In this document: positions 1 through 64,000 of the stretch, piece by piece | Layout: each line of letters opens with the position of its first letter | Numbering within the stretch: position 1 is the stretch's first letter | Assembly (NCBI GenBank): GCA_018982785.1 | Contig: JAHHEN010000001.1 | Location: 558,001 to 622,000, forward strand | DNA from: Enterococcus innesii | GTDB taxonomy: Bacteria > Bacillota > Bacilli > Lactobacillales > Enterococcaceae | Direction of reading: 5' to 3' | Length of the DNA: 64,000 nt | Position numbers and translations under genes: made by a program | The notes under the pieces: generated by a model | Seen by the model: the letters and a program-made list of their open reading frames with translations, nothing else | What the model was told of the DNA's origin: nothing | Database searches by the model: none

Positions 1-587
1 CTGCTAGTAGAAGCATCGGAGCGAACATTCAATGCGGCCGTCGTTTTCATTTGTTGATTGATACTTGAACCATTGTCTTCTTTTTTCGCTTCAGAAGCAT
101 TATTGTTGGTCACTTCAGTAAGGTAGGCGCCGCTGACCCAACCTTTGCCAGAGACATAGTACCAATTTTTATTGCCGTTGACTGATGTACCGGTTTTCAT
201 AGAAGTGGCAGTAAAGGTCGTGCCTTTGCTAAGTGAACCAACCACTGATCCGCTAGTGGACGCGCTAGAACGAATATTCATCGCTTCCGTCGTCTTCATT
301 TGCTTATTGATCGTCGTACCAGAATTGCTATTGTCAGAACCGGTGTTGCCTGCTCCGCTATTGTTGTTTGAAGAGTCGGTCGAAACCTTCGTCAAATACG
401 CGCCGCTGACCCAACCTTTGCCAGAAATCTTATACCAAGTGGTGTTGCCATTGACGTTGGTGCCGGTTTTGGTCGCCGCTGCCGTAAACGTCGTATTAGC
501 TGCTAACGAACCAGTAATAGAGGCACTGGTGGAAGCATCCGAACGAATATTCATAGAGGCCGTGGTTTTCATCTGCTGATTGATCGC
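1..587 (-). repeat. Tandem SH3b-coding repeats
   Basis: Three copies of a roughly 250-270 bp coding unit lie inside the autolysin gene, starting on the minus strand near 584, 311 and 62. Each holds an SH3b domain of about 65 residues plus a Ser/Asn/Gly-rich spacer. Spacer length and sequence differ between copies while the domain core is nearly identical, as expected for in-gene duplication. The third copy is cut by the window edge, so the total number is unknown. Confidence 0.85.
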
Positions 588-1547
588 TGTTTCATCACTG
601 ACGATCGTTTCATTGCTATTGCCGCCACCTGTGTTTGAGCTGCCGGTATCATATTGCGTTAAATTATACGTACTGATCAAATTGTTTAATTTGCTGGCAT
701 AAGAAGTATCGGTTGCATAACGCCCTTGTAGCCAAGCGGTCGCTTGTGTGTAAGAGGTCGTATTGCTTTTCCACGCACCGCTGTAATAGTAGTTGCCGCT
801 AGAAAAACTCGTGTTGCGCAACACATATGCATTGTCTTCAAAAGACTCTTTTAATGATGGGTATTTCCGAAACTTAGCGCTGATCAAATAATAATTGCCG
901 GAACCATCATCTTCATACGTATCCATTGTCACATATTGGCCGTTGTAGCTACCTTTGATCCCAAACATATTGTTGGCCGTGGTCGTCAAAGTCGAGGCGC
1001 CCCAACCAGATTCCAAAATCGCTTGTGCCATCATAACAGAGGCATACAGATCGTTTGCTGCCGCCACTTCCGTTGCATAGCCGCAAATCTGACTGATAAA
1101 GGCAGCCGGATCGATCGTTGCCCGTGAAAATAATGCCCGACTAGTCAAATCAGAAAGGGCTGATGGTACTTCATCTGCTTCTAAGACTTCATCACTAGCG
1201 ACTGTTGTGCTTTCTGTCGTCGCTGTTTCTGATCCCTCAGTAACTGCTTCCGTCCCTGACTCCTCCGTCGTTTCCGAGGTTTCTTCGGTCACAACAGGTG
1301 CTGGCGTCGATTCTGTGGTTTCCTCAACTGGCGTGCTGTCGGTTTCAGGTGTACTGCTGATTGTTGTTTGTTCAACGACCTTAAGGTCATTGCTAGTTTC
1401 TGTCGTTGCCGTTTCAGCCGCATGCCCTAAGGTCGGGATAAACGTTGATCCCGCTACTAAAGTAGTAGCCATCGTAATACTTTTTTGGGTATATTGCGTG
1501 CGCTTCAAGCGCTTTTCTAAGCGGCGTCGTTCTTTACGAATTGTCAT
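1..1547 (-). CDS. Secreted N-acetylglucosaminidase-type autolysin with SH3b repeats (3' end outside window)
   Basis: This is a peptidoglycan hydrolase for cell-wall turnover or cell separation. About 515 codons are visible and the frame is still open at base 1. The ATG at 1547 follows a GGAGGG ribosome site. Residues 1-44 form a long basic signal peptide ending near GHAA. Residues 45-130 are a Thr/Ser/Glu/Pro-rich linker. A GH73-type glucosaminidase domain follows (about 140-300) with the likely catalytic Glu179 in AILESGWG. Bacterial SH3 repeats begin at residues 322, 413 and 496, each opening with an INxQMKTT motif and the first two closing with [11 protein letters not shown]; the third is cut by the window. 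The family assignment is firm; the exact substrate bond is inferred from the GH73 motif. Confidence 0.88.
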
Positions 1548-1721
1548 TTAATCCCTCCGTCGTATTAGCCTTTTTTTATTGTAACACGATTTATTAAAAA
1601 ATGGGGGTTAAGATGAAAAAACAGTGAAATCAACGAGATAAATTCTTGCTATGAAACAGTTTTCTCTTTTGCTTCATCTGCCAATACTCTGTTCTAAAAA
1701 AAGAAAAAAGAGTGGTTTTGG

Positions 1722-1762
1722 CACCAAAAAAGCAGCCTTTATCAAAAAGACTGCTTTTGGTG
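1722..1762 (-). terminator. Rho-independent terminator of the hcr operon
   Basis: A CACCAAAA...AGCAG / CTGCTTTTGGTG stem lies directly after the hcrC stop codon. On the minus strand it runs into a T-rich stretch. It separates hcrC from the autolysin gene. Confidence 0.8.
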
Positions 1763-1767
1763 AATTG

Positions 1768-2996
1768 TTATTTAATAACAGGTGCGGGCTTTTGGGCTTT
1801 TTTTAACATCGCATAGCCTATGTTGAGAACAAGCCCAAAAACGGCCAAGAAAATTGCCGTATAGAAGGCTTTTGTATAATCTCCTTGGTTACTTTCTGCG
1901 ATTGCTGCTGCCACTCTAGGACCAAAGAATGCCGCCGTAGAATAACCAACAAAGACGATTCCATAGTTGACCCCTTGATTGATCGGTCCGTAATTTTCCA
2001 TAACGATCGATGGGAAAACCCCCATCACGCCTCCGAAGCACAGTCCTAAACCGATGATCCCGACAGTGAAGATCACAGTTGTTTGACCAAGCGTCAATAG
2101 GAATAAGGACAATGCCACCACACCATAGATGATCATCAACGTATTCGTCCGACCAATTTTATCAGAAACGGTGCCCCAAAGGACACGACCAAAACAGTTG
2201 CTCAATGAGTACAAGCTGACATAAAAAGCAGCGGCAGCCGCCGTCAAACCAAACATACTTTGCCCGATCACTGAGGCGTTAGAAGCAATCATCAAACCTG
2301 AAAAAGCCCCTACCCCTAACATAACAATAATCAAGTAAAAAGTTGGTGTCTTCAGCATATCCAGCCAATTCAGATTGATTTGAGGACCATTTTTCCTTGA
2401 TCCGCTGGTTGCCAACCTGCTGGACGGTAATTTTCTGGTGCTTTACGAATAAATAGACTAGCCACCAAGACGATCACGATATAGGCAATTCCTAAAATCC
2501 GAAAGGCTGCTAAGACATCTTGTGATTCGATCAAACGATTCGCAATTGGTGCGGCAATAATCGCTGCTCCACCCATGCCTGCTGTGATCAAGCCCGAAGC
2601 CAGTCCCCGTTTATCCGGAAATAACCGAATCGTATTGCTTAAACAAGCCGAATAGGCAAAGCCTTGCCCTAAACCAGCAAAGACTCCATAAGTCAGGTAC
2701 AACATGGCGGGTGAGTTGACCAATCCCGTCAGGAAGAAGCCCGCTCCGAACAACACGCCTCCACCAGCGATGACCCATCTAGCAGCTCCTCGGTCTGTCA
2801 GCAAACCACCCAAAATCATGGTAATCGGGCCAACTGCGGCATTGATGGTAAAGGCTAGCATGATCTCTTCCATGGACCAACCTTTTAATTGACTAAGAGG
2901 TCCTGCAAAAACACTAAAGGCGTAAACAGCGCCCGTACACAATAATACAGCGGTCGAAGCGATCAGAATCAGCCAACGATTGATTTTTGTTTCCAT
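1768..2996 (-). CDS. hcrC: HcrC-like MFS transporter, oxalate/formate antiporter (OFA) family; one-base frameshift
   Basis: Membrane carrier probably moving hydroxycinnamate or its phenylpropionate product. It has two half-open frames: residues M-E-T-K-I-N... from ATG 2996 (AGGAGA site six bases upstream), and a downstream frame that ends at 1768. They join at a run of five T (2390-2394). One more base would read ...ADQGKNGPQINLNWLDML..., restoring a 12-helix MFS protein of about 409 residues. The listed longer start at 3035 has no ribosome site. It is last in hcrA-hcrB-hcrC, as in the Lactiplantibacillus plantarum hydroxycinnamate reductase locus. The OFA family call is from sequence; the substrate is inferred from context. 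Confidence 0.82.
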
Positions 2997-3052
2997 TTTT
3001 TCTCTCCTTTGTTTTAAGCATGTTACTTTATTCACATATTATTTCAAAAGCT

Positions 3053-3080
3053 AGCGCGCGTGACGATTCACAACGCGCAA
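3053..3080 (-). other. GC-rich stem-loop between hcrB and hcrC
   Basis: GCGCGT (3056-3061) and ACGCGC (3073-3078) form a strong stem, extended by GTGA/TCAC within the loop. No clean T-run follows on the minus strand, so it may stabilise or process the polycistronic mRNA rather than end it. Confidence 0.45.
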
Positions 3081-3086
3081 GGCTTT

Positions 3087-5513
3087 TTATTCGAGATGTT
3101 CTGCGACTGCTGTCTTTCCAGCAATCCGGCCAAAAGTAAAGATGTCTGTCAACGAGTTGCCGCCTAAGCGATTGCCGGCATGGATCCCCCCAGCAACTTC
3201 CCCTGCTGCATACAGCCCTTCAATGATTTGATCTTCCTTCGTCAACACGTGGGTTTGCGGATCGATCTTCAATCCCCCCATCGTGTGGTGAACCGCTGGT
3301 TTTCTTGGTGTGGCATAGAAAGGCGCTTTTTCCACTTTCAAGTCGAAGACATCTTTGCCAAACTCTGGGTCTTTCCCAGCATCCACATAGCTGTTGTATT
3401 TCGCAACGGTCGCCTCTAAGACGGCTGGATCAACATTGATCTGCTCTGCCAGGCCAGCCAAGGTCTCACTGCGGAACAGCGTACCAGCAGCTACTTGCTT
3501 ATCGATTTTTTCTTGGCTCGTGTTATAAGCGGTTTTCTTGATTTCTTCATCCGCGATCAAATAGAACAATCCGCCATTATCGATCGCCGCTTGGGTCAAT
3601 ACATCGCGGCTTTCGTACTCATTGACAAAGCGCTCACCCTTTTGATTGACCATCACAAAGTTAGCTGGTGGCACTTGCAGCCCACTGAATAAAGCCCCTG
3701 TGTTTGGATCAGATACGGGCATCATTTGCGAAAAGCCCATGCCAACAAGGTCCGCGCCAGCACTTTCTCCTAGCTTGATCCCGTCACCAGTGATCGCTGG
3801 TGAATTTGACGTTTTGATATCGTCTTCGATCTCTGTCCAATAGGTATTGTATTGTTTCAACATTTTGGTGTTCGCTCCGAACCCGCCGGAAGCTAAAATC
3901 ACTGCTTTGGCATGGATCGTGACTTTTTGACCATTACGGCCTTCCCCGATGATTCCAATAACCTTGCCATCTTCGATCAATAATTCTTTGACAGGCGTAT
4001 CAGTTAAGATCGTTCCCCCATGCTCTTTCACGAATTGATGCAAAGCAGAGACAAAGGCATACCCTTCGTTTTTGACTGGTTTATGTCCTCGGCGCCATTT
4101 CGCTCCTACTGGCATATCGACATTGTTCATATCAAATTCTACGCCGATTTCTTCTAGCCATTTCACTGAATCCAATGCTTGATCCGTCAAGATCTTCACT
4201 AGCTCGTATTTTCCATAGATCGGTTGCCCATTCAAATCTTTGCGTTTTCCGCCTAAATAGGTTTGAATTCGATGCCACAAAGCAGAATCAAACAAGTATT
4301 CTTTTTCTGGCGTCGTTTCTGAAAGATACGCAGTGATTTGTGCCTTCAAAGCTTTGAAGTCTGGCAAGTATTCTGCATCGATCTCTTGTTCATCGATCGT
4401 CAGCACTTCTTCTAAAGCACTGCGTTCGCCAGGCAATGCGGAGAAGCCGTTTTGCCATTTTGGATCCGCAGCATTCATCGGTCCGCCAGTACGTACGGTA
4501 TTGCCGCCGATCGCTGGGAATTTTTCTACTAAGATCACGTCTTTATTGGCTTGCAGCACACTGGCAGCTGCACTCAGACCTGCGCCGCCGCCACCTACGA
4601 CAACGACATCGGTGGTATACGTTTCATCTTCTGTTTGTAAAGCACTAGCGGCTTTTGGACGTTTGCGCAAGACATCTGGGTTCGCACCAGCCATTTTCAC
4701 GGCTTTTGCTACCCCATCGACGACACCGTTACTAGTAACCGAAGCACCAGATATCGCATCGACATTCAAGGTTTGCCCTTCAATGATTTCTTGAGGAATC
4801 CGTACGAAAACGACATCAGCGATCCCTTCGGATTCACCAGACGTATCGATATCGATAGCTTCGATCCGTTCTTCGCTCAATTTGACGACCATTGGCAGAT
4901 CCCCGTTATGTCCTGGTGCTGTGACGGTGTATTCGCCAGGCTCATAAATGACTTCTTCTGGTACATTCAACAAATTAGCGACTTCCGTAAACCGAACGAA
5001 CTTGCGGAAACAGCTTTCCAAAAAGTCGATCGTTCGTTGATCTTTTAAATTGCCTTGTTCATCAAAGGCTTGATGCGCACGTCCCAACAAGAACTCATTT
5101 CCTGGCATAACTGTTGCATTGACACCCGGTGCATCAAGGATCTGGCGCAAATGCAGCTGTGCTCGCGAAGAGCCTTGTACATCGTAGGATGCACCGACGA
5201 TCATCACCGGTTTGCCATCAAAGGGATGGAGATTGAAGGAGAGCCATTCCAAGACGCTTTTCAATGCGGAAGGAATCGAATGGTTATGCTCTGGTGTCGC
5301 AATGATCACCCCATCGGCTGCTAAAATCTTGCTATTTAACCGTTGAATCACTTCACTATTGGTTTGATCTTGTGTTTCATTGAACATTGGGACATCCTTG
5401 ATTTCCAGCAGTTCAATTTCTGCTAGGGCAGCAAATTCCCGCTGCATAAACGCCACTAATTGGCGATTGGTGGATTTTTTGGCGTTCGTTCCGATTAGGC
5501 CGACAAATTTCAT
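3087..5513 (-). CDS. hcrB: HcrB-like hydroxycinnamate reductase flavoprotein (FMN reductase + FMN_bind + FAD_binding_2)
   Basis: Reduces the side-chain double bond of hydroxycinnamic acids with electrons from NAD(P)H. It is cytosolic, with no signal peptide. Three domains are visible in 808 residues. Residues 1-180 are an NADPH-dependent FMN reductase module closely resembling the neighbouring HcrA. Residues about 195-275 are an FMN_bind domain with flavinylation motif ISGASVT (254-260). Residues about 300-808 are a fumarate-reductase-type FAD domain with dinucleotide loop GGGGAG (307-312), substrate-site HHTMGG and C-terminal GNRLGGNSL. The ATG at 5513 has a GAGAGGA site. Architecture and gene order match L. 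plantarum HcrB. Related fumarate, urocanate or acrylate reductases are the main alternative for substrate. Confidence 0.88.
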
Positions 5514-5531
5514 GACTGGTTCCTCTCTTTC

Positions 5532-6137
5532 TTATGCTTGTTCCCACGAAAATTTCTTTGCTCGTTCTTTAGCCGTTGAATATTCACTGACCAGACGGTT
5601 CGTGATTTCGACAAACAAGACAAATTCATTGAAACAATCTTCTAGTTCGGCAACTTTTTCGCTATCGATCAAGTTTCCTTGTTCATCGAAGGCTTGCATG
5701 GAGTGTCCTAATAAAAATTCTGCACTCGGCATGATTCGGGCTTTTACTTCTGGTGCATCCAAGATCTGACGCAAGTGGGCTTGGGCTCTCGATGAACCTA
5801 ATGCACCAAGAGAAGCACCCGTGATCATCACTGGTTTATCGATCAAAGGGCGCGTCGTATAAGAAAGCCATTCAATCATGCTTTTTAACACCGCTGGGAT
5901 CGAGTGATCGTATTCTGGTGTACTGATGATCACCCCGTCGGCTGCTTCGATCTTCTCTGACAAGGCTTGGACTGCCGCTGGTGCCGTCCGATCTTCTGGT
6001 TCATTAAATGCCGGCAGATCACTGATTTCGCAAAGTTCGATCTCCGCTTGGTCACTAAAATGGCTTTGAATAAATTGCAGTAAGCGACGGTTGGTCGAAC
6101 GCGTCGAGTTGGTTCCTACGATTCCAATCAATTTCAT
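5532..6137 (-). CDS. hcrA: HcrA-like NADPH-dependent FMN reductase
   Basis: Flavodoxin-fold reductase of 201 residues that needs hcrB context for its role in hydroxycinnamate reduction. The start at ATG 6137 (AGGAGAG site) gives MKLIGIVGTNSTRSTNRRLL; longer starts upstream lack a ribosome site. It carries the FMN phosphate loop GTNSTRSTNRRL and STPEYDHSIP. Nearly every motif recurs in the first 180 residues of HcrB, so the two arose by duplication. It is the first gene of hcrABC, 18 bp ahead of hcrB, and divergent from the LysR gene. Confidence 0.87.
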   Translation of the reverse strand: MKLIGIVGTNSTRSTNRRLLQFIQSHFSDQAEIELCEISDLPAFNEPEDRTAPAAVQALSEKIEAADGVIISTPEYDHSIPAVLKSMIEWLSYTTRPLIDKPVMITGASLGALGSSRAQAHLRQILDAPEVKARIMPSAEFLLGHSMQAFDEQGNLIDSEKVAELEDCFNEFVLFVEITNRLVSEYSTAKERAKKFSWEQA

Positions 6138-6355
6138 TATCATCTCTCCTAATTGTGAATAATTTAACATTTAACAATAAATAAAAAGTTTTTGACCATT
6201 GGCTTTGATTTCTTTTTTTCAATCGTTTCTCAAGTTTGTTTTTACGACCTACTGAGATGAAAGGCTTCTTCCTAAACAAAAAAATCTTCCCCAAGTACCC
6301 ATTTAGTGTACGACTGAATTCTTCATTTGTGAAATATTTATTTAATTATTCATCG

Positions 6356-6371
6356 ATAACAAATTTGTTAT
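6356..6371. promoter_or_regulatory. Perfect 16-bp palindrome, candidate LysR operator
   Basis: ATAACAAATTTGTTAT is an exact inverted repeat in the hcrA-hcrR intergenic region. It overlaps a TATAAT box at 6369-6374 that would drive hcrR. The ATAAC-N6-GTTAT form resembles LysR-family sites, so autorepression of hcrR and control of hcrABC are plausible. Confidence 0.55.
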
Positions 6372-6401
6372 AATGAAAAAAATGATTAGGAGGACAACGC
6401 A

Positions 6402-7316
6402 ATGGTACTTAAAGATTCCCATCTGATGTTGCAATACCTCGATACCTTGCTAAAGCATAGCAACTACACCAAAGCCGCCAAAGATCTCTACATTTCACAG
6501 CCTTACTTGACGCAAACCGTGAAACGTGCCGAACAAGAGCTGGGAACGCCCATCATCAATCGGCTGCCGGGACATTTTCAACTGACGGAAGCTGGTAAAA
6601 TCTATTATCAATATCTGGAAACCTTGGAAACAGAGTCTGCCAAATTGAAAAGTCGGCTGTCTTGGTATACCGCGACCGAGAAGCGTTCTTTGCGCTTAGG
6701 CATTTTGCCCAGCCTTGGTTCCTATCTGCTGCCGCTCTTTTTGCCTGCATATTATGAACACTACCCCAACGTGCACTTTTTCTTGCGGGAAGACCTGCCG
6801 AAGCACAATGAAAAACGACTGTTGAATGGGCAGCTGGACTTTTTTATCGGACAAAATCCTGAGACGATCGCACCGAATCTAACGGTCCACAGTACCAATC
6901 AAGAACGGTATCTAGCGATCATTCCGCCTTGCTCTCCCCTGTATCAACCAAAGAAGCGGTATTTAGCACCTGATTCATTGTCCGTCAAAGACTTGCTGCA
7001 AAGTCCGTTGATTTTGACCGCCAGCGGCTCGGCGATTCGGCGCCAAATCGATCAATTGCTGCAAAAATACAAAGTAGAGGCGAACGTTCTCATAGAAAGC
7101 AGCAATATTTATACAGCAGCGGCATTGGCAGAAAACAACCTTGGGATTGCGATCGTACCAGAAAGCGTGCTACAAGCAGCGACCGCGACCCCTTTTAATC
7201 TTTATCCAATGCCAGAGGAACTCTTGTCCCTCACCTATTTTATTGCCCATCAAGCCGAACGGGCATTGTCAAACAGCGAAGCCGCCTTGATCGAGACCTT
7301 TTTGCAACACGTCTAG
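6402..7316 (+). CDS. hcrR: LysR-family regulator HcrR
   Basis: Transcription regulator of 304 residues, divergent from hcrABC, so it probably senses hydroxycinnamates. An N-terminal winged helix-turn-helix spans residues 1-62 (YTKAAKDLYISQPYLTQTVK). A periplasmic-binding-like effector domain follows from about residue 88. The ATG at 6402 follows AGGAGGA. The placement and orientation match L. plantarum hcrR. The family is certain; the ligand is inference. Confidence 0.85.
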   Translation: MVLKDSHLMLQYLDTLLKHSNYTKAAKDLYISQPYLTQTVKRAEQELGTPIINRLPGHFQLTEAGKIYYQYLETLETESAKLKSRLSWYTATEKRSLRLGILPSLGSYLLPLFLPAYYEHYPNVHFFLREDLPKHNEKRLLNGQLDFFIGQNPETIAPNLTVHSTNQERYLAIIPPCSPLYQPKKRYLAPDSLSVKDLLQSPLILTASGSAIRRQIDQLLQKYKVEANVLIESSNIYTAAALAENNLGIAIVPESVLQAATATPFNLYPMPEELLSLTYFIAHQAERALSNSEAALIETFLQHV

Positions 7317-7331
7317 CTTTCCTTTTTTACC

Positions 7332-7380
7332 AAAAACAAGCAGCGATCACCTATATTCCTAGGTAGTCGCTGCTTGTTTT
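7332..7380. terminator. Bidirectional terminator between hcrR and apbE
   Basis: AAAACAAGCAGCGA and TCGCTGCTTGTTTT form a 14-bp stem lying between the convergent stop codons of hcrR and apbE. T-runs are present on both sides. Confidence 0.9.
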
Positions 7381-8321
7381 CATTCTGCTGTTGGCGTTTC
7401 GATCGAACGTGCTAATTCTTGCGGATAGATCAGTTGTCCTTGTTTGGTAATGACTAATCCAGTAATCCCTTCTAACGGCGCCAGCTCCTGCAAGATGGCT
7501 TGTGGCTCTTTGCCGAATAAGCGGGTCGTCCAAATCTCTCCATCAACCGATCTGTCGGATAGAATCGTGACACTGGCAATGGCTGACTCTAACGGATAGC
7601 CCGTTTCTCGATCAAAAATATGATGATAGGTCTTGCCCGCTACCTGATAGGTTCGTTCATAGATCCCTGATGTAACAACTGATTGATTGCGCACCTTCAA
7701 CGCGGCGACAAAATTCCCTCTCGGTAAGAAAGGGTTTTGGATCCCGATCCGCCAATAGCCATCAGCATGGCTCGGGGCATCGCCGTAAGTCACCACATTG
7801 CCCCCAAGATCGATCAAAGCGGCTGTGACACCGACCTGCTTGAAATGCGCCATCAACAAATCAGCAAAATATCCTTTTGCCACAGCCCCTAGATCAAGCT
7901 TCATGCCGGCAGCTAACCCGACGGTCTGCAACGCTTCATCCAAAACGATTTTGGCAGGATCAGTCTTTGGCAGCAGCTCCGCGATTTTCTCAGGCGTTGG
8001 TAGATGGGCATCTTGGAACCCGATCCGCCATTCCTGCACCAAAGGACCGATGGCAATATTTAAGTAGCTATCTTTTGGCAAGCTATGGGTTTTCCCTAGT
8101 GCGATCAATTCAAACAATTCCGGTGCGGTGGCGATCGCTCCTTGTCCTGCCTGCTGATTGATCTGCATCAACTCAGACGTCGGGTCATTGGCACTAAATC
8201 GCTGTTCAAAGGCCGCAGCTCTTTGAGCAGCTTCCTCTAAGATCACTTCTGGGGTTTCATGCTGCACCCAAATCGTGATCACCGTTCCCATTCCCTGTAA
8301 CACTCGTTGGCCTTCTGGCAT
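7380..8321 (-). CDS. apbE: ApbE-family FAD:protein FMN transferase, cytosolic form
   Basis: Transfers FMN from FAD to a Thr/Ser in FMN_bind domains. The protein is 313 residues with LDLGAVAKGYFAD, DLGGNVVTYGD and the HHIFDRETGYPL motif typical of ApbE. It starts MPEGQRVLQGMGTVITI after an AGGAG site and has no lipobox or signal peptide, unlike exported ApbE lipoproteins. The only visible FMN_bind acceptor in the window is the cytosolic HcrB, about 2 kb away, so HcrB is the likely client. It stands alone between two terminators. Confidence 0.88.
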   Translation of the reverse strand: MPEGQRVLQGMGTVITIWVQHETPEVILEEAAQRAAAFEQRFSANDPTSELMQINQQAGQGAIATAPELFELIALGKTHSLPKDSYLNIAIGPLVQEWRIGFQDAHLPTPEKIAELLPKTDPAKIVLDEALQTVGLAAGMKLDLGAVAKGYFADLLMAHFKQVGVTAALIDLGGNVVTYGDAPSHADGYWRIGIQNPFLPRGNFVAALKVRNQSVVTSGIYERTYQVAGKTYHHIFDRETGYPLESAIASVTILSDRSVDGEIWTTRLFGKEPQAILQELAPLEGITGLVITKQGQLIYPQELARSIETPTAE

Positions 8322-8416
8322 TGTCCTTGCTCCTTTGTCCTCTTCTTTTGGCTATCATAGCAGTTTCTGGGAGAAAAAAGTAGTCTGCGGGATGCCGCCA
8401 CTGCTTTTTTTGAAAA

Positions 8417-8442
8417 AAACTGCGAGGTCTCCCTCGCAGTCT
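8417..8442 (-). terminator. Terminator of ndh
   Basis: ACTGCGAGG (8419-8427) pairs with CCTCGCAGT (8432-8440) across a 4-base loop. The minus strand then runs into seven T. It lies just after the ndh stop codon. Confidence 0.88.
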
Positions 8443-8456
8443 GCTGTTTCTATTGC

Positions 8457-9665
8457 TCAATGATAAAAGTCAAAGCGGCCTTTCGCCAATACTTCTTTGA
8501 CCCCACCAGTTTGGTACAAGGAACGGTCCATAATGGCTTTTTTCACCACGGAAGCGGGATAGCCTTTGATGCCCATTTTCCCTACTAAGCCAAAGGCATG
8601 GGTATTGCCGATAGACGCCACTGAACCTAATGATTCAAAGTGGAAATCTGTTGGTTTTTCCCCATTCATTTGACGTAAGATATTTTTACCCGCATGCTGC
8701 CCCATCTTCAAAGCGATTTGAGCCGTTGTTGGATACGGGCGATTGGTCGCTGGGTCCATGACTGCTGAAACATCACCGACAACATAGACGTTACTATGGT
8801 CAGGGTCAGTTAGGTCTTGATTGACCATCACGCGACCCCGACGAGCAGAAAAGTCTGATTCAGCCATCACATGGCTACCGCTGACGCCTGTGGTCCAAAC
8901 GATGGTTTTGGCTGATAATTCAGCTGTTGCTCCTGTATCGGCATCATCTTGATAGACAACGACACCCGGTTTGATTGCTTTGATGGGTTTACCAGTCAGG
9001 AAGTTTACGCCCCATTTAACGAGATTTTTGATCCCGTAATCCGATAGTTTTTCATCAAACATCGGTAATAAACGAGTCACTGCTTCGACACAATACAGTT
9101 TGATGTCTTCTGGTTTGACGCCTGCTGCTTTCGCAAAGGTTTTACGGTTTTCCACCAATGAACCTAGCAATTCGATTCCGGTGAAACCAGCACCGCAGAC
9201 AACGATTTTTAGGTAGTCAGGATTTTGTGTTTCTTTGTATGCCTTCATTTGTTTCAACAAATGATGATAGATGTTTTCTGCGGAGTCGACATCCACCATT
9301 TCCAACGCATGCTCCTCGACACCAGGGATCCCAAATGATTCTGATTCAAAGCCTAACGCCACGATCAAATAATCATACGTGCACGTGGATTGATCTTTAA
9401 AAACGATCACTTGCTGGTTACGATCGATCGACGCAACTTCCTTTTGAACAAAGCTCGTCTTTTGGGGACGAACGACATCATTGATGGGATAGCAAATGCG
9501 GTCTCTTGGTTGCGTACCAGCCGCAACTTCATGAAGATCGGTTGCCTCATAATGATAATCGTTTTTGTCGATCAATGTGATGTGAAACGCTTCTTTTGCT
9601 CCTTGCAGTACGTGCAATGCTCGCAATCCAGCATACCCTGCTCCTAAAATGACAACTTCCTTCAT
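8457..9665 (-). CDS. ndh: Type II NADH dehydrogenase (NDH-2)
   Basis: Single-subunit, non-pumping NADH:quinone oxidoreductase on the inner membrane face. The 402-residue protein starts MKEVVILGAGYAGLRAL with the FAD Rossmann loop, and has a second NADH-binding loop VVCGAGFTG near residue 160 and the conserved VYVVGDVSA near the C-terminus. It lies next to menA and the cyd operon, so it likely feeds electrons from NADH to (demethyl)menaquinone and on to cytochrome bd. menA lies 31 bp upstream in the same direction, so the two probably form one transcript ending at the hairpin after ndh. Confidence 0.9.
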   Translation of the reverse strand: MKEVVILGAGYAGLRALHVLQGAKEAFHITLIDKNDYHYEATDLHEVAAGTQPRDRICYPINDVVRPQKTSFVQKEVASIDRNQQVIVFKDQSTCTYDYLIVALGFESESFGIPGVEEHALEMVDVDSAENIYHHLLKQMKAYKETQNPDYLKIVVCGAGFTGIELLGSLVENRKTFAKAAGVKPEDIKLYCVEAVTRLLPMFDEKLSDYGIKNLVKWGVNFLTGKPIKAIKPGVVVYQDDADTGATAELSAKTIVWTTGVSGSHVMAESDFSARRGRVMVNQDLTDPDHSNVYVVGDVSAVMDPATNRPYPTTAQIALKMGQHAGKNILRQMNGEKPTDFHFESLGSVASIGNTHAFGLVGKMGIKGYPASVVKKAIMDRSLYQTGGVKEVLAKGRFDFYH

Positions 9666-9696
9666 GTTTCCTTACTTCCTTTCTTTGCTGTAAAAA

Positions 9697-10599
9697 TTAT
9701 AAAATCAAACCAATCGCAAAACTCAGCACTTGTACGCATGCTCCGACCGCAAGGATCCGAACGGCACAAATGAAGGTCTCTCTTTTGATTTGTTTTTGCA
9801 TAAATCGTTTTGTCTGTTGCCAGACAAAGGGCGCCGCGAAAAAGGTCAGAACCAGTGACCAAGGCGCAATGTTGAGGGCAACTGAGGCAATGATCGCAAC
9901 AAACGCCAAGACGTTCATCGCGATAAATAATTTCAACGCACGGGCTTTACCAAGGTAATGCACCAGCGTATAGCGCTCATTTTTTTCATCCTCTTCCAGA
10001 TCACAAATGTTGTTTGCCAGCATCAAGTTGGCGATCCATAATGTGTTGGGCAATGAGATCAAGAAAATACTGCCAATCGTGGCAATGTTCCATTCAAAGG
10101 TTTGATAGGCATTGAGATAGACACAGATCAATGAGATCATAAAGCCCATCGTAAAGCCGGAAAAGAACTCGCCTAAAGGCAAACTAGAAAGCGGCCGTGG
10201 ACCAGAGGAATAAAAGATCCCGACTAGGTAACAATACAGCCCCATCCAAAAGAGCGGCCAGCCAACCACCATTGCCAAGGCGATCCCCATGGCGGCGGAA
10301 AGGATGATCATGGAGACCATCAACCAAAAAACCAATTTGACAGACAACTGCTCCCGACCAATAATATTGGTTTTTTCTTTGTAATCATGCCCTTCTGTGG
10401 CATGATGGTAATCGTTGTAGTTATCTAAAATATCCACCGCCATATTGAAAATCAGCATGGCAATGAAATACAATAAGACATAGCCAAGATGAATCGTTTG
10501 ATAATTGTACCAGCTGTAGCAGACACCAATAAAAAATGGCAAAATACTGGCGGTTTTTGCTTTAAATTCGACAAGTTCTAAAAATACAGGTAGCGTCAC
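9697..10599 (-). CDS. menA: 1,4-dihydroxy-2-naphthoate polyprenyltransferase
   Basis: Integral membrane UbiA-family enzyme that prenylates DHNA to demethylmenaquinone. The 300 residues contain several hydrophobic helices and the first Asp-rich prenyl-diphosphate motif VDILDNYNDY, plus a second acidic motif NNICDLEEDEKN. The start is GTG at 10599, eight bases after a strong AGGAGG. It is divergent from a polyprenyl diphosphate synthase gene that would supply its substrate and lies upstream of ndh. No menG methylase is seen here, in line with enterococci that stop at demethylmenaquinone. Confidence 0.9.
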   Translation of the reverse strand: MTLPVFLELVEFKAKTASILPFFIGVCYSWYNYQTIHLGYVLLYFIAMLIFNMAVDILDNYNDYHHATEGHDYKEKTNIIGREQLSVKLVFWLMVSMIILSAAMGIALAMVVGWPLFWMGLYCYLVGIFYSSGPRPLSSLPLGEFFSGFTMGFMISLICVYLNAYQTFEWNIATIGSIFLISLPNTLWIANLMLANNICDLEEDEKNERYTLVHYLGKARALKLFIAMNVLAFVAIIASVALNIAPWSLVLTFFAAPFVWQQTKRFMQKQIKRETFICAVRILAVGACVQVLSFAIGLIL

Positions 10600-10653
10600 A
10601 ACTCCACCTCCTTTAGTGAGTGCATTAAACTAGTCAATCACGCCCCTTTACGC

Positions 10654-10659
10654 TAGAAT
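10654..10659 (+). promoter_or_regulatory. Candidate -10 box of the polyprenyl synthase gene
   Basis: TAGAAT with a poor -35 match (TAGTCA, 10631-10636) at 17-bp spacing sits in the short divergent region between menA and the prenyl synthase gene. Confidence 0.4.
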
Positions 10660-10692
10660 AAGGGCTGAATGACTGTTAGAAAGGGTTATACT

Positions 10693-11673
10693 ATGTTTGA
10701 CTTTTGGATCGATTATCCGACGATCGAACAACGATTGAAAACCGTATGTTCCATCATTGAAGAACACGTTACTGTTCGTAACAAAGAGATACAAGATGTT
10801 TTGATCGACTTTACTTATTCAGGTGGAAAAATGCTGCGGCCAGCGCTCTTTTTTTTGTTTGCTGACTTAGGCGATCCCCATTATAAAAAAACCGACCAAT
10901 TAACAAAAATTGCTGCTTCTCTAGAAATTTTACACATGGCCACTTTGATCCATGACGACATTATTGACGATTCGCCGCTGCGGCGTAGTCAAGTCACTGT
11001 TCAAGCCAAATATGGCAAGGATATCGCGGTCTACACGGGTGATCTTTTGTTCACCCAATTTTTTGAGCTTTTGATCGAAAGTATGAATGGCTCCCCGTTT
11101 TTAAAAACCAACGCACAAGCCATGAAACGGCTCCTTTTAGGTGAACTTGATCAAATGCACACTCGCTACAACATCCATGAATCGATTGACGACTATCTGC
11201 AAAGCATCAACGGCAAAACCGCTGAACTGTTTTGGCTCGCTTGTCTCGAAGGCGCTCATTTTGGCGGCCTCGATACAGAAAACCAAGAACGGGCGGGTGA
11301 GATTGGTCGCAACATCGGGATCGCCTTTCAAGTATTCGACGATATTCTCGACTACACCTCTGATAGCGGCACCTTGAAAAAACCGATTCTAGAAGATTTG
11401 GCGCAAGGGGTCTATACCTTACCGCTGCTATTTGCCAAAGAACAGGCACCTGCAGCATTCGCTCCTTATTTGAATAAAAAAGCAGCACTCTCCTTGGCAG
11501 AAGCCCAAGAAGTTGCGGATCTTGTCGTCCGTTACGGTGGTGTCGAAAAAGCGCGTGCTTTCGCGGTCACCTACACGCAAAAAGCCTTAGACGACATCGA
11601 TCTACTGCCAGAAGCACCTAGCAAAGCCAAAATTCGTTCATTAACTGAACTGCTCTTGCAGCGCAATTACTGA
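10693..11673 (+). CDS. trans-polyprenyl diphosphate synthase (quinone side chain)
   Basis: Builds the long isoprenoid diphosphate used by MenA, probably the HepT/IspB-type catalytic subunit. Both Asp-rich motifs are present: LIHDDIIDDSPLRR and VFDDILDY. The chosen start (MFDFWIDYPTIEQRL) follows GAAAGGG; an ATG 24 bases earlier is also possible. The length is 326 residues, usual for the family. No HepS-like partner is nearby. It is divergent from menA and ends at a terminator shared with cydC. Confidence 0.88.
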   Translation: MFDFWIDYPTIEQRLKTVCSIIEEHVTVRNKEIQDVLIDFTYSGGKMLRPALFFLFADLGDPHYKKTDQLTKIAASLEILHMATLIHDDIIDDSPLRRSQVTVQAKYGKDIAVYTGDLLFTQFFELLIESMNGSPFLKTNAQAMKRLLLGELDQMHTRYNIHESIDDYLQSINGKTAELFWLACLEGAHFGGLDTENQERAGEIGRNIGIAFQVFDDILDYTSDSGTLKKPILEDLAQGVYTLPLLFAKEQAPAAFAPYLNKKAALSLAEAQEVADLVVRYGGVEKARAFAVTYTQKALDDIDLLPEAPSKAKIRSLTELLLQRNY

Positions 11674-11696
11674 GCCATACAGCAATGAGAAGAAAA

Positions 11697-11728
11697 GCGT
11701 CCATCACTGATTGATGGACGCTCTTTTT
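11697..11728. terminator. Bidirectional terminator between the prenyl synthase and cydC genes
   Basis: AGCGTCCATCA and TGATGGACGCT pair across a 4-base loop and are followed by CTTTTTT. It lies between two convergent genes. Confidence 0.88.
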
Positions 11729-13485
11729 TATCGTCGTCCTTGGTCAATGGCCAATAAGTGTTGAAAATGTTTATTTTCTGCTGCCAATTCGGCAGGTGTT
11801 CCGCTCATGGTCAACTGACCATCTTCAATAAAAAGCACACGATCCATCATCGAAATTCCTTGCAAGTGGTGGGTGATCCAAATGATCGTTTTGTTCTCCA
11901 ACACTTTGAAAAAGGTTTCGAGCACGCCTTGTTCCGTGATTGGGTCTAAGCCGACGGTTGGCTCATCCAATAAGATGATCGGAGTGTCTTTTAGCAAGAT
12001 CCGCGCCAATGCCAAACGATGCCGTTCCCCGCCGGAAAAACGCAAGCCGGCTTCATCCACCATCGTCGCCAAGCCGTTAGGCAAAGCTGCCACCATTTCT
12101 TTCAACCCGACTTGCTCCAGTACGCGCCAGACTTCTTCTTCCGAAGCCGACTCATTGCCTAGCCGAATATTATTCAAGACGGTCGTATGGAAAAGATAGG
12201 GACTTTGATTGATGACACCGATCAAGTCACTGATCGACTCATTCAATGCCGTCACTGGCACGTCATTTAAGGTGATCGACCCTTGCGTCGGTTGCAGATC
12301 GCCTCGCAACAAGGAGGCAAAGGTACTTTTCCCAGAACCGCTGCGACCAAGGATCGCTAGTTTTTGATGCGCAGGAATCGTTAGATCCAACCCATGAAGC
12401 ACTTCTTTGCCTTCAGGATACTGAAAATGCAAGTCCTTGACTGTGATCGACACGAGGCCCGTCACTTCAGGTACTGACGGTTGCTCCATGGAGACTTGGC
12501 GATTTTCTTCTGGCAATGCATTGAAGCGATCGATGGAGTCTTTGTAGCGATTGGTTTCTTGAGCAGCAGACGGTAATGGCGCAAATGCATCAACTAAAGG
12601 AAAGACACACAGGACAAAGGCAGCGATCCAGTTGGCTGCTCCTCCGTGGTTACCTGGAAAGCGAATGCTGGTCCAAAGTAGCAATGCGACAGCGATCACC
12701 CCAAAGATGCTTTGTAAAAGAAAATCACGCCGGCGATCAAAGGACAGCATCTGTTCATCCACCGCTCGCAACTGCGTTTCCAGTTCCTTATGGGCAGCCA
12801 CGTACTCGCTGCCTCTTTGAGAGAAGACCCAATCAGAAACCCCTAATACATTATCCGTCAGTGTCGTATACAAGTTGTTTTTCATGTGTTTTTGCTTTTC
12901 TTGCCGCGCGCCATTGATGATCACCGACCAAAGTGGCAAGACAAAGACGATGATCCCTAATAGCAGCAGCATCACCAAAGCAAACCACCAAGAAAAATAG
13001 CCGAGTCCAATGATTAAGAACGCATACAAGATCCAAGCGATCACAGTAGGAAAGATCGTCCGCAAATACAGGTTTTGAATATGGTTGATATCTTCTGCCA
13101 ATAAGCCCAAGATATCCCCTGTGCGATGCGCTTGCTTAAAGAAGATCGCATCTTTTTCTACTACGTTGTACAGTTTCAATCGTAAATTAGAAGTCATGCG
13201 CAAGACCCAGCTATGACTGGTCAACCGTTCCAAATAGCGAAAAACTGGACGGCCGATCCCAAACGCTCGGGTCAGTACGATGGGGATGTAAACCAATAGA
13301 ATGTTTTCTGGGATCGATGCCGAGCGGCTGATCAGGTACCCAGAATTAAACATCAGTGCCCCACCACAGAAAAAGGTCAAGAAGCCTAGGAATAAGGCCA
13401 GCGCCAAAACGTTTTTGTATTTTGACAAGAAAGGCTTGACCCACGTATCAGTTTTCAATGAGCGCAATAAGCCGATTTTATTCAA
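11728..13485 (-). CDS. cydC: CydC subunit of the CydDC thiol/heme ABC transporter
   Basis: One half of a heterodimeric ABC transporter needed to assemble cytochrome bd; in E. coli it exports cysteine and glutathione and binds heme. The 585 residues have an N-terminal six-helix domain and a C-terminal ATPase with Walker A GRSGSGKST, signature FSGGERHRL and Walker B IILLDEPT. The N-terminal half resembles E. coli CydC. Bacillus literature calls the fourth gene of cydABCD CydD, so names can be swapped. Its start overlaps the end of the preceding gene by 8 bp. Confidence 0.88.
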   Translation of the reverse strand: MNKIGLLRSLKTDTWVKPFLSKYKNVLALALFLGFLTFFCGGALMFNSGYLISRSASIPENILLVYIPIVLTRAFGIGRPVFRYLERLTSHSWVLRMTSNLRLKLYNVVEKDAIFFKQAHRTGDILGLLAEDINHIQNLYLRTIFPTVIAWILYAFLIIGLGYFSWWFALVMLLLLGIIVFVLPLWSVIINGARQEKQKHMKNNLYTTLTDNVLGVSDWVFSQRGSEYVAAHKELETQLRAVDEQMLSFDRRRDFLLQSIFGVIAVALLLWTSIRFPGNHGGAANWIAAFVLCVFPLVDAFAPLPSAAQETNRYKDSIDRFNALPEENRQVSMEQPSVPEVTGLVSITVKDLHFQYPEGKEVLHGLDLTIPAHQKLAILGRSGSGKSTFASLLRGDLQPTQGSITLNDVPVTALNESISDLIGVINQSPYLFHTTVLNNIRLGNESASEEEVWRVLEQVGLKEMVAALPNGLATMVDEAGLRFSGGERHRLALARILLKDTPIILLDEPTVGLDPITEQGVLETFFKVLENKTIIWITHHLQGISMMDRVLFIEDGQLTMSGTPAELAAENKHFQHLLAIDQGRR

Positions 13486-15199
13486 GCTGTTCCCTCCTCA
13501 TTCCATTGACTAGTTCTGTAAAAGCACCTTGCTTTTGCTGCAGTTGTGCCAAGGTTCCTTGTTCCACGATTCTTCCTTGATCCATCACGATGATTTCATC
13601 CATTTCTTCCATCCAGTGCAAGCGATGGGTTGCAAAAAAGACTAACCGGTTTTCCATCAGCGGCAGCATCCGTTCCTTTAAGGCCACTTCGGTTTCAATA
13701 TCCAAATGAGCCGTTGGTTCATCAAACAAAAGAATCTTTCGTTGCTGGTCTAAAAAGGCACGGGCTAACGCGATCCGTTGGGCTTGTCCGCCACTTAGAT
13801 GCCGTTCCCCTTCTCCTAACATCGTGTCCAACCCTTGTGGCAGCTCCGCCAAAAGCTCAGTCAAGCCTGCCACTTCAATGGCTTTCAGTACGGCTTCTTT
13901 GGTAGCTGTCGGCTGATAAAACGCGACATTTTCCTGCAAGGTCAACCGATAGATATAAGGATTTTGCGGAATATAGATCAGCTGTTCTTGCCAGCTTGCT
14001 TGGCGAAAGGCCGTGGTTTTGGCCCCTCCAAGAGAGATCTCGCCACTGTCTGGCACGAGAAAGCCACTCAAAGTATTGATCAAGGTAGACTTGCCAGAAC
14101 CGCTCAGACCGATGATCCCGATCTTTTTGAAGCCAGTCACGTTCAAGTTGATATCCGTCAAAGCCGCTTTTTCCTCGTAGGAAAACGCCAGCTGATCGAT
14201 CGTTAACTGAGCGTCTTCCTGCCAACGAGGCACCGTTACTGCCGGTACTTGGGCTTCGGGCTGATGCAAGATCTCCGTCACCGCAGTCATCGCATTTTTC
14301 CCGTCTAAGGTTGCATGGTAATCACTGGAAAAGTCGCGGATCGGCAAGAAGTATTCTGGTGCTAAAATCAAGATGGTTAACGCTGGAAACAGCAAGATCC
14401 CTTCATTGATCAGCCGCAAGCCTAGCAAGACTGCCACGACGGCAATCGATAAGGTCGTGAAAAAGTCTAAGGCGAAGGTCGATAAAATACCGACTTTTAA
14501 TGAAGCCATCGTCGCTTTCCGAAACCGTTCGCTGGAAGCAAAGATACTTTTGCCATATTTTTTACTGACCCCAAACAATTTCAGCGTGTCGATCCCCCGC
14601 AGGGAGTCGATGAAATGATTGGACAGTAATTGAAAGGTCCGGTATTGTTTTTCCGCTTTGCTTTGGGCGGCATAGCCCAAGATGATCATAAAAATGATGA
14701 TCAAGGGGAACACCAACAGCAAGACCAAGCCGGATTCCCAATCCAGATAAAAAACGAGTGCCAAAATGACCCAAGGAATGATCGACATATTCATGATTTT
14801 GGCAAGAATCAATTTCAAGTAGTTTTCGACTTGATTGATCCCTTCCAAGACCATCGTTGTTACATTTCCCGTCCCTTGTTGTTGTGCGATCTGAGGACCG
14901 ACCCGAAACAATTTCTCCAACAATTGATCCCGCAGATCGGCGGCTTGCTGGTAACTGTAATCATCGAGTCTTTTGGAACGGAAATAGATAACGGCTTGTC
15001 GGGCGATAAACGAACAAAAGAACAGCAGAATCCAGCCCCACTGTTCCTCTAATGGTCGTCCTTCCCATAAGCCAGTGATGGCACGTGCCAATCCATACGC
15101 CTGCCCAATAATGAAGAGCGCCTGCAGGAACGAAAGTCCCGCAAGCAGCCCTAAAAGTTGTTTCATTCCTGGGAGCTTCATGATTTGTTTATCAATCAT
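13478..15199 (-). CDS. cydD: CydD subunit of the CydDC thiol/heme ABC transporter
   Basis: Partner of the CydC half-transporter. The 573 residues have the membrane domain first, then an ATPase with Walker A GLSGSGKST, signature LSGGQAQRIALARAF and Walker B ILLFDEPT. The first ATG at 15199 overlaps the cydB stop codon (ATGA), so translation is coupled. Similarity to E. coli CydD in the N-terminal half decides the name; in Bacillus nomenclature this gene is cydC. Confidence 0.88.
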   Translation of the reverse strand: MIDKQIMKLPGMKQLLGLLAGLSFLQALFIIGQAYGLARAITGLWEGRPLEEQWGWILLFFCSFIARQAVIYFRSKRLDDYSYQQAADLRDQLLEKLFRVGPQIAQQQGTGNVTTMVLEGINQVENYLKLILAKIMNMSIIPWVILALVFYLDWESGLVLLLVFPLIIIFMIILGYAAQSKAEKQYRTFQLLSNHFIDSLRGIDTLKLFGVSKKYGKSIFASSERFRKATMASLKVGILSTFALDFFTTLSIAVVAVLLGLRLINEGILLFPALTILILAPEYFLPIRDFSSDYHATLDGKNAMTAVTEILHQPEAQVPAVTVPRWQEDAQLTIDQLAFSYEEKAALTDINLNVTGFKKIGIIGLSGSGKSTLINTLSGFLVPDSGEISLGGAKTTAFRQASWQEQLIYIPQNPYIYRLTLQENVAFYQPTATKEAVLKAIEVAGLTELLAELPQGLDTMLGEGERHLSGGQAQRIALARAFLDQQRKILLFDEPTAHLDIETEVALKERMLPLMENRLVFFATHRLHWMEEMDEIIVMDQGRIVEQGTLAQLQQKQGAFTELVNGMRREQLE

Positions 15200-16215
15200 T
15201 TATACCCCTCCAACGCCTCCGTATGACTGATCCGCTTACGGAAGATATAGTAACTCCAAGCCGTATAGGCCAAGACGAAAGGCAAGATCGTCAGTGAAAG
15301 ATAACTCATGATCTTCAATGTGTAGCGGCTTGAAGACGCATCAGCGATCAACAGGTCATAGCTTGAATCGATCGAACTGATCAAGACTCTTGGGAATAAC
15401 CCTGTGAAGATCAATGCTACCAAAGCGATCAACGTCAAGCCGCTCGCAATGAAAGCCATCATTTCTTTGCCTTTAAAGACGCCGATATTTGCAATCAGTG
15501 TCAGTACAACGATCACAAGCAACAAACCAAGCGTTGTCGCAAAATGATTCTCAAAGAAATCCGTTTGGAAGTAAAGCATCACAGCAAAGACGATTAAGCC
15601 TGCATATAGGATGCCATAAAAAATACTTGCATAGTTGCGTGCCCGTGCCCGAATCGGACCTTCCGTTTTCAAAGCGATATAGTTTAATCCGTGCAAGTAG
15701 CACAACAAGGTCAACGCGATCCCGCCAACGATTGAAAAGGGATTGACGTAATCCGTAAAGGTTGCCGTCATGTTGCCATCTTCACCCAAAGGCATTCCTT
15801 GGATCATGCTGACAAACATCAGACCGAAGAAAAACGGTACGATCGTACTGCCGATCGTCAACGTCCAGTTCCAAATGTTTTTGTGTTCTTTCGGGAAGTT
15901 CGCTCGAAACTCAAAGGAGACACCACGAATGATCAACCCGACTAAGATCAATAACAAAATCAAATAAAACCCGCTGAACAAAGAAGCATACCAGTATGGA
16001 AACGAGGCGAACATCGCTCCGCCAGCGGTCAATAGCCACACTTCATTGCCATCCCAGACAGGCCCGATCGTTTTAACGATCTGGTCTTTTTCCTCCTCAT
16101 TGTGAGCCAATGTCTGCACAGACATCCCCACACCAAAGTCAAACCCTTCTAAGAAGAAGAATCCGGAAAATAAAAGCCCAATCAACGTGAACCATAGTAA
16201 TTGCAGACCGGTCAT
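15196..16215 (-). CDS. cydB: Cytochrome bd ubiquinol/menaquinol oxidase subunit II
   Basis: Subunit II of the bd-type quinol oxidase, 339 residues, with multiple transmembrane helices and the conserved N-terminal GFDFGVGM and GPVWDGNEVWL motifs. It overlaps cydA by four bases (ATGA) and the transporter gene cydD by four, so cydABDC is one tightly coupled operon. Confidence 0.95.
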   Translation of the reverse strand: MTGLQLLWFTLIGLLFSGFFFLEGFDFGVGMSVQTLAHNEEEKDQIVKTIGPVWDGNEVWLLTAGGAMFASFPYWYASLFSGFYLILLLILVGLIIRGVSFEFRANFPKEHKNIWNWTLTIGSTIVPFFFGLMFVSMIQGMPLGEDGNMTATFTDYVNPFSIVGGIALTLLCYLHGLNYIALKTEGPIRARARNYASIFYGILYAGLIVFAVMLYFQTDFFENHFATTLGLLLVIVVLTLIANIGVFKGKEMMAFIASGLTLIALVALIFTGLFPRVLISSIDSSYDLLIADASSSRYTLKIMSYLSLTILPFVLAYTAWSYYIFRKRISHTEALEGYK

Positions 16216-17645
16216 CCTTCAAACGCCTCCTTATCAAATGGGTCTTCGTACCCTTCTTGGTTGTCTCCTTGGCTGATTTCGCCGAAGGCTTCTTTTTCAG
16301 GTCCATGATCCATTTCCCGTTTCACCAGATAGACCATCGTTCCGCCTAAGCCAGAGAACAAGAGGAAGTAAACGATGTTTGAGATCAAGAGTGAGGTCAC
16401 GGAAACGTTTGGTGACACACTATCTTCGATCGTAAACAAGCCGTAAACCGTCCATGGGTAACGTCCTAACTCCGTGATCAACCAACCAGCTGTATTGGCA
16501 ATAAATGGGGTGAACAAAGTGATCGCCACTACCCAAAGCAGCCAGCGTTTTTCAAAGAGCCACGGTTTCTTCTTACGCGTAAAATACAACAACCCCAGAC
16601 CAGAAACCAACAGCATCAAAGCACCAAAACCAGCCATGATCCGGAAGCTCCAAAAGAGTGTGTTGACCGGCGGGTAGTAATTACGGTCGCCGTAGGTTTC
16701 AATCAATTGCTGATTGACCGTATCCATCCCATCGATTGAGCCGAAGGGTTCATTGAAGGCTAAGATACTCAACATATATGGAATCGAAATACCGAAGACT
16801 TGGTGATGCTCCGCTTCATTCGCCCAAGCAACGACAGTCCAAGCCGCAGGACTCCCGGTATCTTCATAAGTTCCTTCCATTGCGGCAAATTTCATTGGTT
16901 GTTCTTCAACCAAGTATTTCATTTGTTCATCCCCGGCTAGCAAGACGGTGAATGAACCGAACAATGCCACCGCAAAACCGATCCGCATTGATTTTTTGAA
17001 GAAATCGCGGTCAATGTCTTTGTCTTTCTTCAATAGACGAAAGGCTGATAAACCAGCAACAATGATTCCGCCCATCGTGATGGCTGCGGTGATCACGTGT
17101 AAAAACTCATACCACACTTGTGGATTTGCCAATAATGCACCGAAGTCAGTCATTTCTGCCCGGCCATTGTTCAAGGTATACCCCACCGGATGCTGCATAA
17201 AACTATTGGCAGCTAAGATCCAAAAGGCCGATAGCATCGAACCAAGCGTCACCAACCAGAAAAAGGTGGCGTGCAGCTTGGGACTGACCCGATCCCATGT
17301 AAAGATCCACAGTCCTAAGAACGTCGATTCTAAGAAGAACGCCAACAAAGCCTCCAAAGCCAAGGGCGCACCAAAAATATCCCCGACAAAACGAGAATAG
17401 TCTGACCAGTTCATCCCAAATTGAAATTCTTGAATGATCCCTGTCACGACCCCGACAGCAAAACTCAATAGAAAAATATTTCCCCAAAACTTCGTCATCC
17501 GGCGATATTTTTCATCTTTTTTGATCACATAAAGTGTCTCCATAATTGCAACGACGACACCAGTTCCGATCGAAAACGGTACAAAGAAAAAGTGAAAAAT
17601 CGTCGTCATCGCAAACTGGATTCGCGCTAGTGTCACAATATCCAT
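16212..17645 (-). CDS. cydA: Cytochrome bd quinol oxidase subunit I
   Basis: Heme-bearing subunit that oxidises quinol and reduces oxygen. The 477 residues begin MDIVTLARIQFAMTTIFHFF with the heme-ligand His18, and include the conserved FLHVITAAITMG histidine region and GRYPWTVYGL. The ATG follows AGGAGG. It is the first gene of cydABDC. Enterococci generally need external heme for this enzyme; no heme biosynthesis gene is seen here. Confidence 0.95.
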   Translation of the reverse strand: MDIVTLARIQFAMTTIFHFFFVPFSIGTGVVVAIMETLYVIKKDEKYRRMTKFWGNIFLLSFAVGVVTGIIQEFQFGMNWSDYSRFVGDIFGAPLALEALLAFFLESTFLGLWIFTWDRVSPKLHATFFWLVTLGSMLSAFWILAANSFMQHPVGYTLNNGRAEMTDFGALLANPQVWYEFLHVITAAITMGGIIVAGLSAFRLLKKDKDIDRDFFKKSMRIGFAVALFGSFTVLLAGDEQMKYLVEEQPMKFAAMEGTYEDTGSPAAWTVVAWANEAEHHQVFGISIPYMLSILAFNEPFGSIDGMDTVNQQLIETYGDRNYYPPVNTLFWSFRIMAGFGALMLLVSGLGLLYFTRKKKPWLFEKRWLLWVVAITLFTPFIANTAGWLITELGRYPWTVYGLFTIEDSVSPNVSVTSLLISNIVYFLLFSGLGGTMVYLVKREMDHGPEKEAFGEISQGDNQEGYEDPFDKEAFEG

Positions 17646-17726
17646 CCTACATCCTCCTATTTCATAAAAAAGTGCATTAAAATAATTCTAAAGAAAGAAA
17701 AATTCCAACTTCGAATATACTCCTCT

Positions 17727-17766
17727 AATCAGTAAAAAAGAAGCAAATTGCTTGCATTTACTGATT
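17727..17766. promoter_or_regulatory. Two-part inverted repeat upstream of cydA
   Basis: AATCAGTAAA (17727-17736) and TTTACTGATT (17757-17766) flank a second dyad, AAGCAA-A-TTGCTT (17741-17753). It sits between the Rgg gene and cydA, both on the minus strand. It could terminate rgg, or act as an operator for the cyd operon. It does not match the Rex box that controls cyd genes in related bacteria. Confidence 0.5.
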
Positions 17767-17827
17767 TTTAATCACTTCCTCTCCGATTCTTAAACATAAG
17801 GCGCTTTCATCAGCGGGATATAGCTTT

Positions 17828-18792
17828 TTAAGGCTCTTCCCAACCGTAACGCGTTCCCTCAGAAAGCAAAGGATCACTCAATAAAATTCCCGGGAAATCC
17901 TCCTTTAAAACAAACGTACTTAATGACTGATACATGGAAAACGTGGTCTTCATCCCTAATCTTTCCAATTGATCTAACGTTTGTTGCATTAAATCCGCCG
18001 CTTGTTCCTTATTTTGTTTTAATAGACATGTCCAGCCTTCAAAAAACGGCATAAAGACCGCTTGTTCAATGTGCTCTTTTTCATAAACATGATCTCGCCA
18101 TAAATGGAAGGTTTTTTCCGCATAATCCGCCTCATCAAAAACAGCAAAGACGGAAAACACCGTCTCAAAGGTGTTGTATAGAATATCTTTGTTGCCGGGG
18201 ATTTTTGCAAAGCGCTCACTCTTTTTGATGGCGATCGTCAAGCAGCGCCAAAGCAAAGTTGGCTCCATCGAAACTGCTATTCGGGCAAATAGCCGCAGCT
18301 CATAAACACCCCATGTATCGGTATTCAGCAAATAATGCTTGGCAGAGTCCAGACAATAATTGTGTTTTGGGTACGCCTCCTGGACAGGCACCCCTCTAAA
18401 AAATTCCTCCTTCATTAAGTAATCAAAACGGATCAGTTGCAAGAAGTGGTCCAGCTCCAAGGAGTAATGCTGTTGAAAATACGCTGTCAGCTTTTGAGCA
18501 TTCTGTTTCAGTTTAGGTACTTCATCAATGGATTCGATCCCCATCGAACGGATGTAGTCAACCATTAGCTTTTGAGCCTCCGAATGATGCTCCCCGTATG
18601 CAGCAGCTGAAATTCGGCAAAACTCACTTCTAGTTTATCTAGCAAACGATGAAATCGTTCGCAGGAAATCGTCGTTTTGCCATTTTCAAATTGCGATAAC
18701 AAAGACATCGACAATTGTTCATCCACTAATTCCTTCAACAGCAAGCCTTTGCTTTTGCGAAGCTCTTTCACTGTCGCACCATAATTGTTCAT
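17828..18792 (-). CDS. Rgg/GadR/MutR-family regulator, interrupted by a one-base frameshift
   Basis: Probable peptide-responsive or stand-alone transcription regulator. The first frame (18792-18565, 75 residues) is an XRE-type helix-turn-helix (MNNYGATVKELRKSKGLLLK). The second (18565-17828, 245 residues) is the helical C-terminal Rgg domain. They meet at TAATG; one extra base (for example CTTAATGG) would fuse them into about 321 residues, the normal Rgg size. Natural splitting with coupled translation is a less likely alternative. It is divergent from an ABC exporter operon that it may control. No short peptide gene was recognised beside it. Confidence 0.7.
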
Positions 18793-18806
18793 TTTTTCAC
18801 CTTCTT

Positions 18807-18822
18807 TTTCAATATATTGAAA
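18807..18822. promoter_or_regulatory. 16-bp palindrome between rgg and the ABC exporter
   Basis: TTTCAATATATTGAAA is a perfect inverted repeat 15 bp upstream of the rgg start and 65 bp upstream of the exporter gene. It is well placed to be an operator for the Rgg-type regulator controlling both directions. Confidence 0.45.
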
Positions 18823-18887
18823 TAAGCAGTTGCTTTTCCCAAAGATCCTTTATAGTTGAATTATCTTATAGAAACGAGGGAAAAGCT

Positions 18888-19829
18888 ATGGATACCCATA
18901 TAAAAAAGAAAATGCTTCACGTGAAACATTTACAAAAAAGTTTCAAAGACAAAACCGTTTTGAAAGAGGTCACTTTTGACGTCACTCCTGGCGAAGTATT
19001 TGTCTTACTAGGATCAAACGGCGCTGGAAAAACCACTTTAGTCAAAATTTTGTCCACTATCCTGCCTTTTGATCAAGGAACCGCGCGGATCGACGGGATC
19101 GACTTGACCAAAGATCCAGCAGCGATTCGCGAGAAAATCAGTCTGACGGGGCAATTTTCCGCCGTCGATCAAGAACTGACCGGTCGAGAAAACTTGCTGA
19201 TGATTGCTGCCTTGCGCCATGTCAAAAACAAACCGTTGATCGTCCAACAGTTGTTAGAGCGTTTTGATTTGGTGGATGCCAGCAACCGACTAGTCAAAAA
19301 TTATTCTGGTGGCATGCGACGGCGCTTAGACATCGCCATGAGTTTTATCGGCGAGCCTGACCTGCTCTTTTTGGATGAACCGACGACCGGGTTAGACCCG
19401 CAAAACCGCTTAGCCACATGGCACATGATCAAAGAGATCGCCGCTCAAGGACGAACGATTTTCCTGACGACCCAATACCTAGAAGAAGCTGAATTTTTAG
19501 CAGACCAAGTCGCCATCTTGCATGAAGGGAAAATCATCTTGCAAGGAACACCAAAGGAAGTCAAAGCACTGCACCCTTCGCAAACGATGGAAATCAGCGT
19601 ATTGACGAAAGAACACTTGCAGACCGTGCGACAGCATCTGTCTGATTTTCCGGTGCAAGTCAATGAGTCCAGTCTCTCTCTGACATTTCCCGTCAGTCAA
19701 GACTTCCAGCATTCCTTCACGCTGTTGCAGGAACTCAATCAACTACCGATCACCATCACCAGTTTTAATCAAAAAAATGCTTCTTTAGAAGATATTTTTC
19801 TAACACTTGTCCAAGGAGGAAACCAATGA
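18888..19829 (+). CDS. ABC exporter ATP-binding protein (DrrA/ABC-2 type)
   Basis: Energises an ABC-2 exporter, likely for a drug or antimicrobial compound. The 313 residues contain Walker A LGSNGAGKTT, signature NYSGGMRRRLDIAMSF and Walker B LLFLDEPTTGLDP, and the C-terminal extension usual for DrrA-like proteins. The ATG follows GAGGG. It overlaps the permease gene by four bases (ATGA). The substrate cannot be told from sequence. Confidence 0.88.
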   Translation: MDTHIKKKMLHVKHLQKSFKDKTVLKEVTFDVTPGEVFVLLGSNGAGKTTLVKILSTILPFDQGTARIDGIDLTKDPAAIREKISLTGQFSAVDQELTGRENLLMIAALRHVKNKPLIVQQLLERFDLVDASNRLVKNYSGGMRRRLDIAMSFIGEPDLLFLDEPTTGLDPQNRLATWHMIKEIAAQGRTIFLTTQYLEEAEFLADQVAILHEGKIILQGTPKEVKALHPSQTMEISVLTKEHLQTVRQHLSDFPVQVNESSLSLTFPVSQDFQHSFTLLQELNQLPITITSFNQKNASLEDIFLTLVQGGNQ

Positions 19830-20577
19830 AAGCAATTATAGAAACCAACACCTTATTCAAGCGCAACCTCTTGCTATCGATTCGCAGTATGGAGACTTTA
19901 CTAAGTGGAATTTTGACCCCAGCGATTTTAATGATCCTCTTTGTCTATGTTTTTGGGGGAGCCATGAACGTCGGCGATACTTCTTATGTCGATTTTGTCG
20001 TTCCCGGTGTTCTCGTCCAATGTATCGCCCAAAGCGCCTCCTCCGTTGGGGTAACGGTGACGGAAGATTTGAAATCCGGCATGGTGAACGGCTGATGACC
20101 TTGAATATTTCTAACTCAGCCTTTTTAAACGGCCATGTCTTCGCCGCGACCCTTCGGAGCTTGATCAGTACCTTGGTCGTATTGATCGTTGCCATGGTCA
20201 TCGGTTTTCGCCCTCAAGCCACAGTTGCTGGCTGGGGGCTCGCCTTCCTATTGATCTTTTGCTTCACCTTCGCTTTTACTTGGGTCTCAGTTCTGGTTGG
20301 TCTCATCGCCAAAAGCCCCGAGACAGCTACCTTGTTTACTGTCTTGATCACCCTTTTGCCCTACTTAAGCTCTGGTTTCGTCCCTACGGAAACCATGCCG
20401 CGCCCGTTAGCCATTTTTGCTGAATACCAACCAATGTCGCCGATCATCCATTCTTTGCGAGGGCTTTTGTTAAACTTGAAAGATACCACCTTGATCAGTG
20501 CCTTTAGCTGGTGCGGCGGTATCGTAGTCGTGAGCTGGTTCTTGGCACGAATGCTTTATCAAAAACGGTTACGCTAG
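19826..20577 (+). CDS. ABC-2 type permease (DrrB-like), one-base frameshift
   Basis: Membrane partner of the upstream ATPase. The first 89 residues (MKAIIETNTLFKRNLLLSIR...) end at a stop at 20093-20095. The rest of the family (RLMTLNISNSAFLNGHV... to RMLYQKRLR) continues in the next frame to 20577. Adding one G after 20086 (GTGAACGG to GTGGAACGG) gives ...DLKSGMVERLMTLNISNSAFLNGH..., the usual DrrB wording, and a protein of about 250 residues. AAGGAGG precedes the ATG. Read as a sequence error or recent mutation. Confidence 0.8.
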
Positions 20578-20637
20578 GTAAAAGGAATCAGTGGTATAAT
20601 ATAAGTAGTTTTCTATTATAAAAAGGCAGGGATACCC

Positions 20638-20994
20638 ATGGATCTTAAAAACCGTCTGATCGCCTTCGCTAAGACCTTCAATGATGTTCAGGTCGACCAT
20701 CCGTTTGCAAAGTTTCCTGAGTACCAAGTCTTGCGACACCGCAAAAACGGCAAATGGTTTGGCTTGCTGATGACTGTAGAAAAGCAGAAATTAGGCCTGG
20801 AAGGAACAGGAATGATCGAGATTTTAGATGTCAAAGCAGCGCCCGAAATGGTTTCGATCATCAATCAAAGTCGCGGTTATTTACCCGCTTATCACATGAA
20901 TAAAAACCATTGGCTCACCGCATTACTAGATGGCTCTATATCAGAAAAACAACTCCAATCTTTGTTACGAGACAGCTATGAACGTACCCGTTAA
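20638..20994 (+). CDS. MmcQ/YjbR-family protein
   Basis: Small cytosolic protein of 118 residues with the CyaY-like fold of the MmcQ/YjbR family. Typical features are HPFAKFPEYQVLRHRKNGKWFGL, then PEMVSIINQSRGYLPAYHMNKNHW. The biochemical role of the family is not established; a DNA-binding label in databases is weakly supported. It has its own AGGCAGGG ribosome site and ends at a terminator. Confidence 0.8.
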   Translation: MDLKNRLIAFAKTFNDVQVDHPFAKFPEYQVLRHRKNGKWFGLLMTVEKQKLGLEGTGMIEILDVKAAPEMVSIINQSRGYLPAYHMNKNHWLTALLDGSISEKQLQSLLRDSYERTR

Positions 20995-21007
20995 ACCAAA
21001 TATCACC

Positions 21008-21063
21008 AAAAAACCGATCAACGATGCACCTGTATAGGAGCACCGTCGATCGGTTTTCTTTTA
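21008..21063. terminator. Terminator after the MmcQ/YjbR gene
   Basis: AAAACCGATC (21010-21019) pairs with GATCGGTTTT (21048-21057), followed by T-rich sequence. The convergent bglA ends 40 bp beyond, so it may serve both directions. Confidence 0.78.
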
Positions 21064-21101
21064 TAACGGATCCTGTGTCATCCGTGAGTCTAACGAAACA
21101 C

Positions 21102-22669
<1,568 letters not shown>

Positions 22670-22671
<2 letters not shown>

Positions 22672-22699
22672 TCTTGCCTGATCGAGTCAGTAACAATCC
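22670..22699 (-). promoter_or_regulatory. LicT/BglG-type ribonucleic antiterminator (RAT)
   Basis: On the minus strand the site begins GGATTGTTACTG and ends CAGGCAAGACC, matching the RAT consensus of beta-glucoside genes. It overlaps the terminator stem, so binding of a LicT-like protein would let transcription reach bglA. The cognate regulator gene is not in the window. Confidence 0.88.
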
Positions 22700-22765
22700 A
22701 CGTGGGTTTTCTTTCTTTAACTATAGCACTAACTCGTTGGCTTGTCATCATAAAATCGGTTTCTT

Positions 22766-23910
22766 TTAAACCGTTTCCCCCGTTGCATCGATACTTTCAG
22801 TTTGAACCTCCGCTTGCGCTGCTTCTGCTTCCGTTTTTAATTTTCCTTTATCTAAAACTTTAACAAAAGGAATGTACAGCAAGCAGCCTGCCAAAACGCA
22901 AACGACTTGTAGAACTGCGACCTGCCAGCCTCCAGCTAGAAACCCATTTAGAAAAATCGGTGTGCCAAAGGGAACTTGTACGCCACTAAGTCGTGGGACG
23001 ATCCCACTCCAGATCGCTAGGTATGCTACAAGCACTTGAACCAATGGTGTTAATATGAACGGAATCGCCATGATTGGATTCAAAATCAGCGGTAAGCCAA
23101 AAATCACCGGCTCATTAATGGTGAACAATCCAGGAACGGCACTCAAGTTAGCGACTGTCCGTGATTGTTTGGATTTCGCCAACAGCAAAATAACGATAAT
23201 CAATGACAATGTTCCTCCAGCCCCACCAATACCAGCAAACAAATCATAAAACGACTTGCTCAAAATATTCGGCAGCTCGGAACGCGCAACGCCGCTAGCT
23301 AAAGCATCCATATTTTCCACATCCATTGGTAAGTACAAAGCGGTGACAAAGCTACCCACCACCAACGAACCATGGATACCGAAGAACCATAGCACCATTT
23401 GGATCAGTACAATAAATAACAACGAACCGACACTAGAAGACAAGCTTTGCAGCGGCATTGCCAAGATTTGATAGATGAAATCTGAGAATGAGCCATAAGA
23501 AGTAAAACTGAATGCCCAGCTAATGACGATCGCGGTAAACCCAGAAATAATTGCTGGAATCAAACCGGCGAAGGTATCCGTCACATCAAAAAGGCAAACA
23601 ACGAAACGATGCCGGCAGGGACTGCCGACTGCTTAAATTCTGTCGCTAAACGGTGCCCGACAAGAAAGGAAGCGTACACTGAGATAACCCCAACGGTCAT
23701 ACTGTAACCGACGGAAAAATAACCGCCAATATTGATCGAGTTGATAAAATCTGTCCACCCTTGAATCGGCAAAACTGCTAACAACAAGGCGATCGAGCCA
23801 ATAATGTTGATCGGCAGCGTCGCCATCAACCCGTTTGAAATTGCCTTTAAATACCGATTGTTGGAGATTTTATCTGCAAATACTAACACCTTATCCATAT
23901 ACTTATCCAT
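22766..23910 (-). pseudogene. celB: PTS EIIC, lactose/cellobiose (CelB) family, internal deletion
   Basis: Membrane channel of a PTS. The start is ATG 23910 (AAAGGAGTG site) and 109 residues follow to a TGA at 23581. The second frame opens at GTG 23584 (TDTFAGLIPAIISG...) and runs 272 residues. CelB proteins have about 50 further residues between SLFAFLM and the TFAGLIPA motif; these are absent, and the frames differ. This cannot be fixed by one base, unlike other broken genes here. It could be a real pseudogene or a collapsed assembly. The matching EIIB is at 30767-31054; no EIIA was seen. Confidence 0.82.
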
Positions 23911-23915
23911 TTTTT

Positions 23916-25196
23916 TCACTCCTTTATTTGGATGACGAACAATACATCTTCGTGACAATTGTGGGGATGGAAAACAGTGATACCATCAGTAACTGTCAGT
24001 TTTGGTTTCAAGAAACGATTGGTGTTCAAATCGATCAATGTGACGGTCGCTGTAGAAAGATCTCCTTGCAGGCGAACTGTTGTATTGCTTGGCAAGTAAA
24101 GCAAGGCATCCTTCCTTCCTGCGATAGCTGCCATACGAATCTGTTCATCTGCATCGATCAAGCGCTCTTGGCAAGGCACAAGCTCCTGAATATTTAATAA
24201 TTCAAATAATTGCTTGATAAAGCCATAGTCATCTGCCCCAGGAAAAGACAAAGCTTCTGGCCAAATCATCGGACGATCAAATGCTTCCCCGATTTCTTCC
24301 GCAAAGGTTGCCGTCGAGGTTTGCCAACTCCAGATGCCGTGAGCACCGTACGTGATCCCAGCCGAGCCGCCGGCTAACAATGATTGCCATGCTGCTTTGC
24401 GGACATCTTTTTGACCAAATCGACCGTATACGTGACGGGCATAGCCCATTTGTTCATAGCAAGGTTCTGAGTTGATGATCGGCAGCTGCGGTTGTCTTTG
24501 ATAAAAACGCTCTGCCAAATAATAAGGCATATTCAAAAAGGCGCTGTTATGACCTGATTGGTATAAAAATAAGTCCAAATGTTCGACGATCGTTGCGGGA
24601 ATCTCTTCAAAACGTCCCTTGATATGAATCGTTTTCAGGGTATTGGGCGAATGCTTTTCAAAGAAAACAAAGGCTTCTAGATACGTATCGATGGTTGGCT
24701 GTGTTGGGAAGTCCGTATCGCCACCAATAAAGTAGATCGGATGGAAGGCATCAAACGTCGCAATCACTTTTTGATAGTAGGCCTGGCGGCAATCCTCCGG
24801 CAACACGTTGCGTTCTTTGTCCAACTGGCTAGCCCACGTGCCTGCGACATAGTTTGACCACAAGACGACCAACGCTAAAGTAAACCCTTTCTCATCGGCA
24901 ATTTTACAAAGACGCTGAGCCCGTTCGAAATAGGCATCCTCCCAAACAGTAAAATCAAAGACGCCCGCATCAAGAGGAAACGGCAAGCAGTCAAATTGAC
25001 CACGGCTGCGATCCCATTGCGGTAACACATTGATTTGAAGGGTATTGAAGCCCTGCTCTTTGCGTTTGTCTAAGTAGGTGATCCAGTCATTTTCTTGAAT
25101 ACTAGTAAAGGCACTCCAGCAAGTATCGGCTAAATAAAAGAAATGCTGGCCGTCTCGCAATAAGGTGCGTTTATTTTGGCTTACGGTGATTTTCAC
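23916..25196 (-). CDS. DUF4038 glycosidase, GH140 apiosidase-like
   Basis: Probable cytosolic glycoside hydrolase of 426 residues, no signal peptide. The N-terminal DUF4038 domain (MKITVSQNKRTLLRDGQHFF, LADTCWSAF, GFNTLQINVLPQWD) is the catalytic domain of the GH140 endo-apiosidase family. Acidic residues in GGDTD (Asp160) and NSEPCYE (Glu244) are candidates for the catalytic pair. It ends with a short beta domain. It sits between an esterase gene and a CelB-type EIIC in an operon with isomerase, kinase and split transketolase, which suggests release of apiose from an imported glycoside. The family is firm; the apiose link is inference. Confidence 0.78.
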   Translation of the reverse strand: MKITVSQNKRTLLRDGQHFFYLADTCWSAFTSIQENDWITYLDKRKEQGFNTLQINVLPQWDRSRGQFDCLPFPLDAGVFDFTVWEDAYFERAQRLCKIADEKGFTLALVVLWSNYVAGTWASQLDKERNVLPEDCRQAYYQKVIATFDAFHPIYFIGGDTDFPTQPTIDTYLEAFVFFEKHSPNTLKTIHIKGRFEEIPATIVEHLDLFLYQSGHNSAFLNMPYYLAERFYQRQPQLPIINSEPCYEQMGYARHVYGRFGQKDVRKAAWQSLLAGGSAGITYGAHGIWSWQTSTATFAEEIGEAFDRPMIWPEALSFPGADDYGFIKQLFELLNIQELVPCQERLIDADEQIRMAAIAGRKDALLYLPSNTTVRLQGDLSTATVTLIDLNTNRFLKPKLTVTDGITVFHPHNCHEDVLFVIQIKE

Positions 25197-25242
25197 GGTG
25201 GTGTTCTCCTTTCATCGGCACAAGTTGTGCACTGGCGGTTTT

Positions 25243-26100
25243 TTAATCAATATAACTGCTGAGCCAGCCTTCGCACAGCTCAAACCATTTAGCGACATGA
25301 GTATTGAGGTGACTTGGCTTGCGTGCCGTTGTTCGATCCGCTAATGCCAGTCCGTGTTCGCCTTTTTCAAAAATATGCAGTTCAAATGGAATCTCTGCTT
25401 CTCTTAATTTGACCGCCAGCTTCAACGAGTGTGCCACATCGACTAAGACGTCTTCCGTCGTATGCCAGAGAAACATCGGAGGTGTCCACTGATCGACATG
25501 ATGCAAAATGTTCATGGATTGAATGGCTTCTTCCGTCGGTTGTTTACTCCCAAAAAAGCGTTCGTTGGCAGTTAAAGGTGTTTCGATCAGACGAGCGGCA
25601 AAGCCTAGCTCATCGATTGGGAAGGCATGCTCTTGATAAACCAATGGGTAGCCAGCGATCGCCAAATTCACTTTCAATAAGTCACTGCTAACGCCCAATG
25701 CTTCTGCCAGCTCAGCATCGTGCCAGCGCGTCGCTAACTGCAACGCTAGATGTCCGCCTGCTGAAAAACCGCAAACGATGATTTGCTCTTCATCCACCAA
25801 CCATTCTTGAGCATGCTCGCGAATGATCTTGACGGTTTGGGCGGCTTCCATCAAGGCATTATGGGGAACGTTTTTCACTTGGTCACCGGTGGTGTACCAT
25901 AAAACAACGCTATTTAGCCCGATACTATTGAATTTCAAGGCAATGACTTCTGCTTCTCGATCACTGGTAAAGGCGTAGCCGCCGCCTGGACAGACGATCA
26001 CTAGCGGTCGTTTCTTGCCGACATTGTACTCTTTGGATTGGTGCAATAAATAGGTAGCCACGTAAGCCGTTTGATTCAGTTGAATTCGTTGAATCTCCAT
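25243..26100 (-). CDS. Alpha/beta-hydrolase, acetylesterase-like
   Basis: Cytosolic carbohydrate-esterase-like hydrolase of 285 residues. Visible are the oxyanion motif CPGGGY (37-42), nucleophile Ser113 in GFSAGGH, an acid residue in TTEDVLVD and a histidine in KGEHGLAL. It probably removes acetyl or malonyl groups from the imported glycoside before the DUF4038 enzyme acts. It lies in the sugar operon, 12 bp after the kinase gene. The acyl group is not identifiable from sequence. Confidence 0.82.
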   Translation of the reverse strand: MEIQRIQLNQTAYVATYLLHQSKEYNVGKKRPLVIVCPGGGYAFTSDREAEVIALKFNSIGLNSVVLWYTTGDQVKNVPHNALMEAAQTVKIIREHAQEWLVDEEQIIVCGFSAGGHLALQLATRWHDAELAEALGVSSDLLKVNLAIAGYPLVYQEHAFPIDELGFAARLIETPLTANERFFGSKQPTEEAIQSMNILHHVDQWTPPMFLWHTTEDVLVDVAHSLKLAVKLREAEIPFELHIFEKGEHGLALADRTTARKPSHLNTHVAKWFELCEGWLSSYID

Positions 26101-26112
26101 ATAGTTCCTCCT

Positions 26113-27561
26113 TTATCCTTCACTAAAAGCAGCTGACTTCTCAATGAACCGTTTCCATTTTTCATATTTCAAACGGATCACGGCCTGTTCGGCTTGCGGA
26201 ACGATCGTGGTTTGCTGAATAGCTGGTTCATTCATGGTTGGATTGGCAACAAGCATCGTGCCGATGGCTGAAAATTCTTCGACTTCGCTGACGATGACGG
26301 GTTTATTGATCAAAGTCGCTAATAAGCTCATCAAGGCGCGGTTTTTCGAAACACCGCCATCGATCATTACCTGATTGATCAGTCGTTCAGCGACTTCTTC
26401 CATCACATCGATCACTGCTTTGATTTGAAAAATGATGCTTTCTAAAACGGCTTTCAACAGCTCATGAGTCGTCGTCGTGCGTTTCATGCCGACAAAGCTG
26501 GCGGTCATCGTATTATCCCAAAATGGGGCACCCATTCCTTGCAATGCTGGGATAAAATAGATGTCTTCTTGACTGTCACTGGTCAGCACTTCTTGACAGA
26601 TCTCAGTTACATCTGGCAGCGGAGCCACTTGCTCACTGAACCAGTTGATGGCGTCACCACAGGAACGGATGATGCCTTCTAGCGCAAACGCTGTTTCCTG
26701 GCTAGTTTGCCAGCCGACCGTCGTCAAAATGCGGCGATCCCGCAACGTCTGCTCCTGCTGCACTTGCATCATGATCGAACAACCGGTGCCCATCGTGATT
26801 TTTACATCCCCAAGGCTTTGACAACCTTCCCCGAATAATGCCGCTTGTGAATCGGCTAAGATTCCTTTGATAGGGATTCCGTGATAGTTACCGAAAACCG
26901 TATCAGCAGGTTGGATCGCTGGCAAGTCTGCTAAATGGATGCCAAAAAGTTTGACGAGCTCTGCATCCCAACGGCCCTCTTCAATATTGTAAAACAATGT
27001 TCGGCAAGCGTTGCTGGCTTCTGTCGCAAATACTGTCCCTTGCGTTAAATTCCACAGGAGCCAACTGTCCATCGTACCGATCGCCAATTCGCCAGTCCCC
27101 GACTTTTCCTTGATGGCCGATAATTCTTGGGCCAACCATTTCACTTTGGTGCCAGAAAAATACGGGTCTAAGCGCAAACCGGTCTTTTGATTGATCGTCC
27201 TTTCCCAGCCTTGTGCCGTCAATTCTTCACAAATCGCGGCGCTGCGGTTGCATTGCCACACGATCGCATTGTACAGGGGATTGCCAGTCAATCGATCCCA
27301 AGCAACGATCGTTTCTCGCTGATTGGTCAATGACAAGGAAACGATTTGATCTGCAGTGATCGCTTGGTCTTGAAACACTTGTGCCAGCAATTCTTGGACA
27401 TTTTGCCAAATCTCGAGGGGATCATGTTCGACCCACCCGACTTTTGGATAAATTTGGCGATGTCTTTTATCGTAACGCTGCAGGATTTTCCCTTCTTGAA
27501 ACAGTAAGAGCTTGGTACCGGATGTACTCTGATCTAAAACAAGCTGATAGGTCTTGTCCAT
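26113..27561 (-). CDS. FGGY-family carbohydrate kinase
   Basis: Phosphorylates a polyol or ketose with ATP. The 482 residues show both FGGY halves: N-terminal LDQSTSGTKLLLF phosphate loop, then GTMDSWLLWNL and the C-terminal MIDGGVSKNRALM. It resembles glycerol kinase but lies directly after the two transketolase subunit genes and an isomerase gene. In known D-apiose pathways an FGGY kinase (ApsK) makes D-apulose 4-phosphate, which fits this setting. Glycerol or xylulose kinase are alternatives. Confidence 0.83.
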   Translation of the reverse strand: MDKTYQLVLDQSTSGTKLLLFQEGKILQRYDKRHRQIYPKVGWVEHDPLEIWQNVQELLAQVFQDQAITADQIVSLSLTNQRETIVAWDRLTGNPLYNAIVWQCNRSAAICEELTAQGWERTINQKTGLRLDPYFSGTKVKWLAQELSAIKEKSGTGELAIGTMDSWLLWNLTQGTVFATEASNACRTLFYNIEEGRWDAELVKLFGIHLADLPAIQPADTVFGNYHGIPIKGILADSQAALFGEGCQSLGDVKITMGTGCSIMMQVQQEQTLRDRRILTTVGWQTSQETAFALEGIIRSCGDAINWFSEQVAPLPDVTEICQEVLTSDSQEDIYFIPALQGMGAPFWDNTMTASFVGMKRTTTTHELLKAVLESIIFQIKAVIDVMEEVAERLINQVMIDGGVSKNRALMSLLATLINKPVIVSEVEEFSAIGTMLVANPTMNEPAIQQTTIVPQAEQAVIRLKYEKWKRFIEKSAAFSEG

Positions 27562-27562
27562 C

Positions 27563-28503
27563 TTAAGCTCCTAGAAACGCAACCGCTGTTTTCGCTATGG
27601 AGGCACCGTCTAATCCATAATGGGCAAACAGTTCTGCCGAAGAACCAGTAATCAAGGCTTCATCCGGAAAAGCAATGATTTTTTGTCGAATGCCCGTTTC
27701 TTCTGCCAGCGTTTCCGCCACGGCAGCTCCTAAGCCGTTGTATCGGCTGTGTTCTTCCACAGTGATCACGGTGCCTGTTTCTTTCGCTACTCGTTTGACC
27801 GCTTCTGAATCAAAGGGCTTCAAGGAATGAACATTTAAAACGGTAGCAGTGATGCCTTGTTTTTCCAATAGCTCAGCAGCATCCAACGCTTGGCGCACGG
27901 TTTCGCCGGTGGCGATCAATGCGACATCTTGACCGCTTCTCAGCTCAATGGCTTTGCCGATCTCAAAAGGATAATCTGCAGAATCATAACAATCTTCAAC
28001 AGGATTACGACCGAGACGGATATAGGCTGGTTCATTTGATGCCGCTAAGGCTTTAAACATTTGGATCGTTTCAAAGCGATCTGCTGGCAACAGCACTTGC
28101 AAATTAGGGATCGCTCGTGCCACTGCGATGTCTTGCAAGGAATGATGACTCATGCCTAATGCCCCATAGCTGACACCGCCGCTGATGCCTACGAGTTTGA
28201 CATTTTTATTCGAATACGCGACATCGACTTTGATCTGCTCGATACTGCGCATGCTGAGGAAACAAGCTGGAGATGCAACGAAAGGGCGTTTGCCCATATG
28301 GGCTAAGCCGGCCGCAATACTGACGATGTTTTGCTCTGCGATCCCTACTTCCACCAATTGTGTCGGTAATTCCTTGGAAAAAGGTGCCAACGAAGCGGAA
28401 CCACGAGAATCACTGGTCAACACCGTGATCGCAGGATTCTTTTTCCTTCTTCAATCAATACGTCGCACATCGCTTGGCGATTGGCAATATTATTTTTTCC
28501 CAT
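27563..28503 (-). CDS. Transketolase C-terminal subunit, one-base frameshift
   Basis: Pyrimidine-binding half of a two-subunit transketolase. The ATG at 28503 overlaps the upstream subunit by 14 bp and reads MGKNNIANRQAMCDVLIEEGK, then leaves frame at a run of five T (28440-28444 on the plus strand). One more A gives ...EEGKKNPAITVLTSDSRGSA... and a 313-residue protein ending at 27563. Family residues are VEVGIAEQN and ISGGVSYGALGMSHHSLQD. The gene reads as intact apart from this base. Apulose-4-phosphate transketolase (AptB) is the context-based guess. Confidence 0.83.
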
Positions 28504-29326
28504 GAGTCAAAACCTCCATTTGCTGATCAAGTTCGGCAATGGCTTGTGCAAGCTCTTCTGCCGTCGGCACTTTATGATGCCATTGCGCTTGATTTTCGGC
28601 TGCGGAATAGCCTTTGCCTTTGATGGTTTTAGCAATGATCAGCTTCGGTTGATTGGGCTGATGCGGTTTTTCTAATGCAGCCACCAAGGCAGCCATATCA
28701 TTGCCATCAACGATATGCACATCCCAACCAAAGGCACGCCATTTTTCATCTAGCGGCTCCACTGCCATCACATCTTCTGAGGCGCCAGTGATCTGCAAGC
28801 CATTGCGATCAATGATGGCGGTCAAATTGTCCAGCTGGTAGTTGGCAGCCGCCATGGCTCCTTCCCATACCGAGCCTTCTGCTAATTCGCCATCTCCCAA
28901 CAACGTATAGGTTTGATACGTGCGGTGATCCAGTTTGCCTGCCAAGGCGATCCCTACTGCGACAGGTAAGCCGTGACCTAGCGAACCAGTATTCATCTCA
29001 ACACCAGCTACTTTATTGTTTGGATGACCGATCAGTCGTGAACCAAATTGCGAAAAGGTGGCTAATTCTTCTTTCGGCAAAAAACCTTTGTCCGCTAAAA
29101 CGGCCCATAGTACTTCTGCCGCATGTCCTTTACTTTGGATATACTGGTCACGATCTTGCTTTTTGGGGTCTTTCGCATCGACATTCATTATCCGATAATA
29201 CAAGGCCACTAAAATATCGGTACAAGAAAGATCCGAACCAGTATGACCCGTTTTTGCTTGATAGATCAGCTCTAACACGGATTTTCGAATCGTTAAAGCC
29301 TTCATTTCCAGCTCGTTTATTTCCAT
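28490..29326 (-). CDS. Transketolase N-terminal subunit
   Basis: Thiamine-diphosphate-binding half of a split transketolase, 278 residues. Visible are HTGSDLSCTDILVALYY, the cofactor stretch LLGDGELAEGSVWEGAMAA with the GDG motif, and IIDRNGLQ. It overlaps the isomerase gene by 10 bp and the C-terminal subunit gene by 14 bp. In the apiose pathway such a pair (AptA/AptB) converts D-apulose 4-phosphate; a general pentose-phosphate role is less likely because housekeeping transketolases are single chain. Confidence 0.88.
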   Translation of the reverse strand: MEINELEMKALTIRKSVLELIYQAKTGHTGSDLSCTDILVALYYRIMNVDAKDPKKQDRDQYIQSKGHAAEVLWAVLADKGFLPKEELATFSQFGSRLIGHPNNKVAGVEMNTGSLGHGLPVAVGIALAGKLDHRTYQTYTLLGDGELAEGSVWEGAMAAANYQLDNLTAIIDRNGLQITGASEDVMAVEPLDEKWRAFGWDVHIVDGNDMAALVAALEKPHQPNQPKLIIAKTIKGKGYSAAENQAQWHHKVPTAEELAQAIAELDQQMEVLTHGKK

Positions 29327-30735
29327 GATTGATCCCCTCTCAAGTATGCTTTGACGTCTTCTTCGATTGGATCATAAAAATCTGGCTGCACACCGATGTA
29401 TTTGCATGCTTCGTACAAGATCGGCACCACATTTTTTCTGACCGCCGCAACGTGATGAATATAAGGGCCCTCAACGAGTTTGAATTCCAAGCGATTCAAA
29501 TTCGCAAATTCCAGATAGAGATAGGTCCCTTGATTGTATGGTCCATCAATCCCTTTACCAGTGCCCATCAGCAGTGAGTACTCGCCGTTGTCCCCATCAA
29601 AGCGACACAGCGTATACTCGTCTTTGATTGCCCGAAAAGCGACTGATCCTGGATAGTCAAAAACAAAATGTCGTTGCGGCAAGATCGGTTTGGTCTCTGC
29701 GGTGGAATAAGCAAAAACCCCTAAGTGCTGCAGCAATTCGCCATTCTCGTTTTCTGGATGGCGGCAGTTGACATCCGCAAAGATTGCTCGGTGTTCCCCC
29801 AACGAAGCGGCTTCGACCAACAGTTCCGAGATCGCCCCATGGACATCCGTCTCACAGACAAAAGGTAAGCCTTCTTCTTGTAACAGCGACAAGGAGGCAT
29901 ACGGTAAAATACCGATTTCGTCTTGTAAGGCCGTCCAACACTGGATGACCCCTGCATTGCAGCCGTAGCTTTCACATAAGTTTTGCAAAGCCACTTTAAG
30001 GGCTGCCACCATCTCCAAATCTCTCACCGAAATTTGGACTTCCGTATTGGTTTCAAAATAATCAATGACTGCTTGCAATTTATCTGGCTGCTGTTCTTTG
30101 ACTTTCTTGATTTCCTGCACCACTTCTTGGATCGGTACTGGTGATAGCGAAATATTGAAACGCTCCAATAGTTCGCCTTCGTTGCAGATCACGGTCCAAA
30201 AATCAAAGGGGCGCGGGCCAACTTGCAAGATTCGTGTTTGTTTGAAGGTCTTGACGACATTGCAGACTTTGATAAAGTCTTGCAAGCCGCGGGCAAATTC
30301 CGGTGAATCAATATCAGAATTTTTGACATAGGTGAAGGGTACCTTGAAACGGCGTAAGACTTTCCCGATAGCGAAAAGACCGCATTGCGTATCCCGCAAA
30401 CGTGAACCGTCAGCGGCTGGTGTCTCGTCTTTGGGTCCCCATAGTAAGACGGGAACATCTAGTTTTTTGGCTAAACGAGCGCAGGCATATTCCGTACCAA
30501 AGTTTTCATTGGCTAGAAAAAGACCGTCGATCTTTGCTGCTTTGAATTTTTCGGCGATTTTTTCAACCCCTTCATCATCGTATAGTAAGCCGTCTTCATT
30601 GATATCTAAAATATCTACATAATCAATGGCGAGTTCGTCCATTTTTTGTCGTGTCAGATTGGCGTACTCAATGGCTGCTTCTGCACTAAACAAATTTCTT
30701 CTAGTCGGGGCGAACCCGATGGTTACTTTATCCAT
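29317..30735 (-). CDS. Sugar isomerase of the L-fucose/L-arabinose isomerase fold
   Basis: Probable aldose-ketose isomerase of 472 residues. Features are the N-terminal GFAPTRRNLFSAEAA, the central IQCWTALQDEIGILPYASL, the acidic CETDVHGAISELL and late EGPYIHHVA, matching the metal-site pattern of fucose/arabinose isomerases. It is second in an operon with PTS EIIB, split transketolase and FGGY kinase, so it likely makes the ketose that is phosphorylated next. D-apiose is the proposed substrate by context; the fold alone does not decide this. Confidence 0.78.
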   Translation of the reverse strand: MDKVTIGFAPTRRNLFSAEAAIEYANLTRQKMDELAIDYVDILDINEDGLLYDDEGVEKIAEKFKAAKIDGLFLANENFGTEYACARLAKKLDVPVLLWGPKDETPAADGSRLRDTQCGLFAIGKVLRRFKVPFTYVKNSDIDSPEFARGLQDFIKVCNVVKTFKQTRILQVGPRPFDFWTVICNEGELLERFNISLSPVPIQEVVQEIKKVKEQQPDKLQAVIDYFETNTEVQISVRDLEMVAALKVALQNLCESYGCNAGVIQCWTALQDEIGILPYASLSLLQEEGLPFVCETDVHGAISELLVEAASLGEHRAIFADVNCRHPENENGELLQHLGVFAYSTAETKPILPQRHFVFDYPGSVAFRAIKDEYTLCRFDGDNGEYSLLMGTGKGIDGPYNQGTYLYLEFANLNRLEFKLVEGPYIHHVAAVRKNVVPILYEACKYIGVQPDFYDPIEEDVKAYLRGDQSWK

Positions 30736-30761
30736 AAAACCACCCTTTGCGTTTTAGTATA

Positions 30762-30771
30762 TTTAGCTAAA
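30762..30771. promoter_or_regulatory. Candidate LacI-family operator at the EIIB-isomerase junction
   Basis: TTTAGCTAAA is a perfect palindrome (extending to ATTTAGCTAAAT, 30761-30772) overlapping the EIIB stop codon. A near copy, TTTAGATAAA, lies in the operon promoter at 31131-31140. Two sites about 370 bp apart could allow looping. Confidence 0.4.
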
Positions 30772-31054
30772 TTTTTATTTCTTCGATGATTCGTGTTACA
30801 TTTTTGCTCAGAAATTCCTCATCCGTCAGTAAAACGATTTTTTTATCAGGAAAGGCTGTGGCGACTTTCGCTTGATTGAAGCGGGTTTGAGGAGCTAAAA
30901 TCAAAAAATCATAGTCATTCCCCACCATAAATATTTCTGAAAAAGGCGCGGAATTGACTTGGTAATGCTGATCATCCGCTAGTTGTTCTTTGAGCGCTTT
31001 GACGAGCAGTGCGCTGGAGAGCCCAGTGGCACAAAAGAGACCGATCTGTGTCAT
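30767..31054 (-). CDS. PTS EIIB, lactose/cellobiose family
   Basis: Cytosolic phosphocarrier of 95 residues. The phospho-accepting Cys8 sits in IGLFCATGLSSALLV, as in CelA-type EIIB proteins. It starts the operon and presumably worked with the EIIC at its far end (22766-23910). No EIIA is present, so one must be supplied from elsewhere. The ATG follows GAGGAAG. Confidence 0.85.
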   Translation of the reverse strand: MTQIGLFCATGLSSALLVKALKEQLADDQHYQVNSAPFSEIFMVGNDYDFLILAPQTRFNQAKVATAFPDKKIVLLTDEEFLSKNVTRIIEEIKI

Positions 31055-31098
31055 CTATTCACTTCCTCAAAATGTAATCCCTTACTTTTTACACCTTA

Positions 31099-31140
31099 AA
31101 TATAGCACAAGCTAAATATTTTGCAATAGTTTTAGATAAA
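31099..31140 (-). promoter_or_regulatory. Promoter and operator region of the apiose-like operon
   Basis: On the minus strand TTGCAA (31121-31126) and TATATT (31099-31104, with an upstream TG) are 16 bp apart. TTTAGATAAA at 31131-31140 touches the -35 side, and GCTAAATATT at 31111-31120 lies between the boxes. These fit LacI-type repression. Confidence 0.55.
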
Positions 31141-31160
31141 TATTTTTGTTTAATAACTAA

Positions 31161-31197
31161 AAAAGGACAAAACGCTTGCTAAACGTTTTGTCCTTTT
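31161..31197 (-). terminator. Terminator of the LacI-family gene
   Basis: AAAAGGACAAAACG and CGTTTTGTCCTTTT make a 14-bp stem with a 9-base loop just after the regulator stop codon, followed by T on the minus strand. Confidence 0.9.
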
Positions 31198-31210
31198 TCT
31201 TATTTTTATC

Positions 31211-32218
31211 TTAATTGATGCTTTCACGTTCGACGATCGTCGTGGCGACCAGCATTTTCAGATGGTTTTCATCTTCATTGGTGATTTTCTCGATCAAGCG
31301 TCGCACAGCTTGGCGACCAAGGTACACTTTATCTACTTTGACGGTGGTCAGTGGTGGGTTGCAAAATTCCGCCAAAGGAATATCATCGAACCCAACGATG
31401 GTCAACGGATGATCGGGAAACACTTCGCGAATGGCTTTCATGGCACCGATGGCGATATTGTCATTGACCGCAAAAAAGGCGCTTGGTAACGGTCGCTGAT
31501 CGTCACGCAAGGATTCCAAATAGACCTTCATATCTTGATAGGAACCCTCCAGGGTAGGTTCTACTAAGGCTTCCGTCTCTTCATAATGGATCAGATCATG
31601 CTCTTGGATCGCTTGGACGAACCCTTGCTTACGTTCACGGAAGTTGTTGATTTGAAAGGTAGAATTGATGATACCGATGTCACGGTGGCCTTTTTCGATC
31701 ATCTTTTCAACGATCTCATAGGCACTGTCACGATTATTAATGGCGACAAAATCAAAGTCCTGCGAATTAAATACCGTATCTAAAATCACTAACGGTACTT
31801 CCAAATGGCGAAAGACTGCTAAATCTTGTTTTTCCAATTCCGTTCCTAACAATAGCAAACCATCTACTAATTCTGGGCGGATCTTTTCGATCGGATCTTC
31901 CTCTGGCGCCAATGTGATATGGGAAATGACCAGTTCATAGCCTAACGCACTGCACTCCATTTCGATTCCTCGGATCAATTCAGAAAAGAAAGGCGTATCC
32001 CCTACGACATTTCCTTGTTTGTTCATTATGACAAATTTGATTTTTTGACTTTCCGTTTTTTTAATTTCTCGCTGATCAAAATACCCCATCTCACGAGCGA
32101 TCTTCAAGATCGCTTGCCGTTTTTGTTCACTGATCCCCTTACGATTGTTGATCGCATTAGAGACTGTTCCGCTGGAAACGCCAGCTTTTCGGGCAATATC
32201 AGAGATCACAACTTTCAT
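31211..32218 (-). CDS. LacI-family transcriptional regulator
   Basis: Sugar-responsive repressor of 335 residues. The N-terminal HTH reads ISDIARKAGVSSGTVSNAIN, followed by the periplasmic-binding-like effector domain with DGLLLLGTE, VPLVILDTVF and TIVGFDDIPLA. It is transcribed toward the sugar operon and ends at its own terminator, with candidate operators just beyond. Its likely targets are the EIIB-to-EIIC genes downstream. The inducing sugar is unknown. Confidence 0.9.
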   Translation of the reverse strand: MKVVISDIARKAGVSSGTVSNAINNRKGISEQKRQAILKIAREMGYFDQREIKKTESQKIKFVIMNKQGNVVGDTPFFSELIRGIEMECSALGYELVISHITLAPEEDPIEKIRPELVDGLLLLGTELEKQDLAVFRHLEVPLVILDTVFNSQDFDFVAINNRDSAYEIVEKMIEKGHRDIGIINSTFQINNFRERKQGFVQAIQEHDLIHYEETEALVEPTLEGSYQDMKVYLESLRDDQRPLPSAFFAVNDNIAIGAMKAIREVFPDHPLTIVGFDDIPLAEFCNPPLTTVKVDKVYLGRQAVRRLIEKITNEDENHLKMLVATTIVERESIN

Positions 32219-32287
32219 TTGCTCACCGCTTTCTGCTTCTCATTCTGTTAAAAGTATAGCAAAAGAATTGTTTTTTTACTACCAAAA

Positions 32288-32326
32288 AAGCTAAAACAAA
32301 CTAAAAATTTTAGTTTGTTTTAGCTT
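32288..32326 (-). terminator. Perfect 39-bp palindromic terminator of the pullulanase operon
   Basis: Two exact 19-base arms (left from AAGCTAAAACAAAC) flank a single central base. The minus strand continues into TTTTTT. It ends the solute-binding protein to pulA transcript upstream of the lacI gene. Confidence 0.88.
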
Positions 32327-32335
32327 CTACTTTGA

Positions 32336-34356
32336 TTAGTTACTTTGTTCCGCCAAAATGCAGAAAGACAATGGATCGAGGGTTATCCCTGACGCTGCTA
32401 CGCCACGAGAAGTGATCCCAGCTCCTTTGGGGTCAGCAACGATGTGCCAAGAAGCATTTTCTGTTGTCGTCGGTAAGTCAAAGGACCAGCTTTCTTCCGT
32501 GCTGTTGAGTATAACGAACAAAGAACGCCATGGATGCTGTTTGTCACGATTGGGTACTTGATACGCCAAGCGATTTTCATCCTTTGTCTCATAAAAGACC
32601 ATGCTTTCAGCCGTTTGGGTCGTGGCATCTCTCAATGGTGCATAGGACTGCCGCAATGCCCACAAGCCCCGATACAGCTCGCGCAATTCTTTGAAGGTTT
32701 TGGCACGTGCCCAATCCAGCTGATTGACTGCCAGTGGCGAACGGAAGGAATTTTCATCGCCTTCTTTGGTACGGCCAAATTCTTCCCCTGCTTGGGTCAG
32801 CACTGCTCCTTGGCTAGTAAACAAAATGGCTGCTGCTAGTTTGTTGCGGGCTAAAAGCTCAGGATCAAACTCATAATTTCTTTCCTTCGCTGAAGCCTGC
32901 ATGGTTGCCACCAGTTTGTCCCATAAGGTCAAATTATCATGGACTGACGCATAGGCGATCACTTGGCGGGGCGATTTTGCCCAGCGCTCGGCGCCTTCTT
33001 GCCCAGCAACTTTTGTATTTCCTTGAATCGCCGTTGCCAAATTTGCCGCATAAAAGGTTTGCTTGACTTGCGGTTGACCATTCATTCCTTGAATAAACGC
33101 GCCGTCTGTTTCTTCAAAGACATCGCCTTTGATACTGTCTCTTAAATCATTGCTAAAAACCGCAACGCCTTCTGACAGGGCCCAAACATTGCTTTTATTG
33201 GCTGGGATATTCGGCTGAATGATTTGATTACTACCGGCATCCCATGGCTCGCCGTATAAGATCACATGACTGAAGCCGGCATCATCTAGGCGTTGCCGCA
33301 ACTGGTTCATGGTTTCCACATCGATCAAGCCCATCAAATCAAAACGAAAGCCGTCGATTTTGTATTCTTGCGCCCAATATAAAACTGAATCAATGATAAA
33401 TTTACGCATCATTTTCCGTTCAGAAGCCACTTCATTGCCGCAAGCAGAACCGTCCGCAAAATTCCCTGCATCATCTTGACGGTAGTAATAATCAGGCACC
33501 GTCAAATTAAACCATGATTCTTCCGTGATCGCAGTGTGATTAAAGACCACATCCATCACAACGCCGATGGCTTCTTCGTGCAGCGATTGGATCATTTGCT
33601 TGCATTCACGAATCCGCGCCTTGGGATCACTAGGATCAGAAGCGTATCGTCCTTCAGGTACATTGTAATTTTTCGGATCATAGCCCCAGTTGTAGGCAGA
33701 CGAAGTTTCATCATTGTCAAAATCGAAGATCGGCAGCAGATGAACATAATTGATCCCCAGCTCTTTTAAATAGGCTATGCCAGTTGGTTGACTTTCATCT
33801 CCCACCAGATGGGTCTTTTTTTCAGTGAAGGCTAAATATTTTCCGCGATTTTCTGGTGAAATCCCGCTGTTTTCGGCGCCACTGAAATCTTCGACATGTA
33901 ATTCCCAAATATAGGCATCTGTGATCGACTGCTGACCGACGCCGTGACTTTCCTGCCAACCTTCAGGATCTGTTTCCTTTAAATCAATGATCGCACCGCG
34001 GTTTCCGTTGATCCCTACTGCCTTGGCATAAAGATCCACCGCTTCGATTTTCTGCCCATCTCGTTGAAACTCAAAGGTATAAAACAGCTCCTTGACGTTT
34101 TCTTCCGTCGTGATTTGCCAACAGTTGTCTTCTTGAACCATTGGCAGTGTCAGCAGACGATCGTCAGACCCAGCGACACCGCTTTGATAAAGCAATACTG
34201 AAACGGCCTCTGCCTCTGGTGACCAGCATTTGAACGTGGTTTGCTGTCCTTGAAAAGTCACACCAAGATCAGTCCCGTGATACGTATGTTCTTCTAAAAA
34301 ACCGATCCTGCGATCGATCGCAATCTTTTTTCTCCATACTGCGTGTTTTGTCCCAT
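32336..34356 (-). CDS. pulA: Type I pullulanase, likely one-base frameshift near the start
   Basis: Cytosolic debranching enzyme that cuts alpha-1,6 links in branched maltodextrins. The main frame from 34261 down lacks a good start, but its coding resemblance continues upstream (EEHTYHGTDLGVTFQ). GGAGGAATTTTGATG at 34356 opens MGQNTQYGEKR and leaves frame at a run of six T (34326-34331); one extra base reads ...GEKKIAIDRRIGFLEEHTYHGTDLG.... The result is about 673 residues. GH13 motifs are present: DVVFNHT, GFRFDLMGL, VILYGEPWD and ASVHDNLTLWDK. It lacks a signal peptide and is last in an oligosaccharide ABC-importer operon. Confidence 0.85.
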
Positions 34357-34396
34357 CAAAATTCCTCCATTCAACGTTGCTAACTATAAAACCCAG

Positions 34397-35035
34397 TTAC
34401 TTTTCTGCTATTTCTACCTTCTCATATTTCTTGAAAATTGCCAACAATAACTGACAGCGTACATACAAAAAACAGCTAAGACCAAAAAAGCAGGCAATGT
34501 ACATACTGAAAACCAGCGCATAGGGTGAAAGAAGCATGATGACAATAGGGGCTGCAGTCAGAAGATGAAGACTAAGTATTTTAAAAGGGTGCTTTGCGGC
34601 GACTTTGATGCTGTTCAAAAGGATCGTTTTGATTCCGCTATCGTAACGTGCGAGTAAGAAAAACGAAACTTGGAAAAACTGAAGCCACATGAACGTACAA
34701 ATTACTAAGCCTACGGTAAAAAGATCAGGCGTCCCTTTTAGTTGGAAATAATACAACCAATCAGCAGTCAAGAGCCACAAAGAAAAAAGTAGACTAAGCC
34801 AGATAAGAGTGCTTTTTCGAAAGCTTTGACAAAAGGTCGACCAAAACTGCTGAACAACAGCCGGTGCTTTTTCTTCTATCAGGTCAGTCGCCACTTTTGA
34901 GCCCGCAGTGATGGCTGCGCCGATCGTGAAGAGCGGCAAACTAAAAAACAAGAGTAGTACATTCAATAAGAGCAACTGGCTGAATTTCCAAGCGATTCGT
35001 GCGAAGAAGTTTTCTGAATGAAAAAAGTGTATCAT
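34397..35035 (-). CDS. DUF624 (YesL-like) membrane protein
   Basis: Membrane protein of 212 residues with about five hydrophobic helices and the DUF624 opening segment FFARIAWKFSQLLLLNVL. Members lie in ABC oligosaccharide importer operons of Firmicutes but have no proven function. It is seven bases after the permease gene and 40 bp before pulA. Confidence 0.83.
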   Translation of the reverse strand: MIHFFHSENFFARIAWKFSQLLLLNVLLLFFSLPLFTIGAAITAGSKVATDLIEEKAPAVVQQFWSTFCQSFRKSTLIWLSLLFSLWLLTADWLYYFQLKGTPDLFTVGLVICTFMWLQFFQVSFFLLARYDSGIKTILLNSIKVAAKHPFKILSLHLLTAAPIVIMLLSPYALVFSMYIACFFGLSCFLYVRCQLLLAIFKKYEKVEIAEK

Positions 35036-35041
35036 GTGGGT

Positions 35042-35928
35042 TTACTCCTTTACTGATCCGACAACGATTCCTTGAACGAAGTATTTTTGTAGAAGCGGAT
35101 AAATAATCAATAACGGCACCACTGCCACCACGATCTTCGCTGCATTCAAGTTTCGATCAGAGACCGCTAGTAGACTTTGTAGCTGCTCGGAAGTCAAATT
35201 TCCGGCTTGTTGCATTGTTTCAGCAATGTTGACTGATAGTGTTTGGATATAGGTCATTAAAGGATAGTTTTCAGTCTTGGTCATATAGATTAGTCCACTG
35301 AAAAAATCATTCCAACTGCCGACAATACTGAATAGAGAAACGGTTGCCAAACACGGCAATGACATTGGGATATAGATTCGTCCCAAAATCTGCAGTGGGT
35401 TGGCCCCATCGATCCGAGCAGATTCTTCCAATGATTTGGGGATTCCCCGAAAGAAATTCATCACCAAGATCACACTGCCGATAGGGACCGCACTAGGTAA
35501 AATCAGGGACCAAATCGTATTCAATAACCCTAGATTGCGAACGACTAAATACGTTGGGATCATGCCGCCGCTGAATAGCATAGCAAAAACCATCACGCCC
35601 ATGAATAATTTTCTCGTTCGAAATACTTTTTTGATTTAGACAGCGGGTAAGCCATCGTTACGATCATCAAGAGGTTCAACAGCAACGAAACGATCACACG
35701 AATGACCGAGATCCCAAAAGAACGCCAAAACTGCTGATCGCTCATGATGCGCTCATAAGCCGCTAAGGTCAGATCCACTGGCCATAGCCCCACAGCATTT
35801 GCCGCGACCGCACTGCTGCTGCTTAAAGAAAGTGCCACGACATTCAACATCGGTACTAAACAAGAAAGAGCCAAAACAATGACGATCAAATAAATTACTG
35901 CATGCCGTATACTAAATTTTTCTTTCAT
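35042..35928 (-). CDS. ABC sugar permease, LplC/YesQ-like, one-base frameshift
   Basis: Second membrane subunit of a carbohydrate importer. The first frame (MKEKFSIRHAVIYLIVIV...) runs to YPLSKSKKYF and then reads ERENYSWA to a stop. Adding one C at 35620 (TTCGAACG to TTCCGAACG on the minus strand) gives KYFRTRKLFMGVMVFAMLFSGGMIP and a 295-residue protein. The EAA-loop follows (SLEESARIDGANPLQIL). No ATPase gene is in the operon; such systems usually share an MsmX-type ATPase. Confidence 0.84.
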
Positions 35929-35944
35929 CTCTTTTTTCCTTTCC

Positions 35945-36877
35945 TTAAAACATCACTCTGTCAGTCTTCTTCTCCGCAATTTTGTTGGAAGACCAAATCA
36001 AGAATAGACCGATCACCGATTTGACCAGACCAACGGCAGTCCCTAAGCTGTAGTCTCTACCGATCAGACCGATTCGGTAGACATAGGTATCGATAATATC
36101 ACCGCTTTGATACACAACCGGAGAATACAGGTTATAAATTTGGTCGAAGCCGGCATTCAAGATATTAGGCAGCGACAAAATCGTCATCAGCAAAATAAAA
36201 GGCATCATCCCCGGCAGGGTTACGTGCCAGACTTTTTTTGACCAAGAAGCACCATCCATCGTTGCTGCTTCATATAATCCCGGATCAATCGAGGTAATGG
36301 CAGCAAGGTACACGATTGAACTGTAACCAAAACTTTTCCAAACATCGGTCCCGATCAGCAAACGAGGAAACAGCTGATTACTACCCAAAAAGTTTAATGG
36401 TTCTACACCAAAGTTTTGTAAAATCTGATTCACCGTTCCATCAAGACTGAATAAATTGACCACTACTGAAGCCAATATGACCCATGAAAGAAAATGGGGC
36501 AAATATACGATGGTCTGAATGGAGCGTTTCATCCACTTTACACGCACTTCATTTAATAGAATCGCAAAAAGAATCGGTACGATCGTATTAAAGATAATTT
36601 TCCAAAAAGCGATAAAAATCGTGTTTTTAGTTACTAAGAAAATATCCGGTAAACTGAACAGGTAGCGAAAGTGCTCGAATCCTACAAATTCAGAACCCAA
36701 TACACCTTTCGCTGGCACATAATCTTGAAATGCCATCAACAACCCAAACATAGGACCATAAGAAAAAATCAAAATAAAAATGATGCCTGGTAAAATCATC
36801 CCTAAAAAGAAAAGCTGGTCTCGAGAAAACCACTTTTTCTTTTCTTTTTTGCTTTCTTTTTCAACAGAAAGTTCCAT
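35945..36877 (-). CDS. ABC sugar permease, LplB/YesP-like
   Basis: First membrane subunit of the oligosaccharide importer, 310 residues, six predicted helices, with EAATMDGASWSKKVWHVTLP as the ATPase-coupling loop. It lies 16 bp before its partner permease and 148 bp after the solute-binding protein gene, with an intercistronic hairpin between. Confidence 0.88.
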   Translation of the reverse strand: MELSVEKESKKEKKKWFSRDQLFFLGMILPGIIFILIFSYGPMFGLLMAFQDYVPAKGVLGSEFVGFEHFRYLFSLPDIFLVTKNTIFIAFWKIIFNTIVPILFAILLNEVRVKWMKRSIQTIVYLPHFLSWVILASVVVNLFSLDGTVNQILQNFGVEPLNFLGSNQLFPRLLIGTDVWKSFGYSSIVYLAAITSIDPGLYEAATMDGASWSKKVWHVTLPGMMPFILLMTILSLPNILNAGFDQIYNLYSPVVYQSGDIIDTYVYRIGLIGRDYSLGTAVGLVKSVIGLFLIWSSNKIAEKKTDRVMF

Positions 36878-36928
36878 TTACTTACTCCTCCATAAAGTTT
36901 TTGCCTCACCAGCCGCTTGATGAAAAAA

Positions 36929-36994
36929 TTCGAACAAAGAAAAGGCACCTGCAGTCGATTTTCCTGCATACAACCTTGCTTTTCTTTGTTCGAA
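36929..36994 (-). terminator. Intercistronic hairpin after the solute-binding protein gene
   Basis: TTCGAACAAAGAAAAG (36929-36944) and CTTTTCTTTGTTCGAA (36979-36994) are exact 16-base arms with a 34-base loop. The minus strand continues ATTTTTTC. A partial terminator here would give more binding protein than permease. Confidence 0.75.
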
Positions 36995-37025
36995 AGTCGA
37001 GTGTCAGAACCGCTGGAGTGGCCGC

Positions 37026-38696
37026 TTAATTATCTGCTCGCTGATCTACTACTTCTTGCATTTCTTCAAGTATGGCTGTCCCACCTTGGCTATTCCAGGT
37101 TTCCACGTAGGTGTCGAAATTCTCCAGGGGTTCTTCTCCAGTGATAAACTTAATGAAGGTCTCTTCCTCCAGTTTCCCTACTTGTGCGCCGTTTCGTTCA
37201 TTGGCTTTGATCGAATCAAAACGCGGTGGTTTCACTTCATTCAAGCGTCCTTGCTCTCTGATACCGCCCATCACATTATTGACGGCTAAATAGCGAGAGG
37301 CATAGCGGGTCCAGTCCACCGGATCAGTTTCTTCAGGGCTATCCAGATATTGCTTGATTTTTTCGGCATTTTCTTTGATGAAGAAGTTAGAGATATCATC
37401 GATAGATGTTTCGCCAACCGCCGCCTTGGAAGCTTCTACTGCATCATCAATCTCACTATAGGCTTTTAAGAAAACAACATTCCATGGACGAACCGTCCCA
37501 TCGACATCCACTTTCGCATAGTCATAAATTTCCGGAAACTCGGTTTCAATATCCTCCGAGTTGGCAACTTCACCATAAATCAGATTGATCATCTCCATGA
37601 TTTTTTCCGGCTCAGAAAAACCTTTGCGCACCACGATGTATTGCCCAGTGCCGCGGTTAGCCACGGCATTGACCCCTCCATCGCCGTTAGCATTTTCAAG
37701 GGCATAAGGAACAAATTCAGCATTTGGATCATTTTGTTTAGCTTGTACTAAGCCCCAGTCAGGCATGTGCCAAGGACCAAAAGCGATCCCCGTCTCTCCA
37801 TTAACCATCATGGCATGGATATCGTCATACGTCCGGGTACCAAATTGCGGATCCATGAATCCTTCATCTTGCCAGTCCTTCAGCAGCGTTAGTGCTTCTT
37901 TCATTTCTGGCGTATTGGAGCCATAAAACATCTGCCCGTTCTCATCTTGAAGATACGATTTTGGGTAGGCCCCAAACGCATTCATGATGGCTGTTCCGGT
38001 ATATGCCGTGCCCCCATGATTTGGCGAAGACAACCAGAAGGCCAATGGCAAACCAACCGCTTTTCCGGTATTGGCTAAATCATTTTCTTGAAAAGCAATC
38101 GCTGTTTCCTTCAACTCATCCAAAGTGATTGAGCGATTGCCATCTTTATCCAGTTCAATACCCAACTCATCTAGCCAGTCTTGGCGCAACCAGACAAGAT
38201 TGGGCCCGAAGTCATCGCTAGTAGATGGAATCGCCATCAAGCGATCATCAAACGTGGCTGCTTCTAACTGAATCCCATCAAACGAATCATAGATGTCTTT
38301 TAGAAAATCGTCGGCATGCTCCTCAAATACTTCGGTCAAGTCTTCCACTAAATCATTGTTAACTAATTCTTCCAATTCATCTCTTGATCCGACAATCATC
38401 GTATCCGGTAGTTCCCCTGAAGCGATCGCTAGCGATACTTGACGATCATAGTCTTCCCCATGGGCTTCAAAGGCACTCTCCAGCTCGATGCCCAAGCGTT
38501 CTTGAATCAATCGAGTATATGCGTTATTGCTGTAAGAATCCCCCTCAGGTAGTTTCGAGTTCGGTGCGGTCTGGCGTCCGATCGTAATCACGGTATCCCC
38601 ATTTTCATTGGTCTTTGCTTCTTCTGAACTGCATCCTGTCATAATAAGTACTGAAGCAACTGCTGTTAACATTGCTGTCCCCCGCCTAAATTTCAT
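37026..38696 (-). CDS. Extracellular oligosaccharide-binding lipoprotein
   Basis: Solute-binding protein of the importer, anchored outside the membrane. The ATG at 38696 follows AGGAGGAAAACA and gives MKFRRGTAMLTAVASVLIMTGCSS, a lipoprotein signal with lipobox MTGC. About 556 residues; the family is the LplA/YtcQ-type large binding proteins of YesOPQ/LplABC systems. It is the first gene of the operon, divergent from a YesN/YesM two-component pair. The ligand is probably an alpha-glucan oligosaccharide because a pullulanase closes the operon. Confidence 0.87.
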   Translation of the reverse strand: MKFRRGTAMLTAVASVLIMTGCSSEEAKTNENGDTVITIGRQTAPNSKLPEGDSYSNNAYTRLIQERLGIELESAFEAHGEDYDRQVSLAIASGELPDTMIVGSRDELEELVNNDLVEDLTEVFEEHADDFLKDIYDSFDGIQLEAATFDDRLMAIPSTSDDFGPNLVWLRQDWLDELGIELDKDGNRSITLDELKETAIAFQENDLANTGKAVGLPLAFWLSSPNHGGTAYTGTAIMNAFGAYPKSYLQDENGQMFYGSNTPEMKEALTLLKDWQDEGFMDPQFGTRTYDDIHAMMVNGETGIAFGPWHMPDWGLVQAKQNDPNAEFVPYALENANGDGGVNAVANRGTGQYIVVRKGFSEPEKIMEMINLIYGEVANSEDIETEFPEIYDYAKVDVDGTVRPWNVVFLKAYSEIDDAVEASKAAVGETSIDDISNFFIKENAEKIKQYLDSPEETDPVDWTRYASRYLAVNNVMGGIREQGRLNEVKPPRFDSIKANERNGAQVGKLEEETFIKFITGEEPLENFDTYVETWNSQGGTAILEEMQEVVDQRADN

Positions 38697-38728
38697 TGTT
38701 TTCCTCCTCAAACTTTTTTGATATCCTT

Positions 38729-38783
38729 ATTATACGCAATCGCTTCCATAGAAAATATAGCACTTTTTTCAGATTCATAGCAC
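38729..38783 (-). promoter_or_regulatory. Promoter of the importer operon with paired direct repeats
   Basis: On the minus strand a perfect TATAAT (38729-38734) lacks a -35 box. Two copies of GTGCTAT lie at 38757-38763 and 38777-38783, exactly 20 bp apart, with the nearer overlapping the -35 position. This is the layout expected for an AraC-type activator such as the divergent YesN-like regulator. Confidence 0.6.
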
Positions 38784-38796
38784 GATTTCCAGAAAA

Positions 38797-38810
38797 ATAA
38801 AACGTTTACA
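38797..38810. promoter_or_regulatory. Candidate catabolite-response element (cre)
   Basis: ATAAAACGTTTACA matches 12 of 14 positions of the CcpA consensus TGWAANCGNTNWCA. It lies between the binding-protein and response-regulator genes. Confidence 0.45.
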
Positions 38811-38821
38811 AATTCGCTCTG

Positions 38822-38851
38822 TTGCTTTTTTTGTTTATCGCTTACTATAGA
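38822..38851 (+). promoter_or_regulatory. Candidate promoter of the two-component genes
   Basis: TTGCTT (38822-38827) and TATAGA (38846-38851) with 18-bp spacing, about 50 bp upstream of the regulator ATG. Confidence 0.45.
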
Positions 38852-38901
38852 AAGAAGAAGCGACTGCGTAATATTCTCTATACGAAAGGACGGCGAAAAC
38901 C

Positions 38902-40406
38902 ATGTACCGACTGCTGCTTGCTGATGACAGCTACGATCAAAGAGAAGTGATCAAATACTTCTTGGGTCAGCATGAAAAAGAATGGCTGATCGAAGAAGCC
39001 AAAAATGGCCGCGAAGCCTGGCAACTTTTTCAGAAACAGCCCTTTGACTTGATAATTACCGACGTAAAGATGCCCTTTATGGATGGACATGCCCTCGTAG
39101 CGAGAATCAAAGAAGCAGCTCCTGAAATTCCTGTGATGTTTATCAGCGGCTTTGAAGATTTTCATTATGTAAAAAAAGCCATACAGTTACAAGCGGTTGA
39201 CTACCTCTTAAAACCAATCGACCCTGATGATTTTTATGAACAAATAAATAAAATCATTCTTTTTATTGATCAACAAAAGCAACGTGCTTACACAAAAACA
39301 ATCGCACAAACTCATTACTTGAAAGAGATTTTGAGTAAACTTTTTTATGGCTATCCTTGGCATTCACTGCCGAAGGAAGAGCAATCGATTGCACAAGATT
39401 TTTTAAGACTCATCCCTCTTTTTTTCTCGTTACTTGGCCGCTGGATTCTTGGAATGCGCCGGATTTCGTCCCTTCACTGTCTGCTGCATTTCCTGAAATG
39501 TTCAATTTGTTTTTAGCTCCAGCACAACTGCTCTTTTTCAACGAACCTTTGCCAAAAAGGGAAATCGAAGAGCGAAAAAACAACTTAACTACCTATTTTT
39601 CCGAACAGTTTCAGCAAAAAATAACACTTTTTGACAGCGGACCAGTTCCCCACCATTCAGGGGTGTATGGCACCTATCATGACTTACTGAGAACCAGTCA
39701 GCGGTCTTTTTATCAGCAAAACAAAGGGAAAATCTGCCAGCTGCTTCCGGGAGATCACTACATCGTCAAGAAAGCGCTTTTTGAAAAAACCGTTTCGTAT
39801 GTGAATCAATACGAAAGTAAAAAAGCACACGCGCTTGTGAAAACAGTCTTCGACTGCTTTGAAACAAATGGACGTGAAGAACCAACCAATGCCAAATTTT
39901 ATTTTGCGACCTTTTATCAAACCATCATCGATCAGTGCTCGATCGCCTTTGATGCAGAGCATGGCGCTAATCAGATTGGAAAAATACTGGAAGCGCCAAG
40001 TCTGCAACTAATTGCGGATATTTTTGATGCCCTCTTTCGTTATATCCATGATGCATTGCTTCAAATCAACGGGAGCCAGTCAAATGACTATGTGCGCCAA
40101 GTAAAATCCTATATATTCGCTCATTTTCACCAAGAGTTGAGCTTGGAGCGCTTAGCAAAGGAAGTCAATATCAATCCTAACTACCTAAGCGAATTATTCA
40201 GCACTTCTGAAGGCATGGGTATCACCAAATACATCAAGTCTTACCGTATCAAACAGGCTCAGAAGCGTTTAAAGAACTCGAACTGCAGCATTCGAACTAT
40301 CTCCAAACAAGTTGGCTTTAATCATTATTCCTATTTTTGCAAAACGTTCCGGGAAATTGTCGGAATGACGCCGGATGCGTATAGAAAGAGAGGTCCCTCT
40401 TGTTAA
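38902..40406 (+). CDS. YesN-like response regulator (REC + AraC HTH), one-base frameshift
   Basis: DNA-binding half of a two-component system. The first frame holds the receiver domain with phospho-acceptor Asp54 (LIITDVKMP) and LLKPID. It leaves frame at a run of seven T (39419-39425); one more T reads ...LRLIPLFFLVTWPLDSWNAPDF... and continues to the C-terminal AraC HTH (LSLERLAKEVNINPNYLSEL; IRTISKQVGFNHYSYFCKTF). The joined protein is about 502 residues, usual for YesN. It likely activates the divergent importer operon. The downstream kinase gene overlaps its stop codon. Confidence 0.85.
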
Positions 40407-42115
40407 GAAAAGTCCACGATTGTTTTAAAAATTTTCGTTTTCAAAAAAAGATCGCCCTTATTTCAATTCTTTCAAGCATTGTTCCTCTGATCGTTTTGAC
40501 CTTTGTCGGGGTATCTATCATCCGAGCCTTTATCCAACAACAGGAAAAAAGTGCTTACTCCGATAATCTCAAAAGTATCAGCTATCAGTTAGAAAGCAAA
40601 ATCCATACCTATCGGGACAGCCTGCTCTTTTTAGCCAACAATACCGCCTTGACGCAAGAGCTTTCTAGTCAACGCTTCTCAAACTTTGATCAATACAATC
40701 TCTTTCAAAATACGATCGTGCCTTTGTTTCACAGTGTTCGTTTTCCGCAAGCAGATATTAAAGGCATCACGCTATACACCACGATCGATCTTTATGATCA
40801 TGGGCAATACGTCAAAAAAATCACGGCTGATACAGCACTGCCTTTTCTACAAGAAAAACCTTCGACCGAGATTCGAACGTATTTTGACAAAGAACGGGAG
40901 GAGCTTTCTTTTTATACCAACCTTTTTTTAAAAGGCCATACCGCAGATTCCTTAAACTACATCGTTTTAACCATCGATCGAGCAGCATTGTTCACGAATC
41001 TTGATGCAGTCACTGAGGAGCCTTATGATTTGACGATTCAGTCAGAGACCGGGCAGACGCTTTACCGCATTGATTATTTGACGAAGCAGCAACGTACTCA
41101 AAAACAGTGGCTGGTTGGAAACGCAGTTATTGAAGAAGCCCCTGTACTGCTGGATAATCATTGGCAAATCGTTTTTGTTAAAACCGCACAGTCATTTTTC
41201 AGCAGTTTACTGTATCTAGTTGGTGCGGCATTTATTATCTTTGGTTTTGTATTAATGATATTGGTTTTATCCAGCTGGTGGTTGGCTAAAACCGTGGTAC
41301 AGCCGATCAACTCTTTGACCCAGCAAATGGCCTCTTTATCAATGGATCAATTCAAAATCGAGCACACATATTCTTCAAAAGATGAAGTCGGGCAGTTATA
41401 CACCAATTTTCAAAAAATGCTAGATAAAATCGCTGAGCTGATCAATGAAGTATATGAAGCCGAATTGAAACAAAAAGAATACGAATTGCGGGCTCTGCAA
41501 GCCCAGATCAATCCGCATTTCTTTTATAATTCCTTAGCACTGATCAGCAATACTGCCACACTAAACGGCAATCACGAGATCCGTGAGATGGCTCAGCTGC
41601 TGTCTCGATTCTACCGTCTCAGCCTAAACCAAGGATCCAACCGGCTATCCGTCAGCAAAGAACTCGATCTGACGATCACCTATGCGAAAATTCAGCAAAA
41701 AATGCATCACCATTCCTTTGATTTAGTCCTCGAAATTGACTCAAATATCGATGAATATCCGATGATCAATCTACTCTTGCAGCCGTTTGTCGAAAATGCC
41801 GTCTTTCATGGGCTTGATCATATTGAAGATGACCGCAGAGGGGTATTGACGATCCGCTGCCTCAAAGAAGGACAGTGGCTACGGTTTGAGATTCAAGACA
41901 ATGGTCCCGGGATTGATCCTGAACAGCTAAAACAACTGGAGGAACCTTCTGAACAACATTATGGTATCAACAATGTACGCCAACGGCTAGCATTGTACTA
42001 TGGCAAGCAAGCTTCCTTATCGATTCAATCAGTAAAAGGTGAAAACACCACCATTGTTCTACTCATACCGCAAGACTTACCTCCTCAAAAAAAACCGTCA
42101 GTGAAGAATGTTTAA
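40400..42115 (+). CDS. YesM-like sensor histidine kinase
   Basis: Membrane sensor of 571 residues. One helix lies near residues 20-40, then an extracellular sensor of about 230 residues, a second helix near 270-290, a HAMP segment, the His_kinase domain with the phospho-acceptor His in AQINPHFFYNSL, and an ATPase domain (QPFVENAVFHGL; IQDNGPGID). The start is TTG 40400, overlapping the regulator stop. It pairs with the YesN-like protein and probably senses the oligosaccharide or its binding protein. Confidence 0.87.
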   Translation: MLRKVHDCFKNFRFQKKIALISILSSIVPLIVLTFVGVSIIRAFIQQQEKSAYSDNLKSISYQLESKIHTYRDSLLFLANNTALTQELSSQRFSNFDQYNLFQNTIVPLFHSVRFPQADIKGITLYTTIDLYDHGQYVKKITADTALPFLQEKPSTEIRTYFDKEREELSFYTNLFLKGHTADSLNYIVLTIDRAALFTNLDAVTEEPYDLTIQSETGQTLYRIDYLTKQQRTQKQWLVGNAVIEEAPVLLDNHWQIVFVKTAQSFFSSLLYLVGAAFIIFGFVLMILVLSSWWLAKTVVQPINSLTQQMASLSMDQFKIEHTYSSKDEVGQLYTNFQKMLDKIAELINEVYEAELKQKEYELRALQAQINPHFFYNSLALISNTATLNGNHEIREMAQLLSRFYRLSLNQGSNRLSVSKELDLTITYAKIQQKMHHHSFDLVLEIDSNIDEYPMINLLLQPFVENAVFHGLDHIEDDRRGVLTIRCLKEGQWLRFEIQDNGPGIDPEQLKQLEEPSEQHYGINNVRQRLALYYGKQASLSIQSVKGENTTIVLLIPQDLPPQKKPSVKNV

Positions 42116-42131
42116 TCACTAACGGTTTTTT
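42085..42131 (+). terminator. Terminator of the two-component operon
   Basis: An AAAAAACCGT(c)AGTGA / TCACT(a)ACGGTTTTTT hairpin that includes the kinase stop codon and ends in six T. Confidence 0.85.
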
Positions 42132-42177
42132 GGTGTCAAAATATTCAGATATTTATTTTAATGCTTGATTCAAGTAC

Positions 42178-42792
42178 CTATTCCTCTACAGCAAACGCAC
42201 CAACCTCTAATAATCCTTGCCGACCCTGGTCTCGCGTCACGCCTTTTGCTTTCTTTAACATTCGTTCCCAATACTCCATGGTATCTTTTATAAAATCCTT
42301 GTTGCCGTCAGTACACCCTTCACGAATAAACAGCAATACCAACCCACTAAAAAAAATCAAGGCTTCTTCATGGTACTTCCTCAGATCGTTTTCTTGCGCA
42401 CATTGAAAAACAGCTGATTCAGCAATTGCTTCTTGAAAATATGCAAAAGAACGCTCTTTTATGTAAGGACCACAACCAATATCATTTAAAAATAATGCAA
42501 AAAAGAGGGCCCGATTGCGACTGGCGAACACGTAATAGTCATGCCAAAAACTGTATAAAGGATCTAGTGTCGCCACTGACTCTTTTTTTGCTTCATGAAT
42601 ATCGCGAAACACATCCTCGACCATCGCCTGCTTGAAATTCTGCATGTTTGAAAAATTCAAATAGATTGGTTGAGTCGATGTTCGTGCGTAATTAGCAATG
42701 TCGCGGACAGTGAGTGGTCGATAAAGATACTCCACCAGATATTTTTTTAAGCAATTGATCAAATATTTTTTCGTAATCGTTGCTTTTCTCAT
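42178..42792 (-). CDS. TetR-family transcriptional regulator
   Basis: About 204 residues. The N-terminal HTH region reads PLTVRDIANYARTSTQPIYLNFSNMQNFKQAM, typical of TetR proteins, followed by a helical ligand domain. The ATG at 42792 follows GAAGGGG; a longer start at 42843 has no clear site. No partner gene adjoins in the same direction, so targets and ligand are unknown. Confidence 0.78.
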   Translation of the reverse strand: MRKATITKKYLINCLKKYLVEYLYRPLTVRDIANYARTSTQPIYLNFSNMQNFKQAMVEDVFRDIHEAKKESVATLDPLYSFWHDYYVFASRNRALFFALFLNDIGCGPYIKERSFAYFQEAIAESAVFQCAQENDLRKYHEEALIFFSGLVLLFIREGCTDGNKDFIKDTMEYWERMLKKAKGVTRDQGRQGLLEVGAFAVEE

Positions 42793-43058
42793 AATACCCC
42801 TTCCTTTCTGGACGTCACCAATTCTTGCTGACGTTCGTCTCATTCATTTTGACTACTTGCAGCTTTTAGAAACACAACCAACGCCCATTTTCTTACTGAA
42901 AGTAATCTATATACTTCTACTTTAACAAAAAAGAGCACGTTAACCTATACTTTCTGCCGATTTTCTTAATTTTATTTTTTATTTTTGACCATTTTGTCGA
43001 ATGAGCTCTTGTTGTCATATGGTGCTCAGACTTAAGGCTGATTTTGACTGGTGCTGCT

Positions 43059-43088
43059 TGTGGAATGATACTATGTAATGTATAGTAT
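43059..43088 (+). promoter_or_regulatory. padR promoter with overlapping dyad operator
   Basis: TTGTGG (43059-43064) and TATAGT (43081-43086) with 16- to 17-bp spacing. ATACTAT (43068-43074) and ATAGTAT (43082-43088) form a dyad covering the -10 box and containing ATGTAATGT, close to known PadR sites. Autorepression is likely. A second pair, TTGACT/GATACT, also lies here. Confidence 0.6.
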
Positions 43089-43111
43089 GAGTATGAACAG
43101 GAGGAGAGCCT

Positions 43112-43438
43112 TTGGATGCCCAATTAAAAAAAGGATTATTGGAAATTTGTGTTTTAGCCTATTTGCAGCATGGTGACTCTTATGGCTATGAATTAGTCAA
43201 AAACATATCTCCTTTACTGCCAATCTCAGAATCAACGCTCTATCCTATCTTGAAGCGCTTAGAGGCCAGCCGAGCGGTTGAGACTTATAATAAAAGCCAT
43301 CAAGGACGGACCCGAAAATATTACCGCTTGACCAGACTTGGCAAACAGCGGATCGATGATTTTTTAACCAACGACTGGCCCCAATTGACATTGATCCAGC
43401 GATTTATTAAAGGAGGAACATTAGATGAACAGAGTTGA
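43112..43438 (+). CDS. PadR-family regulator
   Basis: Winged-helix repressor of 108 residues (LKKGLLEICVLAYLQHGDSY, then SESTLYPILKRLEASRAVE). The start codon is TTG at 43112 after AGGAGGAGAG. It overlaps the next gene by 14 bp. PadR-HAAS pairs are common membrane-stress or cell-envelope switches in Firmicutes; PadR is here the DNA-binding part. Confidence 0.88.
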   Translation: MDAQLKKGLLEICVLAYLQHGDSYGYELVKNISPLLPISESTLYPILKRLEASRAVETYNKSHQGRTRKYYRLTRLGKQRIDDFLTNDWPQLTLIQRFIKGGTLDEQS

Positions 43439-44015
43439 TTTTATCAAGGCATTGGCTGCAGAATTATCTGAAAAAGTCAGACCTAGCGAGATTCATCAGC
43501 TGATCAACTATTATGACGAGATGATCGAAGATTTGATGGAAGAAGGATACACCGAAGAAGAAGCCGTGGCACGCCTTGGCTCCCCAAAAGAACTGATCCA
43601 AGCAGTCACCGAAACGGAAGAGGTCGTAGTAGAGATTCCTCGCCGCTTTCATCCCTTTTTGCTTTTGATTTTAGTACTAGGCTTCCCATTGTGGGGCAGC
43701 TTATTGTTAAGTGCCGCATTGCTGATCCTAAGCTTTTTAATAATCATCTGGTGTGTGCCTTTCACCACTGGCATGATTGGTGTCACTACGTTTATCGGTG
43801 GGATCACCAGCGTTGTCTTAAGTCCCATGCTGATGGCGGATGGTTTCTATCTCTTTTTAAGTCAGTTAGGTGTGGGGATTTTCTTATTTGGTTTAGGGCT
43901 GCTTTGCCTGATCGCCACTTATAGTATGAGCCGACCTTTTTCACGCCTTACCCATTCCCTTGTCGTTTGGCCGAAATCATTTGTTCAAAACTATCGAAAG
44001 AAGGCAGTCCTATGA
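43425..44015 (+). CDS. DUF1700/HAAS-domain membrane protein
   Basis: 196 residues: an N-terminal helical HAAS domain of about 65 residues (INYYDEMIEDLMEEGYTEEEAVARLG) followed by four hydrophobic helices. HAAS proteins are partners of PadR regulators and probably sense or relay envelope state. It overlaps padR at one end and the next small gene by four bases (ATGA). Confidence 0.86.
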   Translation: MNRVDFIKALAAELSEKVRPSEIHQLINYYDEMIEDLMEEGYTEEEAVARLGSPKELIQAVTETEEVVVEIPRRFHPFLLLILVLGFPLWGSLLLSAALLILSFLIIIWCVPFTTGMIGVTTFIGGITSVVLSPMLMADGFYLFLSQLGVGIFLFGLGLLCLIATYSMSRPFSRLTHSLVVWPKSFVQNYRKKAVL

Positions 44016-44176
44016 TCAAAATCAATAAGCGCTTTTTCGTTTTTCTCAGTCTGTTGTTTATTATTCTCGGACTGGTCATCACCTTTATCGGTTTTTCAAT
44101 GTCAGGGTACTCACCTGATGCCTACCATATTGAGCATCGTCGCTGGTATCAACTCGTTGGTTTCTATACGGAATAA
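44012..44176 (+). pseudogene. Truncated DUF4097-type protein, 54 residues
   Basis: Starts at ATG 44012 in a four-base overlap with the HAAS gene. It has one transmembrane helix (FFVFLSLLFIILGLVITFIG) and the first turn of the extracellular part (YHIEHRRWYQL), then stops. In other genomes the third gene of PadR-HAAS operons encodes a DUF4097 beta-helix protein of 250 or more residues with this same start. The rest is not found in the following 290 bp, so it looks truncated by deletion. A genuine small membrane protein is possible. Confidence 0.6.
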
Positions 44177-44329
44177 CAGACGGAAAATAATTATAAGTTG
44201 ATTTTTTCGTCATAAAAACAATCGATTTTCAACAATTTCATGTTTTGATGAAAAAATTGAACTTTCCTTTTTGATCTTACCATATTACTATATAGGTACA
44301 TCCTGTATCCTATTTCATAGGGTAACCAG

Positions 44330-44359
44330 AAAAAACCATACCATCCTATGGGTTTTTTT
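44330..44359 (+). terminator. Possible terminator of the PadR-HAAS operon
   Basis: AAAAAACCATA and TATGGGTTTTTTT pair with one bulged base across CCATCC. It lies about 150 bp after the truncated third gene. The AT-rich stretch 44177-44329 holds nothing else recognisable. Confidence 0.5.
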
Positions 44360-44374
44360 GCTGTCTATAAAAGC

Positions 44375-44457
44375 AAAAAAACGTGCCGCAAGTCCAGGTA
44401 TCGCCAAGCCAGCTGTTTTAGCTAACCTTGGCAGAACCTGTCTGCAGTACGTTTTTT
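44375..44457. terminator. Long imperfect hairpin, bidirectional terminator candidate
   Basis: An 83-base inverted repeat: AAAAAACGT/ACGTTTTTT outer arms, CAGGT/ACCTG and GCCAAG/CTTGGC inner arms, AGCT/AGCT at the tip. T-runs occur on both strands. It directly follows the DUF2798 gene stop. Confidence 0.65.
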
Positions 44458-44468
44458 CTAATGATCGA

Positions 44469-44954
44469 TTATTCCCCTAGTACTGGCTGTTCTTGCACAG
44501 TGCCAATAGGAAACAAGGCGCGAAACACTCGGCGAACGATTGGACCTGCAATGAACAATTGCAACGGCAATGCGACGATCACATTTTTCCCAATGTTGCT
44601 TAGCCAATTGACGAACACCGAGTGATCAGGGTTTGGGTGCATCAACGCACCAAAAAGTGACATACAGATCACCATGCCGGCGATCATCAATGAAGAAATC
44701 AAACCGATTTTTTTCCAAGTAGCTGATTGATGGTCCAAAAATCGAAACGCCAAACCTTTTGCCGGACCAGAAACAATGAACCAATCCAAAATAAAGGCGA
44801 CACAAAGGGCTAATGGCAATTCATTCCACGCCAATTGGAATGCCAATGCCGAAACACCGACTTGAAACATGAGGTTATAAACACTCATAAAATACACCAT
44901 GAAAATACACATAAGTGTCGTATAGATCAAACTTTCTTTTTTGTTGATGGGCAT
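44469..44954 (-). CDS. DUF2798 membrane protein
   Basis: 161 residues with four hydrophobic helices. The N-terminal MPINKKESLIYTTLMCIFMV and the internal repeat-like halves are typical of DUF2798 proteins. The function is unknown. It is monocistronic between the long hairpin and the promoter region of the MFS gene. Confidence 0.83.
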   Translation of the reverse strand: MPINKKESLIYTTLMCIFMVYFMSVYNLMFQVGVSALAFQLAWNELPLALCVAFILDWFIVSGPAKGLAFRFLDHQSATWKKIGLISSLMIAGMVICMSLFGALMHPNPDHSVFVNWLSNIGKNVIVALPLQLFIAGPIVRRVFRALFPIGTVQEQPVLGE

Positions 44955-45073
44955 GTAACAACTTCTTTTTCTCTTTTTCGTACTCGACTATTCTAGCAGA
45001 AGAAAATTTTTCGTGTAAGTAAAAGTTTGAAAACTTTCAAAAAAGTTTTTTGCTATTTTTTTATCCACTTCTC

Positions 45074-45102
45074 TTGACACTTTCTTATGAAGTCAGTAGA
45101 AT
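45074..45102 (+). promoter_or_regulatory. Strong sigma-A promoter of the MFS gene
   Basis: TTGACA (45074-45079) and TAGAAT (45097-45102) are exactly 17 bp apart, about 110 bp upstream of the MFS start codon. Confidence 0.85.
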
Positions 45103-45127
45103 AGCGATAGATTAAATCGTACAGATA

Positions 45128-45188
45128 ACAAGCGGGTTCGCTTGTCGAGAGAGAGGCGGTTTCTATGAGAATAGAAACGGTCTTTTTT
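45128..45188 (+). promoter_or_regulatory. Attenuator-like leader with two hairpins and a small ORF
   Basis: Hairpin 1 is ACAAGCG-GGTT-CGCTTGT (45128-45145). Hairpin 2 pairs GGTTTCTAT with ATAGAAAC (45159-45178) and ends in seven T, a terminator. An ATG at 45166 inside hairpin 2 opens a 31-codon frame that overlaps the MFS start. Expression may be set by translation or ligand-dependent readthrough. Confidence 0.55.
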
Positions 45189-45211
45189 TGCGAATTTTTA
45201 GAGGTGAGAAT

Positions 45212-46585
45212 ATGGAAAACAACAAAAAACTCGTGGGGGCGATCCTCGCAACCGGATTGATGTCATTTGCAGGCGTGCTGATTGAAACAGCTATGAATGT
45301 AACGTTTCCGACATTGATCGATCAATTTACGCTTTCAACATCCGATGTGCAATGGGTGACGACCATCTACTTACTGGTCATCTCCATCATTGTCCCAATA
45401 TCGACCTACCTTTTGAAACGATTTTCATTGAGAACCTTGTTTCTAGCTGCCAACGCCTTCTTCCTTGTTGGCTTGGTGATCGACTTTTTATCGCCGACGT
45501 TTGCCATTTTGCTGATTGGCCGCTTTTTCCAAGGTGCCAGCACAGGGATCGCACTGCCTTTGATGTTCCACATCATTTTGACTTACTCCCCCTTTGAAAA
45601 ACGGGGAGCGGCAATCGGCTTAGGGAATTTGACCACTTCCATCGCTCCAGCGATCGGACCGACATATGGGGGCTTATTGACCGCCCATTGGTCTTGGAAT
45701 GCGATCTTTCTTTTCTTGATCCCAGTCTTACTGATCTCCCTAGTACTCGGCCTTTACTCGATCCCTAAGACGGCTGGGGCAAAAGACACTTCCCTTGATT
45801 TACTGAGTGTATTAGGAATCGTCTTGATGTTCAGCGGCTTCTTATTGTTCTTGAATCAAGTAGGCACCTTAGCGAGTCTACTGCCGCTGATTTTCGGTTG
45901 CATTGGTGCTGGCTTGTTTTATCAACGCTCAAAAGGCTCGAACCCATTGATTCGTTTGGCTGTTTTGAAAAACCGCAGCTTCAGTTTGTTTCTGTTTGGC
46001 TTTCTTGTTTGTCAATTCCTTTTACTGGGCATTTCCTTTGTCTTGCCGAACTTTGTCCAACTCGTCTTGGGAAAAGATGCCTTTACTGCAGGATTAGTTA
46101 TGCTTCCTGGGGCGGCCATCGGGGCGGTCCTTGCACCGATCTCTGGTCGGTTGCTGGATAAAGTTGGACCGAAAAAACCAATCCTGTCTGGTTTGACGTT
46201 GATTGCCATCGGTTGGCTTGCCTTAGCCCTCGTTTTGCGTTCGCCTTTCATTTGGAGCCTAGTTGCCGGACATGTCTTTTACATGATCGGGATCGGCTTA
46301 GCCTACAGCAATATGATGACCACCGGCTTAAACAAGCTGACTCCTGCATTGTACGCGGACGGTAATGCGATCTTTAATACGCTACAGCAATTTTCTGGTG
46401 CAGTGGCGACGGCTGTGGTGGCGACCATTATCAATTTGGCACAAAATGCGGCGACTGATTACACCCAAGGGACGGTCATCGGCTCTCAAATCGCCTTATT
46501 CTTTTTGTGGGCCCTGGTCTTACTGACTTTCCTATTAACGATCAACTACTTCCGCAAAAACACCGACAAAAAAGCTGTCAGCTAA
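45212..46585 (+). CDS. MFS multidrug exporter, DHA2 family
   Basis: Proton-coupled efflux carrier of 457 residues, mostly hydrophobic helices. It shows the DHA2 pattern: ETAMNVTFPTLIDQF in helix 1, QWVTTIYLLVISIIVP, GRFFQGASTGIALPL, and the antiporter motif C region AIGLGNLTTSIAPAIGPTYGG. The ATG at 45212 follows AGAGGTGAG; the upstream TTG is unlikely. The regulatory leader suggests drug-inducible expression. The substrate is unknown. Confidence 0.86.
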   Translation: MENNKKLVGAILATGLMSFAGVLIETAMNVTFPTLIDQFTLSTSDVQWVTTIYLLVISIIVPISTYLLKRFSLRTLFLAANAFFLVGLVIDFLSPTFAILLIGRFFQGASTGIALPLMFHIILTYSPFEKRGAAIGLGNLTTSIAPAIGPTYGGLLTAHWSWNAIFLFLIPVLLISLVLGLYSIPKTAGAKDTSLDLLSVLGIVLMFSGFLLFLNQVGTLASLLPLIFGCIGAGLFYQRSKGSNPLIRLAVLKNRSFSLFLFGFLVCQFLLLGISFVLPNFVQLVLGKDAFTAGLVMLPGAAIGAVLAPISGRLLDKVGPKKPILSGLTLIAIGWLALALVLRSPFIWSLVAGHVFYMIGIGLAYSNMMTTGLNKLTPALYADGNAIFNTLQQFSGAVATAVVATIINLAQNAATDYTQGTVIGSQIALFFLWALVLLTFLLTINYFRKNTDKKAVS

Positions 46586-46651
46586 CTGTAGCTTTGCCCA
46601 TTGAAAAACAACGAAAAAAAGCCGCCTTCTCTCGAGGACGGTCCATAAAAA

Positions 46652-46703
46652 AATCCGCTTCCGATCCCCCTTCTTAGTCAAAGGGCGCTCTCGGAAACGG
46701 ATT
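46652..46703. terminator. Bidirectional terminator between the MFS gene and treP
   Basis: AATCCG/CGGATT and TTCCGA/TCGGAA segments form a long stem with an inner CCCTT/AAGGG pair; T-runs on both strands. The genes are convergent. Confidence 0.82.
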
Positions 46704-46709
46704 ATTTTT

Positions 46710-48688
46710 TTAGTTTAATTCAGCTGAACCAACCGCTGTTTTGGCTGTCACTGTGCCTGTAGTCGTCAATGAAAGCTGACGCACTTTTTCGGCATTCGTG
46801 ATGACCGTCAAGACATCGGTCTGTTTGCCAGCTGCGGTAACGGCATCTAGATCCATCACTGCAAGCTTCGTTTCTGGTGTGACCGTATCACCTTCAGAAA
46901 CAAGGACCTCAAATGGCGCACCTTTTAGTTCTACAGTATCCAAGCCCATGTGGACGAGAACTTCCGCGCCACCAGGCGTTAAAATCCCGATTGCATGTTT
47001 CGTTTCAAAAATGCTAGAGATCGTACCTGCAACAGGAGCATAAATCGTTCCATTCGTTGGCTGAACAGCAAAGCCGTCACCCATCATTTTTTGAGAAAAG
47101 ACAGGATCAGAAACTTCAGTGATGGCAACTACTTTCCCATCAGCTGGAGCATAAAGGGTTTCTTCTGAAACTTGTGCTGCTTCTGGGGCTGCAGTTGTCG
47201 GTGCAGCATTCGTTGGTGCAACAGCCGCTGCTGCAGCTGTATCAGCAGCCAATTGCGGTTCTAATTTATTTAAGAAGGTAACTTTTCTAAAGATGATGGT
47301 GCAAACAAACGTGATGGCAATCGTCACCGCCATTGAGATGAAGACCATTGGATAGTTTTCAATTTTAAATGATAAGAAGCCAGGTAGTCCCCCTACACCA
47401 ATACCTAATGCACGGGTATTCGTTGCAGTGATCAGCATACCACCAAAGGCAGAACCTACATTGCTGCGACAAATGGGTAAACATATTTCAAATTGATCCC
47501 GAACATCGCTGGTTCAGTAACCCCCATGTAAGCAGAAATCGTTGCTGGAACAGAGACTTGTTCTTCTTTTTTATTGCCACGGTGAAGGAACCAAATCGCC
47601 AATACTGCCGTACCTTGCGCAATATTTGACAGCATGATCATTGGCCAAAGGTTGGTTGTCCCAAAATCCGCTACTAATTGAGAGTCGATCGCTAGCGTTG
47701 TATGATGCAATCCGGTAATAACCAAAGGCGCATACAGGCCACCGAAAATGAAACCAAATAACCAGTTTAATGGTGAGGTCAAGCCAGCATTTACGACCCA
47801 AGAAATGCCTGATCCGATTTGCCAACCGATTGGACCTAATACCATGTGAGCTGCTAAAATAGTTGGCAGCAATGAGAACAATGGAACGAAGATCATTGAA
47901 ACCGCTTCTGGAATCCATTTCCGGAAGAATCTTTCAAGATAAACCAATAAGAAACCTGCCAGCATTGCTGGGATCACTTGTGCTTGATACCCAATTTTAT
48001 CAATAGTGAAGAACCCGAAGTCCCACGTATAATTTTGAGCAATTTCTGCAGCAGAAGTTGAACTTACTGAATAAGCATTTAATAATTGCGGTGAAACCAA
48101 TGTAATCCCTAAAACAATCCCTAATATTTGCGTGGTTCCCATCTTACGTGTAATACTCCAAGTAATCCCTACTGGTAGAAAGTGAAAGATCGCTTCACAG
48201 GGCAGCCATAAAAAGCCGTTGACACCGTTCCAAAAAGTAGAAGCTTGCGTAATGGTTTGTCCACCTAGAGCTTCTAGCGGTACACCTTCTAAGAAATTTC
48301 TCAGCCCTAGCATCAAACCACCGACAATAATCGCTGGTAATAACGGGGTAAAGATCTCAGCTAACGTAGCGATCGCTCGTTGCACGATATTTTGATTGTT
48401 TTTTGCAATCGCTTTACTTTGTTCTTTAGAAACACCTTCTATTCCTGATACATCGGTAAAATCATTGTAAAACGTTGAGACATCATTGCCGATAATGACT
48501 TGGAATTGTCCCGCATTGGTAAACATTCCTTTAACACTTGGAATTTCTTCAATTGCCTTTTCGTTTGCTTTTGACTGATCGTTCAAAACAAAACGCATCC
48601 GTGTCGCGCAATGTGTTACTGCGGCGATATTTTCTTTGCCGCCAACATATTCCAGCAGCTTCTCAGCATCATCACGATACTTTCCCAT
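46710..48688 (-). CDS. treP: PTS trehalose transporter EIIBC-IIA, one-base frameshift
   Basis: Imports trehalose as trehalose 6-phosphate. Domains in order: EIIB (phospho-Cys27 in THCATRMRF), EIIC, and EIIA fused at the C-terminus (phospho-His in VLVHMGLDTVEL). The first frame stops after YPFVAAM; adding one G at 47460 (ATGTAGG to ATGGTAGG) yields AAMVGSAFGGMLITATNTRALG and a protein of about 659 residues. It is divergent from the phosphorylase gene. Naming follows the neighbouring TreR and GH65 genes; a general glucoside PTS is the alternative. Confidence 0.85.
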
Positions 48689-48713
48689 AATTAATAAACC
48701 CCTTTCATATCCA

Positions 48714-48730
48714 CTTGTATATATATGTTT
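48714..48730. promoter_or_regulatory. Candidate TreR operator at treP
   Basis: CTTGTATATATATGTTT resembles the TTGTATATACAA-type tre operator and lies between the treP promoter and start codon. Confidence 0.55.
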
Positions 48731-48743
48731 TAATTACGCACTA

Positions 48744-48781
48744 ATCATAACTTGATAGTTTTGATATTGCAAGCGTTTCAA
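48744..48781 (-). promoter_or_regulatory. treP promoter with cre-like site
   Basis: On the minus strand TTGCAA (48767-48772) and TATGAT (48744-48749) are 17 bp apart. TGCAAGCGTTTCAA (48768-48781) is cre-like with two mismatches and overlaps the -35 box, suggesting CcpA control. Confidence 0.6.
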
Positions 48782-48953
48782 ACCAATTTTTTCACTTTTT
48801 CTATAAACAATACAAGTAATAAAAAAAGGAACCGTATTAAAACCTTGATAAATAAACGTTTTTTAAAATATTTGATTAATATAAAATAATATTGCCAATA
48901 ACTTTATTTACTGTTTATTTGACAAAAAAGAATAAAAAAACAGGTGAGATAAA

Positions 48954-48982
48954 TTGAAATAGCTTACAACTTACGTTATAAT
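48954..48982 (+). promoter_or_regulatory. Promoter of the trehalose 6-phosphate phosphorylase gene
   Basis: TTGAAA (48954-48959) and TATAAT (48977-48982) are exactly 17 bp apart, 42 bp upstream of the GTG start. The rest of the 335-bp divergent region is AT-rich. Confidence 0.85.
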
Positions 48983-48985
48983 CAT

Positions 48986-49003
48986 CTTGCATGTATAGAC
49001 AAG
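48986..49003. promoter_or_regulatory. Candidate TreR operator at the phosphorylase gene
   Basis: CTTGCATGTATAGACAAG has CTTG/CAAG ends and a TGTATA core, directly downstream of the -10 box where a repressor would block transcription. Confidence 0.55.
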
Positions 49004-49023
49004 TTTAAAGGAGGACAACTACT

Positions 49024-51651
49024 GTGAATACGATTATATTGTCTAAGGAAGAATGGCTATTAACGGATCAAACCGGTACGACCTATCCGTTTTCTGGGAC
49101 TGACAGTGAACGCGTTGCCGCACTGACCGCGCAGCTTCAGCAAATGGAAGGTGGCGGGATCGTCTCTGAATCGCTGGTGTTTACGAATGAAGAAGGGACT
49201 TTTTCATTGGACCAATGGTTGACAGAAAAATTGAATCGTCCCTTTGTTTGCACTACGAAAGAACAGTATGAAGAAAAAAGTGCTGAAATTCCTTGGAGCC
49301 TCGAATACTATGGCTACACCCCTGGTAAAGATGAATACTCGGTGGAGTCACTTTTAACCGTCGGTAACGGCTATTTAGGGCTGCGAGGCACAACGCCTGA
49401 GATGACCATTTGTGAAGCGAACTATCCAGGACTGTATTTAGCAAGTCTTTACAATACGGTGGAATCGGATGTTTCTGGTCATACCATCAGCAATGAAGAC
49501 TTCGTCAATGCACCGAATCTGCAAAAAATGTACGTAAAGATCGATGATGAAGTGATCGATATCGCCAACAATCAGCTCCTTTCCTTTAAACGGACATTGG
49601 ACTTGAAGACCGGCTTGTTCCAATCAGTGGCAGAAATTGAAACCAAAAAACAAAAGCGTCTGCGAATCGAAACGAAGAAAATCGCCAATATGCAAGACGT
49701 TCACCAATACAGCTTGGTCTATCAGTTTACCCCACTGAACTTTTCCGGCACCGTTACTTTCGTCAGTGAAGCCGACGGATCGGTTTATAACTATAACGTC
49801 GCTCGTTACCGTAGCTTAACCAACCAGCATTTGACCGTGAAAGAGGCAGCAGCTGAACAAAACAAAGCGCATTTAGTGGTCACCACTAACCAATCACAGA
49901 TTACCGTTGTCCAATCCTCTGAACTGTTTTCACAGGACCTGCCATTGGCTGAGCTGCACGCTGAAACAAACGACCAGCTCGTCCGTCAGCAAGTAGCCCT
50001 TGAGGTGACGGAAGGCCAAACTTATCGGGTCGAAAAATCAGTCACTGTTGCCGCTTATCGCCAAGAAGAGCCGCAACCGGCATTTACGTTTTCTTCCTTA
50101 GCATTACCTGATTTTGCGACGATGTATACCGCCTCAAAACAAGCCTGGGATGAATTATGGGCGAAAGCGGCCATCGAAGTCACTGGTGACTTGATGTCAC
50201 AAAAAATGCTGAATCTGCATACGTATCATCTGCTAGTCTCCGCAGCACCGAATGCTTATCAGGAGTCCTTAGATGCCAGTATCACTGCCCGTGGCCTACA
50301 TGGCGAAGCCTATCGCGGTCATATTTTCTGGGATGAACTGTTTATCTTACCGTTTTACATTCTACATTTTCCTGACACCGCCAAAGAAATTTTGCTGTAT
50401 CGCTACCGCCGCTTAGCTGCTGCCAAAAAAGACGCCCAAAAAGCCGGCTACCAAGGCGCCATGTTCCCATGGCAATCTGGATTGGATGGCAGTGAGCAAT
50501 CCCAAGAACTGCATTTGAACCCTATCAGCGGCGAATGGAAAGAAGACCACAGTCGCTTGCAGCGCCACGTCTCCTTAGCGATCGCTTATAACATTTGGCA
50601 ATACTGGCACAACACGCAAGATCGGGTCTTCATGGAACAATATGGGTTAGAATTGATGCTAGAAGTCGCCCATTTCTGGCAAAGTGCTGCCACCTGGGAT
50701 GATGCTACTCAACGTTACTTTATCGATAAAGTCATGGGACCAGATGAATTTCATGAAAGCTACCCAAATAGTGAACAAGGTGGCTTGAAAAACAACGCCT
50801 ATACCAATATGATGGTAGTATGGTTGTTTGAAGAGATCGAGAACCTCCAACAACAACTATCAGCAGAGAGCTTCCAAGCAGTATTGGAGAAAACGGCTTT
50901 AACCCCAGCGGATATTGCTGCTATGGCAGATATTCGTACCAAATTAGGCTTAGAGATCGATCAAGAAGGTATCATCGCACAGTTTGAAGGGTACTTCCAG
51001 TTGGAAGATCTGGATTGGGCCCATTATAAAGAGAAATATGGCAACATCTATCGGATGGATCGCATCTTGAACGCTGAAGGCAAGAGTGCTGACAGCTACA
51101 AAGTCGCGAAACAAGCCGATAGTCTGATGATTTTCTACAATTTCTCAAAAGAGCAAGTCAATCAAATTTTAGCGGATCTTTCTTACCAACTGCCAACAGA
51201 CTATATTGAAAAAAATCTCCATTATTATTTGGCTCGCACCTCCCACGGCTCGACTTTGTCGCGGATCGTTCATGCTCAGTTAGCGGCAATGGTGGATGAT
51301 CAGGAATTGGCTTGGTCGTTATACCAAGAAGCCCTCTCTTCTGATTACCGTGATATCCAAGGCGGTACTACAGCAGAAGGCATTCACGCCGGTGTCATGG
51401 CCGCTACGTTGTTTATTCCGTTAACCACTTTTGCTGGGATCGATATTCGAGAAGAGCAGTTGCAGATCACACCAAACTTGCCAAAAGCTTGGGACAGCTT
51501 AGCTTTTCAGCTAGAAGTTCGCGGCACCCGCTTTGCATTGAATGTTACACATGAAACATTGACGATCACCGCTGATCAGCCAGTCACGATCTTAGTGAAT
51601 GGGCAGCAAGTTTCGTTAGAAGCAAACAAAGAAGCAACGATTACTTACTAA
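49024..51651 (+). CDS. GH65 phosphorylase, probable trehalose 6-phosphate phosphorylase
   Basis: Phosphorolyses the sugar phosphate imported by the PTS, giving beta-glucose 1-phosphate and glucose 6-phosphate. The 875 residues have a long N-terminal beta domain, then the (alpha/alpha)6 barrel with catalytic Glu in VMGPDEFHESYPN and the phosphate-site ARTSHGSTLS. The start is GTG at 49024 after AAAGGAGGACAACTACT. Maltose and kojibiose phosphorylases are close relatives; the TreR regulator, trehalose PTS and beta-phosphoglucomutase favour trehalose 6-phosphate, as in Lactococcus. Confidence 0.82.
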   Translation: MNTIILSKEEWLLTDQTGTTYPFSGTDSERVAALTAQLQQMEGGGIVSESLVFTNEEGTFSLDQWLTEKLNRPFVCTTKEQYEEKSAEIPWSLEYYGYTPGKDEYSVESLLTVGNGYLGLRGTTPEMTICEANYPGLYLASLYNTVESDVSGHTISNEDFVNAPNLQKMYVKIDDEVIDIANNQLLSFKRTLDLKTGLFQSVAEIETKKQKRLRIETKKIANMQDVHQYSLVYQFTPLNFSGTVTFVSEADGSVYNYNVARYRSLTNQHLTVKEAAAEQNKAHLVVTTNQSQITVVQSSELFSQDLPLAELHAETNDQLVRQQVALEVTEGQTYRVEKSVTVAAYRQEEPQPAFTFSSLALPDFATMYTASKQAWDELWAKAAIEVTGDLMSQKMLNLHTYHLLVSAAPNAYQESLDASITARGLHGEAYRGHIFWDELFILPFYILHFPDTAKEILLYRYRRLAAAKKDAQKAGYQGAMFPWQSGLDGSEQSQELHLNPISGEWKEDHSRLQRHVSLAIAYNIWQYWHNTQDRVFMEQYGLELMLEVAHFWQSAATWDDATQRYFIDKVMGPDEFHESYPNSEQGGLKNNAYTNMMVVWLFEEIENLQQQLSAESFQAVLEKTALTPADIAAMADIRTKLGLEIDQEGIIAQFEGYFQLEDLDWAHYKEKYGNIYRMDRILNAEGKSADSYKVAKQADSLMIFYNFSKEQVNQILADLSYQLPTDYIEKNLHYYLARTSHGSTLSRIVHAQLAAMVDDQELAWSLYQEALSSDYRDIQGGTTAEGIHAGVMAATLFIPLTTFAGIDIREEQLQITPNLPKAWDSLAFQLEVRGTRFALNVTHETLTITADQPVTILVNGQQVSLEANKEATITY

Positions 51652-51665
51652 AAGGAGTGTTCCAC

Positions 51666-52316
51666 ATGAAAAAAGGATTTGTTTTTGATTTAGACGGCGT
51701 TATCACAGATACAGCTAAATACCACTACATTGCATGGAAAGAATTAGCTGCGGAGATTGGGATCGAGATCGATTTGAAATTCAATGAGCAGTTAAAAGGC
51801 ATTAGCCGCATGGATTCTTTAGAGCGAATCTTAACACTAGGCAACAAAAATGATGCCTACACAGAGGTCGAAAAAGAAGCCTTAGCGACAAAGAAAAATA
51901 CCCACTATGTACAATTATTACAAAGCTTGACTCCTGATGATCTATTGCCGGGGGTAAAGACGTTCCTTGATGAAGCCAAAGCAAAAAATATTCCTTGTGC
52001 CATCGCTTCGGCATCCAAGAATGCGCCGTTTATTTTGGACAAACTAGGTGTCATGCAAGACTTTGATACGATCGTTGACCCAGCAACCTTGAAAAAAGGC
52101 AAACCAGATCCAGAAATCTTTATCCAAGCAGCGCTGGCACTAGGCATTGAACCGGCAGAAGCAGTTGGCTTTGAAGATGCTCAAGCAGGGATCGACGGCA
52201 TCAAAGCTGCTGGTATGTATGCGGTAGGCGTTTATTCAGGAGAAGAACTACACGGTGCAGATGTGATCGTTGAAAAATTGACGGACCTAAACATTGACGA
52301 ACTTTTGGCGAAATAG
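51666..52316 (+). CDS. pgmB: Beta-phosphoglucomutase
   Basis: HAD-superfamily enzyme that turns beta-glucose 1-phosphate from the phosphorylase into glucose 6-phosphate. The 216 residues begin MKKGFVFDLDGVITDTAKYH with nucleophile Asp8 and acid/base Asp10, and contain SASKNAPFILDKLG, KGKPDPEIF and VGFEDAQAGI. The ATG at 51666 is eight bases after AGGAG; the GTG nine bases earlier overlaps the ribosome site and is unlikely. Confidence 0.93.
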   Translation: MKKGFVFDLDGVITDTAKYHYIAWKELAAEIGIEIDLKFNEQLKGISRMDSLERILTLGNKNDAYTEVEKEALATKKNTHYVQLLQSLTPDDLLPGVKTFLDEAKAKNIPCAIASASKNAPFILDKLGVMQDFDTIVDPATLKKGKPDPEIFIQAALALGIEPAEAVGFEDAQAGIDGIKAAGMYAVGVYSGEELHGADVIVEKLTDLNIDELLAK

Positions 52317-52370
52317 TCGATTGCATTTCCAATTTGGCCTCGCTATAATAGCCAAAGAGGGGGCAATCCG

Positions 52371-53087
52371 ATGAACAAGTTCAAAGAGATATTTTTAGAT
52401 TTAGAACAAAAAATTCTAGCAAACGAATACCCTCCGCATTCTTTGCTGCCTAGCGAAAACCAATTGATCAAAACTTATGGTGTCTCCCGCGAGACTGTCC
52501 GTAAGGCATTGAATTTATTGCGGGATGCTGGTTATATCCAAAAGAAACAAGGGAAAGGTTCGATCGTTTTAGACTTGAATCGCTTTGATTTCCCGATTTC
52601 CGGCTTGACGAGTTTTCGTGAGCTGCAAGATACCCAACGCATTCCTAGTGAAACAAAGGTTGTCGAGATCCGTAAGATCGCCGTGTCGCCAAAGCTGCAC
52701 GAGACCACTGGTTGGCCTGTCGCTTCTGAGGCATGGAAACTGATCCGTCAGCGGAGAATCGATGGAGAAGTGGTGATTTTGGACAAAGACTACCTTGATG
52801 CTTCTATCATCGAAGAGTTGCCAGAAAACCGAGCGAAAGTATCGATTTTTGATTACTTTGAAAATGATCTTGGCCTTGAGATCGCTTATGCACAAAAAGA
52901 AATCACTGTTGACCCCGTCAACAAAGAATTGCGGGATCTAATGGATCTGCGTCCTGAAGATCAGCATGTCGTTACGGTTCGCAGCCTCGTGTATTTAGAA
53001 GACACGCGCTGTTTTGAATACACCGAATCGATCCACCGACTGGATAAATTCCGCTTTGTGGACTTCGCCCGTCGGCGCAAGATTTGA
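52371..53087 (+). CDS. treR: Trehalose operon repressor TreR (GntR family)
   Basis: 238 residues. The GntR HTH reads SLLPSENQLIKTYGVSRETVRKALNLL; the UTRA effector domain includes RRIDGEVVILDKDYLDASI and ends YTESIHRLDKFRFVDFARR, matching Bacillus TreR almost word for word. TreR is released from DNA by trehalose 6-phosphate. It follows pgmB and likely binds the two operators in the divergent treP region. The GAGGGGG site precedes the ATG. Confidence 0.92.
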   Translation: MNKFKEIFLDLEQKILANEYPPHSLLPSENQLIKTYGVSRETVRKALNLLRDAGYIQKKQGKGSIVLDLNRFDFPISGLTSFRELQDTQRIPSETKVVEIRKIAVSPKLHETTGWPVASEAWKLIRQRRIDGEVVILDKDYLDASIIEELPENRAKVSIFDYFENDLGLEIAYAQKEITVDPVNKELRDLMDLRPEDQHVVTVRSLVYLEDTRCFEYTESIHRLDKFRFVDFARRRKI

Positions 53088-53111
53088 TGGACGTATAGAC
53101 GTGAAAAAGAT

Positions 53112-53155
53112 GAAACAGACCCAGACTTCACCGAGAAGTCTGGGTCTGTTTTGTC
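53112..53155 (+). terminator. Terminator of the tre phosphorylase operon
   Basis: AACAGACCCAGACTT and AAGTCTGGGTCTGTT pair across a short loop and are followed by T-rich sequence, 25 bp after treR. The remaining stretch to 53340 shows no gene. Confidence 0.88.
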
Positions 53156-53346
53156 TTTCAATAGCCCCCACTCGATGATGCTGGATCACTCCTCCTCTTT
53201 TCGCCTCTGTCGCTAACGATTCATCCTTTTGCTTTCCCGGCGTTTGGCTGCCAAGGAACAAAAAAGGCGCGATCATTTATGGGACTGATGAAATAGTGTT
53301 GATTTTGAACAACTCAGTCGTCCTTATTAACAGTCAGCCACACAAA

Positions 53347-53379
53347 AAAAGCAGTACCCTCTGAGAGGATACTGCTTTT
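53347..53379 (-). terminator. Terminator of rny
   Basis: AAAAGCAGTA and TACTGCTTTT arms with inner CCTC/GAGG, just after the rny stop; T-run on the minus strand. Confidence 0.88.
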
Positions 53380-53384
53380 GCTTG

Positions 53385-54944
53385 CTATTTGGCGTAATCC
53401 GTTGCGCGGGTCTCGCGAATAACGGTTACTTTGATATGACCTGGGTAATCCAAATCATCTTCGATCTTCTTGCGGATGTCGCGAACCAATCGTACAGCAT
53501 CCAAATCAGAAATCTCTTCTGGTTTGACCATTACACGGACTTCACGTCCGGCTTGGACTGCAAAACTGGAATCGACCCCTTTGAAGCCGTTGGCGATATT
53601 TTCTAGGTTTTGCAAGCGGCGAATATAATTTTCCAATGATTCGCTGCGGGCACCTGGACGGGCTGCTGACAAGGCATCTGCGGCTGCAACTAAAACAGAG
53701 ATAACCGATGTTGCTTCAACATCTCCATGGTGAGAAGCGATCGCATTGATCACCACACCATTTTCTTTGTATTTGGCAGCTAACTCAGCCCCGATCTCAA
53801 CGTGAGAGCCTTCGATTTCATGATCAAGGGCTTTCCCGATATCATGCAAGAGTCCGGCACGTTTGGCTAACTGGATATCTTCGCCTAATTCTGCGGCAAG
53901 AACACCGGTTAGTTTTGCGACTTCGATCGAGTGGTTCAAGACGTTTTGTCCGTAGCTGGTACGGAAACGCAAACGACCTAAAATCTTGATCAAGTCTGGA
54001 TGAAGGGTGTGGGCACCGACTTCAAAGGCTGCTTGTTCCCCATATTCACGAATATGCTCATCCATTTCTTTCCGAGATTTTTCGACCATTTCTTCAATTC
54101 GAGCTGGATGGATCCGGCCGTCTTGAATCAGTTTTTCAAGGGTCATACGAGCAATTTCACGGCGAATCGGATCAAATCCTGATAAGACGACTGCTTCTGG
54201 CGTGTCATCGATGATCAAATCGATCCCTGTCAAGGTTTCAAGGGTGCGAATGTTCCGACCTTCTCTTCCGATGATTCGACCTTTCATCTCATCATTTGGT
54301 AATGATACGACCGATACCGTGGTTTCAGACACTTGGTCTGCGGCACAACGTTGGATTGCTAGGGACAAGAGATTTTTTGCTTTTCGATCTGCTTCTTCCT
54401 TCGCACGCTGCTCAGATTCTTTGACCATGATCGTTAATTCATGGTTCAATTCCTCTTCCGTTGATTTCATGATCAACTCTTTTGCTTCATCTCTAGACAG
54501 CGCGGCGATGCGCTCTAATTCTTTCTGTTGTCCATCGATTAAGTTTTCTACTTCTTTTTCTCGCTCGTCAATTAATTGTTGTTTCTCACTAAGTCTGCCT
54601 TCTTTATCTTCAAGTGAGCGTTCTCGTTTTTCCAAAGAATCGTCCTTACGATCAAGTACTTGCTCTCTTTGGAGTAAACGATTTTCTTGTGATTTTAAAT
54701 CAAGTTTGCTTTCTTTCAACTCACTTTCAATCTCTGACCGATACTTCTGATTTTCTTCCTTAGCTTCTAACAATGCTTCTTTTTTAAGAGTTTCTGCTTC
54801 TTTCTTAGCGCTTTCGATAATTCCAGCTGCAGAATTTTGGGCGCCGTTGATTTCTTTCTCATGACGAGATTTCGTCACATAAACTCCTAATCCAAGACCG
54901 ACAATTAAACCGATGATAGCGAGGAGAATGTAAAGTAGTTCCAA
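53385..54944 (-). CDS. rny: Ribonuclease Y
   Basis: Membrane-anchored endoribonuclease that starts bulk mRNA decay. Layout: N-terminal helix ([21 protein letters not shown]), coiled coil of about 130 residues, KH domain ([17 protein letters not shown]) and HD domain ([12 protein letters not shown]). The preferred start is TTG at 54944, five codons inside the longest frame, because GGAGGTG sits six bases upstream of it and overlaps the longer ATG at 54959. Length about 519 residues. Confidence 0.94.
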
Positions 54945-55027
54945 TGAATCCACCTCCATACTATCTTTTTAAATATTTTGTAATTTTGATTAACAAAGGA
55001 TAACAAAATTATCAATTCGCTACTTCT

Positions 55028-55045
55028 TATGTGGAAATCCACATA
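55028..55045 (-). other. Palindrome at the predicted rny transcript start
   Basis: TATGTGGAAATCCACATA is a perfect 8-bp stem with a 2-base centre located where the rny mRNA would begin, so it could cap the 5' end as a hairpin. Confidence 0.5.
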
Positions 55046-55050
55046 CGTTT

Positions 55051-55079
55051 ATTCTAATGTTTGAACACAAGAGTGTCAA
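55051..55079 (-). promoter_or_regulatory. rny promoter
   Basis: On the minus strand TTGACA (55074-55079) and TAGAAT (55051-55056) are 17 bp apart, about 100 bp upstream of the start codon. Confidence 0.85.
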
Positions 55080-55163
55080 CTTTAAATAATAAAGTAAACT
55101 TTCGCAACCCTTCCTTTTTACGGATGTTTTTTCAACAATAGATGAATCTAGCAAAAAGCCACA

Positions 55164-55196
55164 AAAAAGCCAAACAACCTCGTTGTTTGGCTTTTT
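55164..55196. terminator. recA terminator
   Basis: AAAAAGCCAAACAAC and GTTGTTTGGCTTTTT make a 15-bp stem with a 3-base loop immediately after the recA stop codon. Confidence 0.93.
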
Positions 55197-55202
55197 CACG
55201 AC

Positions 55203-56246
55203 TTATTCATCTAATGGTAATTCTTCTTGCGCTTCCTCAAGAGTTACGGTCTCTCCTGTTCCAATCCCGTAAGCATCGCGGACGCGAGCAGAAACTTCTA
55301 GCATCATTTCTTGGTGTTCACGCATGTAGTTTTTGGCGTTTTCACGACCTTGACCGATACGATCCCCTTTATAGGCATACCACGCACCGCTTTTATCGAC
55401 GATATCTTGTTCCACGGCCATATCCAGCAGTTCGCCTTCTTGGGAAATCCCTTGACCATACATCATGTCGACTTCTGCTACTTTAAATGGTGGCGCTACT
55501 TTGTTTTTGACTACTTTGATCTTCGTGCGGTTCCCGATAATATCTGTACCGGATTTCAATTGCTCAGCACGACGTACTTCCAAACGGATGGTTGAATAGA
55601 ATTTCAACGCACGTCCACCAGGTGTCGTTTCTGGATTCCCAAACATGATCCCAACTTTTTCGCGAATTTGGTTGATAAAGATCGCGATCGTTTTCGTTTT
55701 GTTGATGGAACCAGAAAGTTTCCGTAATGCTTGTGACATCAAACGAGCTTGCAAACCAACGTGGGTATCACCCATTTCACCATCGATCTCCGCCCGTGGG
55801 ACTAAAGCTGCTACCGAGTCAATAACTACGATATCAACCGCACCACTTGAAACTAAGGCGTCAGCGATCTCTAATCCTTGTTCCCCTGTATCTGGTTGTG
55901 ATAACAAAAGATCATCGATATTTACGCCTAATTTTTGCGCATACTGAGGATCTAACGCATGTTCGGCATCGATAAATGCTGCTGTTCCGCCATTTTTTTG
56001 GACTTCCGCAATGGCATGTAAAGCAACTGTCGTTTTACCAGAACTTTCTGGGCCGTAAACTTCTACGATCCGTCCTCGTGGGTAACCACCTACACCTAAT
56101 GCAACATCCAAGGCCAATGAACCACTTGGGATCGTTGAAATTTGTTGATCAACTTTTTCGCCAAGCTTCATGATGGCACCTTTACCATAGTTCTTTTCAA
56201 TCTTCTTTAGTGCAGCATCTAAGGCTGCTTTACGATCATCTGCCAA
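55203..56246 (-). CDS. recA: Recombinase RecA
   Basis: DNA strand-exchange protein and SOS co-protease. The likely start is TTG at 56246 ([20 protein letters not shown]) after AAGGAGG, giving 347 residues; the longer frame to 56339 runs through the promoter. Walker A is GPESSGKTT; the L1/L2 loops and the acidic C-terminus are present. An SOS box and promoter lie just upstream. No inteins or breaks are seen. Confidence 0.96.
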
Positions 56247-56296
56247 ACGGATAATCCTCCTTATATTCATCACTTTCGTGTGTCGTTCATAAGATA

Positions 56297-56325
56297 ATAA
56301 TAGTCCTTCTGAAGGGAAATTGCAA
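56297..56325 (-). promoter_or_regulatory. recA promoter
   Basis: On the minus strand TTGCAA (56320-56325) and TATTAT (56297-56302) with 17-bp spacing. Confidence 0.7.
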
Positions 56326-56332
56326 GAAAAAA

Positions 56333-56346
56333 CGAACAAACATTCG
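56333..56346. promoter_or_regulatory. LexA/DinR SOS box of recA
   Basis: CGAACAAACATTCG matches the Gram-positive SOS consensus CGAACNNNNGTTCG with one mismatch and sits just upstream of the recA -35 box. Confidence 0.85.
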
Positions 56347-56348
56347 CA

Positions 56349-57587
56349 TTAATTTAATAATTCCTTACGTATTTGATTTAAGCCTGCCATGACAGCACTA
56401 TGCCGAATATAGGCGCGGTCGCGGTTGAAGTGATACAGCTGGCTCGAGACGCCTTTGTCAGAAGCTAAGGCGATCCAAACAGTGCCTTTGGGCTGGCCTT
56501 CTAGTTCGTCTGGACCAGCAACACCAGTGAAGGCCACCGCATAATCGGTCTCTGCTTGTTTGCGGGCATAGACGGCCATTGCTTCCGCACATTCCTGACT
56601 AACAGTCCCATAGCTTTCTAAAAGCGCTGGATCGATGCCTAAGAGCTTGCTTTTTGTTCCAGCAGAATATGTCACGAACCCACCGGGAAACACCTCAGAG
56701 ACGCCAGGAATCCCTCCTAGGGTCGCTTGGAACAAACCAGCGGTCAAACTTTCCGCTGCGGTGACGGTTTTCTTTTTCTCGATCAGTAGCTCGACGACTG
56801 TTTCTGCCAGCGAATTTTGTTCCCCATATCCATAGAAATACGCACCGACCCGTGCTTGGACGGTTTCTTCTAATGCATCCAATTGTTTGATCCCTTGCGC
56901 CTCGTCTGCGGTTTTGACCGTCAGACGCAACGTGACCTCATTGGGTTTGGCATAAGGAGCAATGGTGGGATTGACTTGATTCTCGATCAAATCGGCCAAT
57001 TCTGTGACCAACGCCGATTCCCCGATCCCGTAATAGCGCAAAACGCGAGAAAGCAAGACTTCTTCTTGGGGAAACTGCTCTAACAGAAGTGGTTTTGCGT
57101 GGGTAAGAAACATCGCCTGCAGTTCACTTGGTGGTCCTGGCAGCAGCAAATAACTGGTAGCGGCTGTCTGATAAAAGATCCCGATCGCTAGTCCATTGGG
57201 ATTTGGCAAAGACACACCGTCTTTGAAGACTAAGGTCTGCCGCAAATTGTTTTCCGTCATCCTCCGTTGACTGTTTTCAAAGAAGGCTTTCAATTGGTGA
57301 TAACCTGGTTCATCTCGCACTAATTCCTGTCCCACATGGCGGGCAGTGACTTGTTTCGTCAAGTCATCGTCGGTGGGCCCTAAGCCGCCGCACAGCACGA
57401 TCAAGTCGCTGCGTTTGTCGGCGATCGTCAGCAATTCCTCTAAGCGATTGGGGTTGTCCCCGACAACACTATGATAAAAAACATCGATCCCTAGACTTGC
57501 CAGTTCTTCTGACAAGAAGGTCGCGTTCGTATTCACCACCTGTCCTAAAAGTAATTCGGTCCCGACTGCAATAATTTCTGCTTTCAT
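56349..57587 (-). CDS. cinA: Competence/damage-inducible protein CinA
   Basis: 412 residues. The N-terminal MoCF-type domain ([33 protein letters not shown]) acts as an ADP-ribose pyrophosphatase in relatives. The C-terminal CinA domain ([21 protein letters not shown]) is the NMN deamidase family. It lies directly upstream of recA in the same direction, the usual order in Firmicutes, though recA has its own promoter and SOS box. Confidence 0.93.
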
Positions 57588-57714
57588 TCTTTTACTCCTT
57601 CATTTATCAGATACGTAAAAGTCGTTCATATTGACAAAAAAAGTCCAGAAAACTTCTGAACTTTCGTGACTTGTATCCTTGTTTTTATCGCTTCTTTATC
57701 TAGATTTAGAAATT

Positions 57715-58296
57715 TTACATAGAATCTTTAAAAACATTCGTATTTTTTATGAAATAATCGACCCCGGAATAGATCGTGAAGATCAAGCATAGATACAACA
57801 TGATTTGATCGACAGGTAAACCGATCATTGAAAAGGGAATGTTGTTCAAGAACAAGAAAATGATCGCAACCATTTGTGTCGCGGTTTTGATTTTCCCCGG
57901 CCACGCAGCAGCCATGACTTCGCCGCTTTGTTCCACTAACAACAAGCGTAAACCTGTCACTGCCAACTCACGGCAAACGATGATCGAAACTACCCAGCCT
58001 GGGGCTTTGTCTAATTCGACCAGCATGATAAAAGCCGTCATGACGAGCATTTTATCTGCTAACGGGTCAGCAAACTTCCCGAAGTTGGTAACAAGGCCTC
58101 TGGAACGAGCGATCTTGCCATCTAGCCAGTCCGTAATGCTGGCTGCCGCAAAAAGGATCGCTGCAATAAGATGGGTGTTTTCTAATTGTGTCGTACCAAC
58201 GGTCAGCGTGCCAAGATCGATCGGCAAAACCAAGACCAAAATAAAGATGGGGATCATAATGATCCGTAATACAGTTAATTGATTGGGTAAATTCAC
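57715..58296 (-). CDS. pgsA: CDP-diacylglycerol-glycerol-3-phosphate 3-phosphatidyltransferase
   Basis: Makes phosphatidylglycerol phosphate in the membrane. The 193 residues have four or more helices and the CDP-alcohol phosphotransferase motif DWLDGKIARSRGLVTNFGKF followed by ADPLADK. It is 132 bp downstream of the rodZ-like gene. This order (rodZ, pgsA, cinA, recA) is common in Firmicutes. Confidence 0.93.
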   Translation of the reverse strand: MNLPNQLTVLRIIMIPIFILVLVLPIDLGTLTVGTTQLENTHLIAAILFAAASITDWLDGKIARSRGLVTNFGKFADPLADKMLVMTAFIMLVELDKAPGWVVSIIVCRELAVTGLRLLLVEQSGEVMAAAWPGKIKTATQMVAIIFLFLNNIPFSMIGLPVDQIMLYLCLIFTIYSGVDYFIKNTNVFKDSM

Positions 58297-58428
58297 GAAA
58301 TAGACTCCTCTCTGCCGACTATTGTACGAAATAACGGCAAATCATGCCACTACTTCTGCTTTTCAATGGTCGGATGCAACAAATAACTTTTTAGCTAATG
58401 ATACCTCAATAAGGCGCATTTGTCAGAT

Positions 58429-59331
58429 TTATGCCGCATCGTCTTGGTATTCAATCACGAGACGGACCGTCTTTTGTAACAATTCAAATTGTGGATCAGA
58501 AAAGTCCACTTCCTGTCCATTGGCCTTGATGGAGATATTTTGGCTCGCGCCCAGGGTCAAAGTCGCATTCGTGGCGCCTTCTGGCAGCGTCATCGATTGC
58601 GTTTCCCCCGCTTGAACAGTGTATTGGTACACATAAGCGTTGTCGACTTGTACACCGACCCAACAAGAAGCATCTAGCCCAGTAAATGCTAATTCAATAG
58701 GATTTTCTGCATCTTTCATCGTGATCGTGATCGACGATTGCGTCGAATCACTGGCAGTCATCGTCATTTTCGCTTCGCTGGATTCCGTCGTACTTGAGGA
58801 CTCTGTCGCTTCACTCGAAGTACTGGTTTCTTCCGTACTTGACGTAGTGGAAGCTGTAGACGCTGAATTTTCTACCACGAGAGAAGAACTCCCTTGGATC
58901 ATCGGCGTCGTGTTCCGATCTTGCCAAGCCATGTAGCCTACGATACTCACGATCGTAATGGCAACCAGACCTAATAAAATCATCGGCAAATAGCGGACAA
59001 CAAAGGAGCCGCTTTTTTCTTCTACGTGCTGTGCTTTTCGCGAGCCACTGACGGTTTCAGGCTGCGGTCTTTTTGGTAAGGGGGCATCTAACGTATCTTT
59101 GCCATCAAAAACGGCTACCAGCTTGTCGCCGTCTTCTCCAACTGCTGCTGCATATTGGCGAATAAACGCGCGGACATAAAAAGTGCCTGGCAACTGATCA
59201 AAACGCTCCGCTTCAATTGCTTCTAAATAGCGTTTTTGGATCTTTGTCATTTGTTGTAATTCAATCAATGAAATGTTTTTATCTAAACGGGCTTGCCGTA
59301 ATTTTGCTCCAATCGTTGTTTCGTTGGCCAC
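58429..59331 (-). CDS. rodZ: RodZ-like helix-turn-helix membrane protein
   Basis: Cell-shape factor of 300 residues. The cytosolic N-terminal HTH (GAKLRQARLDKNISLIELQQ; QKRYLEAIEAERFDQLPGTF) precedes a helix near residues 115-135, a Ser/Thr/Glu-rich linker and an extracellular DUF4115 beta domain. In rods RodZ links MreB to the wall; in cocci the homologue supports division-site wall synthesis. The ATG reads MANETTIGAK. Confidence 0.86.
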   Translation of the reverse strand: MANETTIGAKLRQARLDKNISLIELQQMTKIQKRYLEAIEAERFDQLPGTFYVRAFIRQYAAAVGEDGDKLVAVFDGKDTLDAPLPKRPQPETVSGSRKAQHVEEKSGSFVVRYLPMILLGLVAITIVSIVGYMAWQDRNTTPMIQGSSSLVVENSASTASTTSSTEETSTSSEATESSSTTESSEAKMTMTASDSTQSSITITMKDAENPIELAFTGLDASCWVGVQVDNAYVYQYTVQAGETQSMTLPEGATNATLTLGASQNISIKANGQEVDFSDPQFELLQKTVRLVIEYQDDAA

Positions 59332-59430
59332 TCGATCATCTACTCCAGTCTTTTATTCATCTTTAAAAAAAGCCCTAAAATCGCTGCGCTGCTTGTCGTA
59401 AGGTCAGCAAAGCTGCTCTATCATTTTAAA

Positions 59431-59454
59431 ACAGGGGTTCCCTGTATACGTCAA
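59431..59454 (-). promoter_or_regulatory. Possible promoter/operator upstream of rodZ
   Basis: A 15-bp dyad ACAGGG-GTT-CCCTGT (59431-59445) lies next to TTGACG (59449-59454, minus strand). A convincing -10 box at normal spacing is lacking. The rest of 59455-59688 shows no gene. Confidence 0.35.
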
Positions 59455-59688
59455 TAAAAAAGTTCCGTCGCGCCGATTTCCACTTGGACACGCCGTCTAC
59501 TAAATATAACATTTTTTCCGTGATTTTTTGCAAAAAAACAAAAAAAGATTTTGCTCCAATAATTAAAGAATACCATAAAAGAAAAAGTCTGAGGATAGCC
59601 TAACGACAACTCGCAAACAAATTTTAATACTTTTCGCCAAATTGGCATCAAAATGCAAGGAAAAACCGTCCTTTGACGCAAAAAAGAA

Positions 59689-59758
59689 AACACTGAATGA
59701 CCAAAGAGTTGGCCAGCCCTTGATCTGTTGGGCTTTCCTCCTTGAATCATTCAGTGTT
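59689..59758 (-). terminator. Branched terminator of the M16 peptidase operon
   Basis: Outer arms AACACTGAATGA / TCATTCAGTGTT (12 bp) enclose 46 bases with an inner AGCCC/GGGCT stem. The minus strand then reads TTTTCTTTTTT. It lies 38 bp after the ymfH stop. Confidence 0.75.
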
Positions 59759-59795
59759 GCTTAGATGACAGTTAGTTAACAAAATGCATCTTCGT

Positions 59796-61094
59796 TTAGG
59801 CTTTTTCCGTTGGATACATGTAAAAACGGCTAAACGCTTTAGGATCGATAAAGGAACGAGCCGCTTGCTGAACATCTTCCAAAGTGATGGATTGGATCAC
59901 CTCCGGTAGATCAAAGAGCGTCGTTTCTCCGAATAAGCTTTGGGTAAACTGGTTTGCAATAAACTCCAATGAGTTCAGTGATTGGAAATATTTCCCTAGC
60001 ATTTTCTTCTTCAATAACGTCAAGTTTTCTTCATTAATTTCTGGGTCGTGCTGGAAATTCATTAAGATCGCTTCGATCTCCGCCAACATTTCTTTGGGCT
60101 CTTCAGAATCCCCCGAGAAATCGGCAAAGTAAAAGCCGCGATCCAAGTTCACTTCAAACCCAAACGTGTCATCGATGATGCCTTGATCATACAGACGCAA
60201 ATAATTGGCGGACGTATTGCCTAAAACCAATTGGCAGAAAAGATTCAACGCATTTTTGAAGCGTAAAAGCTCTCTTCCTGATTCCGGCAGTTTGTTCAAG
60301 TCCCCTTTGATCCCTAACACGCCTTTGGCACGTGTCACTGGCATGGTAAGACTTGATTCTGCTTGAATATCGGCAAAGGTTTCTTCAGGAAACTGGCGAA
60401 TGATCGTCTGCGTTTCTGGAAAGGTCTTGGCCGCTTGATTGGTCCGAATCCACGCCATCGTTTCTTCCGGATCGATATTGCCTACCACAAAAAGCGTCAT
60501 ATTGCTTGGGTGATAGAAGGTATTGTAGCAAAGATACAAGTCTTCTGCGGTGATCTGCGCAATACTTTCCACCGTACCAGCGATATCGATATGCAAGGGG
60601 TGCTTTGGATACAGATTTTTGATAATACCGAAAAACTGCTGCCAGTTCGGATCGTCATCATACATTTGGATTTCTTGACCAATGATCCCTTTTTCTTTTT
60701 CGACGGTTTCTTCTGTAAAATACGGGGCTTGAACGAAATCGATCAACGTTTCAAGATTCAGCTTGATTTGATCGGTTGCCGAAAAAAGGTAGCTGGTTTT
60801 CGTGAAACTGGTAAAGGCATTGGCAGAAGCCCCCTGCTGACCAAAGGTTTGAAAGACATCGCCGTCTTCTTTTTCAAACAGTTTGTGCTCAAGAAAATGG
60901 GCAATGCCATCTGGAACTTGATGCAATGCTTCGGGCGAAAACCCGAAATGGTTGTCGACAGAGCCATAGTTCGTACTGAAAAGTCCGTAAGTTTTATGGA
61001 AATCGGCTTTTGGCAGCAAATAAACTTTCAAGCCGTTTGGCAATACTTCTTCATAAAGGGTCTCATTGATTTGCTGATAGACTTTTTTATTCAT
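59796..61094 (-). CDS. ymfH: M16 zinc peptidase, YmfH-like
   Basis: 432 residues from ATG 61094 (MNKKVYQQINETLYEEVLPNG). It has the inverted zinc motif HFLEHKLFE with the downstream glutamate region, so it is the catalytic member of the M16 pair. It overlaps ymfF by eight bases. Such pairs are found beside rodZ and pgsA in many Firmicutes and have been tied to processing of peptides or membrane proteins, but no substrate is evident here. Confidence 0.87.
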   Translation of the reverse strand: MNKKVYQQINETLYEEVLPNGLKVYLLPKADFHKTYGLFSTNYGSVDNHFGFSPEALHQVPDGIAHFLEHKLFEKEDGDVFQTFGQQGASANAFTSFTKTSYLFSATDQIKLNLETLIDFVQAPYFTEETVEKEKGIIGQEIQMYDDDPNWQQFFGIIKNLYPKHPLHIDIAGTVESIAQITAEDLYLCYNTFYHPSNMTLFVVGNIDPEETMAWIRTNQAAKTFPETQTIIRQFPEETFADIQAESSLTMPVTRAKGVLGIKGDLNKLPESGRELLRFKNALNLFCQLVLGNTSANYLRLYDQGIIDDTFGFEVNLDRGFYFADFSGDSEEPKEMLAEIEAILMNFQHDPEINEENLTLLKKKMLGKYFQSLNSLEFIANQFTQSLFGETTLFDLPEVIQSITLEDVQQAARSFIDPKAFSRFYMYPTEKA

Positions 61095-62353
61095 GGGTCG
61101 TCTCCTTATCCAGGAAGAATACAGCTTGCAAGGACACGTTTTTGGCCAATGCTTGGACATCTGCCACGGTCACTTGTGCCAATTTCTGCATAAATTCATC
61201 TTCCGTCATTTTCGTATTCGGTACCCACTGATTCAGATAGGCTGTTTCGATCAGTGCTTGTGGGTTATCCAACGAAAGCAAGTACTGGTTTTTCAACATC
61301 GCTTTTGTTTGTGCCAGTTCTTCCGCTGTGACTTCGCCACGCTGCAAGCTTTGCAGCTGTTGTTCGATCAATTTGAAGACCTTGTCCCGGTTTTTGCCGT
61401 CGATCCCTGTTTGGACCGACAAGTACCCGCGAAACGTATCGATACTGCTGGACGCATAATAAGCCAAACTTTCTTTCTCACGGACATTCATAAACAATTT
61501 GGAATGGGGGAAACCGCCAAACAACCCGTTGAAGACCATAAAGGCGATTCGTTCAGCTTGGTCATAATACACGCCAGTATGATAGCCTAAGTTCAATTTG
61601 GCTTGAATGATTGGTTCCCGCAAGATTTTCTCGCGAATGATGTTTTCCGCCGCTTGCTGATAAAAGACCGGCATTGCTTGGTCTGGCCGATCGGTAAAGG
61701 CCATGTTCTGGAAAATCTCCGCGACTTCTGCTTCAACCACATCGCCGATCACGAAAAGATCGATTTGGTCATTGTCCATCATTGAGCGATAGGTTTGGTA
61801 AAGCTCTTTTGCGGTCACAGCTTCTAAGTCTTGGGGACGACCAAAGCTTGGATACTTCTGATTCTGATCGTTTTCGAAATACAACTCTTGCAGCCCTAAA
61901 GAAGCCAATGCTTGCTTGTCTTCGGCCACGCTGTTCATATAGGCGATCAAGTTGTGCTTTGATGGTGAAGTTCTTTTCTTCAAATTGCTCCTCGTGAACA
62001 TTCGGATGGAACAAAACTTCTGCTAAAAAAGCGGCTGCTTGCGGCAAGACGGCTTCATCTGACACATACTTCCCGTTGACAAAGGACATCGCTGCATTGA
62101 TTTGATGCAGATTGCCCCGTTTGTTGACATTCATACCAAAGCTGGCACCGTAAAGCTCCGCCAGTTGACTGCTAAATGCGGTCTGTGTCGGATAAGCCAA
62201 ACTAGTCGTTTCTAATAAACTGGTTAATAAAGTCCGTTTGGCGGTCATTTCAGCCTGCAATGGTGCAGTGAACCGAACGAAAAAACGGATCGTTTTATAC
62301 TTTTTGGTCGGCAGCACCGTTAACCGAACACCTTTTTTTAATTCAATAGACAT
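61087..62353 (-). CDS. ymfF: M16 peptidase-like partner, YmfF-like, frameshifted
   Basis: About 422 residues in two frames. The first (MSIELKKGVRLTVLPTKKYK) runs to EEKNFTIKAQL and then goes astray; the second picks up KHNLIAYMNSVAEDKQALASLGLQELYF. The junction is at 61958-61960 and needs one base removed or two added. The zinc motif HxxEH is absent, as usual for this partner. It heads the ymfF-ymfH pair. Probably a sequence error rather than a true break. Confidence 0.8.
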
Positions 62354-62514
62354 GTGACACCCCTTCTAGAAGCAAAATTATCTCTTCAATTATAGCATAG
62401 CTGACAAACTTTCTCCTTGGCTCATTGATTAAACCTGCTGCAGCGAGCGTTTTTTTTTATAAATCTTGCATTTTTCGCTATACTGTCAGTAAGATTTAGA
62501 AGGGAGGATACAGG

Positions 62515-62961
62515 ATGATTAAAGAATTTAAAGAATTTATTTTACGAGGAAACGTCATTGACTTGGCGATCGGGGTCGTAATCGGGAGTGCCTTCACCGC
62601 AATCGTCACGAGTTTAGTTGAAGGATTGCTGACACCATTGGTTTCATGGATCTTATCACTCTTCGGTAACGCCGATGCCTTTTCTGGCTTGGTCTTTGAA
62701 CCCGCCAAAAATGTGGTCTTTGATTTTGGCCGCGTAATCACTGCCATTATTACGTTCTTGATTACCGCATTTGTCTTGTTCTTGATTGTCAAAGCAGTCA
62801 ACAAACTACGCAATCTGAAACAACAACCTGAGGAAGAAGAAGTACCAGAAGTCACTGCAGAGGATTATTTAGAAGAAATTCGTGATCTTTTAAAAGCACA
62901 AACACCTACTGCCAACACCGTTGATCCACGCCCAACATCATTGGACGATACGATCAGATAA
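62515..62961 (+). CDS. mscL: Large-conductance mechanosensitive channel
   Basis: Pentameric emergency valve opened by membrane tension. The 148 residues start MIKEFKEFILRGNVIDLAIG with the N-terminal amphipathic helix and first pore helix, a second helix (ITAIITFLITAFVLFLIVKAV) and an acidic C-terminal bundle. AGAAGGGAGG precedes the ATG. It converges on the GNAT gene. Confidence 0.95.
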   Translation: MIKEFKEFILRGNVIDLAIGVVIGSAFTAIVTSLVEGLLTPLVSWILSLFGNADAFSGLVFEPAKNVVFDFGRVITAIITFLITAFVLFLIVKAVNKLRNLKQQPEEEEVPEVTAEDYLEEIRDLLKAQTPTANTVDPRPTSLDDTIR

Positions 62962-63508
62962 AAAGACGGCTCTTTGTCAATAAGGACAAAAGAAACCATT
63001 CCGATTCATCAGATTCATCAATCTTAGCGCTAAAAGAAGCAAGCACGCGAACCTTTCTAGAGAGTCGCTGTGCTTGCTTCTTTTTCATCCCGACATGCAG
63101 GATCCCGTCTTCATAAAAAGGCGGTGTAATGGTTTTAAAGCCATACTGGCCGTAGAATTTTTCTAAGTGGGCTTGCGCTTCGATCTCAATAGGCAAAGCC
63201 GGATAACACTGCTCAATGCGTTGCAAAACTTCTTTGATCAGACGATGACCTTCGTTTTGCCCCCGGTATGCTGGTGCCACAATGACCCGACCAAAATGCA
63301 CCGTTTGTTCCTGCTGGAAAATACGGGCGTAGGATACGATCTGCCCGTCCTCATCGAGGGCCCATAAATGTTTGGCCTGTTCATCGATCGCATCGATCTC
63401 TTGATACGCACACGCTTGTTCCACCACAAAAACCGCTGTACGCAAACGGGCAAGTTGATAAAACTCCACCCCAGTCATTTCCCCTAACTCTTTTAGAAAA
63501 AACGCCAT
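62954..63508 (-). CDS. GNAT acetyltransferase, ElaA family, C-terminus probably frameshifted
   Basis: The start at ATG 63508 (TAAGGAG site) reads MAFFLKELGEMTGVEFYQLARLRTAVFVVEQ, then the acetyl-CoA motif FGRVIVAPAYRGQNEGHRLI. ElaA proteins end near residue 150, but here the frame runs on 35 residues through a terminator hairpin and into mscL. One extra base in the run of five T at 63081-63085 would give GMKKEASTATL and a stop at 63057, inside the hairpin loop, for 151 residues. I read the long tail as a sequence error. The substrate is unknown. Confidence 0.8.
   Translation of the reverse strand: MAFFLKELGEMTGVEFYQLARLRTAVFVVEQACAYQEIDAIDEQAKHLWALDEDGQIVSYARIFQQEQTVHFGRVIVAPAYRGQNEGHRLIKEVLQRIEQCYPALPIEIEAQAHLEKFYGQYGFKTITPPFYEDGILHVGMKKKQAQRLSRKVRVLASFSAKIDESDESEWFLLSLLTKSRLFI
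63036..63085. terminator. Bidirectional terminator between mscL and the GNAT gene
   Basis: GAAGCAAGCAC (63036-63046) pairs with GTGCTTGCTTC (63070-63080), extended by GCGA/TCGC, then five T. It lies inside the apparent GNAT reading frame, which supports a shorter true protein. Confidence 0.85.
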
Positions 63509-63536
63509 CCCATCACTCCTTATCTTATTGAACCAA

Positions 63537-63561
63537 AAAAGAGTCAACAAAGTGTCAACTC
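63537..63561 (-). terminator. Terminator after veg
   Basis: AAGAGT and ACTCTT arms with a partial inner stem lie nine bases after the veg stop codon, followed by TTTTTT on the minus strand. Confidence 0.65.
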
Positions 63562-63569
63562 TTCTTGTT

Positions 63570-63815
63570 TCAAACAGCTTCTGATAAAAATTCAATCTCA
63601 ACAGTTCTGGTTAAAATATCTGAATAACTATAAGAAACCCGCTCGAATGAATTCTCATTTGGATCCAAATCTACAACAAAAACTGAAGGATAAGTTTCTG
63701 TCAAAACGCCGCGACGTTCAGTTTGACGCTTACGTCCAGTCTGAGCAACTAGCATAATCTCACTACCGATACGGCCTTCTAAATCTTTCTTGATCGTAGC
63801 TAAAGTTGTTGGCAT
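63570..63815 (-). CDS. veg: Veg protein
   Basis: Small conserved protein of 81 residues, MPTTLATIKKDLEGRIGSEI, with AQTGRKRQTERRGVLTETYP and FERVSYSYSDILTRTVEIEF. In Bacillus Veg promotes biofilm gene expression through SinR; the role in cocci is unknown. The ATG at 63815 follows GAGGTGA; the longer frame to 63872 is not supported. Confidence 0.92.
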   Translation of the reverse strand: MPTTLATIKKDLEGRIGSEIMLVAQTGRKRQTERRGVLTETYPSVFVVDLDPNENSFERVSYSYSDILTRTVEIEFLSEAV

Positions 63816-63924
63816 CGCATTCACCTCGAGCATCATCATACCACGAAAAGCAGAAAATTTCAAGTTTACCATAAAATAATTCTACTTTCAATAAGATTTT
63901 TGTTAAACACCCTTGATAAGCGCT

Positions 63925-64000
63925 ATCAACTTTGTCCGACCGCGACTGAAAGCGCTTTTATTTTTTCGTGAGGCAGCTTTTCTTGCGCGGCAATCTGATC
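63925..64000 (-). CDS. C-terminal fragment of an unidentified gene (continues past window)
   Basis: A minus-strand frame enters at base 64000 and stops with TGA at 63927-63925, giving 24 residues ending HEKIKALSVAVGQS. Its codon use is like its neighbours, but the fragment is too short to identify. In Bacillus the gene before veg is ksgA/yabG, which is only a positional hint. Confidence 0.3.

Follow-up and report, generated by a model that had tools for sequence, protein, structure and literature searches.

Guanidine-I (ykkC) and fluoride (crcB) leaders are transcription-terminating ON riboswitches of exporter genes. The lmo0919 leader is a leader-peptide attenuator of a Gram-positive resistance gene, and the SMK-box (SAM-III) leader is found in front of metK in Lactobacillales. 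ANTAR targets are composed of two hairpins with hexaloops of set letters, the RAT antiterminator has a consensus of roughly 29 nt and operates with a BglG-type protein, and put-like elements bring about antitermination through RNA that acts on RNA polymerase. The available part of PMC6478431 describes the HMP-PP (thiS) riboswitch as an aptamer embedded in the terminator, and that of PMC9226507 describes vmlR as a leader-peptide attenuator of a Gram-positive resistance gene.

The leader considered here lies in a window of 64,000 nucleotides from Enterococcus innesii (contig JAHHEN010000001.1, positions 558,001 to 622,000), which is the whole stretch of DNA that was analysed. Its features, in window coordinates, are the following.

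45074..45102, plus strand: promoter TTGACA-17-TAGAAT, with 11 of 12 consensus matches
about 45108-45110, plus strand: probable transcript start, from its spacing to the promoter
45114..45120, plus strand: proposed 5' strand of the closing stem (AAAUCGU), from folding and alignment, the variable pairs being without independent-lineage support
45117..45127, plus strand: conserved 5' strand UCGUACAGAUA, from alignments A1, A3 and A4
45128..45145, plus strand: hairpin P2, seven pairs, here with the loop GGUU, from covariation
45146..45158, plus strand: conserved 3' strand CGA...AGAGGCG, with AGAGGCG at 45152-45158, from alignments
45156..45162, plus strand: proposed 3' strand of the closing stem (GCGGUUU), common to the 5' arm of the terminator
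45148..45189, plus strand: intrinsic terminator hairpin with its T-run (45183-45189), from folding
45165..45260, plus strand: ATG frame of 31 codons (31 amino acids), overlapping the exporter start at 45212 and judged non-functional
45202..45207, plus strand: ribosome binding site GAGGTG of the exporter, by eye
45212..46585, plus strand: DHA2 (EmrB/LmrB-like) MFS exporter of 457 amino acids, from NCBIfam models

The exporter scores under the curated NCBIfam cut-offs (215.8 versus 230.2 bits for TIGR00711 and 220.2 versus 800 for LmrB). The original prediction had described a textbook promoter followed by a small hairpin and a terminator hairpin; the promoter matches the consensus as claimed, and both hairpins fold as described. 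Promoter-like sites in the whole region number 2 against a shuffle mean of 2.2, so that there is no excess. The segment 45108-45192 folds with a minimum free energy of -30.9 kcal/mol (z -4.93; 1 of 200 shuffles equally good). The leader terminator is absent from the list of the simple terminator scan, probably because of its mismatches. A divergent gene for a DUF2798-domain protein (44469-44954, minus strand) borders the same intergenic region as the leader; it is present in loci L001-L006 of the genus and not in the other loci read. Positions 43112-44015 hold a PadR-type regulator and then a gene for a HAAS-domain protein.

As in the ykkC and crcB switches, the element is a 5' leader of exporter genes in which conserved loop letters surround covarying helices, and its terminator is predicted to be excluded by the sensor fold. 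It differs from them in its small core and in having no Rfam match. With the HMP-PP (thiS) riboswitch, as characterized in the available part of its source, it has in common a small sensor and letters that also belong to the terminator, but our leaders precede other genes and are likewise unmatched in Rfam. The terminator ahead of an intrinsic resistance-type gene recalls vmlR and lmo0919, whereas our leaders carry no conserved peptide frame. A second form of the element sits, like the SMK box, at the metK locus, but at the 3' end of metK and before the next gene.

The leader had been said to belong to no known riboswitch class, and Rfam 15 gives no relevant match at the leaders. A search of the whole window with its 4227 families at curated score placed no family at the leader, the 301 bases around it returned only 7 weak unrelated matches at E up to 10, and 14 loci gave only a TPP and two T-boxes, all away from the leaders. 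The P2 loop differs in length and letters, unlike that of an ANTAR target, and by eye the leader bears no resemblance to a BglG/LicT RAT antiterminator. No earlier report of the element was found in a literature search whose coverage was thin for subscription papers and supplements. The available main text of a 26-genome and of a 50-genome RNA survey makes no mention of Enterococcus, Leuconostoc, Lactobacillales, efflux or MFS, and an enterococcal RNA map, in its available part, is Rfam-based and leaves many 5' leaders as candidates for new elements.

Conserved core and its association with the exporter

The conserved RNA is about 47 nt long, UCGUACAGAUA–hairpin–CGA…AGAGGCG, and overlaps the intrinsic terminator. 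A DNA search returned a leader match in 15 of 40 genomes and 10 of 30 genera, the window's own genome included. The core is absent from one of these (L015), and the other fourteen aligned leaders strictly keep AAUCGUACAGA and AGAGGCG. Across 67 aligned cores there are 18 invariant and 4 nearly invariant columns, an invariance that is partly built in, as most rows were chosen by a pattern demanding those letters; an exporter leader found without the pattern (L281) has U in place of C and AAAGGCG instead of AGAGGCG. Alignment A3 comprises 67 of the 97 distinct cores, with near-duplicates and the deviants L072 and L083 left out, and alignment A4 comprises 68 of the 70 distinct flank pairs, all but L002 and L083.

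Covariance model R1, which was run on 85 of the 97 loci, matches 69 of 105 genomes of the family and 88 of 395 of the order at E 0.001, the weakest matches in both sets being chance. Scanning named genomes for the pattern returned 84 stretches (80 listed with names). Of the 84, 75 precede the exporter, 2 are cut by the end of the stretch, 2 precede other genes in Ligilactobacillus ubinensis and 5 are chance (L106, L107, L108, L145 and L162). The 75 exporter leaders are distributed over Enterococcus (43), Leuconostoc (9), Weissella (6), Vagococcus (6), Tetragenococcus (4), Periweissella (3) and Lactococcus (1), with 3 lacking a genus name; with Ligilactobacillus these genera are among the named hosts. 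G007, which carries the element, is probably E. faecalis, since the sequence around its leader equals a contig from an E. faecalis host at 938 of 950 bases. In the family of G326, the core model R2 found 31 matches spread over 30 of 397 genomes, 29 matches lying before the exporter and 2 in L. ubinensis. Among 398 genomes of the class, members of the order included, matches of at least 55 bits were confined to 6 genomes, all Lactobacillales; the rest scored at most 25.8 bits under stricter filters, and the best three of these were judged chance.

Five weak R1 matches (L071, L073, L077, L095 and L096) were excluded for want of the core, the twins L276 and L277 were put down to chance as terminator-like matches, and a second element in G009 (12.7 bits, opposite strand) was taken as noise. 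A mobile origin of the leader was rejected: a plasmid search gave no match, and one pattern match in viral contigs was judged chance. Three phage-collection records match the leader (OR847087.1, OR849472.1 and OR846596.1). The two that were read (L268 and L269) are unverified wastewater contigs in which an ordinary exporter gene follows, and they are therefore likely host DNA.

The leader is tied to one gene. The 105 Enterococcaceae genomes contain 65 leaders that score above 40 bits, and every one of them stands 23-554 nt (median 48) upstream of the same orthologous DHA2 exporter, on the same strand. Every exporter ortholog of at least 49% identity and near-full cover has the leader (66 of 66, 65 by R1 and one, in G010, by R2 alone at 30.3 bits). 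None was detected by R1 at the other 11 exporter homologs (36-50% identity, the 50% one partial), nor by R2 beyond noise at the 7 of these distant or partial homologs to which it was applied. Two leaderless loci show, by eye, a probable LysR-type gene end (G086) and a MarR-like frame (G011).

Two elements with terminators were found away from the exporter in L. ubinensis, one before a family-2 glycosyltransferase and the other before a surface protein with collagen-binding and Cna_B domains.

L233 8869-7163, minus strand: L. ubinensis element, not before an exporter
L234 5805-4342, minus strand: L. ubinensis element, not before an exporter

The nearest exporter homolog in that species (41%) stands behind a MarR-like frame, by eye, and no element was found there in the stretch read.

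The leader is more than a chance fold because it is conserved across genomes, and we consider it very likely that a real, conserved, non-coding attenuator RNA precedes the exporter.

Short reading frames in the leader

The original prediction had suggested that ribosome stalling on a leader peptide controls the exporter, and that hairpins or frame would be conserved. Hairpin and terminator are kept among relatives, whereas the 31-codon frame, which does exist at 45165-45260 and overlaps the exporter start, is not. In six loci of the same genus the place of its ATG holds a frame of 31 codons (the window genome), a frame of 12 codons, ATG-TAA (two loci) or ATT (two loci); the 12-codon version belongs to the nearest relative, whose leader is 98% identical to that of the window. 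The spacing between the conserved halves, taken over 97 distinct elements, falls in all three reading frames (41, 36 and 20). The ATG sits at the variable loop of the terminator, and the proposed frame takes in none of the conserved letters, which are all upstream of it.

Leader peptides do govern other Gram-positive resistance genes (see the available part of PMC9226507), and in 50 of 103 elements a closed ATG frame of at least 8 codons does start in the leader, with 46 of 103 having none of even 3 codons or more. Short frames thus occur in the leaders, but from the sequences no frame is common to them, and no short frame was found to be conserved along with a ribosome binding site and a start codon. 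The 31-codon reading is refuted because the comparison of relatives breaks the frame, and control by ribosome stalling on a leader peptide is highly improbable.

Helices, terminator and a proposed switch

The comparison of orthologous exporter leaders, which had been put forward as a check, reveals covariation in hairpin P2. Its cells are paired in 92.8% against 68.3% in shuffled alignments, 134 cells are changed on both sides against 40, and the covariation score is 0.772 against 0.293, with 0 of 500 shuffles as good in each case. All seven pairs are changed on both sides, a count that is itself not above chance (shuffle mean 6.5). The loop varies in length and letters among relatives. The closing pair 16-40 is A-U or G-C, and on a quick tree of 98 exporters its 6 independent pairs gave 4.3 same, 0 opposite and 1.7 without change (median p 0.125, 6 pairs being too few to reach 0.05). 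As in riboswitches, conserved unpaired letters are joined to helices kept by compensatory changes.

RNAalifold, unprompted, returned P2 together with part of a closing stem (UCGU with GCGR), to which three outer pairs can be added; this stem replaced a first antiterminator idea in which AGA(U)AAC paired with GUUUCU. Three of its seven pairs are invariant and 4 are changed on both sides, with 86.3% of cells paired. The 4 variable pairs alone are paired in 76.1% of cells against 62.0% in shuffles, with covariation of 0.450 against 0.253 (0 of 500 for each). The number of pairs changed on both sides (4 versus 3.4 in shuffles) and the further pair types at the 4 variable pairs (10 versus 9.8) show no excess. 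On the tree of 98 exporters, pair 4-57 gave 0 same, 1 opposite and 3 without change, and pair 3-58 gave 0.6 same and 5.4 without change; neither covaries independently, so that the evidence for the closing stem within exporter leaders is at the level of clades. A swap test was weak (-4.93 kcal/mol native versus -4.25 swapped, foreign arms being worse in 66% on average). In Vagococcus most elements have A.A or A.G at pair 4-57 in that register, and in some elements only about 4 pairs of the stem are left.

A terminator-like hairpin, by our threshold, is present in 96 of the 97 distinct elements; in the sole exception (L068) a G interrupts the T-run. The conserved AGAGGCG forms the 5' base of the terminator. 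When the growing RNA was folded at successive 3' ends, closing stem plus P2 was the best fold at those tried from 45162 to 45177. The probability of the pair C45118-G45158 is 0.63-0.94 over this range, 0.12 at 45180 and 0.00 at 45183, by which point the terminator has displaced the closing stem. The terminator fold is far more stable (-29.7 versus -13.1 kcal/mol for closing stem plus P2), and therefore the default without help would be termination.

These folds suggest a non-coding cis-regulatory RNA that would govern the exporter by transcription attenuation, and the earlier view that the leader terminator probably switches the exporter is upheld. With polymerase at about 45162-45177, AAAUCGU is predicted to pair with GCG and the terminator arm, forming a stem that closes off P2 and the conserved internal loop. 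Unless something holds this fold, the 3' arm of the terminator would displace the closing stem and transcription would stop. A small molecule binding the internal loop could hold the closing stem and let transcription continue, and the ligand would most likely be something that the exporter removes, or a signal of that compound's presence. A closing stem that is predicted to exclude the terminator makes a riboswitch-like ON switch the best reading, and direct small-molecule sensing with ON control is, from the modelled folds, the mechanism that we think probable.

The main rival is a host RNA-binding protein, responsive to drug or stress, that binds the conserved loop and P2 and blocks the terminator. 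Short conserved strands around a hairpin of variable loop are also what RNA-binding proteins read, and direct ligand binding by the element is something that we infer. In the loci read, however, the exporters have no conserved regulator gene next to them, and by eye their neighbours differ between genera. Across scattered genera, genomes have either both element and exporter or neither, so any partner protein would need to be widespread across the order; this joint pattern would fit a self-contained sensor. We therefore judge a protein antiterminator to be unlikely, if conceivable. An RNA that acts on RNA polymerase itself, by pausing or in a put-like manner, or a fixed attenuator without any signal, would be consistent with an element that follows the promoter closely and sits right on the terminator; a fixed attenuator would, however, have no need for so many constrained columns (22 conserved or nearly so) and for linkage to a single exporter, and we hold this group of readings to be improbable.

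The second form at the metK junction

A related form of the element stands behind metK, ahead of a second DHA2 exporter that differs from the first. Outside the genus of the avium group, (A/C)GAGGCG and then a terminator come directly after the metK stop, and GGTCGTACAGA (Gly-Arg-Thr-Asp) is part of the metK coding end. Inside that coding end UCGUACAGA is found in 14 of the 15 loci that have (A/C)GAGGCG after the stop, the exception (L325) belonging to another family.

G000:C7:8954-9073 (L331): metK-junction form in the window's own genome, first half in synonymous metK codons (R2 score 20.5 bits)
L303-L306, L308, L309, L311, L313, L314, L316, L318-L320, L325: metK-junction loci, first half in synonymous metK codons except in L325
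L283-L300 except L296, and L271-L275: avium variant, in which the internal loop is changed and the metK stop is followed by the variant's own copy

TCGTACAGA lies inside metK in 14 of 15 element loci. Among metK-exporter loci that lack the element it occurs in 0 of 10, and the avium loci, which have their own copy, show it in 2 of 18 (the 18 represent 17 genomes, as L301 and L295 come from one). Fisher's test, with kinship ignored, gives 3e-6 against the 10 and 2e-8 against all 28. Background usage of CGT and ACA is 0.39 each, from which about 2 of 15 loci would be expected by chance. Five of the 30 second-exporter loci (L312, L322, L323, L328 and L330) stand outside this count, having no metK tail in the stretch, and L271-L275 were excluded as repeats of genomes already counted.

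In most element loci a helix bridges the metK coding end, as where UCGAUUUGCC pairs with GGCAAGUGUGA, though good pairing is also seen in single loci that lack the element (L302, -12.6 kcal/mol). The metK form retains the closing stem by means of different pair types: over 14 loci, pair 4-57 is G-C in 13 and G-U in 1, and pair 3-58 is formed in 12. Of all the observations, this form appears to argue most strongly for the two conserved halves acting as a single RNA. It also bears on the idea that a transcription factor binds the conserved letters as a DNA operator immediately past the promoter. Although TCGTACAGATA begins about 8 bases past the probable transcription start, the metK form has the same letters within coding sequence and P2 covaries as an RNA helix while its loop changes length, and an operator is scarcely credible.

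The avium-group variant, TCGTACAGAC-hairpin-GAGT-N-GAGGCGG, was reached through weak R1 and R2 matches. Its pattern has 18 matches in 17 of the 105 family genomes, all in one genus, against 1 match for a reversed control pattern. Seventeen of the 18 lie directly behind metK, and the second DHA2 exporter is recognized by motif in 17 and by its frame in 16; L296 was rejected as a chance match. The metK codons of the avium-variant loci vary.

Taken with the switch proposed above, these observations lead us to suggest, tentatively and at somewhat short of even chances, a new riboswitch class, confined to Lactobacillales in what was searched, that directly senses a toxic or drug-like compound and turns on two DHA2 exporters. 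At one of them it would be half-written in synonymous codons at the end of metK, the tail of a housekeeping gene serving as its neighbour's sensor, and the same RNA would stand before the glycosyltransferase and collagen-binding-type surface protein genes of L. ubinensis. Enterococci have intrinsic tolerance to many drugs, and to our knowledge the inducers of their chromosomal exporters are mostly not known. A conserved RNA that seems to gate two exporters would be a direct handle on induction, and the compound that opens it is probably an exporter substrate or a close signal of one. The element would also bring in an orphan riboswitch-like class that Rfam 15 lacks, in an unusual form where synonymous codons of an essential gene seem to act as part of a downstream regulator.

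In the window's own genome the second exporter gene (G000:C7:9097-10526) matches as two pieces, one with an internal stop, and in a close relative (G001) it is one open frame.
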